Shown here one piece after another: positions 1 to 43,187 of a stretch of 43,187 nt of DNA (position 1 is its first letter; every line of letters starts with the position of its first letter). Under the pieces are notes generated by a model. That model worked only from the letters and a program-made list of their open reading frames with translations, did not search any database and was not told the origin of the DNA. The stretch covers positions 1-43,187 of the forward strand of contig NZ_CALMAT010000006.1 in assembly GCF_937859865.1 (NCBI RefSeq), given 5' to 3'. The position numbers and the translations under genes were made by a program. The DNA comes from an uncultured Mucilaginibacter sp. (GTDB taxonomy: Bacteria; Bacteroidota; Bacteroidia; Sphingobacteriales; Sphingobacteriaceae).

Positions 1-593
1 CCCCCGTTTTCTCCCGCTTTTACGTTTGTTGTTGCTGATTTTTGAACCAAAGCCAGCAAAAGCGAAACGTTGTTTGTTGCGCCTTCAACCTGGTATTGCA
101 AACCAACTTTGTCTTTATCAAACTTTACACCATCCAAAGTTAAAACCAAAGATGGAGTTTTTTGCAAGCTGCTTTTGATGGCATTTCGCAGCGTTCCTTC
201 TTCCGATCCGATAAATTCTTTGCGGCCGTTCACCACAATTTGCGGCGTATAAACGGATTGCGTTTTCAACCAATTGGCATATTGGTTTTGCCTTTTAGAA
301 TAAGCCGCGCTGCTGAAAACATCTTTCCAGCCCAAACGGTTCCAGTAATCAACATGAAAAGCAAGGATATAAACCGGCTGGTTGTTGCTTTCCTGCTGAA
401 TTTTTTCTACCAGTTCATCTGCAGGCGGACAACTGGAACAACCTTCGGAAGTAAACAATTCAATCACTGCAAAACCTTTTGCTGCCATGCTGTTTTTATC
501 GGTACTTTTTGGTTGATCGCCGGCAGCGATCCAGGAAATGATGCCAATCGTTGCAAGGCAACCGGCCAAAATGTATAATTTTATTGCTTTCAT
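1..593 (-). CDS. DUF1223 thioredoxin-fold protein, 3' end outside window
   Basis: Reading the minus strand from the ATG at 591-593 gives about 197 open residues that run off the left edge with no stop. The protein starts with a hydrophobic export segment (KLYILAGCLATIGIISW). It then shows the DUF1223 hallmarks: VIELFTSEGCSSCPPAD near residue 45, AFHVDYWNRLGWKD near 80, and VYTPQIVVNGR near 115. DUF1223 proteins have a thioredoxin-like fold with a CxxC-type pair (here GCSSCPP); their role is not established and is probably extracytoplasmic redox. The gene diverges from the sigma/anti-sigma operon. Its promoter (619-646) mirrors the sigma gene's own promoter, so it is a likely target of that sigma factor. 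Family assignment is firm; function is inferred. Confidence 0.9.
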   Translation of the reverse strand, partial: MKAIKLYILAGCLATIGIISWIAAGDQPKSTDKNSMAAKGFAVIELFTSEGCSSCPPADELVEKIQQESNNQPVYILAFHVDYWNRLGWKDVFSSAAYSKRQNQYANWLKTQSVYTPQIVVNGRKEFIGSEEGTLRNAIKSSLQKTPSLVLTLDGVKFDKDKVGLQYQVEGATNNVSLLLALVQKSATTNVKAGENG

Positions 594-618
594 TATTTTA
601 ATTTTGAAGTTTCACCCT

Positions 619-646
619 TTGTCGTTTAAAACAAGTCATCCTTACA
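619..646 (-). promoter_or_regulatory. Putative ECF-sigma promoter of the DUF1223 gene
   Basis: On the minus strand TGTAAG (641-646) and CGACAA (619-624) are separated by exactly 16 nt, the usual -35/-10 spacing of ECF sigma factors. The predicted start near 612 lies about 20 nt before the DUF1223 ATG. The same boxes and spacing occur in mirror image at 665-692. Consensus and factor are inferred. Confidence 0.6.
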
Positions 647-664
647 ATAAATTTAAAAAAGTTT

Positions 665-692
665 TGTAAGGATTGAAAAAGCCGTACGACTA
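665..692 (+). promoter_or_regulatory. Putative autoregulated ECF-sigma promoter of the sigma operon
   Basis: TGTAAG (665-670), 16 nt, then CGACTA (687-692) on the plus strand. The predicted start near 699 gives a leader of about 45 nt before the sigma ATG at 744. The -35 regions of both divergent promoters lie in a perfect 10-bp inverted repeat (ATCCTTACAA 638-647, TTGTAAGGAT 664-673). This is consistent with one sigma factor driving both genes. Confidence 0.6.
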
Positions 693-743
693 ATGAGCTG
701 AAATTTATACAACAATACTGCTTTTACCATATAAATTTTAACG

Positions 744-1343
744 ATGCCAGCTGATAAGCTTTCGACTCTAAACCAACTAAACACTTCGGAAATAAACCCG
801 CATAAGTGGGTGATTTTGTACGCTGATTATCTGTTTACTTATGCCATCACCCGGTTAAACGATGAAGAGTTGGCCAAAGATTTGGTGCAGGAAACTTTTT
901 TGGCAGCGTTGGAAAAAACAGCGCAATTTAAAGGCAACAGTTCTGAACGGACTTGGCTAACGGCGATTTTAAAAAACAAAGTGGTTGATGTTTACCGGAA
1001 AAATTCCTCCGGCCCCGGCAAAAAAAGTACGGTAAAAGAAGCAGAGCAGGAACAGCAGGATTTTTTCGATTCTGAAGACGGACATTGGAACGAGGCGCAT
1101 CGCCCGCAGGAATTCGGTGTAGAACAGGATCCGATCCTCAACAAAGAGTTTAACCAGATTTTGCAAAATTGCATGCAGAAACTTCCGGTGCTTTGGCTGT
1201 CGGTTTTTACCATGAAGCACATGGACGATGCCTCGACCGAACTGATTTGTACCGAATTGAAGGTTTCGGTCGCAAATTTTTGGGTAATCATTCATCGCAC
1301 TAAAATAAATTTAAGGGCTTGTCTTCAAAAAAACTGGATTTAA
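744..1343 (+). CDS. ECF-type RNA polymerase sigma factor
   Basis: 199 residues. Region 2 is visible at about 28-60 (YLFTYAITRLNDEELAKDLVQETF, shown here as the DLVQETF signature), followed by an RTWLTAILKNKVVDVYR segment. Region 4 is at about 145-190 (LPVLWLSVFTMKHM, then a helix-turn-helix). A longer acidic linker separates the two, as in the TIGR02943-like group of Bacteroidota sigma-70 factors. It should direct RNA polymerase to a small stress or redox regulon. It is followed after 9 bp by a zinc-finger anti-sigma gene. The divergent promoters upstream suggest autoregulation and control of the DUF1223 gene. The weak sequence near the region 4 recognition helix makes exact subgroup placement uncertain. 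Confidence 0.9.
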   Translation: MPADKLSTLNQLNTSEINPHKWVILYADYLFTYAITRLNDEELAKDLVQETFLAALEKTAQFKGNSSERTWLTAILKNKVVDVYRKNSSGPGKKSTVKEAEQEQQDFFDSEDGHWNEAHRPQEFGVEQDPILNKEFNQILQNCMQKLPVLWLSVFTMKHMDDASTELICTELKVSVANFWVIIHRTKINLRACLQKNWI

Positions 1344-1352
1344 GGATAAGGA

Positions 1353-1628
1353 ATGGACGAGATAAAAAAAATTGCCTACAACTGCAGGAAAGCTACTTTT
1401 TTGATTGAAAAGAAGCAGTTAGAAACTTTGACACTTCGGGAAAAACTGGAATTAAAAATCCATTTGGTCGGTTGTTCTGTTTGCCGCACTTTTCAGCAGC
1501 AAAGTATCATGATTAATCAAATGGTGAAAGGTATGTTTCATTCTTCCCAACCTCAGGAAACTAAATTGGACGAAACTTTTAAAAACGAATTGCAGGAACG
1601 CATCAAAGAAAAGCTGAACGGAAATTAA
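1353..1628 (+). CDS. Anti-sigma factor with zinc-binding (ZAS, zf-HC2-like) motif
   Basis: 91 residues, soluble, with no membrane segment. Cys11, His37, Cys41 and Cys44 form the HxxxCxxC anti-sigma zinc motif (HLVGCSVC), with the upstream Cys as fourth ligand. Proteins of this type bind and hold their cognate ECF sigma factor and often release it on thiol oxidation. The gene starts 9 bp after the sigma gene and is surely co-transcribed. The C-terminal 40 residues are charged and probably helical. The pairing with the upstream sigma factor rests on gene order; redox sensing is an inference from the motif and from the neighbouring thioredoxin-fold DUF1223 gene. Confidence 0.85.
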   Translation: MDEIKKIAYNCRKATFLIEKKQLETLTLREKLELKIHLVGCSVCRTFQQQSIMINQMVKGMFHSSQPQETKLDETFKNELQERIKEKLNGN

Positions 1629-1840
1629 AATAAATTGTAAGTTTAACATTTTTGCGGGAACGAAAATTTGAAACCATGAATACATTTTTAATTAAATCTT
1701 CTTCAACTTCTGTTTGCCCTGATGCTTCTTTTAGCACCTAAAAATCAGTGTGTTTTGATGGTTTTTGCGGTTTCGTTTCAACTGCTTTTATATTTTGGAC
1801 AATGGGAAATTATCACTTTAAAATCATAATAGATTTAGTG

Positions 1841-1871
1841 TTTGAAGTAATGGAAATTTTTCTTACTTTTG
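1841..1871 (+). promoter_or_regulatory. Bacteroidota-type promoter of the DEAD-box helicase gene
   Basis: TTTG at 1841-1844, 19 nt, then TACTTTTG at 1864-1871, matching the -33 TTTG and -7 TAnnTTTG consensus with good spacing. The ATG is 40 nt further on. The rest of 1629-1911 holds one dispersed motif copy at 1723-1733 and no convincing gene. Confidence 0.65.
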
Positions 1872-1911
1872 CAGCAGATTTAGCAATGTAGCTAAGTTCG
1901 TTATTTACATC

Positions 1912-3735
1912 ATGAACCCATTTATTGAACTGGGAATCCGTCATGATATTGTTAATGCCATCTCTGATTTAGGATTTGAAAATCCTACGCCAATCCAGGA
2001 ACAATCTATTCCGGTTTTGTTAACAGGCAGCAACGATTTTGTCGGATTAGCCCAAACAGGGACCGGAAAAACTGCTGCCTTCGGACTGCCGTTATTAGAA
2101 CTGATTGACTTTGATCAGAACAAGCCTCAAGCTTTAATTCTTTGCCCAACCCGCGAGTTGTGTTTACAAATTACAAGCGACATTAAAAGCTATGCCAAAA
2201 ACATGCACAACGTTAAAGTTGTAGCTGTTTACGGTGGCGCCAGCATTATGGACCAACTTCGCGAAATAAAACGCGGCGTACAGATTGTTGTTGCCACTCC
2301 AGGACGTATGTTGGACATCATTGGCCGCAAAGCCATTGATTTTTCAGACATCCAATACGTTGTTTTGGACGAAGCTGACGAAATGTTGAACATGGGCTTC
2401 CAGGAAGACATTAACGAAATCCTGTCTACCACTCCTGAAGAGAAAAAAACCTGGCTGTTCTCGGCCACGATGCCGGCCGAAGTGCGCCGCATCGCTAAAA
2501 ATTACATGACCGATCCTTTTGAGCTTACCATGGGCACAAAAAACACCGGAAATGTAAACATTGAGCACGAATATTATGTAGTGAAAGCGCGTGAGAAATA
2601 CGCCGCTTTTAAACGTATTGTTGATTTTAACCCGGAAATTTTTGGTATCGTTTTTTGCCGTACCAAAATTGAAACCCAGGAAATAGCCGAATCTTTAATT
2701 AAAGACGGTTACAATGCGGATTCTTTGCACGGCGATTTATCGCAGCAACAACGCGACAAGGTGATGAAACGTTACCGCGACCGCAGTTTGCAATTGCTGA
2801 TTGCGACTGATGTGGCTGCACGTGGTATTGATGTAAGCGACGTTACACACGTGATCAATTATTCTTTGCCGGATGAAATTGAAAACTACACGCACCGCAG
2901 TGGCCGTACCGGCCGTGCCGGTAAAACGGGTATTTCGATCGCCATCATCAACGCCAAAGAAATTGGCAAAATACGCCAGATTGAACGTGTTTTAGGCAAA
3001 AAGTTTGTGAAAGCAGAAATCCCGACCGGTTTTGATGTTTGCGAAAAACAACTGTTTGGTTTGGTGCACAAAGTTCATAACGTAGCGGTAAACGATCAGC
3101 AAATTGATCAGTACATTCCGCGCATTATGGAAGAGTTTAAAGAACTGAGCAAAGAAGATATCATCAAACGTTTTGCTTCTTTAGAGTTCAATCGTTTCTT
3201 AGATTATTACAAAAATGCGCCTGATTTAAATGCTTCGGCTGATGAATCCCGTGTGCGCGATGGCGAACGCACACCTCGCAGCGGCAGCGGTGTTAATGCA
3301 GATTATACGCGTTTGTTTATCAACTTAGGTTCGGTAGATAATTTTACCCGCGGGGATTTGTTGGGCTACATTTGTAACACCAGCAAAATTAACGGCCGTG
3401 GCGTTGGCAAGATAGACGTAAAAGGTGTTTATTCTTTCTTCGAAGTGCCAAACGACGAAGCGCAACAGGTAGTTGATGCCTTTAAAGGTGCCAATTTCCA
3501 GGGCCGTGAAGTTCGGATTGAACTTTCGGGTGCTGCCGATGGCGAGCGTAGCGAAAGCCGCAGCCCAAGGTCATCCGGCGGTGGTTATCCGCGCAGAGAA
3601 GGCGGAAGCGGAAACCGTGAACGGCGCGATGGCGGACGTGAACGCAGCTACAGCGGCGGCGGAAGCGGAAGTGGTTTCCGTGATTTCTCAGGAAAAAGCA
3701 AAGAAGACCGTGGCGAACGCCGCAGAAGGTTTTAA
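1912..3735 (+). CDS. deaD: DEAD-box ATP-dependent RNA helicase with DbpA-like RNA-binding domain
   Basis: 607 residues. Q motif at about 21-34, Walker A AQTGTGKT at 47-54, PTREL at 80-84, DEAD at 153-156, SAT at 184-186, and motif VI HRSGRTGRAG near 325. A helicase core of this kind unwinds short RNA duplexes during ribosome assembly and cold adaptation. Residues of about 455-535 form a DbpA/CsdA-type RNA-binding domain. The last 70 residues are a low-complexity Arg/Gly/Ser tail (GGGYPRREGGSG and similar), common in these enzymes. The gene has its own promoter and a strong terminator, so it is monocistronic. The stop codon overlaps a variant copy of the dispersed motif that forms a small hairpin (3734-3753). 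Confidence 0.96.
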   Translation: MNPFIELGIRHDIVNAISDLGFENPTPIQEQSIPVLLTGSNDFVGLAQTGTGKTAAFGLPLLELIDFDQNKPQALILCPTRELCLQITSDIKSYAKNMHNVKVVAVYGGASIMDQLREIKRGVQIVVATPGRMLDIIGRKAIDFSDIQYVVLDEADEMLNMGFQEDINEILSTTPEEKKTWLFSATMPAEVRRIAKNYMTDPFELTMGTKNTGNVNIEHEYYVVKAREKYAAFKRIVDFNPEIFGIVFCRTKIETQEIAESLIKDGYNADSLHGDLSQQQRDKVMKRYRDRSLQLLIATDVAARGIDVSDVTHVINYSLPDEIENYTHRSGRTGRAGKTGISIAIINAKEIGKIRQIERVLGKKFVKAEIPTGFDVCEKQLFGLVHKVHNVAVNDQQIDQYIPRIMEEFKELSKEDIIKRFASLEFNRFLDYYKNAPDLNASADESRVRDGERTPRSGSGVNADYTRLFINLGSVDNFTRGDLLGYICNTSKINGRGVGKIDVKGVYSFFEVPNDEAQQVVDAFKGANFQGREVRIELSGAADGERSESRSPRSSGGGYPRREGGSGNRERRDGGRERSYSGGGSGSGFRDFSGKSKEDRGERRRRF

Positions 3736-3790
3736 AACAGTTGATACTGTTTTTACCACATAATTTTTTAGTTTTAGTTTAGTTAAAAAA

Positions 3791-3819
3791 GCTTTCGGAA
3801 ACATCCGAAGGCTTTTTTT
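3791..3819. terminator. Bidirectional intrinsic terminator
   Basis: Stem GCTTTCGG/CCGAAGGC (3791-3798 and 3805-3812, one G-U pair) with T7 after it on the plus strand and an A6 run before it. It serves the helicase gene from the left and the lipoprotein gene from the right. Confidence 0.85.
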
Positions 3820-4159
3820 ATTGGCGCATAAAATTAACCGAAGTAGAATCCGGATAAACCAACGTTAAACTTTTATCCAATAAATTCTTGATAGTAAACT
3901 TGGTAAAAGGCCGGCTGCCTTGATACGAAGTAAATATCGAATCGCCCTTTACAAAATAATTTTCGGCAATTGGTTCGTCGCCTTCGTCCAGCGTAAATTC
4001 TTTTTGGGTAATCGTCAACCTGGTTTTTCCATCTTCAGAATGCCATTTGCCGCGGATTTTATCTTTTGCAGCTATTTGCTGCCTGCATCCCAAAGCCATC
4101 AAAAAAAATAGTAGTAAAAGAAGTATGCTGTTTTTAAAAAGTAGTTTTTCTGATTTCAT
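3818..4159 (-). CDS. Small lipoprotein, lipocalin-like, function unknown
   Basis: 113 residues from the ATG at 4157-4159. A TTG 24 nt upstream (4181-4183) could extend it by 8 residues, but the ATG gives a normal lipoprotein signal: Lys-rich start, leucine/phenylalanine core, and lipobox MALGC at about residue 25. The mature part (KIRGKWHSEDGKTRLTITQ and similar beta strands) looks like a small lipocalin-type barrel such as those in many Bacteroidota lipoproteins. The hydrophobic core SILLLLLFF is encoded by two abutting dispersed motif units (4115-4136), a rare case of the repeat inside a gene. No known partner. Confidence 0.75.
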   Translation of the reverse strand: MKSEKLLFKNSILLLLLFFLMALGCRQQIAAKDKIRGKWHSEDGKTRLTITQKEFTLDEGDEPIAENYFVKGDSIFTSYQGSRPFTKFTIKNLLDKSLTLVYPDSTSVNFMRQ

Positions 4160-4220
4160 ACTTCCTTTGTTTTTCTGGTTCAAGATGCTTCTTTTATCGG
4201 CATAAAATTAGCAAACACAA

Positions 4221-4250
4221 AAAATGCCCGAACAATTATCCGGGCATTTT
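4221..4250. terminator. Intrinsic terminator (bidirectional)
   Basis: AAAATGCCCG (4221-4230) pairs perfectly with CGGGCATTTT (4241-4250) across a 10-nt loop. On the minus strand it ends the small basic protein gene. Confidence 0.85.
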
Positions 4251-4268
4251 TCACTAAAAAAAATTTAA

Positions 4269-4565
4269 TTATTTGGCTGGTGCGTCTACCAGTTTTGATT
4301 TTGCGATATAAACTTTTGCGCCTTTTTTGTTTACGTAAAAAGTTTTGTCGTGCTTGTCAATGTAAACCTTTTCTCCTCCCGGCGCAACTTTGCCTTTGTA
4401 CGTTTTGTCGGCAATGGCTGCCACACCTTTTGCGGCAACTTCGGCGGTTTTATTGCCGGCTTTGTTAACGGCGGTTCCAACTTTACCTTTTGCGGTATTT
4501 TGGGCGAATGATTGTACGGCAAACAGCACAGCAGCTGAAAGCAACACGGCTTTAATTTTTTTCAT
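4269..4565 (-). CDS. Small exported lysine/alanine-rich protein with PBCV-type basic adaptor-like end
   Basis: 98 residues. A clear signal peptide (MKKIKAVLLSAAVLFAVQSFAQ) is cleaved after FA-Q. An Ala/Lys-rich middle follows (about 23-55). The C-terminal 40 residues contain GGEKVYIDKHDKTFYVNKKG and KVYIAKSKL, a pattern resembling the short PBCV-specific basic adaptor repeat (GxKY-type beta hairpin). That assignment is by eye and should be tested with a profile search. The gene is single, between gpsA and the lipoprotein gene on the same strand, with its own terminator. Location is periplasm or cell surface; role unknown. Confidence 0.75.
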   Translation of the reverse strand: MKKIKAVLLSAAVLFAVQSFAQNTAKGKVGTAVNKAGNKTAEVAAKGVAAIADKTYKGKVAPGGEKVYIDKHDKTFYVNKKGAKVYIAKSKLVDAPAK

Positions 4566-4590
4566 GGCTATTGTTTAAGTATTTTCCCTA

Positions 4591-5598
4591 TTAACTCAAA
4601 TGTTCTGCCAATTGTTTCATTTCGGCAACGGGGCTGCTTTTTTGGTATAAAACTGCGTAAACCGCCTGACTAATCGGCATATAAACGTTGTACTTTTTGT
4701 TCACTTCCTGCAGGCAGTTGGCGGCGTAATAACCTTCGGCCACCATGTTCATTTCCAATTGTGCCGAGTTAACGGTGTAACCTTTGCCGATCATGTTGCC
4801 AAAAGTGCGGTTGCGGCTAAACTGCGAATAACCGGTAACCAGCAAATCGCCCAAATAAGCCGATTCGTTGATATCGCGGCTGATGGGATGGACGGCATCC
4901 ACAAAACGCTTAATTTCGCGGATGGCGTTGGAGATTAAAACCGCCTGGAAATTATCGCCATAACCAACGCCGTGGCAAATACCGCTGGCAATGGCGTAAA
5001 TGTTTTTCAAAACGGCGGCATATTCCGTTCCGTAAATATCGTCCGAAATATTGGTTTTGATGTAACGCGTGTTAAAAGAAGCGGCCAGTTTAGTGGCCAG
5101 TTTTTTATCCTGCGAAGCCAAAGTTATGTACGACAATTTTTCCAACGCAACTTCTTCGGCATGGCAAGGGCCGCTTAAAACCAAAAAACTGCTGAGTGGA
5201 AGCTGGTAATGCTGATGGATAAAATCGCCTACAATCTGGTTTTCGTCCGGCACGATGCCTTTGATGGCCGAAATGACTTTTTTGTCTTTTAAATCTTCGG
5301 ACGTAATATCGGCAAGCGCATCTTTTAAAAAAGCGGCCGGCACGTTCAGCAAAATTACATCTGCTTTTTTAATCGTTTCCTTTAAATTGGTAGACAGGTT
5401 TTTGGGCTTGATGTTGATTTCCACCGAACTTAAATAACGCGGGTTGTGCCGGAAACGGCGGATGCTTTGCAGCGTTTCTTCGTTGCGCATCCACCAAAAA
5501 ATTTCTTTCGGAACCGTATTGTCTGTCAGTATTTTAATAATGGCCGTGGCCCAGCTTCCGCCGCCAACCACCGCTATTTTTAATTTATCCGGCTCCAT
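4591..5598 (-). CDS. gpsA: NAD(P)H-dependent glycerol-3-phosphate dehydrogenase
   Basis: 335 residues, normal length. The N-terminal Rossmann motif VVGGGSWATAI (about 10-20) binds NAD(P)H. SGPCHAEEVA near 145 and the C-terminal NESAYLGDLLVT and SRNRTFG segments are typical of GpsA, including the catalytic lysine region after the first domain. The enzyme reduces dihydroxyacetone phosphate to sn-glycerol-3-phosphate for phospholipid synthesis in the cytoplasm. It ends 25 bp before the start of the small basic protein gene on the same strand. A terminator follows that gene, so the two may form a short transcript. No oddities. Confidence 0.95.
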   Translation of the reverse strand: MEPDKLKIAVVGGGSWATAIIKILTDNTVPKEIFWWMRNEETLQSIRRFRHNPRYLSSVEINIKPKNLSTNLKETIKKADVILLNVPAAFLKDALADITSEDLKDKKVISAIKGIVPDENQIVGDFIHQHYQLPLSSFLVLSGPCHAEEVALEKLSYITLASQDKKLATKLAASFNTRYIKTNISDDIYGTEYAAVLKNIYAIASGICHGVGYGDNFQAVLISNAIREIKRFVDAVHPISRDINESAYLGDLLVTGYSQFSRNRTFGNMIGKGYTVNSAQLEMNMVAEGYYAANCLQEVNKKYNVYMPISQAVYAVLYQKSSPVAEMKQLAEHLS

Positions 5599-5740
5599 TA
5601 ATTGCTGATGAACATTTTATTTATAGTATTGCAAAGTAAGGAAAATATCTGCATTATTAAGTTTACGCACAAAAGCCGGAATGGGTTATGCTTCTTTTAC
5701 CACTACTTTTTTGGTGTCAAATTTTAATTTTTGCAGCAAC

Positions 5741-6358
5741 ATGAAAATGCCATATTTGGTAAAAACGCCTGCGCTTTTAAAATATGTTTATCCGGGCCTC
5801 ACCTGGCACAAAAGCCGGACAGAAAACGCCATTTACCTTACTTTTGATGACGGGCCGATACCGGAAGTAACGCCATTTGTGCTGGAAACTTTAGCGCAAT
5901 TTGAGGCCAAAGCAACGTTTTTTTGTATTGGCGATAATGTGCAAAAACACCCCGAAATTTTTGAAGCCGTAAAAGCAAGCGGGCATGCCATTGGCAACCA
6001 TACTTTTAACCATTTGCGCGGCTGGAACACACCGGATGAATTGTATTTGGAGAATGTGGAACAATGCAACCAACTGGTAAAAGCTAAACTATTCCGTCCG
6101 CCTTACGGGCGCGCAAAAAAATCACAGTTAGCCGTTTTAAAAAAGCAATACGAAGTGGTGATGTGGGATGTTTTAAGCGGCGATTTTGATCCGGATCTAT
6201 CTCCTGAAAAATGTTATCAAAATGTGGTTGATAAAAGCAGCAACGGCTCGATTGTGGTTTTCCACGATAGTTTGAAAGCCTGGCCGCGGTTAGAATATGT
6301 TTTGCCGAAGGCGTTGGCTTTTTGGCAGGATAAGGGGTATGGTTTTAAGAGTTTGTGA
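5741..6358 (+). CDS. Polysaccharide deacetylase (NodB homology domain)
   Basis: 205 residues from the ATG at 5741. An in-frame ATG at 5681 is open but its first 20 codons read through a dispersed motif copy (5689-5699) and look non-coding. NodB motifs are complete: TFDDGP (about 34-39) with both Asp residues, NHTFNH metal ligands near 90-95, RPPYG near 120, WDVLSGDFD, and VVFHDS near the end. Such zinc enzymes remove N-acetyl groups from peptidoglycan or other GlcNAc polymers. There is no signal peptide, so the substrate and compartment are unclear; many Bacteroidota proteins of this short type are the same. It diverges from gpsA. Confidence 0.92.
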   Translation: MKMPYLVKTPALLKYVYPGLTWHKSRTENAIYLTFDDGPIPEVTPFVLETLAQFEAKATFFCIGDNVQKHPEIFEAVKASGHAIGNHTFNHLRGWNTPDELYLENVEQCNQLVKAKLFRPPYGRAKKSQLAVLKKQYEVVMWDVLSGDFDPDLSPEKCYQNVVDKSSNGSIVVFHDSLKAWPRLEYVLPKALAFWQDKGYGFKSL

Positions 6359-6431
6359 TGGATAATTATTATTTTTCCTGCAAACAGGCAAAAGATAATT
6401 TACTCCTTTTGTATTTTGCATGATGATTTTT

Positions 6432-6545
6432 TACCGGTAAAAGAAGCATTGCTATTTGTAATAAGGGAATTTGAAACCCAAAGCTCTAAGGCTAGGGTTA
6501 CAACTTGCGACCAGCAGAACAAAGCAGGTTACATATCCCGACCAG
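6432..6545. repeat. Dispersed motif copy followed by REP-like sequence
   Basis: The 201-bp gap 6359-6559 contains one complete motif copy (TACCGGTAAAAGAAGCATT, 6432-6450). After it, between about 6500 and 6545, two similar units GCGACCAGCAG and CCGACCAGTAG occur about 35 bp apart. This is the style of short intergenic repeats common in this phylum. No gene is visible here. Confidence 0.5.
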
Positions 6546-6559
6546 TAGGAATTAGCTTT

Positions 6560-7270
6560 TTAAGGCTTAGTTAACGTGCCAACCCGCTGCCAAATTGCGG
6601 CACTTATAAGCCGCATACCTTTATTGGAGGGATGGTATTGTATGCCACTATCGATCCACAACCCATAAGAATAGTTACTGCGATCATTCCCTAAATAACT
6701 AAGTGATAAAAATGGAGAGTATTTTTTCATAATATCATCGACAACACTTTTGCCAGGCCAAAATGAACCAAAAGCATATACTTGTATAGTAGGATTTGCA
6801 CTTTTAAAATATGCAAGTAAAGCGGCGTACCTGGTGTTAAATAAAGTTGCATTAAATCCATCCTGTACGTTTTCGCCAATACGTATTATAAGTAAATCCG
6901 GCTTACTGTCTCTGTAAGTTTTAAGATTTGCATCAAAGTCATAGCTTGCAAAACCTGTTTCAAAAGCGGCAATATTAAAGGCTGTAACTTTACAATTACT
7001 GTTTTTCTTAGAAAACAGTGTTGTTAAACGATGTACATAATCGCTGTCAGCGGCAGTGGCTGCCATTCCCCAGTTATTATTCCAGCCTATTGATGGGTTA
7101 GCAGATGCTTGTGTAATACTATTGCCTAAAATTAAGATATTTGACAAAGCGGGCTTTGTAGTAGCTACTATTGTATTTTGTTCTTTGTAACATGAAATTG
7201 TAACCAAAATAGTAAACAACCCTAATGTGATAAAAACTGGATTTATTAATTTTAGCTTTTTAAAATTCAT
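6560..7270 (-). CDS. SGNH/GDSL-type hydrolase lipoprotein
   Basis: 236 residues. A lipoprotein signal ends at VTISC (Cys27). Block I is ILGNSIT with nucleophile Ser51. Block III is reduced to RIGEN near residue 110. Block V is YHPSNKGM near the C-terminus, giving the catalytic His. This is the SGNH hydrolase fold, which cleaves ester bonds of lipids or acylated glycans on the cell surface. The usual GxND is GEN here and the usual D of DxxH is Tyr, so the active site is a variant. The gene is AT-rich compared with gpsA or acn and lies in the accessory stretch. Fold firm, substrate unknown. Confidence 0.85.
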   Translation of the reverse strand: MNFKKLKLINPVFITLGLFTILVTISCYKEQNTIVATTKPALSNILILGNSITQASANPSIGWNNNWGMAATAADSDYVHRLTTLFSKKNSNCKVTAFNIAAFETGFASYDFDANLKTYRDSKPDLLIIRIGENVQDGFNATLFNTRYAALLAYFKSANPTIQVYAFGSFWPGKSVVDDIMKKYSPFLSLSYLGNDRSNYSYGLWIDSGIQYHPSNKGMRLISAAIWQRVGTLTKP

Positions 7271-7336
7271 GTATATTGTCTATTGTACAAATTATCAAAT
7301 AGAGTCTTCAAATTATTACACTATAGTAACGGAATT

Positions 7337-7368
7337 AAAAGAGCCTTTTACAACGTAAGGGCTCTTTT
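7337..7368. terminator. Intrinsic terminator
   Basis: AAAAGAGCCTTT (7337-7348) pairs with AAGGGCTCTTTT (7357-7368). It lies between the secreted 166-residue protein gene and the SGNH gene, both on the minus strand, and would separate their transcripts. Confidence 0.75.
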
Positions 7369-7473
7369 ATTTAGGTAGCAAAAATCAATTTATTGATAAC
7401 TATTTTACTCTAGATTATTTTTTCATAGTTTTTTCCAAAATCTCTAAGAATAATAACCTTACATCTAATATTA

Positions 7474-7974
7474 TCACTTTCGATGAAAAACCAAAGCGAC
7501 GGGTAATGTCAGGCCGTTCTCTACTGTTCTATTTTGAGTGTTCTCCGTATTTACCTTCATATGACGCTCCTCCGTTAAGTAGGTAGTGAACTCATCTGGA
7601 TCTCGATCAGAAATTGTTACTACTAATTTGCCATGCTTATGTTTTCTCTGATCAGAATAAGTAAAAAACACTTTATCCTGAAAGATTTTACTCATGTCGT
7701 TATTAATGCCTTGGGTTAAAACAGGAGTATTTCTTTGCTCAAGTATTTCATTGTTGTCCTTATGTAACAGATAACCAACCAGGAAGTCGACTTTACTATT
7801 TAAAATAGGTTCTTGTATTTTTCTTATCGTTATTGTTATTGTCTTTTTTCCTGTTTGGGAAACCCAAGTACCTACAAATTTATCAAGTACCGGATTGGGT
7901 TGATAGGGCTTTAACTGTGCAAAGACAGTAAAACTAACTAAGGTCAGCAAAAGTGCAATAAATAATTTTTTCAT
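7474..7974 (-). CDS. Small secreted protein, DUF6705-like, function unknown
   Basis: 166 residues with a signal peptide ending VFA-Q at about residue 20. The mature part begins with a DKFVGTWVSQTGKKTITITI segment, then beta-rich stretches and a C-terminal VENGLTLPVALVFHRK. The KFVGTWVS..GKKTITI pattern resembles DUF6705-like proteins of Bacteroidota, a resemblance noted by eye only. The gene follows the broken JAB-domain lipoprotein gene by 36 bp on the same strand, so the two were probably one operon before the IS insertion. It may now be poorly expressed unless it has a promoter of its own. AT-rich, accessory. Confidence 0.7.
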   Translation of the reverse strand: MKKLFIALLLTLVSFTVFAQLKPYQPNPVLDKFVGTWVSQTGKKTITITIRKIQEPILNSKVDFLVGYLLHKDNNEILEQRNTPVLTQGINNDMSKIFQDKVFFTYSDQRKHKHGKLVVTISDRDPDEFTTYLTEERHMKVNTENTQNRTVENGLTLPVALVFHRK

Positions 7975-9221
7975 GTTTTAAGAAAATAGTTTTTTATAAT
8001 TCTAATATAATTATGGACATGGAGTCGCTTGTGTGCGATACCAAGAGGAATTGTAATTAAGTGGTAACCAATTAGCAGATGAGTATAAGTTATTTATGTC
8101 TCCTCTGATCATTCTAATACCGGAATTTTGAAGGTAATATAAAAGGGCTGTTTCATGCGCGTCTCGATCGCTGTATCCACCACCGGCAAGTAATGCATTT
8201 CCCAAACTTGTAAAATTCTTTTCAAATAACGTAACACCATCACTGTCTCTTGCAAAATTTGTAGTCATCCATGTTTTAAAAAGGTTTGGATCGCTGATAG
8301 AAATCATATAAAGGGATCCTAAACCAGTAATTACCGTGCTGGTAAATGTGGATGGAATAGCTAACTTACCGGTATTGAAGAGGGTTCCTATAGCCGCAAA
8401 ATCCTCAGGTGTAGGGGTTGGTGACATGCGAACTGGGTTATTGTTCATATCAACAATGCCTGTCGGATGCGAATGCACCATGCCAGTGATTTGAACCGGT
8501 ACTGTAAGATTAATAAAAGGCTCGTTTCTAGACCCATATTGAAAGCTATAGGTACTAAGTTGATTGATATTAGTATATGTATAAGCACTTTCATGGTCAA
8601 GTGCTAACCAATTGTCTTTAGCAGCATTCAAAGTGTTTGCCCATGTTGGACTGCTTAAGGTGGTCGCCTTAACTGCACATGGATTACTAACAGGAAAAGT
8701 TATATTAGTTGGACTACCACCAAGTGGAGGGTCTGGATATTCTACATCATGACAACTCGTCCTATACTCGGTGCCAGCGTACTGCCAACCGTTAAAAGAA
8801 AAGCAACCACTCGGTATAAAAATAGGTTCTCCAGGACAAAAGTCTACACCACTAACCGCTGTAACATAATATCCATTACAATTGGTGAAATATGTACATA
8901 TTGCAGTTGTCTGACATTCAGTAACGACATAATTCGGTTTTAACACAGAGTTTGTACTAACCGGTGATTTAGCATTAATAATCTTCGACCCATTTATATA
9001 ATAATTTTTACTGTAGGAATTCTTGTCTAAATTTTCAAACAAAATACTTCCTGTAAAATTATTCAAATTGTAATTTTGGCCGATAGCTTTAACTGGATTT
9101 TCAGTATTTTTTTTATCAGTTTCATCAAAAAAATATGTAGCAATTCTGAAAAAAGTTCTACTTGAACTTTTGCCTACTAATAAAAACTTCTTGATATTTA
9201 CTTCTTCAGTATTATTAATTA

Positions 9222-10148
9222 ACTCAAGTTGCTAGATAAAAGGCTTAAAGAGTAAGCATCAAAAAAGGGAATTTTGGTTTACCACAACTAAAGAACCGAT
9301 GATGATGCTTACCAAGGATAAAATTATAGGAATATTTTGTTTTATAGATGATTTACTAAAAACAAGTAAACATTATGAAGACAGCCGGAGGCGGGTCAGC
9401 GATAGCGAGATCATTACAACAGCAGTTGTATCGTCGTTGTATTTTGGCGGGCATCAGGATAAGGCAAGGCAGTTTATGAAAATGACCGGAATGATACCGG
9501 GCATGCTGGACAAGAGCCGTTTCAACCGCAGGTTACATCGGATTGCAGAACTGATTTACAGTCTTTTCATGCAGATCAGTTATTATTTCAAGTATATCAG
9601 TTGTGAGATGAGCTATGTACTCGATTCGTTTCCGGTAGCAGTTTGCGATAATATTCGAATCGCGAATTCTAAAATATTACACGGCAAGCAGTGGCATGGC
9701 AAGCAAACCAGTATGCGCCGTTATTTTTATGGGGTAAAAGTACAGTTGCTGGTTACCAAAGATGGTATTCCGGTAGAGTTTGGTTTTGTTCCGGGCAGTG
9801 AACATGATTCACAGGCCTTAAAGAAGCTGCCAATGGAACTGCCTGCCGAAAGCGAGGTGTTTGCCGATTCGGCTTATACCAATTACGAAATCGAGGACCA
9901 GCTTATGGAAACCGATCTGATTGCTTTGAAAGTACACCGGAAATCAAATGCCAAAAGAACAGATAGCGTAAGTGCTGCCTTTATAAAAGAATATATGCGT
10001 AAACGGATCGAAACAACCATCAGTGAGATCAAAGGCTTGTTTCTCAGAAAACTTCATGCCGTAACTTTCAAAGGATGGTTGTTGAAAATTACATTATTCG
10101 TGTTTGCTTTTACCCTTGATAAAATAATACCTAACTAACAACTTGAGT
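9222..10148 (+). mobile_element. IS982-family insertion sequence, 927 bp
   Basis: Left end ACTCAAGTTGCTAG (from 9222) and right end (reverse complement from 10148) ACTCAAGTTGTTAG form terminal inverted repeats of about 17 bp with two mismatches. TAATTA stands directly outside both ends (9216-9221 and 10149-10154), giving a likely 6-bp target duplication, although this hexamer is palindromic. One intact transposase fills the element. It interrupts the JAB-type lipoprotein gene, which reads in the opposite direction. Confidence 0.9.
9299..10138 (+). CDS. IS982-family transposase (DDE)
   Basis: 279 residues, complete. The N-terminal part has the IS982 signature DSEIITTAVVSSLYFGG and a KSRFNRRLHR segment. 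The catalytic triad is visible as DSFPV near residue 110 (first Asp), FADSAYTNYEIED near 197 (second Asp), and RIETTISEIKGLF near 245 (Glu). The enzyme cuts and joins the element ends. The frame is intact and ends just inside the right inverted repeat, so the copy may still be active. The tandem ATG codons at 9299-9307 make the exact start uncertain by one to three residues. Confidence 0.95.
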   Translation: MMMLTKDKIIGIFCFIDDLLKTSKHYEDSRRRVSDSEIITTAVVSSLYFGGHQDKARQFMKMTGMIPGMLDKSRFNRRLHRIAELIYSLFMQISYYFKYISCEMSYVLDSFPVAVCDNIRIANSKILHGKQWHGKQTSMRRYFYGVKVQLLVTKDGIPVEFGFVPGSEHDSQALKKLPMELPAESEVFADSAYTNYEIEDQLMETDLIALKVHRKSNAKRTDSVSAAFIKEYMRKRIETTISEIKGLFLRKLHAVTFKGWLLKITLFVFAFTLDKIIPN

Positions 10149-10468
10149 TAATTATTGAATTAGATTTAGTATTGAGGGCAACAGGATATAAGAGCAATAT
10201 AATAGTAAGTCAAGCTATCACCTAAAGAACTTGAAGTATAAGATTTCCAATCAGGAACCCATTTTAGTATAATGGTATCATTGATTGTCTGATTTAATCT
10301 TTTGTCATAGCTTTTATTAAGAAATCCGGTTTTAAAGCTGTCTATAATTGAATTGTTGGAAGTAGAAACGCTTGATTTTGATCCCGAATTATTAAGTTCT
10401 TTCTTACAACTGTATAATATGAAAAGAAAGATGATTATGTAAAAGATTTTTGTAGTTTTTACATTCAT

Positions 10469-10966
10469 AAACTGATGAAATTAGTTGGAATTGAAATAGA
10501 TAGTAGTTATAGATCGCTTTAGGAGTTATTAATTTTAACCTACTTAAAATTGCAGTATATAATAAAAAGGTGAGGCTCTTGACATATAGTAGATTTAGGT
10601 AAATATTATAAGCTAAAGTTAAAAAAGTAGTTTGGGAATTTTTGTTGACAAACGGTTAATTCAAATAATAATGCTATTGTAACAAAGATGTTACCATGAT
10701 ATGGTGTAGTAAGGTATTAGTAAACATCTGTTAGTAATAGTTGTAACTCCGTCCTTTGATTTGGGAATTTCTAATTCCGATTAACCAGGGTATCATCACC
10801 TACCATAAATCAAATCTACATCTAAGCCACTGTAAAAACCCAACCTTTCCCCATCTCACATCAAATCAAAAATCCAAACCCAATACTTCTTTTACCTGTT
10901 AATTTTGTAGATTCGCACCCGTACTTCGCTCGTTTAATAATTAACCGTTCAATAAAAATCAATAAA
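10469..10966. other. 498-bp gene-free AT-rich spacer with acn promoter
   Basis: No ORF or RNA gene is supported. A motif copy TACTTCTTTTA sits at 10884-10894. Its A/T tract runs into TAATTTTG (10900-10907), a good -7 box for the aconitase gene 60 nt downstream, so motif and promoter overlap. A small palindrome GGAATT-TCT-AATTCC lies at 10764-10778. Confidence 0.5.
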
Positions 10967-13240
10967 ATGGCTTTTGATTTAAATATGATCCAGCAGGTTT
11001 ACAACCGCTATGGCAGCCGCATCGAAGCTGCCCGTAAAGCAGTTGGTAAACCTTTCACCCTCACCGAAAAAATTTTATATTCCCACCTTTCCGAAGGCGA
11101 CCCGACCCGGGAACTTTTACGCGGGGTGGATTATGTTGATTTTGCACCAGACCGCGTAGCCATGCAAGATGCAACGGCGCAAATGGCGCTTTTACAGTTT
11201 ATGCAAGCGGGCAGGCCGCAAGTTGCCGTGCCTTCCACGGTGCATTGCGACCACTTGATCCAGGCAAAAGATGGTGCCGGAGAAGATTTAGACACTGCAA
11301 AAAGCCAGAACAAAGAGGTTTACGATTTCCTTTCTTCTGTTTCCAATAAATATGGCATCGGTTTTTGGAAACCGGGCGCCGGTATTATTCACCAAGTGGT
11401 TTTAGAAAATTACGCTTTTCCGGGTGGGATGATGATCGGTACAGATTCGCACACGCCAAACGCCGGTGGTTTAGGCATGATTGCGATTGGTGTTGGCGGT
11501 GCCGATGCCTGCGATGTAATGGCCGGACTGCCCTGGGAACTAAAATTCCCGAAACTGATTGGTGTAAAACTGACCGGAAAACTTTCCGGCTGGACAGCAG
11601 CAAAAGATGTGATCCTGAAAGTGGCCGGTATTTTAACCGTTAACGGCGGAACCGGTGCCATTGTTGAATATTTTGGCGAAGGCGCACGTTCGATTTCGGC
11701 AACTGGTAAAGCAACCATTTGTAATATGGGCGCCGAAATTGGCGCAACCACTTCTATTTTTGGTTACGATGAAAAATCGGAAACTTACTTGCGCGGAACA
11801 GAACGCGGCGCGATTGCAGATGCAGCCAATGCCATTAAAGAACATTTGACCGGCGATGAAGAAGTTTATGCCAACCCGGAAGCTTATTTTGATCAGGTGA
11901 TCGAAATTAACCTTTCCGAACTGGAACCTTATGTAAACGGCCCGTTTACGCCGGATTTGGCCTGGCCGATTTCTAAATTTGCCGATGCTGTAAAAGAAAA
12001 CAACTGGCCGGCACAATTGGAAGTTGGTTTGATTGGTTCCTGCACTAACTCCTCTTACGAAGATATTACCCGTGCGGCTTCCATCGCCACCCAAGCAATT
12101 GATAAAGGCTTAAAAACACGTGCCGAATTTACAGTTACGCCGGGATCAGAATTGGTTCGTTATACGGTAGAGCGCGATGGTTATTTAAATACTTTCGCAC
12201 AAATTGGTGGTGTGGTTTTGGCCAATGCCTGCGGGCCTTGTATCGGCCAATGGGCGCGTCATACCAATGATCCAACCCGAAAAAATTCCATCATTACTTC
12301 GTTTAACCGCAACTTTGCCAAACGCAACGACGGCAACCCCAATACACATGCTTTTGTGGCTTCGCCGGAAATTGTAACGGCTTTTGCCATTGCCGGTGAT
12401 CTGTCTTTCAATCCGTTGACCGATACGCTAACGAACGAAAGCGGGGAACAGGTGAAATTAGACGAGCCGCAGGGCATCGAAATGCCGATCAAAGGTTTTG
12501 CGGTAGAAGATGCCGGTTATTTAGCGCCTGCTGTTGATGGCAGCACCGTTGAAGTAAAAGTAAGCCCGACTTCTGACCGTTTGCAGTTGCTCGATCCGTT
12601 TAAAGCCTGGGAAGGCACCGACATTACCGGTTTGAAATTGCTGATCAAAGCCAAAGGAAAATGTACAACCGACCATATTTCGATGGCTGGCCCATGGTTG
12701 AAATACCGCGGCCATTTGGATAACATTTCCAACAACATGCTGATTGGCGCGATTAATTTCTTCAACCTAAAATCAGATACGGTTAAAAACGAACTGACAG
12801 GAGAATACGGCCCGGTTCCGGCAACTCAGCGTGCTTACAAAGCCGCAGGAATTGGCAGTATTGTGGTTGGCGATGAAAATTATGGTGAAGGCTCATCCCG
12901 CGAACATGCGGCGATGGAACCCCGGCACTTAGGTGTTCGTGCGATTTTGGTAAAATCTTTTGCCCGTATCCACGAAACCAACTTGAAAAAGCAAGGTATG
13001 CTGGCTTTAACTTTTGCCGATAAAAATGATTACACCAAAGTTTTGGAAGACGATATTTTCGATATTACCGGTTTAAACCAGTTTGCACCGGGCAGCCAAT
13101 TGACTGTTGTTTTGCACCATGCAGATGGTACACAGGAATCTTTCCCGGTAAACCACACTTACAATGCACAACAAATCGAGTGGTTTAAAGCAGGGGGCGC
13201 ACTCAACATCATCCGCCGCCAGCAAAAAAATGTGGCATAA
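10967..13240 (+). CDS. acn: Aconitate hydratase
   Basis: 757 residues, the length of the mitochondrial-type aconitases found in this phylum. The [4Fe-4S] ligands are present: Cys359 in [10 protein letters not shown], and Cys422 and Cys425 in [10 protein letters not shown]. The swivel domain at the C-terminus carries [15 protein letters not shown] near residue 640. The enzyme interconverts citrate and isocitrate in the TCA cycle, in the cytoplasm. The gene is alone, with a promoter at about 10900 and a strong terminator after it. The stop codon TAA is the first three bases of a variant motif copy (TAAAAACAGTA, 13238-13248). Confidence 0.97.
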
Positions 13241-13269
13241 AAACAGTATTGTTATTGTTGCCCAAAAAA

Positions 13270-13297
13270 AGCCCCGAAATTTATCGGGGCTTTTTCT
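13270..13297 (+). terminator. Intrinsic terminator of acn
   Basis: AGCCCCGA (13270-13277) pairs with TCGGGGCT (13284-13291), followed by a T-run on the plus strand. Confidence 0.9.
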
Positions 13298-13328
13298 ATT
13301 TTTAGGGAATTAACAGCCGTAAACAATT

Positions 13329-15911
13329 TTGAAAAAACTTCGACATATACTTCTTTTATCGGTCTTTTTTTTGTGTTTTACAGATGTGCTTAAAGCACAA
13401 GCACCGGCAAATGATGATTGTTCGGGCGCGATTACGCTGACAACTGTTTCTAATTTTTGTTCGGATAACGCAGCTTATACCAGCATCAATGCTACAGCAG
13501 GTGGTTTAGCAGCGGCGCAAGGCTGGCCTTCTGCCGGAAACGATGTTTGGTTTAAATTTATCGCTACAGCTTTTGATGTCAATATTTCGGTAACTGGAAA
13601 TGCAAACGGTGGCGGCACTTTAAACACACCGTTAATTGCTTTATACACCACGCCCGATTGCACTAATTTTTCGGAAATGATTGGTGCCAAAACCAGCACC
13701 GCAACTTTGGGTACGTTATATAAAGGTGGCTTAACAATCGGTCAAACTTATTATATCCGTGTAAGCGGAGGCAGCAACAGTACCGGCACTTTTAAGCTGT
13801 GCCTCAATAATTATTATCCCATTTTAAAAGCCGGTCAGGATTTTAGCACTGCTTCTATCATTTGCGATACAACAGCTTTTACCCAAACCAATGTAACCGG
13901 TGCAGGCAGCAACAGTCGCGAATCTGCCGGCACTTGTTTGGATGTGAATTCCGGAAGCGGGCCAATTGAAGCTAATTCTGCCTGGTATAAATGGACGGCC
14001 GCCAACAATGGAACGTTAACTTTTACAATTACGCCAACCATTTCCGACAATGATCTTGATTGGGTTTTATATGATTTGGGAACCAGCGGCGCAGCAAGCA
14101 ACGTAAATGCAGCAAACGCAATTCGATGCGCCTCTGGAAGCGGGGTAACTTGTACCCCTTTTTACAATAAAACCGGGCTTAACTTAACTTCTACCGATTT
14201 GGTAGAAATGCCTGGCTGTGTGCCAGGCCAGGATGGTTTTGTGAAATATGTAGATATGATCCAGGGGCACGTTTATGCTTTGCTGATCAACAACTTTACT
14301 TCCGGCTCCAATGGTTTTACCATATCTTTTACCGGCGGCGGCCCTACTACCGGAACATTTTTAGGGCCGACAGCTAAGTTGGATTTGCAGGTAAACAATC
14401 CCTGTACCGCAAAACCGAGTTTTACTTTCACCAATAAATCTACCAACAATACCTCTTTAAAATGGAGTTTTGGTGATGGCGCCAGCATAGATTCCGCTGC
14501 CGGGCCAGGCCCTTATACGGTTACCTATTCAACTCCCGGAACAAAAACGGCTGTTTTATTGGCGTACAATGCGCAAGGCTGTTTGTCGGTAGATTACAAA
14601 ACTTTTGATATTCCTACAAAACCAACCATACCCGTTTTGCTCACTTCCAACACTAATTATTGCTTGGGCGATAAATTGATTTTGAGGGCGCAAATTCCTT
14701 CCTCCGCAAAAACTTCGTATCTATGGCAAGGGCCGAACGGTTTTTCTTCGACGGATTCCGTCGTTACCATTCCGCTAGCCAATTATAACCAGGCTGGCGT
14801 TTACACGTTGGTCATCACACAAAATGGTTGTTCGAGCGATCAGGCTTCCATCACCGTTCCGCCCATCGGGAAAACGCCGGTGCTTAATTTTACCGTTATG
14901 CCCAACAATTTATGTACGCCGCAGCAAAGCTTCACCATCACCAATAACTCTACGGATTATACCAGTTTGAACTGGGATTTTGGCATCGGTGCCAGCATTG
15001 CCAGTGCCACTACCAACGGGCCTTTTACCGTTACCTATGCTTCTTTTGGCGATAAAAAAATTACCTTAACAGCTACCGGAAGCGGCGGCTGTACTACTGT
15101 TTTTACCCAGGTTTTTAATGTGCCGCAGAAACCAGTGCTTACGCAACTGAATAAAGTAAATGGTCCGTACTGTATTGGCGATACTTTGGTGATGAGCACA
15201 AACGCGTTGGCAAATACTACCTACAGTTGGACGGGGCCGAACAGTTTTACTTCCAACCAAACTACGGTGCGCATTCCCATTACCGGGCCTTCCGTTGCAG
15301 GTACTTATTCGTTGGTGATTACACAGGGGCAATGTTCCAGTGATCCGGTTTCGACCACCATTAATGCTACCGATATTGTACCCGTTCCGGTTGCTGCTTT
15401 TGATGCCACGCCTGCGATTCCGGGTACGGGCGCCGTGCCGCTGCTGGTTTCCTTTAAAAATTTGAGCACTAATGCCGATAGTTATTTGTGGGATTTTGGC
15501 GACGGCAGTAGTTCCACCCAAACCAATCCGCAGCATACCTACACCACCAAAGGAAGTTTTACGGTGAAGCTGACCGCCACGAACAAAGGCGCTTGCTCAA
15601 ACACCATTTCGCTTGGGAAGTTGGTTTTGCGTTACGAAGTCGTAATTTTTATCCCCAATACTTTCACGCCCAATGGCGACGGCATTAACGATGATTTTGG
15701 GGTAAAGATCACTAGTTTGCGCAATTACCGCATCCAGATTTTTAACCGCTACGGCACTCAACTGTACGAAGCCAAAGACATTTTAAAACGCTGGGACGGT
15801 TTCTACAACGGAAACCCGGTTCCGGTTGGCACTTATTATTATGTGATTACAGGGATAAGTTTAAACGATGACGTAATTAAGGAAGCGGGTTATGTAACGG
15901 TTTTAAGGTGA
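13329..15911 (+). CDS. Large secreted PKD-domain protein with type B T9SS C-terminal domain
   Basis: 860 residues. The start must be TTG at 13329, because no ATG opens the frame before the clear signal peptide (KKLRHILLLSVFFLCF, cleaved near KAQ). The first 340 residues are beta-rich with NDDCSGAITL at the mature start. PKD-like repeats follow (WSFGDGASID near 380, WDFGIGASIA near 540, YLWDFGDGSSS near 720), some with Ig-like segments between. The last 90 residues begin IPNTFTPNGDGINDDF and end GYVTVLR: the gliding-motility-associated C-terminal domain (TIGR04131/CHU_C), which directs export by the type IX system and surface anchoring. The likely role is adhesion. A motif copy (13348-13358) encodes part of the signal peptide. 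Confidence 0.93.
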   Translation: MKKLRHILLLSVFFLCFTDVLKAQAPANDDCSGAITLTTVSNFCSDNAAYTSINATAGGLAAAQGWPSAGNDVWFKFIATAFDVNISVTGNANGGGTLNTPLIALYTTPDCTNFSEMIGAKTSTATLGTLYKGGLTIGQTYYIRVSGGSNSTGTFKLCLNNYYPILKAGQDFSTASIICDTTAFTQTNVTGAGSNSRESAGTCLDVNSGSGPIEANSAWYKWTAANNGTLTFTITPTISDNDLDWVLYDLGTSGAASNVNAANAIRCASGSGVTCTPFYNKTGLNLTSTDLVEMPGCVPGQDGFVKYVDMIQGHVYALLINNFTSGSNGFTISFTGGGPTTGTFLGPTAKLDLQVNNPCTAKPSFTFTNKSTNNTSLKWSFGDGASIDSAAGPGPYTVTYSTPGTKTAVLLAYNAQGCLSVDYKTFDIPTKPTIPVLLTSNTNYCLGDKLILRAQIPSSAKTSYLWQGPNGFSSTDSVVTIPLANYNQAGVYTLVITQNGCSSDQASITVPPIGKTPVLNFTVMPNNLCTPQQSFTITNNSTDYTSLNWDFGIGASIASATTNGPFTVTYASFGDKKITLTATGSGGCTTVFTQVFNVPQKPVLTQLNKVNGPYCIGDTLVMSTNALANTTYSWTGPNSFTSNQTTVRIPITGPSVAGTYSLVITQGQCSSDPVSTTINATDIVPVPVAAFDATPAIPGTGAVPLLVSFKNLSTNADSYLWDFGDGSSSTQTNPQHTYTTKGSFTVKLTATNKGACSNTISLGKLVLRYEVVIFIPNTFTPNGDGINDDFGVKITSLRNYRIQIFNRYGTQLYEAKDILKRWDGFYNGNPVPVGTYYYVITGISLNDDVIKEAGYVTVLR

Positions 15912-15925
15912 TAAAAGAAGTATAA

Positions 15926-17089
15926 ATGGAACAAGGACAATTTAAAACTTTACTGGAACAAGTAAATACATTAAACAATCATTACAAAAAGATAAACCAA
16001 ATAGCCGGAGAGAACTTTAACATATTCAGAATTTTAAAACTTGAATCTTCCGAAGTAAGATTACATTCTGCATTTCTCGCTGAGCTTTTAAATCCAAAAG
16101 GCAATCATGGACAAAAGGATGTTTTTTTAAAGTTATTTATTAAAGCGTTTTGTTTTAAAGGAAATACTATTGATTCTGAAAGTTGTAACGTTGAAATAGA
16201 AAAACATACGACTTCTATAAACAAAGATTTTACAGAAGGTGGCCGCATTGATATTGTAATTACCGATAAGAACGGAAATCAAATTTTGATTGAGAACAAA
16301 ATTTATGCAGGTGATCAAAAGAATCAAATTCTTCGCTATTATAAATACGCTCCAAATGCAGATTTGATATATTTAACTCTTGATGGAAAAGAGCCTAATA
16401 AAAGTAGCTTTGGTGATCTTGTAAATGGCACACACTTTAAAAGTTATTCTTATAAATCAAATATTTCAAATTGGTTAGATCAATGTCGCAAAGAAGCTGT
16501 CATGTTTCCAATAATCAGGGAATCAATTACTCAATACATTAATTTAATCAAATATCTGACTAATCAAACTATAAATGATAGTATGCAAACAGAATTGAAT
16601 TTAATAATTGCTACAAATTTGGAGGCATCTTTTCTGATAACAGAAAACTTGAATAAAGCTTTAAATTCTGTATCGAAAGAATTTGGAATTAAAATCGAAA
16701 ATGAATTTAAAGCCCAAGGATTTTTATGTGATTATAAAGTAAACTTTAGCACAAAATACTCTGGCTTTTGGATAAAGAAAGAGAATTGGAAAAACATACA
16801 AATAGGTTTTGAATTTCAATCTTCTGACAAATATTTAATATATGGTTTTAATATATCTAAAGATTATGTTGATACGATAATTTCAACAGAACTAATCAAA
16901 AGGTTGCAGTTATTGCCAAATAATAATGGAAGTACTACAACATGGCCTTGGTTAAGGTATATGGACAAGCCTTATGATGATTGGAAAAAGTTAGAAGCAT
17001 GGCAAGCTATTACAGATGGAAGAATGATGCAGATGATTAAAGAAAAAGTTAATACACTCCTTCAACTTACTGAAGGAATGGATTTATAA
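15926..17089 (+). CDS. PD-(D/E)XK nuclease family protein (PDDEXK_4-like)
   Basis: 387 residues. The N-terminal half has the family pattern: Glu43 and LHSAFLAELLNP (46-57), HG at 61-62, GGRIDIVI with Asp109, LIENKI with Glu123 and Lys125, then DQKNQILRY (130-138). These fit the PD-(D/E)XK catalytic core of the PF14281-type group, a metal-dependent DNA nuclease fold. The C-terminal half has no domain I recognise. Such genes often occur singly in accessory DNA and are suspected defence or mobile-element genes; no partner is seen here. Codon use is far more AT-rich than in neighbouring acn or rlmH. Direct repeats on both sides suggest transfer. Biological role unknown. Confidence 0.85.
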   Translation: MEQGQFKTLLEQVNTLNNHYKKINQIAGENFNIFRILKLESSEVRLHSAFLAELLNPKGNHGQKDVFLKLFIKAFCFKGNTIDSESCNVEIEKHTTSINKDFTEGGRIDIVITDKNGNQILIENKIYAGDQKNQILRYYKYAPNADLIYLTLDGKEPNKSSFGDLVNGTHFKSYSYKSNISNWLDQCRKEAVMFPIIRESITQYINLIKYLTNQTINDSMQTELNLIIATNLEASFLITENLNKALNSVSKEFGIKIENEFKAQGFLCDYKVNFSTKYSGFWIKKENWKNIQIGFEFQSSDKYLIYGFNISKDYVDTIISTELIKRLQLLPNNNGSTTTWPWLRYMDKPYDDWKKLEAWQAITDGRMMQMIKEKVNTLLQLTEGMDL

Positions 17090-17110
17090 GTTTATGGATT
17101 TATAAGTTTA
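17079..17110 (+). repeat. 16-bp perfect tandem duplication across the nuclease stop codon
   Basis: TGGATTTATAAGTTTA is present twice without a gap (17079-17094 and 17095-17110). The first copy contains the stop codon of the nuclease gene. The second runs straight into the right 19-bp flanking repeat. Confidence 0.9.
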
Positions 17111-17127
17111 AGGTGATAAAAGAAGCA

Positions 17128-17220
17128 CAGTAGCACACAGTAAAAGTATGCGCTTTGCCTCGTGAGGGATAGTAGCGGATAGCCCAACCCGTAGCGGCAC
17201 GCCCAAAACAAAAATCAACA
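17128..17220. repeat. REP-like intergenic repeat
   Basis: The stretch contains CCTCGTGAGG (a small palindrome) and the phrases GAGGGATAGTAGCGGATAG and CCCGTAGCGGCACGCCC, a style I associate with intergenic repeats of Bacteroidota. A 65-codon frame across it looks like chance. It occupies the place where a toxin partner of the DUF2683 gene could have been. Confidence 0.45.
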
Positions 17221-17221
17221 C

Positions 17222-17543
17222 CAAATTTATACCGGTAAAAGAAGCATTTGACGAAAAGCTGCCAACATTAAAAATATTTAGAAATCCAATATATATTACT
17301 TCCACAAATCTTCGGTAACAATTTTTACGCCTTTGCCGTTTTTGTAATCTTCTTCGCCCTGGCGCACTTTAGCAACAGCATCAGGGCTGTAATAAGTTTT
17401 TTCAGTTTTAAATTTAACTTTAAGGGCTTTTGCAAAAGCTTTAATCGCACTTAACTGTTCTTTGTTTTCGGGCAACATAATAATTGTTTCCATGATTTTT
17501 TGTTAGGTTGAAAATACAAATTTATACCCATAAAAGAAGCATT
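17222..17543 (+). repeat. 27-bp direct repeats (25/27 identical) bounding the DUF2683 gene
   Basis: CAAATTTATACC + GG + TAAAAGAAGCATT at 17222-17248 and CAAATTTATACC + CA + TAAAAGAAGCATT at 17517-17543. Both are full motif copies in the same orientation and enclose a single small gene. Confidence 0.8.
17296..17493 (-). CDS. DUF2683-like protein, orphan antitoxin candidate
   Basis: 65 residues: METIIMLPENKEQLSAIKAF, then KALKVKF, and a C-terminal KNGKGVKIVTEDLWK. This matches the small DUF2683-type proteins of Bacteroidota, usually encoded just upstream of a RelE/ParE-family toxin and thought to be antitoxins. Here the expected toxin position downstream (left of 17296) holds only repeats, so the gene is an orphan. 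It lies between two near-identical motif copies, which could reflect loss of the toxin by recombination. DNA binding or toxin binding is inferred from the family, not shown. Confidence 0.75.
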   Translation of the reverse strand: METIIMLPENKEQLSAIKAFAKALKVKFKTEKTYYSPDAVAKVRQGEEDYKNGKGVKIVTEDLWK

Positions 17544-17546
17544 GCC

Positions 17547-19364
17547 TCAATTAACTTCCAACCCAATTTCCCTTAATAAAATAGAAGCATTAAAAGTTTT
17601 ACAGGCGCCATCTTTGATCTTGTAATCAAAAAACATATCCTGATTTTGCATTTTGATATCGAAATGAAAATTGCGGACAGCGCCAGAATGTTCGTCGGCC
17701 AAATCGGCAATTTGCAAATCGTGCGTAGCAACCAAAGCGGCGGTTTGCTGGCGGATCAACCTTTCGATAAACGCTTTGGAACCGGCGTATTTATCTTTGC
17801 TGTTGGTGCCGCGCAGCATTTCGTCAATTAAAACAAGCACGTCGCTTTCAGCGGCGGTTTTTTCGAGGATCATTTTTAAACGGTCCAGTTCGGCTTTAAA
17901 AGTGGAAGTGCTTTCGTTTAGTGAATCTTTGATGCGCATGTAACTTACCAGTTTTAGTACGGAAACGGTCATGCTTTCGGCACAAACCGGCGCACCCGAA
18001 TAAGCTAAAACTAAGTTAATGCCTAAAGTTCGCAGAAAAGTACTTTTGCCAGCCATGTTCGAGCCGGTAATCACATCCACAGTTTTATGGTTTTCCATCG
18101 AAAAATTATTGACCACACGTTTTTCTTCGACGATCAGCGGATGGCCTAATTTCTTCATTGTTAAACAAAACTCGTTGCTGATTTTTGGAAAAGGCCAGTC
18201 GGGATGGTTGTAATGCAAGGTGCTTAAACTGGTGATTGCCTCAAAACCCGAAATCACTTCAAAAGCTTTTAAAATAAATACCGAAGACGTTTGGTGCCAT
18301 TTGGAAACTTTGATGGAGCAGCGGATGCCCCACAAAAAAAGCAGGTTTAAAAACAGCGCGCCAATAGGCGTTGCCATCAAATCAAACTGTTTGATGATTT
18401 TTGCCAGTGATGCTATTTTTACATAGGTTTTTTCGGAACGGTTTGCAGGTTCGCATTGCTGCACCAAATTTTTAAGGTAAATGCATTGCCAGTTTTCTTC
18501 TTCAATCCATTTTAAAACTTCTGCATAAGCATTTAACTGCCCGGCGCATTTGCTAAAACCGCTGTGTACGCTGTTCACTTCTTTGTTGTAAATACCCGAT
18601 AAAAAGAAGTTGAACAGCAGCACAAATACCAAAATGTTCAAAAAAATACCGATAAAAAAAGCACCGGCAACTAAAGCCGCAACAAGATAAGGTAAAATTT
18701 GGATGTACGTTTTCAGCCATTTTCGTTCTGTAAAAGCAATCCGGTTTTTTAAACCGTTGCTGATCGCGGCGCTCAAATTTTCCATTTCGTGATGAACGAA
18801 CGGCAATAAATGTGCGCGGAAATTGAAGGTTGCTTTAATCTTTTCTTTCAGTTCTTTTACGGCTTGCTGGCGTTCTTCGATCACCATTTTTTCGGAAAGG
18901 TTTTTAAACCAATTGGCTAAAATTGCTTTGCCGTTTTGCGTATTGCTTCGGTTCACTTCGTGAAACAGCGAAAACGGACCAAAAATATCGAGGTCATCGG
19001 TGTAAGGATGGGTTGCAGAGGCAAAGCCGGAACCATCATCGTAAAGATTTTTATGCGCTTGTAAATTGTCAATTTCGTTTTCGATAACGGCCAGCAAATT
19101 CTTGTTGAAATCGTGCTGCACCTGCAATTTTCCCTGCTTCATCACCAACTGCATAAACACAAAACTGGTGAGCAAAAAAACGAGCAGCATGTAAATTGCG
19201 CCGAAGTGTCCAATCAAATAAATGATGACAATTCCGGTTAAAAACGCAGCCAACCGGTACAACGAAATTTGGTTGATGCTTCTTTTACAGGCTAAAACTT
19301 GTTGCGTAAGCGTGCTTGCTTCCTGCTCGTATTTTTGTAAAACCTGCTGTTCCTGCTCCGTCAT
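17547..19364 (-). CDS. Membrane-associated MutS-family ATPase
   Basis: 605 residues. The N-terminus is a coiled coil, then hydrophobic segments near 37-75 and again near 230-265, so it is membrane-anchored, unlike repair MutS. The middle resembles the MutS core. The C-terminal ATPase has Walker A GSNMAGKSTF near 435, Walker B VLVLIDEMLRGTNS near 515, and ATHDLQIADL after it. No N-terminal mismatch-recognition domain is present. This MutS-like type is widespread in Bacteroidota; its job is unknown and mismatch repair should not be assumed. A motif copy (19277-19287) encodes the CKRSI codons in the N-terminal part. It diverges from rlmH. Confidence 0.88.
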   Translation of the reverse strand: MTEQEQQVLQKYEQEASTLTQQVLACKRSINQISLYRLAAFLTGIVIIYLIGHFGAIYMLLVFLLTSFVFMQLVMKQGKLQVQHDFNKNLLAVIENEIDNLQAHKNLYDDGSGFASATHPYTDDLDIFGPFSLFHEVNRSNTQNGKAILANWFKNLSEKMVIEERQQAVKELKEKIKATFNFRAHLLPFVHHEMENLSAAISNGLKNRIAFTERKWLKTYIQILPYLVAALVAGAFFIGIFLNILVFVLLFNFFLSGIYNKEVNSVHSGFSKCAGQLNAYAEVLKWIEEENWQCIYLKNLVQQCEPANRSEKTYVKIASLAKIIKQFDLMATPIGALFLNLLFLWGIRCSIKVSKWHQTSSVFILKAFEVISGFEAITSLSTLHYNHPDWPFPKISNEFCLTMKKLGHPLIVEEKRVVNNFSMENHKTVDVITGSNMAGKSTFLRTLGINLVLAYSGAPVCAESMTVSVLKLVSYMRIKDSLNESTSTFKAELDRLKMILEKTAAESDVLVLIDEMLRGTNSKDKYAGSKAFIERLIRQQTAALVATHDLQIADLADEHSGAVRNFHFDIKMQNQDMFFDYKIKDGACKTFNASILLREIGLEVN

Positions 19365-19385
19365 TTAATAGGCATTTTAAAAATC

Positions 19386-19393
19386 TATCTTTG
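19386..19393 (+). promoter_or_regulatory. Putative -7 box for rlmH
   Basis: TATCTTTG matches TAnnTTTG and lies 64 nt before the rlmH ATG. No clear TTTG at -33. Confidence 0.45.
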
Positions 19394-19457
19394 TACAATC
19401 AGGTGCGAAAGTATCTAAATTAACACCAAATTTTGTTTTTAATTCTGTTCCGAAAAG

Positions 19458-19931
19458 ATGAAGATCACTTTACTTTGTGTAGGCAAAACCGAAGAAAAAT
19501 ATTTAAACGAAGGCATCGAAATCTACCTCAAAAGGCTGAAGCATTACATTAAGCTGGAAATCATAGAAATTCCGGAGTTGAAAAATACGAAAGGTTTGAG
19601 CCAGGAACAACAGAAAGCAAAAGAAGCGGAATTGATTTTGAAGAAACTGGCATCAACAGATTTTGTGGTTTTGCTGGACGAACGCGGACAAGAACTTTCG
19701 TCCCTGCAATTTGCCGATCTGCTAAACAAAAGGATGCTGGCCTCAACCCAAAACCTGGTTTTTATCATCGGCGGCCCATACGGATTTGACAACAGTATTT
19801 ACCAGCGCGCCAACGAAAAACTTTCGCTTTCTAAACTTACCTTTTCGCATCAAATGGTGCGTTTATTTTTTGTAGAACAGGTTTACCGCGCGTTTACGAT
19901 TTTAAAGAATGAACCTTATCACCATGAATAA
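19458..19931 (+). CDS. rlmH: 23S rRNA (pseudouridine1915-N3)-methyltransferase
   Basis: 157 residues, exactly the family size. Signatures: MKITLLCVGKTEEKYLNEGI at the start, LLDERGQELSS near 73, FIIGGPYGFD near 103, and the C-terminal SLSKLTFSHQMVRLFFVEQ followed by YRAFTILKNEPYHHE. The enzyme is a SPOUT-class methyltransferase using S-adenosylmethionine to methylate pseudouridine 1915 in helix 69 of 23S rRNA on assembled ribosomes. It is monocistronic and divergent from the MutS-like gene. No anomalies. Confidence 0.97.
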   Translation: MKITLLCVGKTEEKYLNEGIEIYLKRLKHYIKLEIIEIPELKNTKGLSQEQQKAKEAELILKKLASTDFVVLLDERGQELSSLQFADLLNKRMLASTQNLVFIIGGPYGFDNSIYQRANEKLSLSKLTFSHQMVRLFFVEQVYRAFTILKNEPYHHE

Positions 19932-20015
19932 AAAGAGCGTGGAGCGAGGATTCAAGAGCGGGTTTGCGTGAATAAAAAGCTGACCCAAAACTGGAAAACG
20001 CCTCAAATGATTGAC

Positions 20016-20023
20016 TAACTTTG
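20016..20023 (+). promoter_or_regulatory. -7 box giving a leaderless or near-leaderless czcD-like transcript
   Basis: TAACTTTG ends only 4 nt before the ATG at 20028. With the usual Bacteroidota geometry transcription would begin at or next to the start codon. Confidence 0.55.
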
Positions 20024-20027
20024 CATT

Positions 20028-20957
20028 ATGGCTCACACGCATTCACACGATCATTCACATTCGCACCATCACCACGACCACGCACCCAAAATAACGCATT
20101 TGACCAGGGCTTTTGTGATTGGTATTATCCTGAATGCTGCTTTTGTGGTTACTGAAGTGGTTAGCGGTTTTTACACGCATTCGCTTTCGTTATTAACGGA
20201 TGCCGGCCATAATTTAAGCGATGTGGCCAGTTTGGCGTTGGCATTGCTGGCGTTTAAGCTTTCCGGCGTAGCCAAAAACAGTCAATATACCTATGGTTAC
20301 AAGCGTTCTACCATCATCGTTTCGCTGCTCAATGCCATCATTTTGCTGGCTGCCGTTGTAATTATTGCTTACGAAGCCGTTAACCGTTTTATGCACCCCG
20401 AACCGATTGCCGGCGGCACGATTGCCTGGGTTGCTGCTGCCGGGATTTTGGTGAACGGCATTACGGCCTGGCTTTTTGTAAAAGGGAAAGAAGACGACCT
20501 GAACGTAAAAGGCGCGTATTTACATATGGCAGTGGATGCGGTTGTTTCCTTGGGCGTGGTGGTTTCAGGTATCATCATTTATTTTACACATTGGTTTTGG
20601 GTAGATAGCCTGGTGAGTTTAATTATTGTGGTGGTGATTGTGGGCGGAACCTGGAGTTTGCTGAAAGAAAGTTTGCGGCTTTCTTTAGATGGCATCCCGA
20701 AGGAACTGGACCTGGAAAAAGTAAAAAAAGCCATGCTAAAAACAGTAGGCGTAAAAGATGTGCACCATATCCACATTTGGGCTTTGAGCACAACAGAAAA
20801 TGCGTTGACAGCACACGTTGTAATTGACCCATCAGCCGTTGCTTCTTTTAACCACATTAAAAAAGAGTTGCGGCACGAATTGCTGCATTTGGATATCCAG
20901 CACAGCACTTTTGAGCCGGAGTTTTCGGTAGAAAGTTGCAGTAACCAGGAATGTTAG
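20028..20957 (+). CDS. Cation diffusion facilitator (CzcD/ZitB-like) metal exporter
   Basis: 309 residues. A histidine-rich N-terminus (HTHSHDHSHSHHHHDH) precedes six membrane segments. The HxxxD/DxxxH-type metal site is visible as LLTDAGHNLSD near 62 and HMAVDAVVSLGVV near 167. A C-terminal cytoplasmic domain with KDVHHIHIWALS near 245 completes the CDF fold. The protein exchanges Zn2+, Co2+ or Cd2+ for protons across the inner membrane. It is a single gene. A variant motif copy (20737-20747) lies in the codons for LKTVG. The hairpin at 20968-21011 starts 11 bp after the stop. Confidence 0.95.
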   Translation: MAHTHSHDHSHSHHHHDHAPKITHLTRAFVIGIILNAAFVVTEVVSGFYTHSLSLLTDAGHNLSDVASLALALLAFKLSGVAKNSQYTYGYKRSTIIVSLLNAIILLAAVVIIAYEAVNRFMHPEPIAGGTIAWVAAAGILVNGITAWLFVKGKEDDLNVKGAYLHMAVDAVVSLGVVVSGIIIYFTHWFWVDSLVSLIIVVVIVGGTWSLLKESLRLSLDGIPKELDLEKVKKAMLKTVGVKDVHHIHIWALSTTENALTAHVVIDPSAVASFNHIKKELRHELLHLDIQHSTFEPEFSVESCSNQEC

Positions 20958-20967
20958 TAAGATAGGA

Positions 20968-21011
20968 ATGCTTCTTTTAGCACTATAATTTTTGTGTGCT
21001 AAAAGAAGCAT
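20968..21011. repeat. Perfect inverted pair of the dispersed motif
   Basis: ATGCTTCTTTTAGCAC (20968-20983) and GTGCTAAAAGAAGCAT (20996-21011) are exact reverse complements around a 12-nt AT-rich loop. It sits just after the CDF exporter stop and could act as a transcript end, although no T-run follows. Confidence 0.9.
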
Positions 21012-21106
21012 GTTGTCATTTCGGCCGAAGGGAGAAACCCTCTTCAAAGCGGTTAGGCTGCGGTTGTTGAAAGAAGATTTTTCCCTTCGGTCGAAAAATG
21101 ACAACA
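21011..21106. repeat. 96-bp imperfect palindromic repeat
   Basis: The left arm begins TGTTGTCATTTCGGCCGAAG. The right arm, read on the minus strand, begins TGTTGTCATTTTTCGACCG and continues AAGGGAAAAATC. The arms are about 40 nt each. Repeats with the phrase GTCATTTCGACCGAAGGGA are, from general knowledge, frequent between Bacteroidota genes. Confidence 0.75.
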
Positions 21107-21274
21107 ATGCCGGAAGCTGTATAAGCTACACCTCATGCTTCCTTCTTTCCGGCTTCCGGACTTTCCCAACTTCCCAACTTTCTCCAATACTTCTTTTATC
21201 AGCATAAAGTCAATACCGGCTTGCCTTCAAACTCAAACTAAAAATTCGCCGTTACCATTAGTAAAACACCAAAA

Positions 21275-21637
21275 ATGGAATACAATAAATTAACGCCCGA
21301 AGAAGAATACGTGATCCTGCACAAAGGGACTGAACGGCCTTTTACCGGCGAATACACCAATTTAAAAGACGCTGGAACGTACGTTTGCCGCCGCTGCAAC
21401 ACGCCGCTTTACACCTCGGATACCAAGTTCGAATCGCATTGCGGCTGGCCAAGTTTTGATGATGAAATTCCGGGAGCGGTAAAACGCGTTGCAGACCGTG
21501 ATGGCCGAAGGGTAGAAATTGTATGTAATAATTGTGGCGCCCATTTAGGCCACGTTTTTACCGGCGAAAGGTTTACGCCAAAAAATACACGCCATTGTGT
21601 AAACTCTATTTCGATGAAATTTATCCCGGCAAAATAG
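21275..21637 (+). CDS. msrB: Peptide-methionine (R)-S-oxide reductase
   Basis: 120 residues, a compact single-domain MsrB. Structural zinc ligands are Cys38, Cys41, Cys84 and Cys87 (two CxxC pairs). The catalytic cysteine is Cys108 in [18 protein letters not shown] at 57-63 and HLGHVF at 90-95 are family signatures. The enzyme reduces the R form of methionine sulfoxide in proteins using thioredoxin. No signal peptide, so it is cytoplasmic. It is flanked by the repeat island on the left and by a motif-linked terminator and the nrdBA locus on the right. Confidence 0.97.
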
Positions 21638-21692
21638 GGCTAAATTGTAAAACGGGTTTTCGCTTACGGTAAAAAACCGGCAATGTTGCCAA

Positions 21693-21701
21693 TGTGGATA
21701 A
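21693..21701 (-). promoter_or_regulatory. Perfect DnaA box upstream of nrdB
   Basis: TGTGGATAA on the plus strand is the reverse complement of TTATCCACA, the consensus DnaA-binding 9-mer. It lies 49 bp before the nrdB -7 box. DnaA control of class I reductase genes is known in other bacteria. One isolated box can also be chance. Confidence 0.4.
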
Positions 21702-21749
21702 CTTTAAAAGTGTTTAAAACTTGATCTTCCAGGCACCTTTCTCAAAGGC

Positions 21750-21757
21750 TATATTTG
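21750..21757 (+). promoter_or_regulatory. Putative -7 box for nrdB
   Basis: TATATTTG matches TAnnTTTG. The resulting leader of about 150 nt contains a motif copy and the hairpin at 21851-21877. Confidence 0.5.
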
Positions 21758-21843
21758 TATCAAGGCGAACGAAAATTGTTCAACTCATTGGTAAAATTCA
21801 TAATTGCCAATGCAAACTGAAAAACTAAAAAAATTTATGCCGA

Positions 21844-21877
21844 TAAAAGAAGCCTTCCAAACAGGATGGCTTTTTTT
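21844..21877 (+). terminator. Terminator-like hairpin built on a motif copy
   Basis: The motif TAAAAGAAGCC (21844-21854, one mismatch) runs into AGCCTTCC (21851-21858), which pairs with GGATGGCT (21864-21871, one internal mismatch) and is followed by T7. It would end msrB, or attenuate nrdB if that is transcribed from the box at 21750. Confidence 0.55.
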
Positions 21878-21915
21878 GGCGGCTCATATTTCACCAATTT
21901 AAAAAAGTATTACAA

Positions 21916-22896
21916 ATGATTGCAAATCAGGAAGATGAAGTATTGCTGCGGGAAAACAAAGACCGTTTTGTTATTCTGCCGATTAACTATCCCGCCATCT
22001 GGGAAATGTACAAAAAGCACGAAGCCAGCTTTTGGACGGCCGAAGAAATTGACTTGACCGACGACCAGAAACACTGGGACAATTTGAGCGATGGCGAGCG
22101 GCATTTCGTTTCGCATGTGCTGGCGTTTTTTGCGGCAAGCGACGGAATTGTAAACGAAAACCTTTCCGTCAATTTTATGAGCGAGGTGCAGGTTCCGGAA
22201 GCGCGCTGTTTTTATGGCTTCCAAATTATGATGGAAAATATTCACTCAGAAACTTACGCTTTGTTGATTGATTCGTACATCAAAAACCCGGTTGAAAAAG
22301 ACCGTTTGTTCCATGCCATTGATACCGTTCCCTGTGTAAAGAAAAAAGCAGAATGGGCTTTAAAATGGATCAACAACGGCAATTTTGCACAACGTTTGGT
22401 GGCTTTTGCCGCGGTAGAAGGCATTTTCTTTTCGGGTAGTTTCTGCTCCATTTTCTGGTTGAAAAAACGCGGTTTGATGCCGGGCTTGACTTTCAGCAAC
22501 GAATTAATCTCGCGCGATGAAGGTTTGCATTGCGAGTTTGCCTGCCTATTGTACAGCATGTTGAACAATAAACTTTCCAAAGAAGAAGTAACCGAAATCA
22601 TTGCGGATGCGGTAGTGATCGAAAAAGAGTTTATCACCGATGCACTTCCGGTCCGTTTAATTGGGATGAATGCTGATTTAATGGGACAATATATCGAGTT
22701 TGTGGCCGACCGCTGGCTGGTAGAATTAGGTTACGATAAATTGTATTTCGCCAACAATCCGTTTGATTTTATGGAGATGATTTCCCTGCAAGGCAAAACC
22801 AACTTTTTTGAAAAACGCGTTGGCGATTACCAAAAAAGCGGTGTACTAAATACCGAAGCCAAAAGCCAGGCTTTCTCTATGGATGAAGATTTTTGA
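21916..22896 (+). CDS. nrdB: Class Ia ribonucleotide reductase, small (beta) subunit
   Basis: 326 residues. Di-iron/tyrosyl-radical subunit features: [15 protein letters not shown] near 32-46; a metal Glu in [14 protein letters not shown] near 115; [20 protein letters not shown] near 173; and [15 protein letters not shown] near 200 with Glu and His ligands. The acidic C-terminus (SMDEDF) is the tail that docks on NrdA. The protein supplies the radical for making deoxyribonucleotides. It is followed by nrdA after 111 bp filled by an AGCT-rich repeat, so the two are probably co-transcribed but not tightly coupled. Confidence 0.96.
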
Positions 22897-22899
22897 AGA

Positions 22900-23001
22900 A
22901 GCTGAAAGCTATCAGCAGTTAGCTTTCGGCCGTTACCTAAATTGAACCAGATTAATTATGATATTCAAGCTGAAAGCTAATTGCTGACAGCTAAAAGCTC
23001 C
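22900..23001. repeat. AGCT-rich inverted repeats between nrdB and nrdA
   Basis: AGCTGAAAGCT occurs twice (22900-22910, 22968-22978), each followed by related units (ATCAGCAGTTAGCTTTCGGC and AATTGCTGACAGCTAAAAGC). The segment 22908-22930 is 21/23 identical to 28628-28650, so this is a dispersed repeat family separate from the TAAAAGAAGYA motif. Confidence 0.7.
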
Positions 23002-23007
23002 AAAACT

Positions 23008-25386
23008 ATGTTTGTAATAAAAAGAGACGGCAAAACTGAAACCGTAAAATTTGATAAAATAACCGCACGGGTAGAAAAACTGTGCTACAGTTTAAACCCG
23101 GCATTGGTTGACCCAATTGATGTGGCCAAAAAAGTAATTGAAGGTTTGTATGATGGTGTAACCACATCCGAACTGGACAACTTGGCGGCAGAAACCGCGG
23201 CATCGTTAACCACTAAACATCCGGATTATGCGCTTTTGGCTTCCCGCATTGCGGTTTCCAATTTGCATAAAAATACGATGAAGTCCTTCTCCGGGACGAT
23301 GCGGAAACTGCACGAATATGTGGACCGCAAAACTGGCAAAAATGCTTCTTTAATTGCAGATGATGTTTGGGAAGTGATCGAGCAAAACGCAGAACTGCTG
23401 GACAGCACGATTATTTACGACCGTGATTTTGGCTTTGATTACTTTGGATTTAAAACTTTAGAAAAATCATACCTGCTCAAAATTGAAGGACAAATTGTAG
23501 AGCGTCCGCAGCATTTGTTTATGCGTGTTGCAGTTGGCATCCACAAAAAGGATGTAGAAAGCGCGATCAAAACCTACCATTTAATGAGTGAGCGCTGGTT
23601 TACACATGCCACACCAACGTTGTTTAACGCCGGAACGCCAAAAGCGCAAATGTCGAGTTGCTTTTTGCTGACCATGAAAGACGACAGCATCGAAGGCATT
23701 TACGATACGCTGAAACAAACGGCCAAAATTTCGCAAAGTGCAGGCGGAATTGGTTTGAGCATCCATAATGTGCGTGCAACCGGTTCTTACATCAGCGGAA
23801 CAAATGGAACGAGCAATGGAATTATTCCAATGTTAAAAGTTTTTAACGATACGGCCCGTTATGTTGATCAGGGCGGTGGCAAGCGCAAAGGTGCTTTTGC
23901 TGTTTATCTGGAGCCGTGGCACGCGGATATTTTTGATTTCTTAGACCTCCGCAAAAATCATGGTAAAGAAGAAATGCGCGCCCGCGATTTGTTTTATGCG
24001 CTTTGGGTTTGTGATTTATTTATGAAAAGGGTAGAAGCGGACGGCAACTGGAGTTTGTTCTGCCCGCATGAAGCACCAGGTTTAGCTGATTGCCACGGCG
24101 AAGAGTTTGAAGCTTTATATGAGCGTTACGAACGCGAAGGGCGCGCCCGCAAAACCATCAAAGCACAGGAACTTTGGTTTGCCATTTTGGATGCGCAAGT
24201 AGAAACAGGCACGCCATATTTGTTATATAAAGATGCAGCAAATAGCAAATCTAACCAGCAAAATTTAGGAACGATCAAAAGTTCTAATTTGTGTACCGAA
24301 ATTATTGAGTACACGGCTGCGGATGAAGTTGCCGTTTGTAACCTGGCTTCGTTGGCTTTGCCGCGTTATGTGATTAACGGTCAGTTTGACCACGAAAAAT
24401 TGTATGAAGTAACGTATCAGGTTACGCTGAACTTGAATACCGTTATTGATCAAAATTATTATCCGGTCATCGAAGCGCAGAATTCCAATTTGCGCCATCG
24501 TCCGGTTGGTTTGGGCGTACAAGGTTTGGCGGATGCTTTCATCAAATTGCGTTTGCCTTTTGAAAGTGCCGAAGCCCAAAAATTGAACAAAGAAATTTTT
24601 GAAACCATCTATTTTGCAGCGATGACGGCTTCAAAAGATCTGGCAGTACGAGACGGTGCTTACAAAAGTTTTAAAGGTTCGCCATTATCAAAAGGAAAAT
24701 TTCAGTTTGATTTATGGAACGTGAAACCGGACAGCGGCCGTTGGAACTGGGAAGAATTGCGGGCCGAAGTGGTAAAACATGGCGTTCGTAACTCGTTATT
24801 GGTTGCGCCGATGCCGACTGCTTCTACTTCGCAAATTTTAGGCAACAACGAATGTTTCGAACCTTATACTTCCAACATTTATACGCGTCGTGTTTTGAGC
24901 GGAGAATTTGTGGTGGTGAATAAATTTTTGCTGCACGATCTGGTTGCTTTGGGTTTGTGGAACAGCAACATGAAGAACAAGATCATCGCGGCAAATGGTT
25001 CAATCCAGGATATTCCTGAAATCCCAGCACACATCAAAGAATTGTACAAAACCGTTTGGGAAATCAAGATGCGTACCATCATTGATATGGCTGCCGATCG
25101 TGGCGCTTACATTTGCCAGTCGCAATCTTTAAACCTGTTTGTCAACCAGCCAAATGCAGCCAAATTAACCTCGATGCACTTTTACGCTTGGAAAAAAGGT
25201 TTAAAAACCGGTATGTATTATTTACGCACACAAGCTGCTTCGCAAGCGGTTCAATTTACAGTAGAAAACCAGGGCGGAAAAAATATGGAAGCGGTTATCC
25301 CGGAACATATCAATCATCCGGCAGAAGAAATTCCGGCCGGGCCAAGCTGTTCGATGGAAGAAGGTTGCGTAACCTGTTCTGCATAA
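23008..25386 (+). CDS. nrdA: Class Ia ribonucleotide reductase, large (alpha) subunit
   Basis: 792 residues from the ATG at 23008. The frame is open 27 nt further to a TTG, but those codons lie in the AGCT repeat and are unlikely to be used. An N-terminal ATP-cone covers about 1-95. The catalytic barrel has MSSCFLLTM and [14 protein letters not shown] near 215-260, NLCTEII near 430, and [21 protein letters not shown] near 600. The tail [15 protein letters not shown] carries the redox cysteines that re-reduce the active site. It reduces ribonucleoside diphosphates with NrdB. A perfect motif hairpin begins 8 bp after the stop. Confidence 0.97.
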
Positions 25387-25393
25387 AAATCAT

Positions 25394-25434
25394 CCGATAA
25401 AAGAAGCATTTTAAGTTGATGCTTCTTTTATCGG
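25394..25434. repeat. Perfect 16-bp hairpin of two facing motif copies
   Basis: CCGATAAAAGAAGCAT (25394-25409) and ATGCTTCTTTTATCGG (25419-25434) are exact reverse complements around a 9-nt loop. The orientation is the opposite of the pair at 20968-21011. A/T tracts lie outside both arms. It is the best transcript-end candidate after nrdA. Confidence 0.92.
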
Positions 25435-25453
25435 CATAAAAATTAAATAGTTA

Positions 25454-25975
25454 ATGGAAAGTTATCAGTTTTATAAAAGTATATACGATCGAGAATTGTC
25501 AAGACGTAAAGATTTAGATGCTGATATCAATTTGCCTATTACAATTTTATCTGTTCTTTTTGCTGCAAACTCTTATTTAATAAAAGAAGGAAAATTTGAT
25601 GATAAATATTGGACAGCTCATGTTGAATTTATACTGTTAACGGCCGTTTATATTAGTATAACGATAACAATAGTTTTCTTAATCAAATCTTATAATAATT
25701 TCTTTAAAGGATTTGCCTACAAAAATATGGGTTTAATGACGGAGGTTCGGAAGTATGAAGAACAGGTTGTGGAATACAATTTAAAAGTAGTTGAAAATAA
25801 GATAAGTTTTGAAGACGTTGTTATAAATAAAATAGTCAATTTTACTGACAACCATATTATTTTTAATGATGTTAGACATAGAGATATATACAAGGCAAAA
25901 ACATCACTTGTAATTACTATGATAATTACAGCATTTAATTTTATTTTAGTAACTTTTAAGTACTTAGAATTATGA
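25454..25975 (+). CDS. Three-TM membrane protein of unknown function
   Basis: 173 residues. A charged N-terminus (YDRELSRRKDLDADI, 11-25) precedes membrane segments at about 26-43, 57-77 and 151-170. A soluble stretch of about 70 residues between TM2 and TM3 is predicted helical (YEEQVVEYNLKVVENK). I do not recognise the family. The overall plan, a short cytosolic lead then clustered TMs, is like that of small membrane effectors in accessory loci, but this is only an analogy. It overlaps the next gene by ATGA (stop and start share 25972-25975), implying coupled translation. Very AT-rich compared with nrdA. It lies between two motif hairpins. Confidence 0.8.
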   Translation: MESYQFYKSIYDRELSRRKDLDADINLPITILSVLFAANSYLIKEGKFDDKYWTAHVEFILLTAVYISITITIVFLIKSYNNFFKGFAYKNMGLMTEVRKYEEQVVEYNLKVVENKISFEDVVINKIVNFTDNHIIFNDVRHRDIYKAKTSLVITMIITAFNFILVTFKYLEL

Positions 25976-26148
25976 ACGAAAATAATGAAAATGTTGAAAC
26001 GGCCCCCGTGGTACTTCCAACACCTCCACCTGCACCTCAATTTCCAATTGACAGGATAGAACTTAATGATATACCAATTCCACGATTTCCTCCCGATAGA
26101 ATTGAAAAAGGAGAAAAGTTAGCTGATTTTATTAAAAGTTCTAAATAA
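25972..26148 (+). CDS. 58-residue proline-rich soluble protein, unknown
   Basis: The ATG at 25972 overlaps the stop of the membrane protein gene by 4 bp. The stop TAA is at 26146-26148. The protein has a run LPTPPPAPQ (15-23) and two similar units, FPIDRIE (24-30) and FPPDRIE (39-45), then KGEKLADFIKSSK. It is probably disordered, with no membrane segment. Tight coupling and shared AT-richness argue that it works with the upstream membrane protein, perhaps as an immunity or regulatory partner; this is inference. A strong hairpin follows after 19 bp and closes the two-gene unit. No family recognised. Confidence 0.75.
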   Translation: MNENNENVETAPVVLPTPPPAPQFPIDRIELNDIPIPRFPPDRIEKGEKLADFIKSSK

Positions 26149-26167
26149 GACACCTTTTCTCTTATTT

Positions 26168-26213
26168 GTAAACCACAAACGTTCCTCTAAAAAGAGGAAC
26201 GTTTGTGGTTTAC
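26168..26213. terminator. 21-bp perfect hairpin after the two-gene unit
   Basis: 26168-26188 and 26193-26213 are exact reverse complements (core AACGTTCCTCT/AGAGGAACGTT) around an AAAA loop. No T-run follows on the plus strand, so it may work as a transcript-protecting or weak terminating structure. Confidence 0.7.
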
Positions 26214-26216
26214 GGC

Positions 26217-26248
26217 CATACTGTTTTTATCAACATAAAAACAGTATG
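26217..26248. repeat. Perfect inverted pair of the variant motif
   Basis: CATACTGTTTTTAT (26217-26230) and ATAAAAACAGTATG (26235-26248) pair exactly around CAAC. This is the second core type (TAAAAACAGTA) in the same hairpin style. It touches the promoter of the CWC gene. Confidence 0.85.
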
Positions 26249-26250
26249 CT

Positions 26251-26258
26251 TATATTTG
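26251..26258 (+). promoter_or_regulatory. -7 box for the CWC protein gene
   Basis: TATATTTG matches TAnnTTTG, 13 nt before the ATG at 26272, directly after the variant motif hairpin. Confidence 0.55.
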
Positions 26259-26271
26259 CAGTGCTATCAAT

Positions 26272-26484
26272 ATGACCAAACACGAAATTATTGCCTGCGA
26301 GCGTTGCCAAAGCCGGATTGAATGTAAAGCCAATTCTTTCACCAAATGCCAGTGCAGCGAAGTGAAGTTAACCCATGATGAAATAGAACATATTGCAGAA
26401 TCTTACGAAGGTTGCCTTTGTGCTGCATGTTTGTTAGAACTTCAGCAGGAATATCAAAAAAGTTTAAGTATAACGGTTTCTTAA
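26272..26484 (+). CDS. Cysteine-rich CWC family protein
   Basis: 70 residues with eight cysteines: Cys9, 12, 18, 26, 28, 48, 50 and 53. The pattern CERCQSRIECKANSFTKCQC, then CLCAACL, matches the short Cys_rich_CWC family, thought to bind metal (probably zinc). Function is unknown. It is cytoplasmic, with no signal peptide. The gene has its own -7 box and is followed by an independent promoter region for the desaturase gene, so it is probably monocistronic. Length is normal for the family. Confidence 0.88.
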   Translation: MTKHEIIACERCQSRIECKANSFTKCQCSEVKLTHDEIEHIAESYEGCLCAACLLELQQEYQKSLSITVS

Positions 26485-26560
26485 TCATCAATTGGAGCAA
26501 ACAACCTGCTTGTTTTGGTGTACTTTATGTAGATTTGCTTGTATTTTTAGTAAGCAGGCA

Positions 26561-26593
26561 TGACAGAAACCTGTCAATAAATACCTAAATTTG
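26561..26593 (+). promoter_or_regulatory. Desaturase promoter with a palindrome upstream of the -7 box
   Basis: TGACAG-AAAC-CTGTCA (26561-26576) is a perfect 6-bp-arm palindrome ending 9 nt before TAAATTTG (26586-26593), a -7 box for the gene starting at 26612. Its position suits a repressor operator, although it could also be a small hairpin. Confidence 0.45.
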
Positions 26594-26611
26594 AACCTTT
26601 AAAGTAGTGCA

Positions 26612-27592
26612 ATGAGATTTTTTGAAGAGAAAAGAAGAGAGGTGATGCGGCATATCGAAAAGTATATGCTGGAGAAAATGGACGAGTACTTAAAGCCGAT
26701 TGACCAAATCTGGCAACCAAGCGACCTGCTTCCTGATTCTTCAAGGGATACTTTTTTTAGCGAGATAAAAGATTTACAGCAAAGCGCGCAGGGTTTATCG
26801 TACGATTTGATTGCCGTTTTGATTGGCGATACCATCACCGAAGAAGCTTTGCCGACCTACGAATCGTGGTTGATGATGGTGCAAGGTGTTTCAAGCAACG
26901 AAGAAGGCGGCTGGATGAAATGGACACGCCATTGGACGGCCGAGGAAAACCGCCACGGGGATTTGCTGAACAAATATTTATACCTATCGGGCCGCGTAAA
27001 CATGCGGATGATGGAAGTATCAACCCAATATTTAATTGCCGATGGTTTTGATATCGGCACCGGCCATGATCCTTACCGCAACTTTATTTACACGTCTTTC
27101 CAGGAGTTAGCAACCAATGTTTCGCATCGTCGCGTAGCCAGCCAGGCAAAAAAGCACGGCGATACTTTGCTGTCGAAAATGTGCGGCGTAATTGCTTCCG
27201 ATGAAGCGCGGCATGCAAAAGCTTACATCAATTTTATCGGTAAAATATTTGAGGTTGATGCCAACGAAGCGATGATTGCTTTTGAAGATATGATGAGGAA
27301 AAAAATCGTCATGCCGGCACATTTTTTACGCGAAATGGGCTTGATGGCAGGACAAACTTATGGCCATTTTACCGATGCGGCACAACGTTTAGGCATTTAT
27401 ACCGCAGTTGATTATGTGGAGATTATGAAGCAACTGCTGGTTGATTGGCAGATTGAAGGCCAGCGTGATTTAAACGAAGCCGGCGAAAAAGCACGCGACT
27501 ACCTGCTAAAACTTCCAGACCGTTTGCTAAAGATTGCAGACCGGATGAAAAACCCCGGATTGGAATACAAGTTTAGCTGGATTAACGGATAA
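26612..27592 (+). CDS. Acyl-ACP desaturase
   Basis: 326 residues. Two ExxH di-iron ligand pairs are visible: EENRH near 110 (WTAEENRHGDLLNKYL) and DEARH near 197 (ASDEARHAKAYINF), with additional Glu ligands at LPTYESW and SFQELA. This is the soluble plant-type acyl-ACP desaturase family, which introduces a double bond into acyl chains on acyl carrier protein and sets membrane fluidity. No membrane segments. It has its own promoter and a strong terminator. Regioselectivity cannot be told from the sequence. Confidence 0.94.
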   Translation: MRFFEEKRREVMRHIEKYMLEKMDEYLKPIDQIWQPSDLLPDSSRDTFFSEIKDLQQSAQGLSYDLIAVLIGDTITEEALPTYESWLMMVQGVSSNEEGGWMKWTRHWTAEENRHGDLLNKYLYLSGRVNMRMMEVSTQYLIADGFDIGTGHDPYRNFIYTSFQELATNVSHRRVASQAKKHGDTLLSKMCGVIASDEARHAKAYINFIGKIFEVDANEAMIAFEDMMRKKIVMPAHFLREMGLMAGQTYGHFTDAAQRLGIYTAVDYVEIMKQLLVDWQIEGQRDLNEAGEKARDYLLKLPDRLLKIADRMKNPGLEYKFSWING

Positions 27593-27601
27593 AATAACAG
27601 A

Positions 27602-27626
27602 AGCCTCTTTTACAGAGGCTTTTTTT
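27602..27626 (+). terminator. Intrinsic terminator of the desaturase gene
   Basis: AGCCTC (27602-27607) pairs with GAGGCT (27615-27620), then a T-run to 27626. A motif copy (27634-27644) starts 8 bp further on. Confidence 0.85.
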
Positions 27627-27655
27627 ATGCCGGTAAAAGAAGCATTAGAAATTGG

Positions 27656-27663
27656 TATCTTTG
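27656..27663 (+). promoter_or_regulatory. -7 box close to the radical SAM gene start
   Basis: TATCTTTG ends 7 nt before the ATG at 27671, so the transcript would have almost no leader. Confidence 0.5.
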
Positions 27664-27670
27664 CCAAATC

Positions 27671-28642
27671 ATGGGTACGGCAGAACTGGCTTTTAATTCG
27701 GGAGTAAGGACTTACAATAATTACGGTGCCTGGCTCCGTAAAAAATACAACGGGCAGCGCGTTTTTAAAGTAATTGTAGATGGCGGTTTTACCTGCCCAA
27801 ACCGCGATGGTTCCAAAGGTTTTGGCGGATGCACGTATTGCAATGTTGATTCTTTTACGCCTTCCGTTTCCCGTTCTACGCCTTCTTTGCGCGAACAGGT
27901 CATCAAAGGAATGGAGCGCGCTCGAACCGGAAACCGAGCCGATAAATTCATCATTTATTTTCAACCCAACACCAACACTTATGCGCCGGTCCATTATTTA
28001 AAAATGATGTATGATGAAGCGTTAAGTATTGATCCGGAAAATATTGTCGGGTTGTCCGTCGGCACCCGTCCGGATTGTATTGATGCGGAGAAAGTGGCTT
28101 TGCTGGAAAGTTATACCGACCGTTTTGATGTGGATTTGGAAATGGGCATGGAATCCATTTACAACGATACGCTCGACCAAATTAACCGCGGCTGCAAACA
28201 CGAAGAATTAGTTGCGGCGTTAGAACTCGTTAAAAATTCTAAGTTAGATATTTGTGTGCATACCATTTTTGGCTTCCCATGGGAAACTAAAGAAATGATG
28301 TTGAAATATGCCGATGAAATCAACCGTTTCCCGCAAATTAAATTTGTAAAATTTCACCATTTGCATATTGTAGAAGGTTCTATCATGGGCGTTAAATACA
28401 AACGTGAGCCTTTTCCTTTATTTAGTTTGGAAGATTATACGAACTTTTTATGTGAGCTTTTGCCCCTTGTTCGCCCGGATATTGTGATCCAACGGTTGTT
28501 CGGCTTATCAGATCTGGATTTGCTGATTGCACCGAATTGGAATTTAAAGAAATCGGAGATACAACATTATATTGATAAAACCATTCAGCAAAAAGGAGTT
28601 GTGCAAGGAAGTAGGTATGAAGAGGCAGCTATCAGCTCTTAG
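27671..28642 (+). CDS. TIGR01212-family (YhcC-like) radical SAM protein
   Basis: 323 residues. The Fe-S cysteines are Cys42, Cys54 and Cys57 in GFTCPNRDGSKG...GGCTYCN, a spacing longer than CxxxCxxC that is typical of the TIGR01212/YhcC group with its PNRDG motif. FQPNTNTYAP near 97, VGTRPDC near 125, and HTIFGFPWET near 200 are further signatures. It makes a 5'-deoxyadenosyl radical from SAM. Its substrate is not established; relatives are related to Elp3-like tRNA modification enzymes. Single gene with a near-leaderless promoter. An AGCT-rich repeat and a motif copy (28677-28687) follow. Confidence 0.93.
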   Translation: MGTAELAFNSGVRTYNNYGAWLRKKYNGQRVFKVIVDGGFTCPNRDGSKGFGGCTYCNVDSFTPSVSRSTPSLREQVIKGMERARTGNRADKFIIYFQPNTNTYAPVHYLKMMYDEALSIDPENIVGLSVGTRPDCIDAEKVALLESYTDRFDVDLEMGMESIYNDTLDQINRGCKHEELVAALELVKNSKLDICVHTIFGFPWETKEMMLKYADEINRFPQIKFVKFHHLHIVEGSIMGVKYKREPFPLFSLEDYTNFLCELLPLVRPDIVIQRLFGLSDLDLLIAPNWNLKKSEIQHYIDKTIQQKGVVQGSRYEEAAISS

Positions 28643-28740
28643 CTTTCGGCAATCAGCTTTTCTAAACTTCTTGCAATGCTTCTTTTATCGGTATAAATTT
28701 GCCTTTTAGCTTTTTGCCTTTCACCTCTTAGCTTTTATAT
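28625..28740. repeat. AGCT-rich repeat with an embedded motif copy
   Basis: GCTATCAGCTCTTAGCTTTCGGC-type sequence at 28628-28650 repeats the nrdB-nrdA spacer. The phrase CTCTTAGCTTT returns near 28724. Between them lies a complete motif copy (28677-28687 with tract to about 28700). The 85-bp gap between two convergent genes is thus almost wholly repeat. Confidence 0.65.
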
Positions 28741-29201
28741 TTTCCGAACAAGTCATCAATAGCTTTGGTGCGGTAAGCAAAAATCTTTTTAACTTCTTTG
28801 CCAACTAAAACCCGGTTTGCAACCTGACCAAGAATAGAGTAGGGAATGGCATAATCTAAAATATCGTGCATTTTTACACCTCCCGGAATTTCGGTAAAGT
28901 GATGTTGGTGGTGCCACAAAGCGTACGGGCCAAAAACCTGGTTATCTACAAAATATTTGTGTTCATCAACGTGGGTAATCTCTGTCATCCAGTTCATTTT
29001 GATGCCAAAAACCGGAGAAACATGATACGTGATAATCATACCGGGGTACATTTTGGTATCGACAGTATAGTTAGAAGTTACGGTAAACTTCATTTCTTTC
29101 GGCGTAATACGCGCCAAGTTTAGCGGAGACGAAAAAAAGTCCCAGGCATCAACTAAAGGGATTGGCAGTTTCTGCTCAAATTCTAAATGGTAAGTTTTCA
29201 C
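28728..29201 (-). CDS. SRPBCC-fold ligand-binding protein
   Basis: 157 residues. The start is GTG at 29199-29201 (HLEFEQKLPIPLVDAWDFFS), as no ATG precedes the conserved N-terminus. The pattern of START/SRPBCC cyclase-dehydrase-like proteins is seen: PLVDAWDFFSSPLNLARITP near 14-33, WMTEITHV near 70, and GGVKMHDILDYAIPYSILG near 106 with a helical end. Such proteins hold a hydrophobic ligand in a deep pocket; ligand unknown. The gene is 41 bp downstream of the ykuK-like gene on the same strand and may share its transcript. Confidence 0.87.
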   Translation of the reverse strand: MKTYHLEFEQKLPIPLVDAWDFFSSPLNLARITPKEMKFTVTSNYTVDTKMYPGMIITYHVSPVFGIKMNWMTEITHVDEHKYFVDNQVFGPYALWHHQHHFTEIPGGVKMHDILDYAIPYSILGQVANRVLVGKEVKKIFAYRTKAIDDLFGKYKS

Positions 29202-29242
29202 AATTGTTCAACTCCAAAATCCCGAAAGTGTTTATGCTGTTT

Positions 29243-29716
29243 TTACTGCACCATTTTATTGGCGCAATACGAACTGGCAAAAGCTTCAGGCTTGGCTTTG
29301 AAAACAAAACCCATACTTAAAATATACCCCATCGCTTCGTGCAAAGCCTGGTTCGATTTAAACATCGGGTTGGTGTTGATGTCCGCGTGAACTTCTAAAT
29401 CCACATCGTACAAATCCAGCAAATCACACAATTGGTAAGCAATATCAATGGATTTTTGTACTTCGTTTAGCATCCTTTCTTTGATGCCCATTTTTTGCGT
29501 GGTCCGTTCCTGGTGGATATACATAAAACCGCCGCGTTGTTCGCGCAAAAAAACGATGACGGTCGCAAAATCGGTAACGTTACCTTTCACCTGCGAATCT
29601 GTGCCGATGCAAACTTTAAGTTTGTTGCCCAGTTCGGTTTCCCGTTCAATGGTTTTTTCTACTTCTTCCAGTATCGGCAGTTCAATAATCTCGCCGCTAA
29701 ATTTTCTCCAGGTCAT
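29243..29716 (-). CDS. RNase H-like YkuK family protein
   Basis: 157 residues. VCIGTDSQVKGN near 35 supplies the first acidic residue of an RNase H-like fold. VHADINTNPMFKSNQALHEA near 110 is the second signature of the YkuK (DUF458) family. Biochemical activity is not established. The stop codon TAA is the first three bases of a variant motif copy (29235-29245 on the plus strand, TGCTGTTTTTA), the same arrangement as in acn. Normal length. Upstream 128 bp contain no clear Bacteroidota -7 box on this strand. Confidence 0.9.
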   Translation of the reverse strand: MTWRKFSGEIIELPILEEVEKTIERETELGNKLKVCIGTDSQVKGNVTDFATVIVFLREQRGGFMYIHQERTTQKMGIKERMLNEVQKSIDIAYQLCDLLDLYDVDLEVHADINTNPMFKSNQALHEAMGYILSMGFVFKAKPEAFASSYCANKMVQ

Positions 29717-29844
29717 AATCGTTTTTAGTTTTAGATCTGCAACCCTGAATGAGGTTTAACGAATTTACGGCTAATTAATTCATAAACCAATGATTTTAAA
29801 GTAATTAAATTGTTAACAAAAAGTGGGTTGTTAACAAGAGAAGG

Positions 29845-31371
29845 TTACTGGGCTATTGCTTTTTCTAATTGTTGAATAAGAACCGCCCTATTCATTGGAT
29901 ATCCTGCTTTTGATAATTCATACGATCCATCTTTTTTTATGACAACATATGTTGGATATCCTGTTCCTTTTACTTTATCCATAATATCCTTGTTCAATTT
30001 TTCATTAGCTAAAATGTGGGTGCCATCTAAATGAAAATAAGCAATTAGCTCTTTCCATTTTTCTTCGTTTTTCTGATCATAGTTTGCTATGTATAAATAA
30101 TCTAAGCCTTTGTCTTTGAAATGCTCTTTTAAATATTTGTCATTTTTTTCCATCTCTTGCCTGCATGGCCCACACCATGTTCCCCACATATCCAGCAAAA
30201 CAGTTTTCCCCTTTACTAACGCTAATACATCATTTAAGCTATTAAAATTTAAGCCGTTGTTATTAGCAAAAACCATAGTTTCGGTCAGCTTTTGGTGCTC
30301 CTGATTTATTTTAATTGCATTTACCGCAGGTTCATACCAACTTATGTAAGCACTTTCAGGGTATTTACTTTTGAAGTTTTCGAAAATAAGAACAATATTA
30401 TTAGGGTTGGCTTCATATAAAGCCTCATCAATTACACAAGCATGTAAGTATTCAGCAGTTTTGCCTGTGAAAGTATTGTTAATAATTTTCTCTTTTAATA
30501 AGTTCTGATTGTCTTGGTTATACAATACAGCCCCAGTTTTAACATCAGTATTATACCATTTTTTGTAAAAGTCTTCTTGGTGTTCCGCACTTTCCTGCCA
30601 TAATCTTTCTTTTTCACGTAACAAAAAATCTCGTATAAATGAAGTATAGTTAGAGGTAGTTAACGCACTGCTATTATCAATTTTAGAGATTTTAAAAATG
30701 CTGTCTTGTACATATTGCCATTTTTTAAAATTTCGTTTGTATGATTCACCGATTTGAAACTTATTGTTTTCTTTAAATGAAAAATAGGAATTAATAAAAT
30801 AATAACTTGAGTTTAATTGATAAGCATTCAAAAAAGATACATCTGGTTTGTATAGCTTAACGTATTCCTTGATATTTTTTTTGTTAACAAATTCCCTGTT
30901 TTTAATAAAAGCAATTACACGGTTAGGTGTGGTATCTCCGTCAAATTTTTGTATGTCATCCTCTTGTATCAATGCCAATAAGGGTTGATTGTTATTACTT
31001 CCTTTACCCGTAACTGTAATACCATAATTAGGTTTTTTAAAATCAGCCTTCAAAGTAATACTATCTCCCGGAGACAAATATAATTGGTAATTAAGTGTAC
31101 TACTTGTGTTCAAATTACTTGATCTACAATAGATATTTACAAATTTTGGTTCAGTAATCGGAAAAGTATATGATGCTGTGTTGTCTTTATCTAATGGGAC
31201 TTCGAAAAAACTCTTTTTTAAATAATCTCGACCTATAGATAATTTAGGTATCCAAACACTAAATTTATTTAAGCTTGTATTTTTTAAATTTACTTTTAGC
31301 GTTGCTGTTTGTGCAAAGGAAACAGAAACAATAGTGATTGAATATAAAAGGGTTGTTAAAAGATTTTTCAT
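29845..31371 (-). CDS. TlpA-like thioredoxin-domain protein, secreted
   Basis: 508 residues. Signal peptide at 1-20 (MKNLLTTLLYSITIVSVSFA). A beta-rich N-terminal domain of about 100 residues resembles the DUF4369-like domains that often precede thioredoxin folds in Bacteroidota. A helical middle section follows. The C-terminal thioredoxin domain (about 375-508) has LLDMWGTWCGPCRQEM with active CxxC and a cis-proline motif GTGYPTYVVI. It probably reduces or isomerises disulfides in the periplasm. AT-rich and followed downstream by core-style genes; likely accessory. A lipobox is not evident, so it may be soluble. Confidence 0.88.
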   Translation of the reverse strand: MKNLLTTLLYSITIVSVSFAQTATLKVNLKNTSLNKFSVWIPKLSIGRDYLKKSFFEVPLDKDNTASYTFPITEPKFVNIYCRSSNLNTSSTLNYQLYLSPGDSITLKADFKKPNYGITVTGKGSNNNQPLLALIQEDDIQKFDGDTTPNRVIAFIKNREFVNKKNIKEYVKLYKPDVSFLNAYQLNSSYYFINSYFSFKENNKFQIGESYKRNFKKWQYVQDSIFKISKIDNSSALTTSNYTSFIRDFLLREKERLWQESAEHQEDFYKKWYNTDVKTGAVLYNQDNQNLLKEKIINNTFTGKTAEYLHACVIDEALYEANPNNIVLIFENFKSKYPESAYISWYEPAVNAIKINQEHQKLTETMVFANNNGLNFNSLNDVLALVKGKTVLLDMWGTWCGPCRQEMEKNDKYLKEHFKDKGLDYLYIANYDQKNEEKWKELIAYFHLDGTHILANEKLNKDIMDKVKGTGYPTYVVIKKDGSYELSKAGYPMNRAVLIQQLEKAIAQ

Positions 31372-31472
31372 ATGAAAGAAAGTTTTAACTAATCTACACT
31401 AATTTATAATTTGTTGATCCTAACATTTTTTGATTTTTTTTAAGAACAGGTTTATAAACTCATGTTAAAGTT

Positions 31473-31547
31473 TTACTTAATAAAAGAAGCATCCTTAATT
31501 TGTGCATCAATAAGCGTATTGGTATCAATCAAAAATTCCGTTCCCAT
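31473..31547 (-). pseudogene. Stub of a PIN-domain (VapC-like) toxin gene
   Basis: The ATG at 31545-31547 overlaps the end of the antitoxin gene in another frame, the classic toxin position. It reads FLIDTNTLIDAQIKDASFIK after MGTE, then stops at 31473. FLIDTNTLID is the start of a PIN nuclease with its first catalytic Asp. A complete VapC has about 130 residues, so more than 100 are missing. The last codons before the stop are a dispersed motif copy (31481-31491), so the truncation point coincides with the motif. Confidence 0.72.
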
Positions 31548-31774
31548 TCATTTCGGCTTTGATTGATATATGCCTGCATCTTTTCGCCTTCTTCTAAACT
31601 AAGTGTTCCAAAAAAATTGGAAGGTTTTTTTTGAGGTAAAATAGAAACTGTTGTTTTTTTTACTTCTTCATTAATATAAAAAAGTACGTGGACTTGTTTG
31701 CCCACGTAATCAACAGGCAACGATACAGTCATATCAAAGTTTGGTTTATCCGGAGTTACTATTGTTTGTATCAT
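31529..31774 (-). CDS. VapB-like antitoxin of a decayed toxin-antitoxin pair
   Basis: 81 residues: an N-terminal MIQTIVTPDKPNFDMTVSLP region, a short beta hairpin (KQVHVLFYINEEV), and a C-terminal SLEEGEKMQAYINQSRNEWERNF helix. Small proteins of this shape precede PIN toxins in Bacteroidota and are taken as antitoxins. The identification rests mostly on the toxin stub that overlaps its 3' end. With the toxin gone, the antitoxin has no visible partner. The gene is bounded by motif copies in the same orientation (31481-31491 and 31827-31837). Confidence 0.7.
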   Translation of the reverse strand: MIQTIVTPDKPNFDMTVSLPVDYVGKQVHVLFYINEEVKKTTVSILPQKKPSNFFGTLSLEEGEKMQAYINQSRNEWERNF

Positions 31775-31842
31775 CTTGAATAATTAAGGTGAATATTTAT
31801 AATCAGTGTTACTGATTTTTACCCGATAAAAGAAGCATCTAT

Positions 31843-33525
31843 CTACCCAACCAACTTCTTGTACTTTATCCGTTTCGGTGCCACATCGCCCAAACGTTTC
31901 TTGCGGTTTTCTTCGTATTCAGAATAATTTCCTTCAAAAAAATAAACCTGCGAGTCTCCTTCAAAAGCCAGGATATGTGTGCAAACGCGGTCTAAAAACC
32001 AACGGTCGTGGGAAATGATAACCGCGCAACCGCCAAAATTATCCAACGCTTCTTCCAAAGCACGCAAGGTATTTACGTCAATGTCATTGGTCGGCTCATC
32101 CAGCAACAAAACGTTCGAACCTTTTTTCAGGTTGACGGCCAAATGCACACGGTTACGTTCGCCGCCAGAAAGCACGTTTATTTTTTTCTGCTGATCGGCA
32201 CCGTTAAAATTAAATTTAGAAACATAAGCACGGGAATTGACCGGACGATTGCCCAGCAAAATTGTTTCCTGGCCGCCGGTAATGTTTTCCCAAACCGATT
32301 GATTTGGGTTGAGATCATCGTGCATTTGGTCAACATAACCTAAAGCAACCGTTTCGCCAACACGGAAAGTTCCGGCATCGGCTTCGTCTTGGCCAGTAAT
32401 TAAACGGAACAACGTTGTTTTACCGGCACCGTTCGGGCCGATAATGCCCACAATTCCTGCAGGTGGAAGCGAAAAGCTGAGGTTATCAAACAAAATTTTA
32501 TCACCAAAAGCTTTGGTTACGTTGCTGGCTTCGATCACCACATTGCCCAAACGCGGGCCGGGCGGAATAAACAATTCCAACCTTTCTTCGCGTTCTTTGG
32601 TTTCTTCGGAAGCTAATTTATCGTAATTGGCAATCCGTGCTTTGCCTTTGGCGTGTCGGCCTTTTGGTCCCATCCTTACCCATTCCAATTCGCGCTCCAG
32701 CGTTTTCTGGCGTTTACTTTCTGTTTTTTCTTCCTGTGCCAAACGTTTCGCTTTCTGGTCTAACCAGGATGAATAATTTCCTTTCCACGGAATGCCTTCA
32801 CCACGGTCTAATTCTAAAATCCATCCGGCTACATTATCTAAGAAATAACGGTCATGCGTTACAGCAATCACTGTTCCTTTGTACTGTTTTAAGTGCTGTT
32901 CCAGCCAATCAATGGATTCGGCATCCAAATGGTTGGTCGGCTCGTCTAACAATAAAACATCAGGTTCCTGCAACAGTAAGCGGCATAAAGCCACCCGTCG
33001 GCGTTCCCCGCCTGACAATGTGGCAATCTTCGTATCCGGTTCCGGGCAGCGCAAAGCATCCATCGCACGCTCTAACTGCACATCCAATTCCCAGGCATTG
33101 CTGGCATCAATTTTATCCTGCAATTCGCCTTGCCGTGCCAGCAGTTTGTCCATCGCATCGGCATCTTCATAAACTTCGGGCAAACCAAATTTTTCGTTGA
33201 TGTCTTCGTATTCCTGCAAAATCGCTTTTGTTGCCGCAACACCTTCTTCCACCACTTCTTTTACTGTTTTTGTGGCATCTAATTCCGGCTCCTGCGCCAA
33301 ATAGCCAACCGTATAACCGGGAGAAAAAACCACATCGCCCTGGTAAGCCTTGTCCAAACCGGCAATGATTTTCAAAACCGAAGATTTCCCGGAACCATTT
33401 AAACCGATCACACCAATTTTTGCCCCATAAAAGAAGCTCAGGTAAATATTCTTTAAAACCTGTTTTTGCGGCGGATAAACCTTGTTTACGCCCGCCATTG
33501 AAAATATAATTTTTTCGTCTGCCAT
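31843..33525 (-). CDS. ettA: Energy-dependent translational throttle protein EttA (ABC-F)
   Basis: 560 residues with two ATP-binding cassettes and no membrane segments. Walker A motifs are GLNGSGKS near 41 and GPNGAGKT near 360. Signature motifs LSGGERRRV and LSGGERNRV precede Walker B DEPTNHLD and DEPTNDID. The EttA arm insert follows the first Walker A, and an inter-domain linker rich in Lys/Glu lies near 265-330. EttA binds the ribosomal E site and gates early elongation according to the ATP/ADP ratio. The stop is followed after 5 bp by a motif copy. It diverges from clpC. Confidence 0.95.
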   Translation of the reverse strand: MADEKIIFSMAGVNKVYPPQKQVLKNIYLSFFYGAKIGVIGLNGSGKSSVLKIIAGLDKAYQGDVVFSPGYTVGYLAQEPELDATKTVKEVVEEGVAATKAILQEYEDINEKFGLPEVYEDADAMDKLLARQGELQDKIDASNAWELDVQLERAMDALRCPEPDTKIATLSGGERRRVALCRLLLQEPDVLLLDEPTNHLDAESIDWLEQHLKQYKGTVIAVTHDRYFLDNVAGWILELDRGEGIPWKGNYSSWLDQKAKRLAQEEKTESKRQKTLERELEWVRMGPKGRHAKGKARIANYDKLASEETKEREERLELFIPPGPRLGNVVIEASNVTKAFGDKILFDNLSFSLPPAGIVGIIGPNGAGKTTLFRLITGQDEADAGTFRVGETVALGYVDQMHDDLNPNQSVWENITGGQETILLGNRPVNSRAYVSKFNFNGADQQKKINVLSGGERNRVHLAVNLKKGSNVLLLDEPTNDIDVNTLRALEEALDNFGGCAVIISHDRWFLDRVCTHILAFEGDSQVYFFEGNYSEYEENRKKRLGDVAPKRIKYKKLVG

Positions 33526-33717
33526 TATTTCTGCTTTAAAAATTTTACATGGCTAAATTAGTCAGAAAGCAGTAAAAATGGGTACATTAGATTATTGTTG
33601 CAACGAAAGTTATTTAATGGCGTAATTGTTGATAAATTTATACCAGAAAATGCTGTTTGTTGGTAAATAAAAATTTATTTATAGATTAGTACTTTCCCTT
33701 TATTTGAAAGATATATT

Positions 33718-36258
33718 ATGGAAGCAAAATTTTCGCCCCGTGTAAAAGATGTTATTTCGTATAGCAGAGAGGAGGCATTGCGTCTCGGGCATGATTATAT
33801 AGGAACAGAGCACTTGTTACTGGGTTTAATTCGCGACGGTGATGGCGTTGCGATAAAATTATTAAAAGGGCTGCATGTAGATGTGGCACGTTTAAGGCGT
33901 GCTGTAGAAGATGCAGTGAAAGGGACAACAGGAACTACCGTAAATATCGGCAGCATTCCGTTAACCAAACAGGCAGAAAAAGTATTGAAAATCACTTACT
34001 TAGAAGCAAAAATTTTCAAAAGTGATTTGATTGGAACCGAACATCTTTTACTATCTATTTTAAGGGATGAGGACAATATTGCATCGCAAATTTTAGCACA
34101 GTTTAACGTGAATTACGAAGTGTTTAAAGCGGAAGTAGAATCCGGCAAACATGATGTTACCGATGAATTGCCAGGATCTTCAACCGGCGGAGACGACGAT
34201 TTCCGTGATGAAGAATCATTTAGCCAACCAAAAAAAGTGTCAGACATTAAATCAAAAACACCAGTTTTAGATAATTTCGGCCGCGATTTAACCAAAGCAG
34301 CCGAAGATGGAAAGTTGGATCCAATTGTTGGCCGCGAGAAAGAAATCGAGCGTGTATCGCAGATTTTATCCCGTAGAAAGAAAAATAACCCGATTTTAAT
34401 TGGCGAACCGGGTGTTGGTAAATCAGCCATTGCCGAAGGTTTGGCATTGCGGATTGTACAGCGTAAAGTATCACGTGTACTGTTTAACAAACGCGTGGTT
34501 ACTTTGGATCTGGCTTCTCTAGTTGCTGGAACAAAATACCGCGGACAATTTGAAGAGCGGATGAAAGCCGTGATGAACGAGCTGGAAAAATCTCCTGATG
34601 TGATTTTGTTTATTGATGAAATTCATACCATTGTTGGTGCTGGCGGTGCTTCTGGTTCGCTGGATGCTTCCAACATGTTTAAACCGGCTTTGGCCCGCGG
34701 AGAAATCCAGTGCATTGGTGCTACAACTTTAGATGAGTACCGCCAGTACATTGAAAAAGATGGTGCTTTAGACCGCCGTTTCCAAAAAGTGATGGTTGAG
34801 CCGGCAACTCCGGATGAGACGATTGAAATCCTGACCCGAATTAAAGATAAATATGAAGAGCATCACGGTGTAACTTATACTCAGGAAGCGATTGAAGCTT
34901 GCGTTTCTTTAACTTCCCGTTACATTACCGATCGTTTTTTGCCGGATAAAGCGATTGATGCTTTAGATGAGTCAGGTTCTCGTGTTCACTTAACCAATAT
35001 CCACGTTCCGCAGAATATTTTGGATATTGAACAAAAGATCGAGCAGATTAAGCTGGAAAAAAACAAAGTTGTGCGTAGCCAGAAATACGAAGAAGCTGCG
35101 AAATTGCGTGATACCGAAAAGCATTTGCTGGAAGAATTAGAACAAGCTAAATCAGCTTGGGAAGCAGAAACTAAAGCAAAACGCTATACCGTAACAGAAG
35201 ATAATGTTGCAGAAGTTGTTTCAATGATGACTGGAATTCCGGTTCAACGCGTTGGACAGGCCGACAGTCAGAAACTGCTAAACATGGCGGATAAGATTAG
35301 TGATAAAATCATTGGCCAATCTGATGCAATCAAGAAGTTGACTAAAGCGATCCAACGGACACGTGCCGGATTGAAAGACCCGAAGAAACCAATCGGTTCA
35401 TTTATTTTCTTAGGCCCAACAGGTGTTGGTAAAACGGAATTGGCAAAAGAACTGGCTCGTTTCATGTTTGATACTGAAGATTCCTTAATTCAGATTGACA
35501 TGAGCGAATACATGGAGAAATTCGCCGTTTCCCGTTTAGTTGGAGCGCCTCCCGGATATGTGGGTTATGAAGAAGGCGGACAATTGACCGAAAAAGTACG
35601 CCGTAAACCATATTCTGTAATTTTGCTGGACGAGATCGAAAAAGCGCACCCAGATGTGTTCAATATTCTATTGCAGGTTTTGGATGAAGGGCAATTAACC
35701 GATTCTTTAGGTCGTAAAGTGGATTTCAGAAATGCCATTGTCATTATGACTTCAAACATCGGTGCACGCCAGTTAAAAGATTTTGGCCAGGGCGTTGGTT
35801 TCACCACTGCTGCTAAAACAGATCAGGCTGATGCACACTCCAGAGGCGTGATTGAAAATGCTTTAAAACGTGCTTTTGCGCCAGAGTTTTTAAACCGTAT
35901 TGATGATGTGATCGTGTTTAACAGTTTGGGTAAAGATGAAATTTTCAAAATTATTGATATTGAACTGACTGCTTTGTTTGATCGTGTTCATAGTTTAGGT
36001 TTTGATGTGAAGTTAACACTTGCTGCCAAAGAGTTTATTGCCGAGAAAGGTTATGATTCGCAATTTGGTGCCCGTCCGCTGAAAAGGGCGATCCAAAAAT
36101 ATTTAGAAGACCCAATTGCAGAAGAAATCCTGAAAGGCGAGCTGGCTGAAGGTACGTTGATGGAAGTTGATTTCGACACAGAAACCAAACAAATCACCAT
36201 CAATGCAAAAGCTGCAGAAAGCGATAAAACACCTGAACAAGAACAAACAGGTGAGTAA
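33718..36258 (+). CDS. clpC: Clp protease ATP-binding subunit ClpC
   Basis: 846 residues. Clp N-terminal repeats cover about 1-145 ([20 protein letters not shown] and the [12 protein letters not shown] repeat). AAA+ 1 has Walker A GEPGVGKS near 222 and [14 protein letters not shown]-type coiled segment near 455 ([21 protein letters not shown]) marks ClpC rather than ClpA or ClpB. AAA+ 2 has [15 protein letters not shown] near 565 and a C-terminal small domain. ClpC unfolds proteins and passes them to ClpP; no clpP is in the window. The 192-bp divergent gap to ettA holds no certain promoter. A terminator follows. Confidence 0.96.
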
Positions 36259-36281
36259 ATAAAAATTAGTTTCTAAACAGA

Positions 36282-36316
36282 AAGTCCCGATAGTTTTGCT
36301 ACCGGGACTTTTTTAT
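36282..36316 (+). terminator. Intrinsic terminator of clpC
   Basis: AGTCCCGATAG pairs with CTACCGGGACT (one A-C mismatch) around a short T-rich loop, followed by T6. A motif copy (36336-36346) lies 20 bp beyond, next to the stop of the convergent fabI. Confidence 0.85.
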
Positions 36317-36346
36317 GTTACCAATTTTTAGGTGGTAAAAGAAGCA

Positions 36347-37162
36347 CTACTGTTTTTCCATCTGATTAATCACCGGTTGCGTTACGCCAACATTAGAAAA
36401 TCCGCCGTCATGGAAAAGGTTTTGCATGGTTACCATTTTGGTCAAATCAGAAAAAAGTGTTACGGTATAATCCGCACATTGGTCTGCATCTGCATTTCCC
36501 AGCGGCGACATTTTTTCAGCAAAATCAATAAAACCATTAAAACCTTTGATACCGCCGCCAGCAGTGGTGCGGGTTGGAGACTGGCTGATGGTATTGATGC
36601 GAACGTGTTTTTTAACACCATATTGATAGCCAAAGTTGCGTGCAATACTTTCCAGCATCGCTTTGGTATCAGCCATTTCATCGTAACCAGGGAAAATCCG
36701 CTGAGCGGCAATGTAAGTTAGCGCAACCACAGAACCCCATTCGTTAATCATATCCTGTTTCATGGCAACCTGCAAAATGCGGTGCAACGACATGGCCGAA
36801 ATATCAATCGTTTTGTGCATAAAATCATAATTGGAGTTGGTGTACGGAATGTTTTTTCGAACATTCAAACTCATTCCGATAGAATGCAAAATGAAATCTA
36901 CGCCACTACCAAAATGCTCTTTGGTGCCTTCAAATAAGTTTTCTATATCCGCAGTAATGGTAACATCGGCAGGGATAACCGGCGCATCGCAAGCTTCGGC
37001 CAGTTTATTTATTTCGCCCATACGCAAAGCAATCGGTGCGTTTGTGAGTACAATTTGTGCGCCTTCTTCCACGCAACGCAATGCAGTTTTCCAGGCGATT
37101 GATTTTTCATCTAAAGCACCGAAAATAATGCCTTTTTTACCTTGTAATAAATTATAAGCCAT
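36347..37162 (-). CDS. fabI: Enoyl-[acyl-carrier-protein] reductase (NADH)
   Basis: 271 residues. It is an atypical short-chain dehydrogenase: nucleotide-binding start KKGIIFGALDEKSIAWKTA, ILHSIGMS near 93, and catalytic Tyr-x6-Lys in GYDEMADTK near 158. The SQSPTRTTAGGGIKGF loop near 193 is typical of FabI. It catalyses the last reduction in each cycle of fatty-acid elongation and is the usual target of triclosan-type inhibitors. Single gene. Its stop codon directly abuts a motif copy (36336-36346). The 231-bp upstream gap contains the 92-bp element E1. Confidence 0.95.
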   Translation of the reverse strand: MAYNLLQGKKGIIFGALDEKSIAWKTALRCVEEGAQIVLTNAPIALRMGEINKLAEACDAPVIPADVTITADIENLFEGTKEHFGSGVDFILHSIGMSLNVRKNIPYTNSNYDFMHKTIDISAMSLHRILQVAMKQDMINEWGSVVALTYIAAQRIFPGYDEMADTKAMLESIARNFGYQYGVKKHVRINTISQSPTRTTAGGGIKGFNGFIDFAEKMSPLGNADADQCADYTVTLFSDLTKMVTMQNLFHDGGFSNVGVTQPVINQMEKQ

Positions 37163-37257
37163 TTGATTTTTGTTTAGCGCCTAAAAATAGAATTATTTAT
37201 CGGTTAGTTTAAAGTACATTTAAATCCTGTTGAAATTTATGCAACAAAAAATATTAA

Positions 37258-37349
37258 TGCTTCTTTTATGCCCATAAATTCTGTATTGGTTATTACATTA
37301 ATACAGAAACCACAAAAAAGGCAATGATTTTTATGTGGTAAAAGAAGCA
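37258..37349. repeat. Element E1: 92-bp outward-facing motif pair
   Basis: Left end TGCTTCTTTTATGCCCATAA and right end TTTTTATGTGGTAAAAGAAGC plus A form terminal inverted repeats of about 20-25 bp. The interior contains its own inverted pair TTCTGTATT/AATACAGAA. It lies between fabI and recN. Length matches E2, E3 and E4 (92-93 bp), but the middles are not clearly related. Confidence 0.85.
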
Positions 37350-37371
37350 TTCTTATATTTGAACAAAATTT

Positions 37372-37394
37372 AAGCAGGCTTTTAATTCCTGCTT
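37372..37394 (-). terminator. Weak terminator of recN
   Basis: AAGCAGG (37372-37378) pairs with CCTGCTT (37388-37394). On the minus strand it overlaps the recN stop and is followed by an AT-rich stretch with four T. Confidence 0.5.
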
Positions 37395-39055
37395 TAACTA
37401 TTCAACAATTCCCTTGCATTTTGCAGTGCACTTTCGCCGGGTTTGCTGCCGCTTAACATTTTGGCAACTTCCAGCACACGTTCTTCTTCAGTAAGTTTTT
37501 TGATTTTTGTGGAAGGAATTTTGCCCGTATCATTTTTATAAACCAAATAATGAGAATGGCCTTTGCTGGCAATTTGCGGCAGGTGCGTAATCGTAACAAC
37601 TTGCAAAAATTTCGACAATTGTTCCATTACCAAACCAACTTTGTTGGCCACTTCACCCGAAACGCCGGTATCAATCTCATCAAAAATAATAGTTGGCAAA
37701 GCCGTGTAACGTGAAATTAAAGATTTGATACTCAACATCACCCGCGAAAGTTCTCCGCCCGAAGCAACTTTGCTCATCTCTGCCAGTTTGTGGCCTTTAT
37801 TGGCCGAGAACAAAAAGCGGATGTGGTCAATCCCGTTTTTATCAAATGCTTCTTTTACCGCTATATTATTCTCAATTTTTAAAACCGCCTGGCCCATATC
37901 TACATCGGCCAGCGTTTTTAAAATTTGTTTTTCGATCTCCGGAATGGCTTTTTGCCGGTTTTTGGATAAAGCCAAAGCCATATTTTGCAGTTCTGTTTTT
38001 TGTTTTTCGAGTTGTTTTTGCAGGTTTTCTATTGAATCATCGCCGGATTGGATTTTGTTTAAACGGTCGGATAAATCTTCCTGAATTTTCAACAATTCCG
38101 AATTGCTGCTCACGCGATGCTTCTTTTGCAGGCTAAAAATTAGTGCCAACCGATCGCTGATTTGCGTTGTTCGCACTTCATCAACTTGTGTTGCTTGTTC
38201 TAAATCTTCAATTTCGGCAACTATATCTTTCAGTTCTATGTTGATGCTGGTCAGTCGCTGCACCAATTCGCCAACTTTCGGGTTAAACTTTTCCAGCGAG
38301 TTTAACAATTGCAACGATTCTTTAAACTGGTTTAAAGCCGCCGTTTCGCTTTCCTGCAATAAATAAGTAGTATTTAATAAGTTTCGTTTGATCTCTTCGG
38401 CGTTGTTCAGCGCATACAATTCCTGCTCCAAAGTTTCCTGTTCGTCTTCTACCAAACTGGCTTTTTCCAGTTCATCAAACTGAAACTGCAAATAATCTTC
38501 CTCGCTTTTTGCCTTTTCATTCTCCGCAATTAATTGTTGTAATTGGGTTGCTGATTTTTTATAGGTAAAAAAAGCATTGCGGTATTGCTCCAACAATTCG
38601 GAATGATTGGTAATCGAATCCACAACCAACAATTGAAAATTAGAATCGTTAATCTCGGCAGTGGCATGTTGCGAATGGATGTCAATCAGCTTTTCGCCCA
38701 ACTGTTTTAATGAAGCCAGGTTAACCGGCGTATCGTTTACAAAAGCGCGCGATTTTCCGTCTGAATTTATTTCGCGGCGCAAAACGGTTTCAGCTTCATA
38801 ATCCAAATCGTTTTCTTCGAAATATTTTTTAAGATGGAAGCCGTCAATCCGGAACAAACCTTCGATCACACACTTTTTTTGCTGGTTAAAGAAGTATTTG
38901 CTTTCCGTCCGCTGGCCTAAAATCAGCGAAAGCGCACCCAAAATAATAGATTTTCCGGCACCGGTTTCGCCCGTCATGATGTTTAAACCGGCATCAAACG
39001 CAATATCCAGATTATCAATCAGCGCATAATTGTTAATCGTTAACCTACTCAGCAT
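37394..39055 (-). CDS. recN: DNA repair protein RecN
   Basis: 553 residues. An SMC-like layout: N-terminal GETGAGKS Walker A near 30, a long central coiled coil (about 155-370), then SGGELSRVMLSIK signature near 430 and DEIDTGVSG Walker B near 462. RecN acts in recombination repair of double-strand breaks. It is last in a minus-strand block after porD. One exact motif copy (37847-37857, codons for VKEAF) and one near copy (38118-38128, codons for LQKKH) lie within the gene. Variant sequences near 38565 and 38885 are further near-matches. This is an unusually motif-rich coding region. Confidence 0.95.
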   Translation of the reverse strand: MLSRLTINNYALIDNLDIAFDAGLNIMTGETGAGKSIILGALSLILGQRTESKYFFNQQKKCVIEGLFRIDGFHLKKYFEENDLDYEAETVLRREINSDGKSRAFVNDTPVNLASLKQLGEKLIDIHSQHATAEINDSNFQLLVVDSITNHSELLEQYRNAFFTYKKSATQLQQLIAENEKAKSEEDYLQFQFDELEKASLVEDEQETLEQELYALNNAEEIKRNLLNTTYLLQESETAALNQFKESLQLLNSLEKFNPKVGELVQRLTSINIELKDIVAEIEDLEQATQVDEVRTTQISDRLALIFSLQKKHRVSSNSELLKIQEDLSDRLNKIQSGDDSIENLQKQLEKQKTELQNMALALSKNRQKAIPEIEKQILKTLADVDMGQAVLKIENNIAVKEAFDKNGIDHIRFLFSANKGHKLAEMSKVASGGELSRVMLSIKSLISRYTALPTIIFDEIDTGVSGEVANKVGLVMEQLSKFLQVVTITHLPQIASKGHSHYLVYKNDTGKIPSTKIKKLTEEERVLEVAKMLSGSKPGESALQNARELLNS

Positions 39056-39111
39056 AGTTTATTTTTATAGAAAACAAATTTACGCATTCGGCTGCAATGT
39101 GGCTAAAAAGA

Positions 39112-40008
39112 TTAGTTTCTTAACAAAACCTGGTATTTGTTTCCGTTTGCCGGGTCAACTTTGCTTAATGCTTGGTAAGCCTGCTCCCTTTCCTGCGGCG
39201 TGGCTTTGGTTAAAACCTGCAGCAGTTCATCACTTTTTGCTGTAAAAAACACCTGCGGCAAAAAAGCGCCGGTACGCTGGCGGTCAATATCGGCAATGGA
39301 AGGAAGCGCGGCGGTGATGGCTTTTAAACCCTGGTCGGCATTGGAAGCCATCACATCCAAACCCAAACGATGGTACGTGTAGCTGAAATCCCGCAGGTTT
39401 GTATAAGCATTGTTGCCTAAGTTTTCGGCAAGCCAATAACGGTTGTGGTTGCTGTCGAAAGCTTTCCAGCCTTTGTAGGAAGAAGTTTGGGCAGAATTGA
39501 CAATGCTTTGGGCGTGTTCAAAATAAGGCGTTCCGCTGCGTTGGGCAAAAGAATCGTAATCCAAGCCAACAATCATATAAGCATAAAAAGCAAAAAACGA
39601 ACTGAGGTTATTTTGAAAAAGCTGGTCGTTAAAATCAATGATCTGACCTTCAGTATAAGTAAAATCGAAATCTTTATCATTGATGTTCAACAGAGTAGAA
39701 TTATAGTTGGAGCCGAAAATTGGCCGGCTGGACTGCACTTGAACTTCGGCGCTAAACGCACTTGCGTTGTCCCATTGCGTTATGTTGATTACGAAGTTGC
39801 AATCAATCCTTTCCTGCGGCGTAATTTGGTCTGCGCTCCACTTCCTGCCGTTCAAAAAATCTTTGATTGCAGTTTCTAAAGCTACAAAAACCCTTCGATT
39901 GGTGGTTTGGATTTTGGGCGAAAGCACTTGTACGCGGGCATTTAAATCCTGTGCACAAGAAAAATTGTATGATAAAAACAGTATCAGAATAAAACTTATG
40001 AATTTCAT
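39112..40008 (-). CDS. porD: PorD/DUF4835 family protein
   Basis: 298 residues with a signal peptide ending SYNFSCA-Q. The DUF4835 signatures are present: QDLNARVQVLSPKIQTTNRRVF at the mature start, ITPQERIDCNFVINI near 62, SRPIFGSNYNSTLLNI near 93, and GLDYDSFAQRSGTPYFE near 148. The family is listed among type IX secretion accessory proteins as PorD; its exact role is unclear. It overlaps coaBC by 4 bp (ATGA), so translation is coupled. A variant motif (39973-39983) encodes the signal-peptide core (ILILFLSY). The order coaBC-porD-recN is conserved in Bacteroidota. Confidence 0.92.
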   Translation of the reverse strand: MKFISFILILFLSYNFSCAQDLNARVQVLSPKIQTTNRRVFVALETAIKDFLNGRKWSADQITPQERIDCNFVINITQWDNASAFSAEVQVQSSRPIFGSNYNSTLLNINDKDFDFTYTEGQIIDFNDQLFQNNLSSFFAFYAYMIVGLDYDSFAQRSGTPYFEHAQSIVNSAQTSSYKGWKAFDSNHNRYWLAENLGNNAYTNLRDFSYTYHRLGLDVMASNADQGLKAITAALPSIADIDRQRTGAFLPQVFFTAKSDELLQVLTKATPQEREQAYQALSKVDPANGNKYQVLLRN

Positions 40009-41207
40009 TTATTGAGTAATTGAATAATTTTTTGGCAAATATCAACAGCAACTTCGGTTTTGGTTTTCAGCCCGATTTCGGTTTTTTGCAGATGTTTATC
40101 AATCATAGTTACTTTGTTGGTATCGGTTTTAAAACCTGCACCGATATCAGCAAGCGAGTTTAAAACGATCAGATCCAAATTTTTTTTCTGCAATTTATCC
40201 AAAGCATAACGTTCGCCGTCGTTGGTTTCTAAAGCAAACCCGATTAAAATTTGGTCATGCTTCTTTTGTGCACCTAAAGTTTGCAAGATGTCAACGGTTG
40301 GTTTTAGTTCGATGGTTAAGTTTTGGTACTGCTTTTTCATCTTTTGATTGGCTACAATTTTCGGCGTAAAATCAGCAACGGCAGCATTCATCACACAAAT
40401 ACGTGAACCGGGAAAATAAGTTAGGCATTGCTGCAGCATTTCCTCCGCAGAAGTGATGTTGATGCGCTTCACGTTTTTGTTCTGCGTTTCCTGATTGGAA
40501 GGGCCGGCAATCAGCGTAACTTCGGCGCCTAAATTGGCCAGTTCATCTGCTAATTTAAAACCCATTTTTCCGGAAGAATGATTGGCAATAAAACGGACAG
40601 GATCAATCGCTTCAAACGTTGGCCCGGCCGTAACTAACGCTTTTTTGCCTGCTAAAAGAAGCATTTTGCCAAATGATTGGTTTAAAAATTCGACAATTTC
40701 TTTCGGTTCTGCCAATCTTCCTTCGCCAACCAAACCGCTGGCCAGTTCGCCATATGCTGGTTTTATTAAAATGTTTTTATAAGAAATTAACTTCTGAATG
40801 TTATTTTGGGTGGAAGGATGTTTCCACATATCCAGATCCATCGCTGGCGCAAAATAAACCGGGCATTTGGCAGAAAGGTAAACAGCAGTAAGCAAATTAT
40901 CGCACAACCCATTCGCCATTTTTGCGATCGTATTGGCAGAAGTAGGCGCGATTAGCATCAAATCTGCCCACAAACCCAATTGCACATGGTTGTTCCACTC
41001 GCCGGTTTCGGTTTTATAATACTGAACTAAAACCGGATTTTTTGAAAGCGTAGCAAGTGTAAGCGGCGTGATAAAGTTGGTTGCTTCCGGCGTCATGATT
41101 ACTTGTACCGTTGCGCCAGCTTCTGCCAACAAACGAATTAAAGGAGCAGATTTATAACTTGCAATACTGCCGCAAACGCCCAGCAGGATTTTTTTACCGT
41201 TCAGCAT
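40005..41207 (-). CDS. coaBC: Bifunctional phosphopantothenoylcysteine decarboxylase / phosphopantothenate-cysteine ligase
   Basis: 400 residues from the ATG at 41205-41207; a TTG two codons upstream (41211-41213) also opens the frame, but the ATG fits the conserved LNGKKILLGVCGSIASYK start. The CoaC half (flavin-binding decarboxylase) has the N-terminal GVCGSIASYK and PAMDLDMWKHP near 125. The CoaB half starts near 187 with ALVTAGPTFEAIDPVRFIANHSSGK and has the NAAVADFTP motif near 278. Together they make 4'-phosphopantetheine for coenzyme A. One exact motif copy (40653-40663, codons for LLLAG) and one near copy (40258-40268, codons for AQKKH) are in the gene. Confidence 0.96.
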   Translation of the reverse strand: MLNGKKILLGVCGSIASYKSAPLIRLLAEAGATVQVIMTPEATNFITPLTLATLSKNPVLVQYYKTETGEWNNHVQLGLWADLMLIAPTSANTIAKMANGLCDNLLTAVYLSAKCPVYFAPAMDLDMWKHPSTQNNIQKLISYKNILIKPAYGELASGLVGEGRLAEPKEIVEFLNQSFGKMLLLAGKKALVTAGPTFEAIDPVRFIANHSSGKMGFKLADELANLGAEVTLIAGPSNQETQNKNVKRINITSAEEMLQQCLTYFPGSRICVMNAAVADFTPKIVANQKMKKQYQNLTIELKPTVDILQTLGAQKKHDQILIGFALETNDGERYALDKLQKKNLDLIVLNSLADIGAGFKTDTNKVTMIDKHLQKTEIGLKTKTEVAVDICQKIIQLLNK

Positions 41208-41254
41208 TTTCAAAAGTAAGAGCCTGTTTAAGTTTATACAAGTAAAAATGTTAA

Positions 41255-41346
41255 TGCTTCTTTTACCCTATAAAAATTGGTGCCTGCATAGCTTAAACAA
41301 TCCAAAAACTTAGGTGCCCATCAATTTTTTAGTGATAAAAGAAGCA
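41255..41346. repeat. Element E2: 92-bp outward-facing motif pair
   Basis: Left end TGCTTCTTTTACCCTATAAA, right end TTTTTAGTGATAAAAGAAGC plus A. The flanking tracts AAAATTGG and CCATCAATTTTTT are also roughly complementary. It lies in the rpoZ-coaBC gap, inside a gene block that is otherwise compact. Confidence 0.85.
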
Positions 41347-41394
41347 TAGAAACCTTAATAAGTAAAATTTAAACAGGCTTTAAGTTTTTCGATT

Positions 41395-41428
41395 ATAAAA
41401 AAAGCCTTCCTGTTTGTGGGAAGGCTTT
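41395..41428 (-). terminator. Intrinsic terminator of bamD-rpoZ
   Basis: AAAGCCTTCC (41401-41410) pairs perfectly with GGAAGGCTTT (41419-41428). On the minus strand a T-run (plus-strand A-run 41395-41403) follows. It separates rpoZ from coaBC, so the conserved gene block is not one transcript here. Confidence 0.85.
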
Positions 41429-41445
41429 GGATAGGTTTGTTAAAA

Positions 41446-41769
41446 CTATTGTTCTTTGGATGGGTTACGGTAATAAATTTTGCCTTCCAAAAATTCCTGA
41501 ACGGCAATTAAAGAAGGTTTTGGCATTTTTTCGTAATGCTTGCTAATTTCGATTTGCTCGCGGTTTTCAAAAACTTCTTCCAGGTTATCGTTGGATTGGG
41601 TAAATTCAGACAATTTCTGGCCCAGTTCTTCTTTGATATTGTTAGAAATTTGGTTTGCCCTTTTAGACATTACCACAATAGATTCATATATATTATCGGT
41701 TGATTTGTCCAGGTCGCGCAAATCGCGTGTTACCGTGGTGCTTGCCAAAACGGGTTTTGTATTGCTCAT
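41446..41769 (-). CDS. rpoZ: RNA polymerase omega subunit (RpoZ/Rpb6-like)
   Basis: 107 residues. The helical SIVVMSKRANQISNNIKEEL segment near 31-50 is the conserved omega/Rpb6 core, and a C-terminal SLIAVQEFLEGKIYY segment completes the Bacteroidota-type protein. Omega helps assemble and stabilise RNA polymerase. It starts 6 bp after the bamD stop, so the two are co-transcribed, and a strong terminator follows. Position between bamD and coaBC supports the call. Confidence 0.92.
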   Translation of the reverse strand: MSNTKPVLASTTVTRDLRDLDKSTDNIYESIVVMSKRANQISNNIKEELGQKLSEFTQSNDNLEEVFENREQIEISKHYEKMPKPSLIAVQEFLEGKIYYRNPSKEQ

Positions 41770-41775
41770 CTTATT

Positions 41776-42693
41776 TTATGGGGTTTTAATATCTTGTGTT
41801 GCTTGTGTTTGTTTACTTTTTTCCTGCTCAACCTGTTTTTTAAAGGCTTTTTGCTCGTTATCCATATTGGCCAAATACTTCTTAACGTTCTGGATACTGT
41901 TTTGGCACTGGCGGCTTAACGCTTCTGCCTGTTTTAAATATTGGCTTGAGGGATACTTCTCTTTAAATTCATTAAAAGCGTCAATGGCTTCCTGGAAGCG
42001 TTCTTCCTGTTTGGTTTCCAAGCTGTTTTTAGCATACATATATTGTGCTTGTATGGTTAAAAACTCCATTTCTTCGGCGTACTTTGTGTCCGGGAAATCG
42101 CGCATCGAATTTCTAAACGCAATAACTGCCGACTTATAGTCGCCAATAGTTAAATACAATTTTGCGTTTTCGTAAGATTTCACTTCCAAACGGTCGCGCA
42201 GGTTTTGGATCAATTTGCTGGCTTCCGCAACCCGCGTACTTTTAGGGTACAAGTTGATAAACAATTGTAGCTTATCAATAGATTGTAAAGTATTGGTTTG
42301 GTCTAAAGTTGCATTTGGCGCTTCCAGATAAGCACAATAAGCCGACATATAACGGCATTCTTCCGCCCGCGAACTGTTTGGATAAGTATCAGCGAAGTTT
42401 TTAAAATGATATCCAGCCGAAGTGTAATCCTTTAAAAAATAATTTGCGTAAGCGTAATTGAAAAACAAAAGTTCTGCTTCTTCGCGGCCTCGGTAGCGTT
42501 GTATCAAATCGTCAAACAAAGCCAAAGCGCGCGAGTAATCCTTTTTATTATAGTATTTTATACCTTCCTGGTATTTTTTCTGATAATCGTTACTGGCTTT
42601 TAGTTTCTCAAATTTGCTTTTACAACTGAATAAACCAACGGATATGATAAGGAGGAAGCCAAATAATGAAATCGAACTGCACTTTTTAAACAT
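41776..42693 (-). CDS. bamD: Outer membrane assembly lipoprotein BamD
   Basis: 305 residues. The lipoprotein signal ends at VGLFSC (Cys24). The mature part holds TPR-like helices: YQEGIKYYNKKDYSRALALF near 42-60, FKNFADTYPNSSRAEECRYM near 97, FINLYPKSTRVAEASKLI near 148, and FNEFKEKYPSSQYLKQAEAL near 246. BamD is the essential lipoprotein partner of BamA in folding outer-membrane proteins. A charged Gln/Lys tail ends it. A -7 box (42698-42705) lies directly before the ATG, implying a leaderless or near-leaderless message for bamD-rpoZ. Confidence 0.94.
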   Translation of the reverse strand: MFKKCSSISLFGFLLIISVGLFSCKSKFEKLKASNDYQKKYQEGIKYYNKKDYSRALALFDDLIQRYRGREEAELLFFNYAYANYFLKDYTSAGYHFKNFADTYPNSSRAEECRYMSAYCAYLEAPNATLDQTNTLQSIDKLQLFINLYPKSTRVAEASKLIQNLRDRLEVKSYENAKLYLTIGDYKSAVIAFRNSMRDFPDTKYAEEMEFLTIQAQYMYAKNSLETKQEERFQEAIDAFNEFKEKYPSSQYLKQAEALSRQCQNSIQNVKKYLANMDNEQKAFKKQVEQEKSKQTQATQDIKTP

Positions 42694-42697
42694 TCTG

Positions 42698-42705
42698 CAA
42701 AGATA
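42698..42705 (-). promoter_or_regulatory. -7 box directly before bamD
   Basis: The minus strand reads TATCTTTG, then CAGA, then the ATG. Only 4 nt separate the box from the start codon, the same layout as the CDF exporter gene. Confidence 0.55.
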
Positions 42706-42870
42706 AGTTAATATTATAGATCAATCAATGAATTTGCAATCAATGTTACAGCGAAAATTTCGAGGGATCAAAAAATTAACATATATTAACGGTACTATTA
42801 AATTTGGCTGTTTAGCCGGAAGCATTCATTATATATAAGCTTGTTTAAATGGCGGTCTCTAAACTGATAA

Positions 42871-42963
42871 TACTTCTTTTATGCCTATAAATTTTGTTCG
42901 CGGATATTATATCAGCACAAACAGGACTATAAAACCACTTATTTTTATGTGATAAAAGAAGTA
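42871..42963. repeat. Element E3: 93-bp outward-facing motif pair
   Basis: Left end TACTTCTTTTATGCCTATAA and right end TTTTTATGTGATAAAAGAAG plus TA. The ends closely match those of E1 (TATGCCYATAAATTYTG and TTTTTATGTGRT). The middle is different in sequence but equal in length. Confidence 0.85.
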
Positions 42964-43034
42964 TAGAAAACAAGTTGAACAAAAATTTAGACAAGTATAT
43001 AGTTATGAATATTGTATATGATGCATTAATGGAA

Positions 43035-43127
43035 TGCTTCTTTTAGCGAACAAAAGTTTAAGGGAATAATATTAAAATTCAAAACCAGCTTACAACAACT
43101 AATTAATTGTACTGATAAAAGAGTTTC
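43035..43127. repeat. Element E4: degenerate 93-bp motif pair
   Basis: Left end TGCTTCTTTTAGCG is exact. The right end TGATAAAAGAGTTT keeps TAAAAGA and then diverges. The 93-bp length equals E1-E3, so it looks like a decayed member. It lies 71 bp after E3. Confidence 0.6.
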
Positions 43128-43187
43128 GTTTCCTTTTTTCTTTTTCAGTTTCAATGTTTTAGGTGAATGGGCTTGGAAATAGTGAAT

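Follow-up and report, generated by a model that had tools for sequence, protein, structure and literature searches.

The region at positions 619-692 of the window (the whole stretch of 43,187 nucleotides of Mucilaginibacter DNA that was analysed) is, on strong sequence grounds, a divergent promoter pair recognised by the adjacent ECF sigma factor. Together with its anti-sigma factor and its targets, this sigma factor probably represents, in the Bacteroidota, a branch of the Neisseria sigma-E/Haemophilus RpoE2 module and guards methionine and thiols of the envelope, most likely against hypochlorite-like oxidants. This reading draws on the boxes, their conservation, the membership of the regulon, the ligand pattern of the anti-sigma factor and the kinship to the Neisseria system. 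Many ECF sigma factors of the Bacteroidota are uncharacterised, and for one of them this reading supplies a promoter that is exact and can be tested. It also predicts the sigma regulon in related genomes and would link DUF1223, like the small exported Met-rich peptides, to methionine chemistry of the envelope.

Two divergent boxes between the DUF1223 and sigma factor genes

An earlier note on this DNA had reported TGTAAG-N16-CGACWA on both strands within a perfect 10-bp inverted repeat, with one box directed toward the sigma operon and the other toward the DUF1223 gene. Both boxes were present letter for letter, the repeat was confirmed at 638-647 and 664-673, and the positions of the boxes (665-692 on the plus and 646-619 on the minus strand) agreed with the directions described. 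The features of the region were assigned as follows.

3..593, minus strand: DUF1223 (PF06764) gene, truncated where the contig begins (base 1 of the window is base 1 of the contig), with 197 residues remaining
618..624, minus strand: predicted -10 element of the DUF1223 promoter, CGACAAA
646-619, minus strand: DUF1223-facing box of the TGTAAG-N16-CGAC type, TGTAAGGATGACTTGTTTTAAACGACAA
637..646, minus strand: predicted -35 element of the DUF1223 promoter, TGTAAGGATG; the preceding A/T tract is kept in relatives
638-647 and 664-673: arms of the perfect 10-bp inverted repeat, ATCCTTACAA and TTGTAAGGAT, 16 bp apart
665-692, plus strand: sigma-operon-facing box of the TGTAAG-N16-CGAC type, TGTAAGGATTGAAAAAGCCGTACGACTA
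665..674, plus strand: predicted -35 element of the sigma/anti-sigma operon promoter, TGTAAGGATT
687..693, plus strand: predicted -10 element of the sigma operon promoter, CGACTAA
744..1343, plus strand: ECF sigma factor gene, subfamily near TIGR02943 and gonococcal Ecf
1353..1628, plus strand: soluble zinc anti-sigma (ZAS) gene, 91 aa, C11-x25-H37-x3-C41-x2-C44
1637..1642, plus strand: orphan TGTAAG directly after the anti-sigma stop, in the slot of the third box of most peptide-bearing relatives

Transcription is predicted to start at ~700-701 (plus strand) for the sigma operon and at ~611 (minus strand) for DUF1223.

Conservation of the boxes among relatives

A search of the 3.98-Mb assembly for TGTAAG-N16-CGACWA, which the earlier note had suggested, returned 4 matches. 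It revealed a third target, and the count itself was not special when set against 3 matches for the reversed pattern. One exact match, C33:38745 (L003), was taken as chance; it lies inside a 315-codon frame and no gene was found downstream. With one mismatch allowed, 8 matches were obtained versus 23 for the reversed pattern, and 22 versus 60 in a second search; 18 of 19 one-mismatch matches fell inside frames of at least 100 codons. Since the motif is not enriched over the reversed pattern in this genome, the one-mismatch matches were not used.

The comparison among relatives was made on 80 loci (510 kb), for which the sigma protein was the sole selection criterion and the top 80 of 94 confirmed relatives were taken. 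Because L027 and G002 are identical in sequence here, L006 and L108 were excluded from this set. Locus counts are not independent events, because some of the loci are closely related or come from one genome (e.g. L026 and L062, both in G049). The earlier note had asked whether the boxes are lost where the flanking genes are kept. They were found to be retained: a box (CGAC or CGTC) preceded the sigma gene in 73 of the 80 loci and in the window, and a DUF1223 gene, found adjacent in 48 of the 80 loci and in the window, had its box at 47 of the 48. The exception is L084, where the DUF1223 box is one mismatch off and 21 bp from the gene. Two further sigma loci deviated by mismatches (L037 by one, L038 by two), and no box within four mismatches was found before the sigma gene in 5 of the 80 loci (L093, L096, L100, L101 and L104), whose sigma orthologues are possibly diverged paralogues with other regulation. 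The L093 genome has a second sigma copy with a box and DUF1223 (L190).

Across 41 genomes (this one and relatives), the number of boxes goes with the presence of the sigma gene, as judged from sequence: 32 boxes were found in 12 sigma-positive and 11 in 29 sigma-negative genomes (Mann-Whitney p 0.0003), versus 31 and 56 matches of the reversed pattern (p 0.20). Twelve named sigma-bearing genomes contained 51 boxes with GG, versus 41 reversed-pattern matches and 14 matches at N17; 25 of the 51 boxes and 12 of the 14 N17 matches lay inside frames of at least 100 codons (p 0.016).

These data bear on two other explanations of the region. The boxes might be chance matches in A/T-rich intergenic DNA, and indeed a short motif no commoner than its reverse in a single genome would fit this view. 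It is refuted by the relatives, where TGTAAG-N16-CGAC occurred 190 times, at 74 of the 80 sigma-orthologue loci, with about one occurrence expected. The spacings N13, N14, N15, N17, N18, N19 and N20 gave 0, 1, 2, 0, 0, 1 and 0 occurrences in the same loci, the reversed pattern gave 1, and 200 permuted word pairs gave a mean of 0.67 and a maximum of 11. We consider chance next to impossible; that the boxes are beyond chance is apparent from the comparison among relatives and not from the single-genome count. The perfect 10-bp repeat between divergent genes could also be an operator through which a separate transcription factor controls both genes, its ECF-like look being incidental. However, in the 46 sources with both boxes placed (45 loci and the window), the distance between the -35 regions was 16-18 bp in 8 and ran up to 1813 bp in the remaining ones, whereas the -35/-10 spacing is fixed at N16, and many other genes have a single box upstream. 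A separate operator is thus very improbable. Because the spacing between the -35 regions varies among relatives, the inverted repeat is best read as the -35 regions common to two divergent promoters and not as a fixed operator.

Promoter consensus and its likeness to the Neisseria sigma-E promoter

Alignment of 73 sigma promoters gave the consensus (A/T tract)-TGTAAGGWTTT-N11-CGACTAA. Most of the spacer carried next to no information. TGTAAG was fixed by the search pattern. It was followed by G (0.96), W (0.95), T (0.85) and T (0.85), and CGAC was followed by T (0.86), A (0.99) and A (0.97). The 45 DUF1223 promoters had the same consensus, and an A six bases past the -10 element reached 0.70 in the sigma and 0.96 in the DUF1223 promoters. 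The last bases are CGACTAA in 129, CGACAAA in 30 and CGACCAA in 18 of the 198 boxes counted across the 80 loci. The core of the consensus put forward in the earlier note stands, and was incomplete in that the motif extends to GGWTT and CGACTAA.

Excerpts of PMC2893595 describe the Neisseria sigma-E promoter as a -35 element GTMAGBWTT, a spacer of 12-13 and a -10 element CGTCTAAH; six bases further along, an adenosine is conserved. The promoter found here is the same apart from a T to A change in the -10 element (CGAC here, CGTC there). When promoters were searched with CG(A/T)C, CGAC instead of CGTC was present in 96 percent of the sigma and 98 percent of the DUF1223 promoters. At the gonococcal locus, TGTCAG-N16-CGTCTAA is located at L250 2339-2367, shortly upstream of the first operon gene (start 2401). 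Going by sequence, a Neisseria-type promoter, GTAAGGWTT-12/13-CG(T/A)CTAA, is placed for autoregulation at 73 of the 80 sigma loci and in the window, and the Neisseria sigma-E promoter class is retained across phyla with a single -10 base changed.

The sigma factor and its zinc anti-sigma factor

The nearest named relatives by sigma protein are from Mucilaginibacter and other Sphingobacteriaceae (Bacteroidota). The sigma factor scored 157.7-158.5 bits against TIGR02943 and missed the curated cut-off of 162.2 bits. A profile of Bacteroidota sigma factors gave 123.8 bits for gonococcal Ecf and 125-134 bits for homologues from Halomonas, Sphingopyxis and Acinetobacter, versus at most 51 bits for six ECF paralogues of the Mucilaginibacter genome itself. 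In a maximum-likelihood tree (32 rows) the Bacteroidota and proteobacterial sigma factors join with support of 96/88 and the six paralogues stand apart, a grouping that carries a long-branch warning. By these comparisons the sigma factor appears to be of the same subfamily as the Neisseria sigma-E/Haemophilus RpoE2 type, apart from other ECFs. Streptomyces SigR belongs to a different sigma branch and has a different promoter.

The Acinetobacter and Sphingopyxis homologues are plasmid-borne (L251, L253). Near thioredoxin and other genes they carry TGTAAG boxes, paired with CGTCTA at N17 or CGACCAA at N16; the module therefore also occurs on plasmids in Pseudomonadota. Two 2.17-Mb Neisseria gonorrhoeae records filed as plasmids, NZ_CP119142.1 and NZ_CP119140.1, look like chromosomes, judging from their size.

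An anti-sigma gene was found downstream in 78 of the 80 loci and in the window, and was not found at L093 and L101. The ZAS motif was invariant (79 of 79 anti-sigma sequences), in line with the thiol-type anti-sigma factor proposed in the earlier note. The ligand numbering C11-H37-C41-C44 is identical to that of Streptomyces RsrA and the spacing is that of MseR (both from excerpts of PMC2893595, which quotes the RsrA numbering). When inspected by eye, the 91-aa protein lacked a membrane helix. Its AlphaFold2 model consists of four helices with a mean pLDDT of 86.9. The leading structural neighbours of this model, MucA, RsiW, RslA and, lower, ChrR, had weak scores (Foldseek E 2.5 or worse, Z at most 6.8); 5 of the 12 Foldseek rows were anti-sigma chains, and the three that were re-examined had Z of 5.6-6.8, a range common for helical models. 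A PDB sequence search with the window anti-sigma factor matched no RsrA entry, and its two nitrite reductase matches were dismissed as chance.

DUF1223, Met-rich peptides and the wider predicted regulon

The DUF1223 product carries an N-terminal signal-like stretch and an SEGCSSCP motif. It scored 172 bits against PF06764, over the gathering cut-off of 30.7, and matched structure 2axo (E 9.7e-24), and thus a thioredoxin fold, which excerpts of PMC3091736 give for DUF1223. The redox-fold CxxC protein described in the earlier note was borne out, with SEGCSSCP kept in 49 of 49 DUF1223 sequences. Its box is kept in relatives, which upholds DUF1223 as a predicted target, but it is not the sole other one, as a third box precedes the gene for a Met-rich exported peptide. 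At L170 (G045, Pedobacter fastidiosus, the genome of L048), the DUF1223 and Met-rich peptide genes diverge from back-to-back boxes with no sigma gene between them.

Three boxes with GG were found in this genome, at the sigma operon, DUF1223 and C83:15896, and its exact-box regulon consists of these three promoters. The box at C83:15896 lies 40 bp upstream of the gene for a 66-residue exported-looking Met/Lys-rich peptide. A similar peptide stands behind a box in 46 of the 80 loci, usually directly after the anti-sigma gene. These peptides average 18 percent Met and 29 percent Lys after residue 25 (48 ORFs, one of which, on the minus strand of L030, was spurious and dropped). An exported Met-rich peptide output, as in ECF16 systems, is present by sequence. 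Against TIGR02953 (MXKDX repeat peptide) the peptide of this genome scored 18.5 bits at a curated cut-off of 41, and three other peptides gave no match; the low-complexity peptide also had weak matches to NCBIfam families unrelated to it, which were discarded. In the stretch 1637-1665 of the window, the orphan TGTAAG has CGAA at N19. No more than a tiny ORF follows, and this is perhaps a decayed promoter slot. Because the slot after the anti-sigma gene has TGTAAG without CGAC at N16, it suggests that the peptide gene has moved in this genome. At L106, a gene of the carboxymuconolactone decarboxylase family (PF02627) near the Met-rich peptide gene is apparently split in two frames (8793-9119 and 9126-9350), which seems to be a frameshift or an assembly fault.

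Box targets in the relatives indicate that the regulon is wider than the sigma operon and DUF1223. For the 51 boxes in the 12 named genomes, the downstream frames were read and assigned with Pfam on examples and by eye for the rest. The predicted targets comprised 11 sigma genes, 7 DUF1223 genes, 6 Met-rich peptides, 4 MsrA or MsrB genes, 4 YHS genes and 5 genes for thioredoxin, AhpC/TSA, DsbD-N, DUF417 and cytochrome b561; 1 spondin-like, 1 DM13 and 2 TonB-type receptor genes were also found, and nothing sensible followed 10 boxes. In a tally by hand, 39 of the 51 fell within this set of families. Two of the 12 genomes had no such box, and another has three boxes without a sensible target. 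Targets identified by Pfam in relatives were MsrA, MsrB, DUF417, DsbD_N, thioredoxin, AhpC/TSA and molybdopterin oxidoreductase. The msr genes were preceded by 4 boxes in 3 of the 12 named genomes, and by boxes in G015 and G037. At L207 a boxed cytochrome b561 gene is followed by a molybdopterin oxidoreductase gene (PF00174), an MsrP-like pair. The two MsrA and two MsrB genes of the Mucilaginibacter genome itself have no box, their upstream regions scoring at best 9-12 of 17, a level reached by most random windows; one of them, an MsrB gene, is located in the window at 21290-21628 (plus strand), 20 kb from the sigma locus. DUF417 had no match in this genome. At L167:1548-1573 a box whose seventh position is T (TGTAAGTTA...CGAC) was observed; an alpha/beta hydrolase gene (Pfam Hydrolase_4) follows 53 bp downstream, and another box lies nearby on the opposite strand.

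Comparison with known systems

Neisseria sigma-E (Ecf, NMB2144) with MseR (NMB2145) shares the sigma subfamily and, by prediction, autoregulation with the system described here, as well as a small cytoplasmic ZAS anti-sigma factor downstream with the same ligand spacing (PMC2893595). Msr is among the targets in some Bacteroidota relatives, but because the msr genes of this genome have no box, the system was classed as a variant and not as the same as the Neisseria/Haemophilus module. The gonococcal operon opens with a DoxX-like gene (by eye and from PMC7907618), followed by one for a Cys-rich repeat exported protein (L250 2924-3232), unlike the core outputs here, which are DUF1223 and the Met/Lys-rich peptide. 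Haemophilus influenzae RpoE2/HrsE likewise pairs an ECF sigma factor with a cytoplasmic ZAS anti-sigma factor, of 67 aa, and controls MsrAB and a DoxX cluster. It differs in its very limited autoregulation, and its main text has no DUF1223, nor do the parts covered here name a Met-rich peptide (PMC7907618, where 'ECF13' is the label for Neisseria-type systems).

The Met-rich exported peptide and an MsrPQ-like system are found in Brucella BcrS/AbcS-bcrXQP and Azospira SigF (ECF16), with divergent sigma and peptide promoters and induction by HOCl (PMC8315932, for Azospira through citing text). ECF16 promoters are TGTAAC-N16/17-CGAA, whereas the window and its relatives have TGTAAGG and CGAC and so do not carry the ECF16 promoter. 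Caulobacter NrsF has two cysteines that probably face the periplasm (PMC3511200), in contrast to the soluble 91-aa ZAS protein here, which is not of the NrsF type. Bradyrhizobium EcfF/OsrA (ECF16) is similar in that an autoregulated ECF sigma factor is induced by H2O2 and controls three methionine sulfoxide reductases, but its promoter is GTAAC and OsrA, in which C129 and C179 are conserved, is no ZAS protein (PMC3420878). Since the ECF16 promoter and anti-sigma type are absent and the Met-rich output is present, the system is a variant joining both kinds: judged by sequence likeness, sigma factor, anti-sigma factor and promoter are of the already known Neisseria sigma-E/Haemophilus RpoE2 kind, and the Met-rich output is of the Brucella/Azospira ECF16 kind. 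A description of this system in Bacteroidota was not found among the open-licence PMC papers that the searches brought up.

More tentatively, the system may represent a Bacteroidota-wide response to envelope methionine oxidation, in which a cytoplasmic thiol switch controls a recyclable extracytoplasmic KM-repeat methionine sink and DUF1223 serves this sink as a dedicated, thioredoxin-like donor of electrons. If true, the DUF1223, DUF417 and YHS proteins of unknown function would have a common role, and a Neisseria-type sensor and an ECF16-type output, known only apart, would be joined.

Proposed circuit and its inducer

From these features we infer transcription from the boxes, zinc and redox switching, the inducer and the role of each product. 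In an unstressed cell the cytoplasmic 91-residue zinc anti-sigma factor would bind the sigma factor. By analogy to RsrA and MseR, modification of the C11/C41/C44 zinc-thiol centre would free the sigma factor. Once free, it would transcribe its own operon, a positive autoregulation, and would also drive DUF1223 and this genome's third promoter, 5' of the 66-residue Met/Lys-rich peptide. The peptide may act as a sacrificial, recyclable methionine sink that is reduced by Msr enzymes, and such a sink role has been reported for the Azospira Met-rich peptide (quoted in PMC8315932). DUF1223 may be an envelope thiol oxidoreductase that supplies or repairs thiols. Because in relatives the box precedes MsrA, MsrB, MsrP-like, peroxiredoxin, DsbD-N, DUF417 and YHS genes, the output would protect and repair methionine and thiols in the envelope. 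The circuit would answer a redox signal.

Among 14 control genomes, DUF417 had a match in E. coli only, where the member is RclC. rclC is named among the HOCl-response genes in excerpts of PMC7464077, and hypochlorite-like oxidants are thus the preferred inducer. As a caution, N. meningitidis sigma-E showed no response to the oxidants it was tested with (PMC2893595).

With the same promoters and the same sigma/anti-sigma pair, the main signal could instead be copper or another thiophilic metal. Metals would displace the zinc of the ZAS centre, the Met-rich peptide would bind Cu(I), and Msr-type repair would be secondary. Exported peptides rich in Met can bind Cu(I), and the peptides found here are full of M-x-x-M spacings. 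The Cys-rich repeat exported protein encoded second in the gonococcal sigma operon is of a kind that we presume to be the copper-binding bufferins. In Caulobacter, copper induces the ECF16 SigF regulon, with an MsrPQ homologue among its members, and mutation of sigF makes the cells sensitive to copper (PMC8224329, in part); chromium and cadmium are signals for the same system (PMC3511200). Copper is a serious rival for the signal because of this Caulobacter regulon and the gonococcal Cys-rich protein, and a low-complexity match to a copper-resistance model adds a weak hint (13.8 bits at a cut-off of 479). However, boxes before MsrA, MsrB, the MsrP-like operon, AhpC/TSA and DsbD-N fit oxidation, and no copper pump or multicopper oxidase was recognised among the first downstream frames read, each cluster being seen through a few of its members and each frame through its first residues. 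Expression of Haemophilus rpoE2, moreover, rises with HOCl and H2O2 (PMC7907618, in part). A metal as the main signal is the less likely reading, and an oxidant of the hypochlorite type is the one we prefer. The gonococcal Cys-rich and the Bacteroidota Met-rich exported proteins are possibly two chemical versions of one device.
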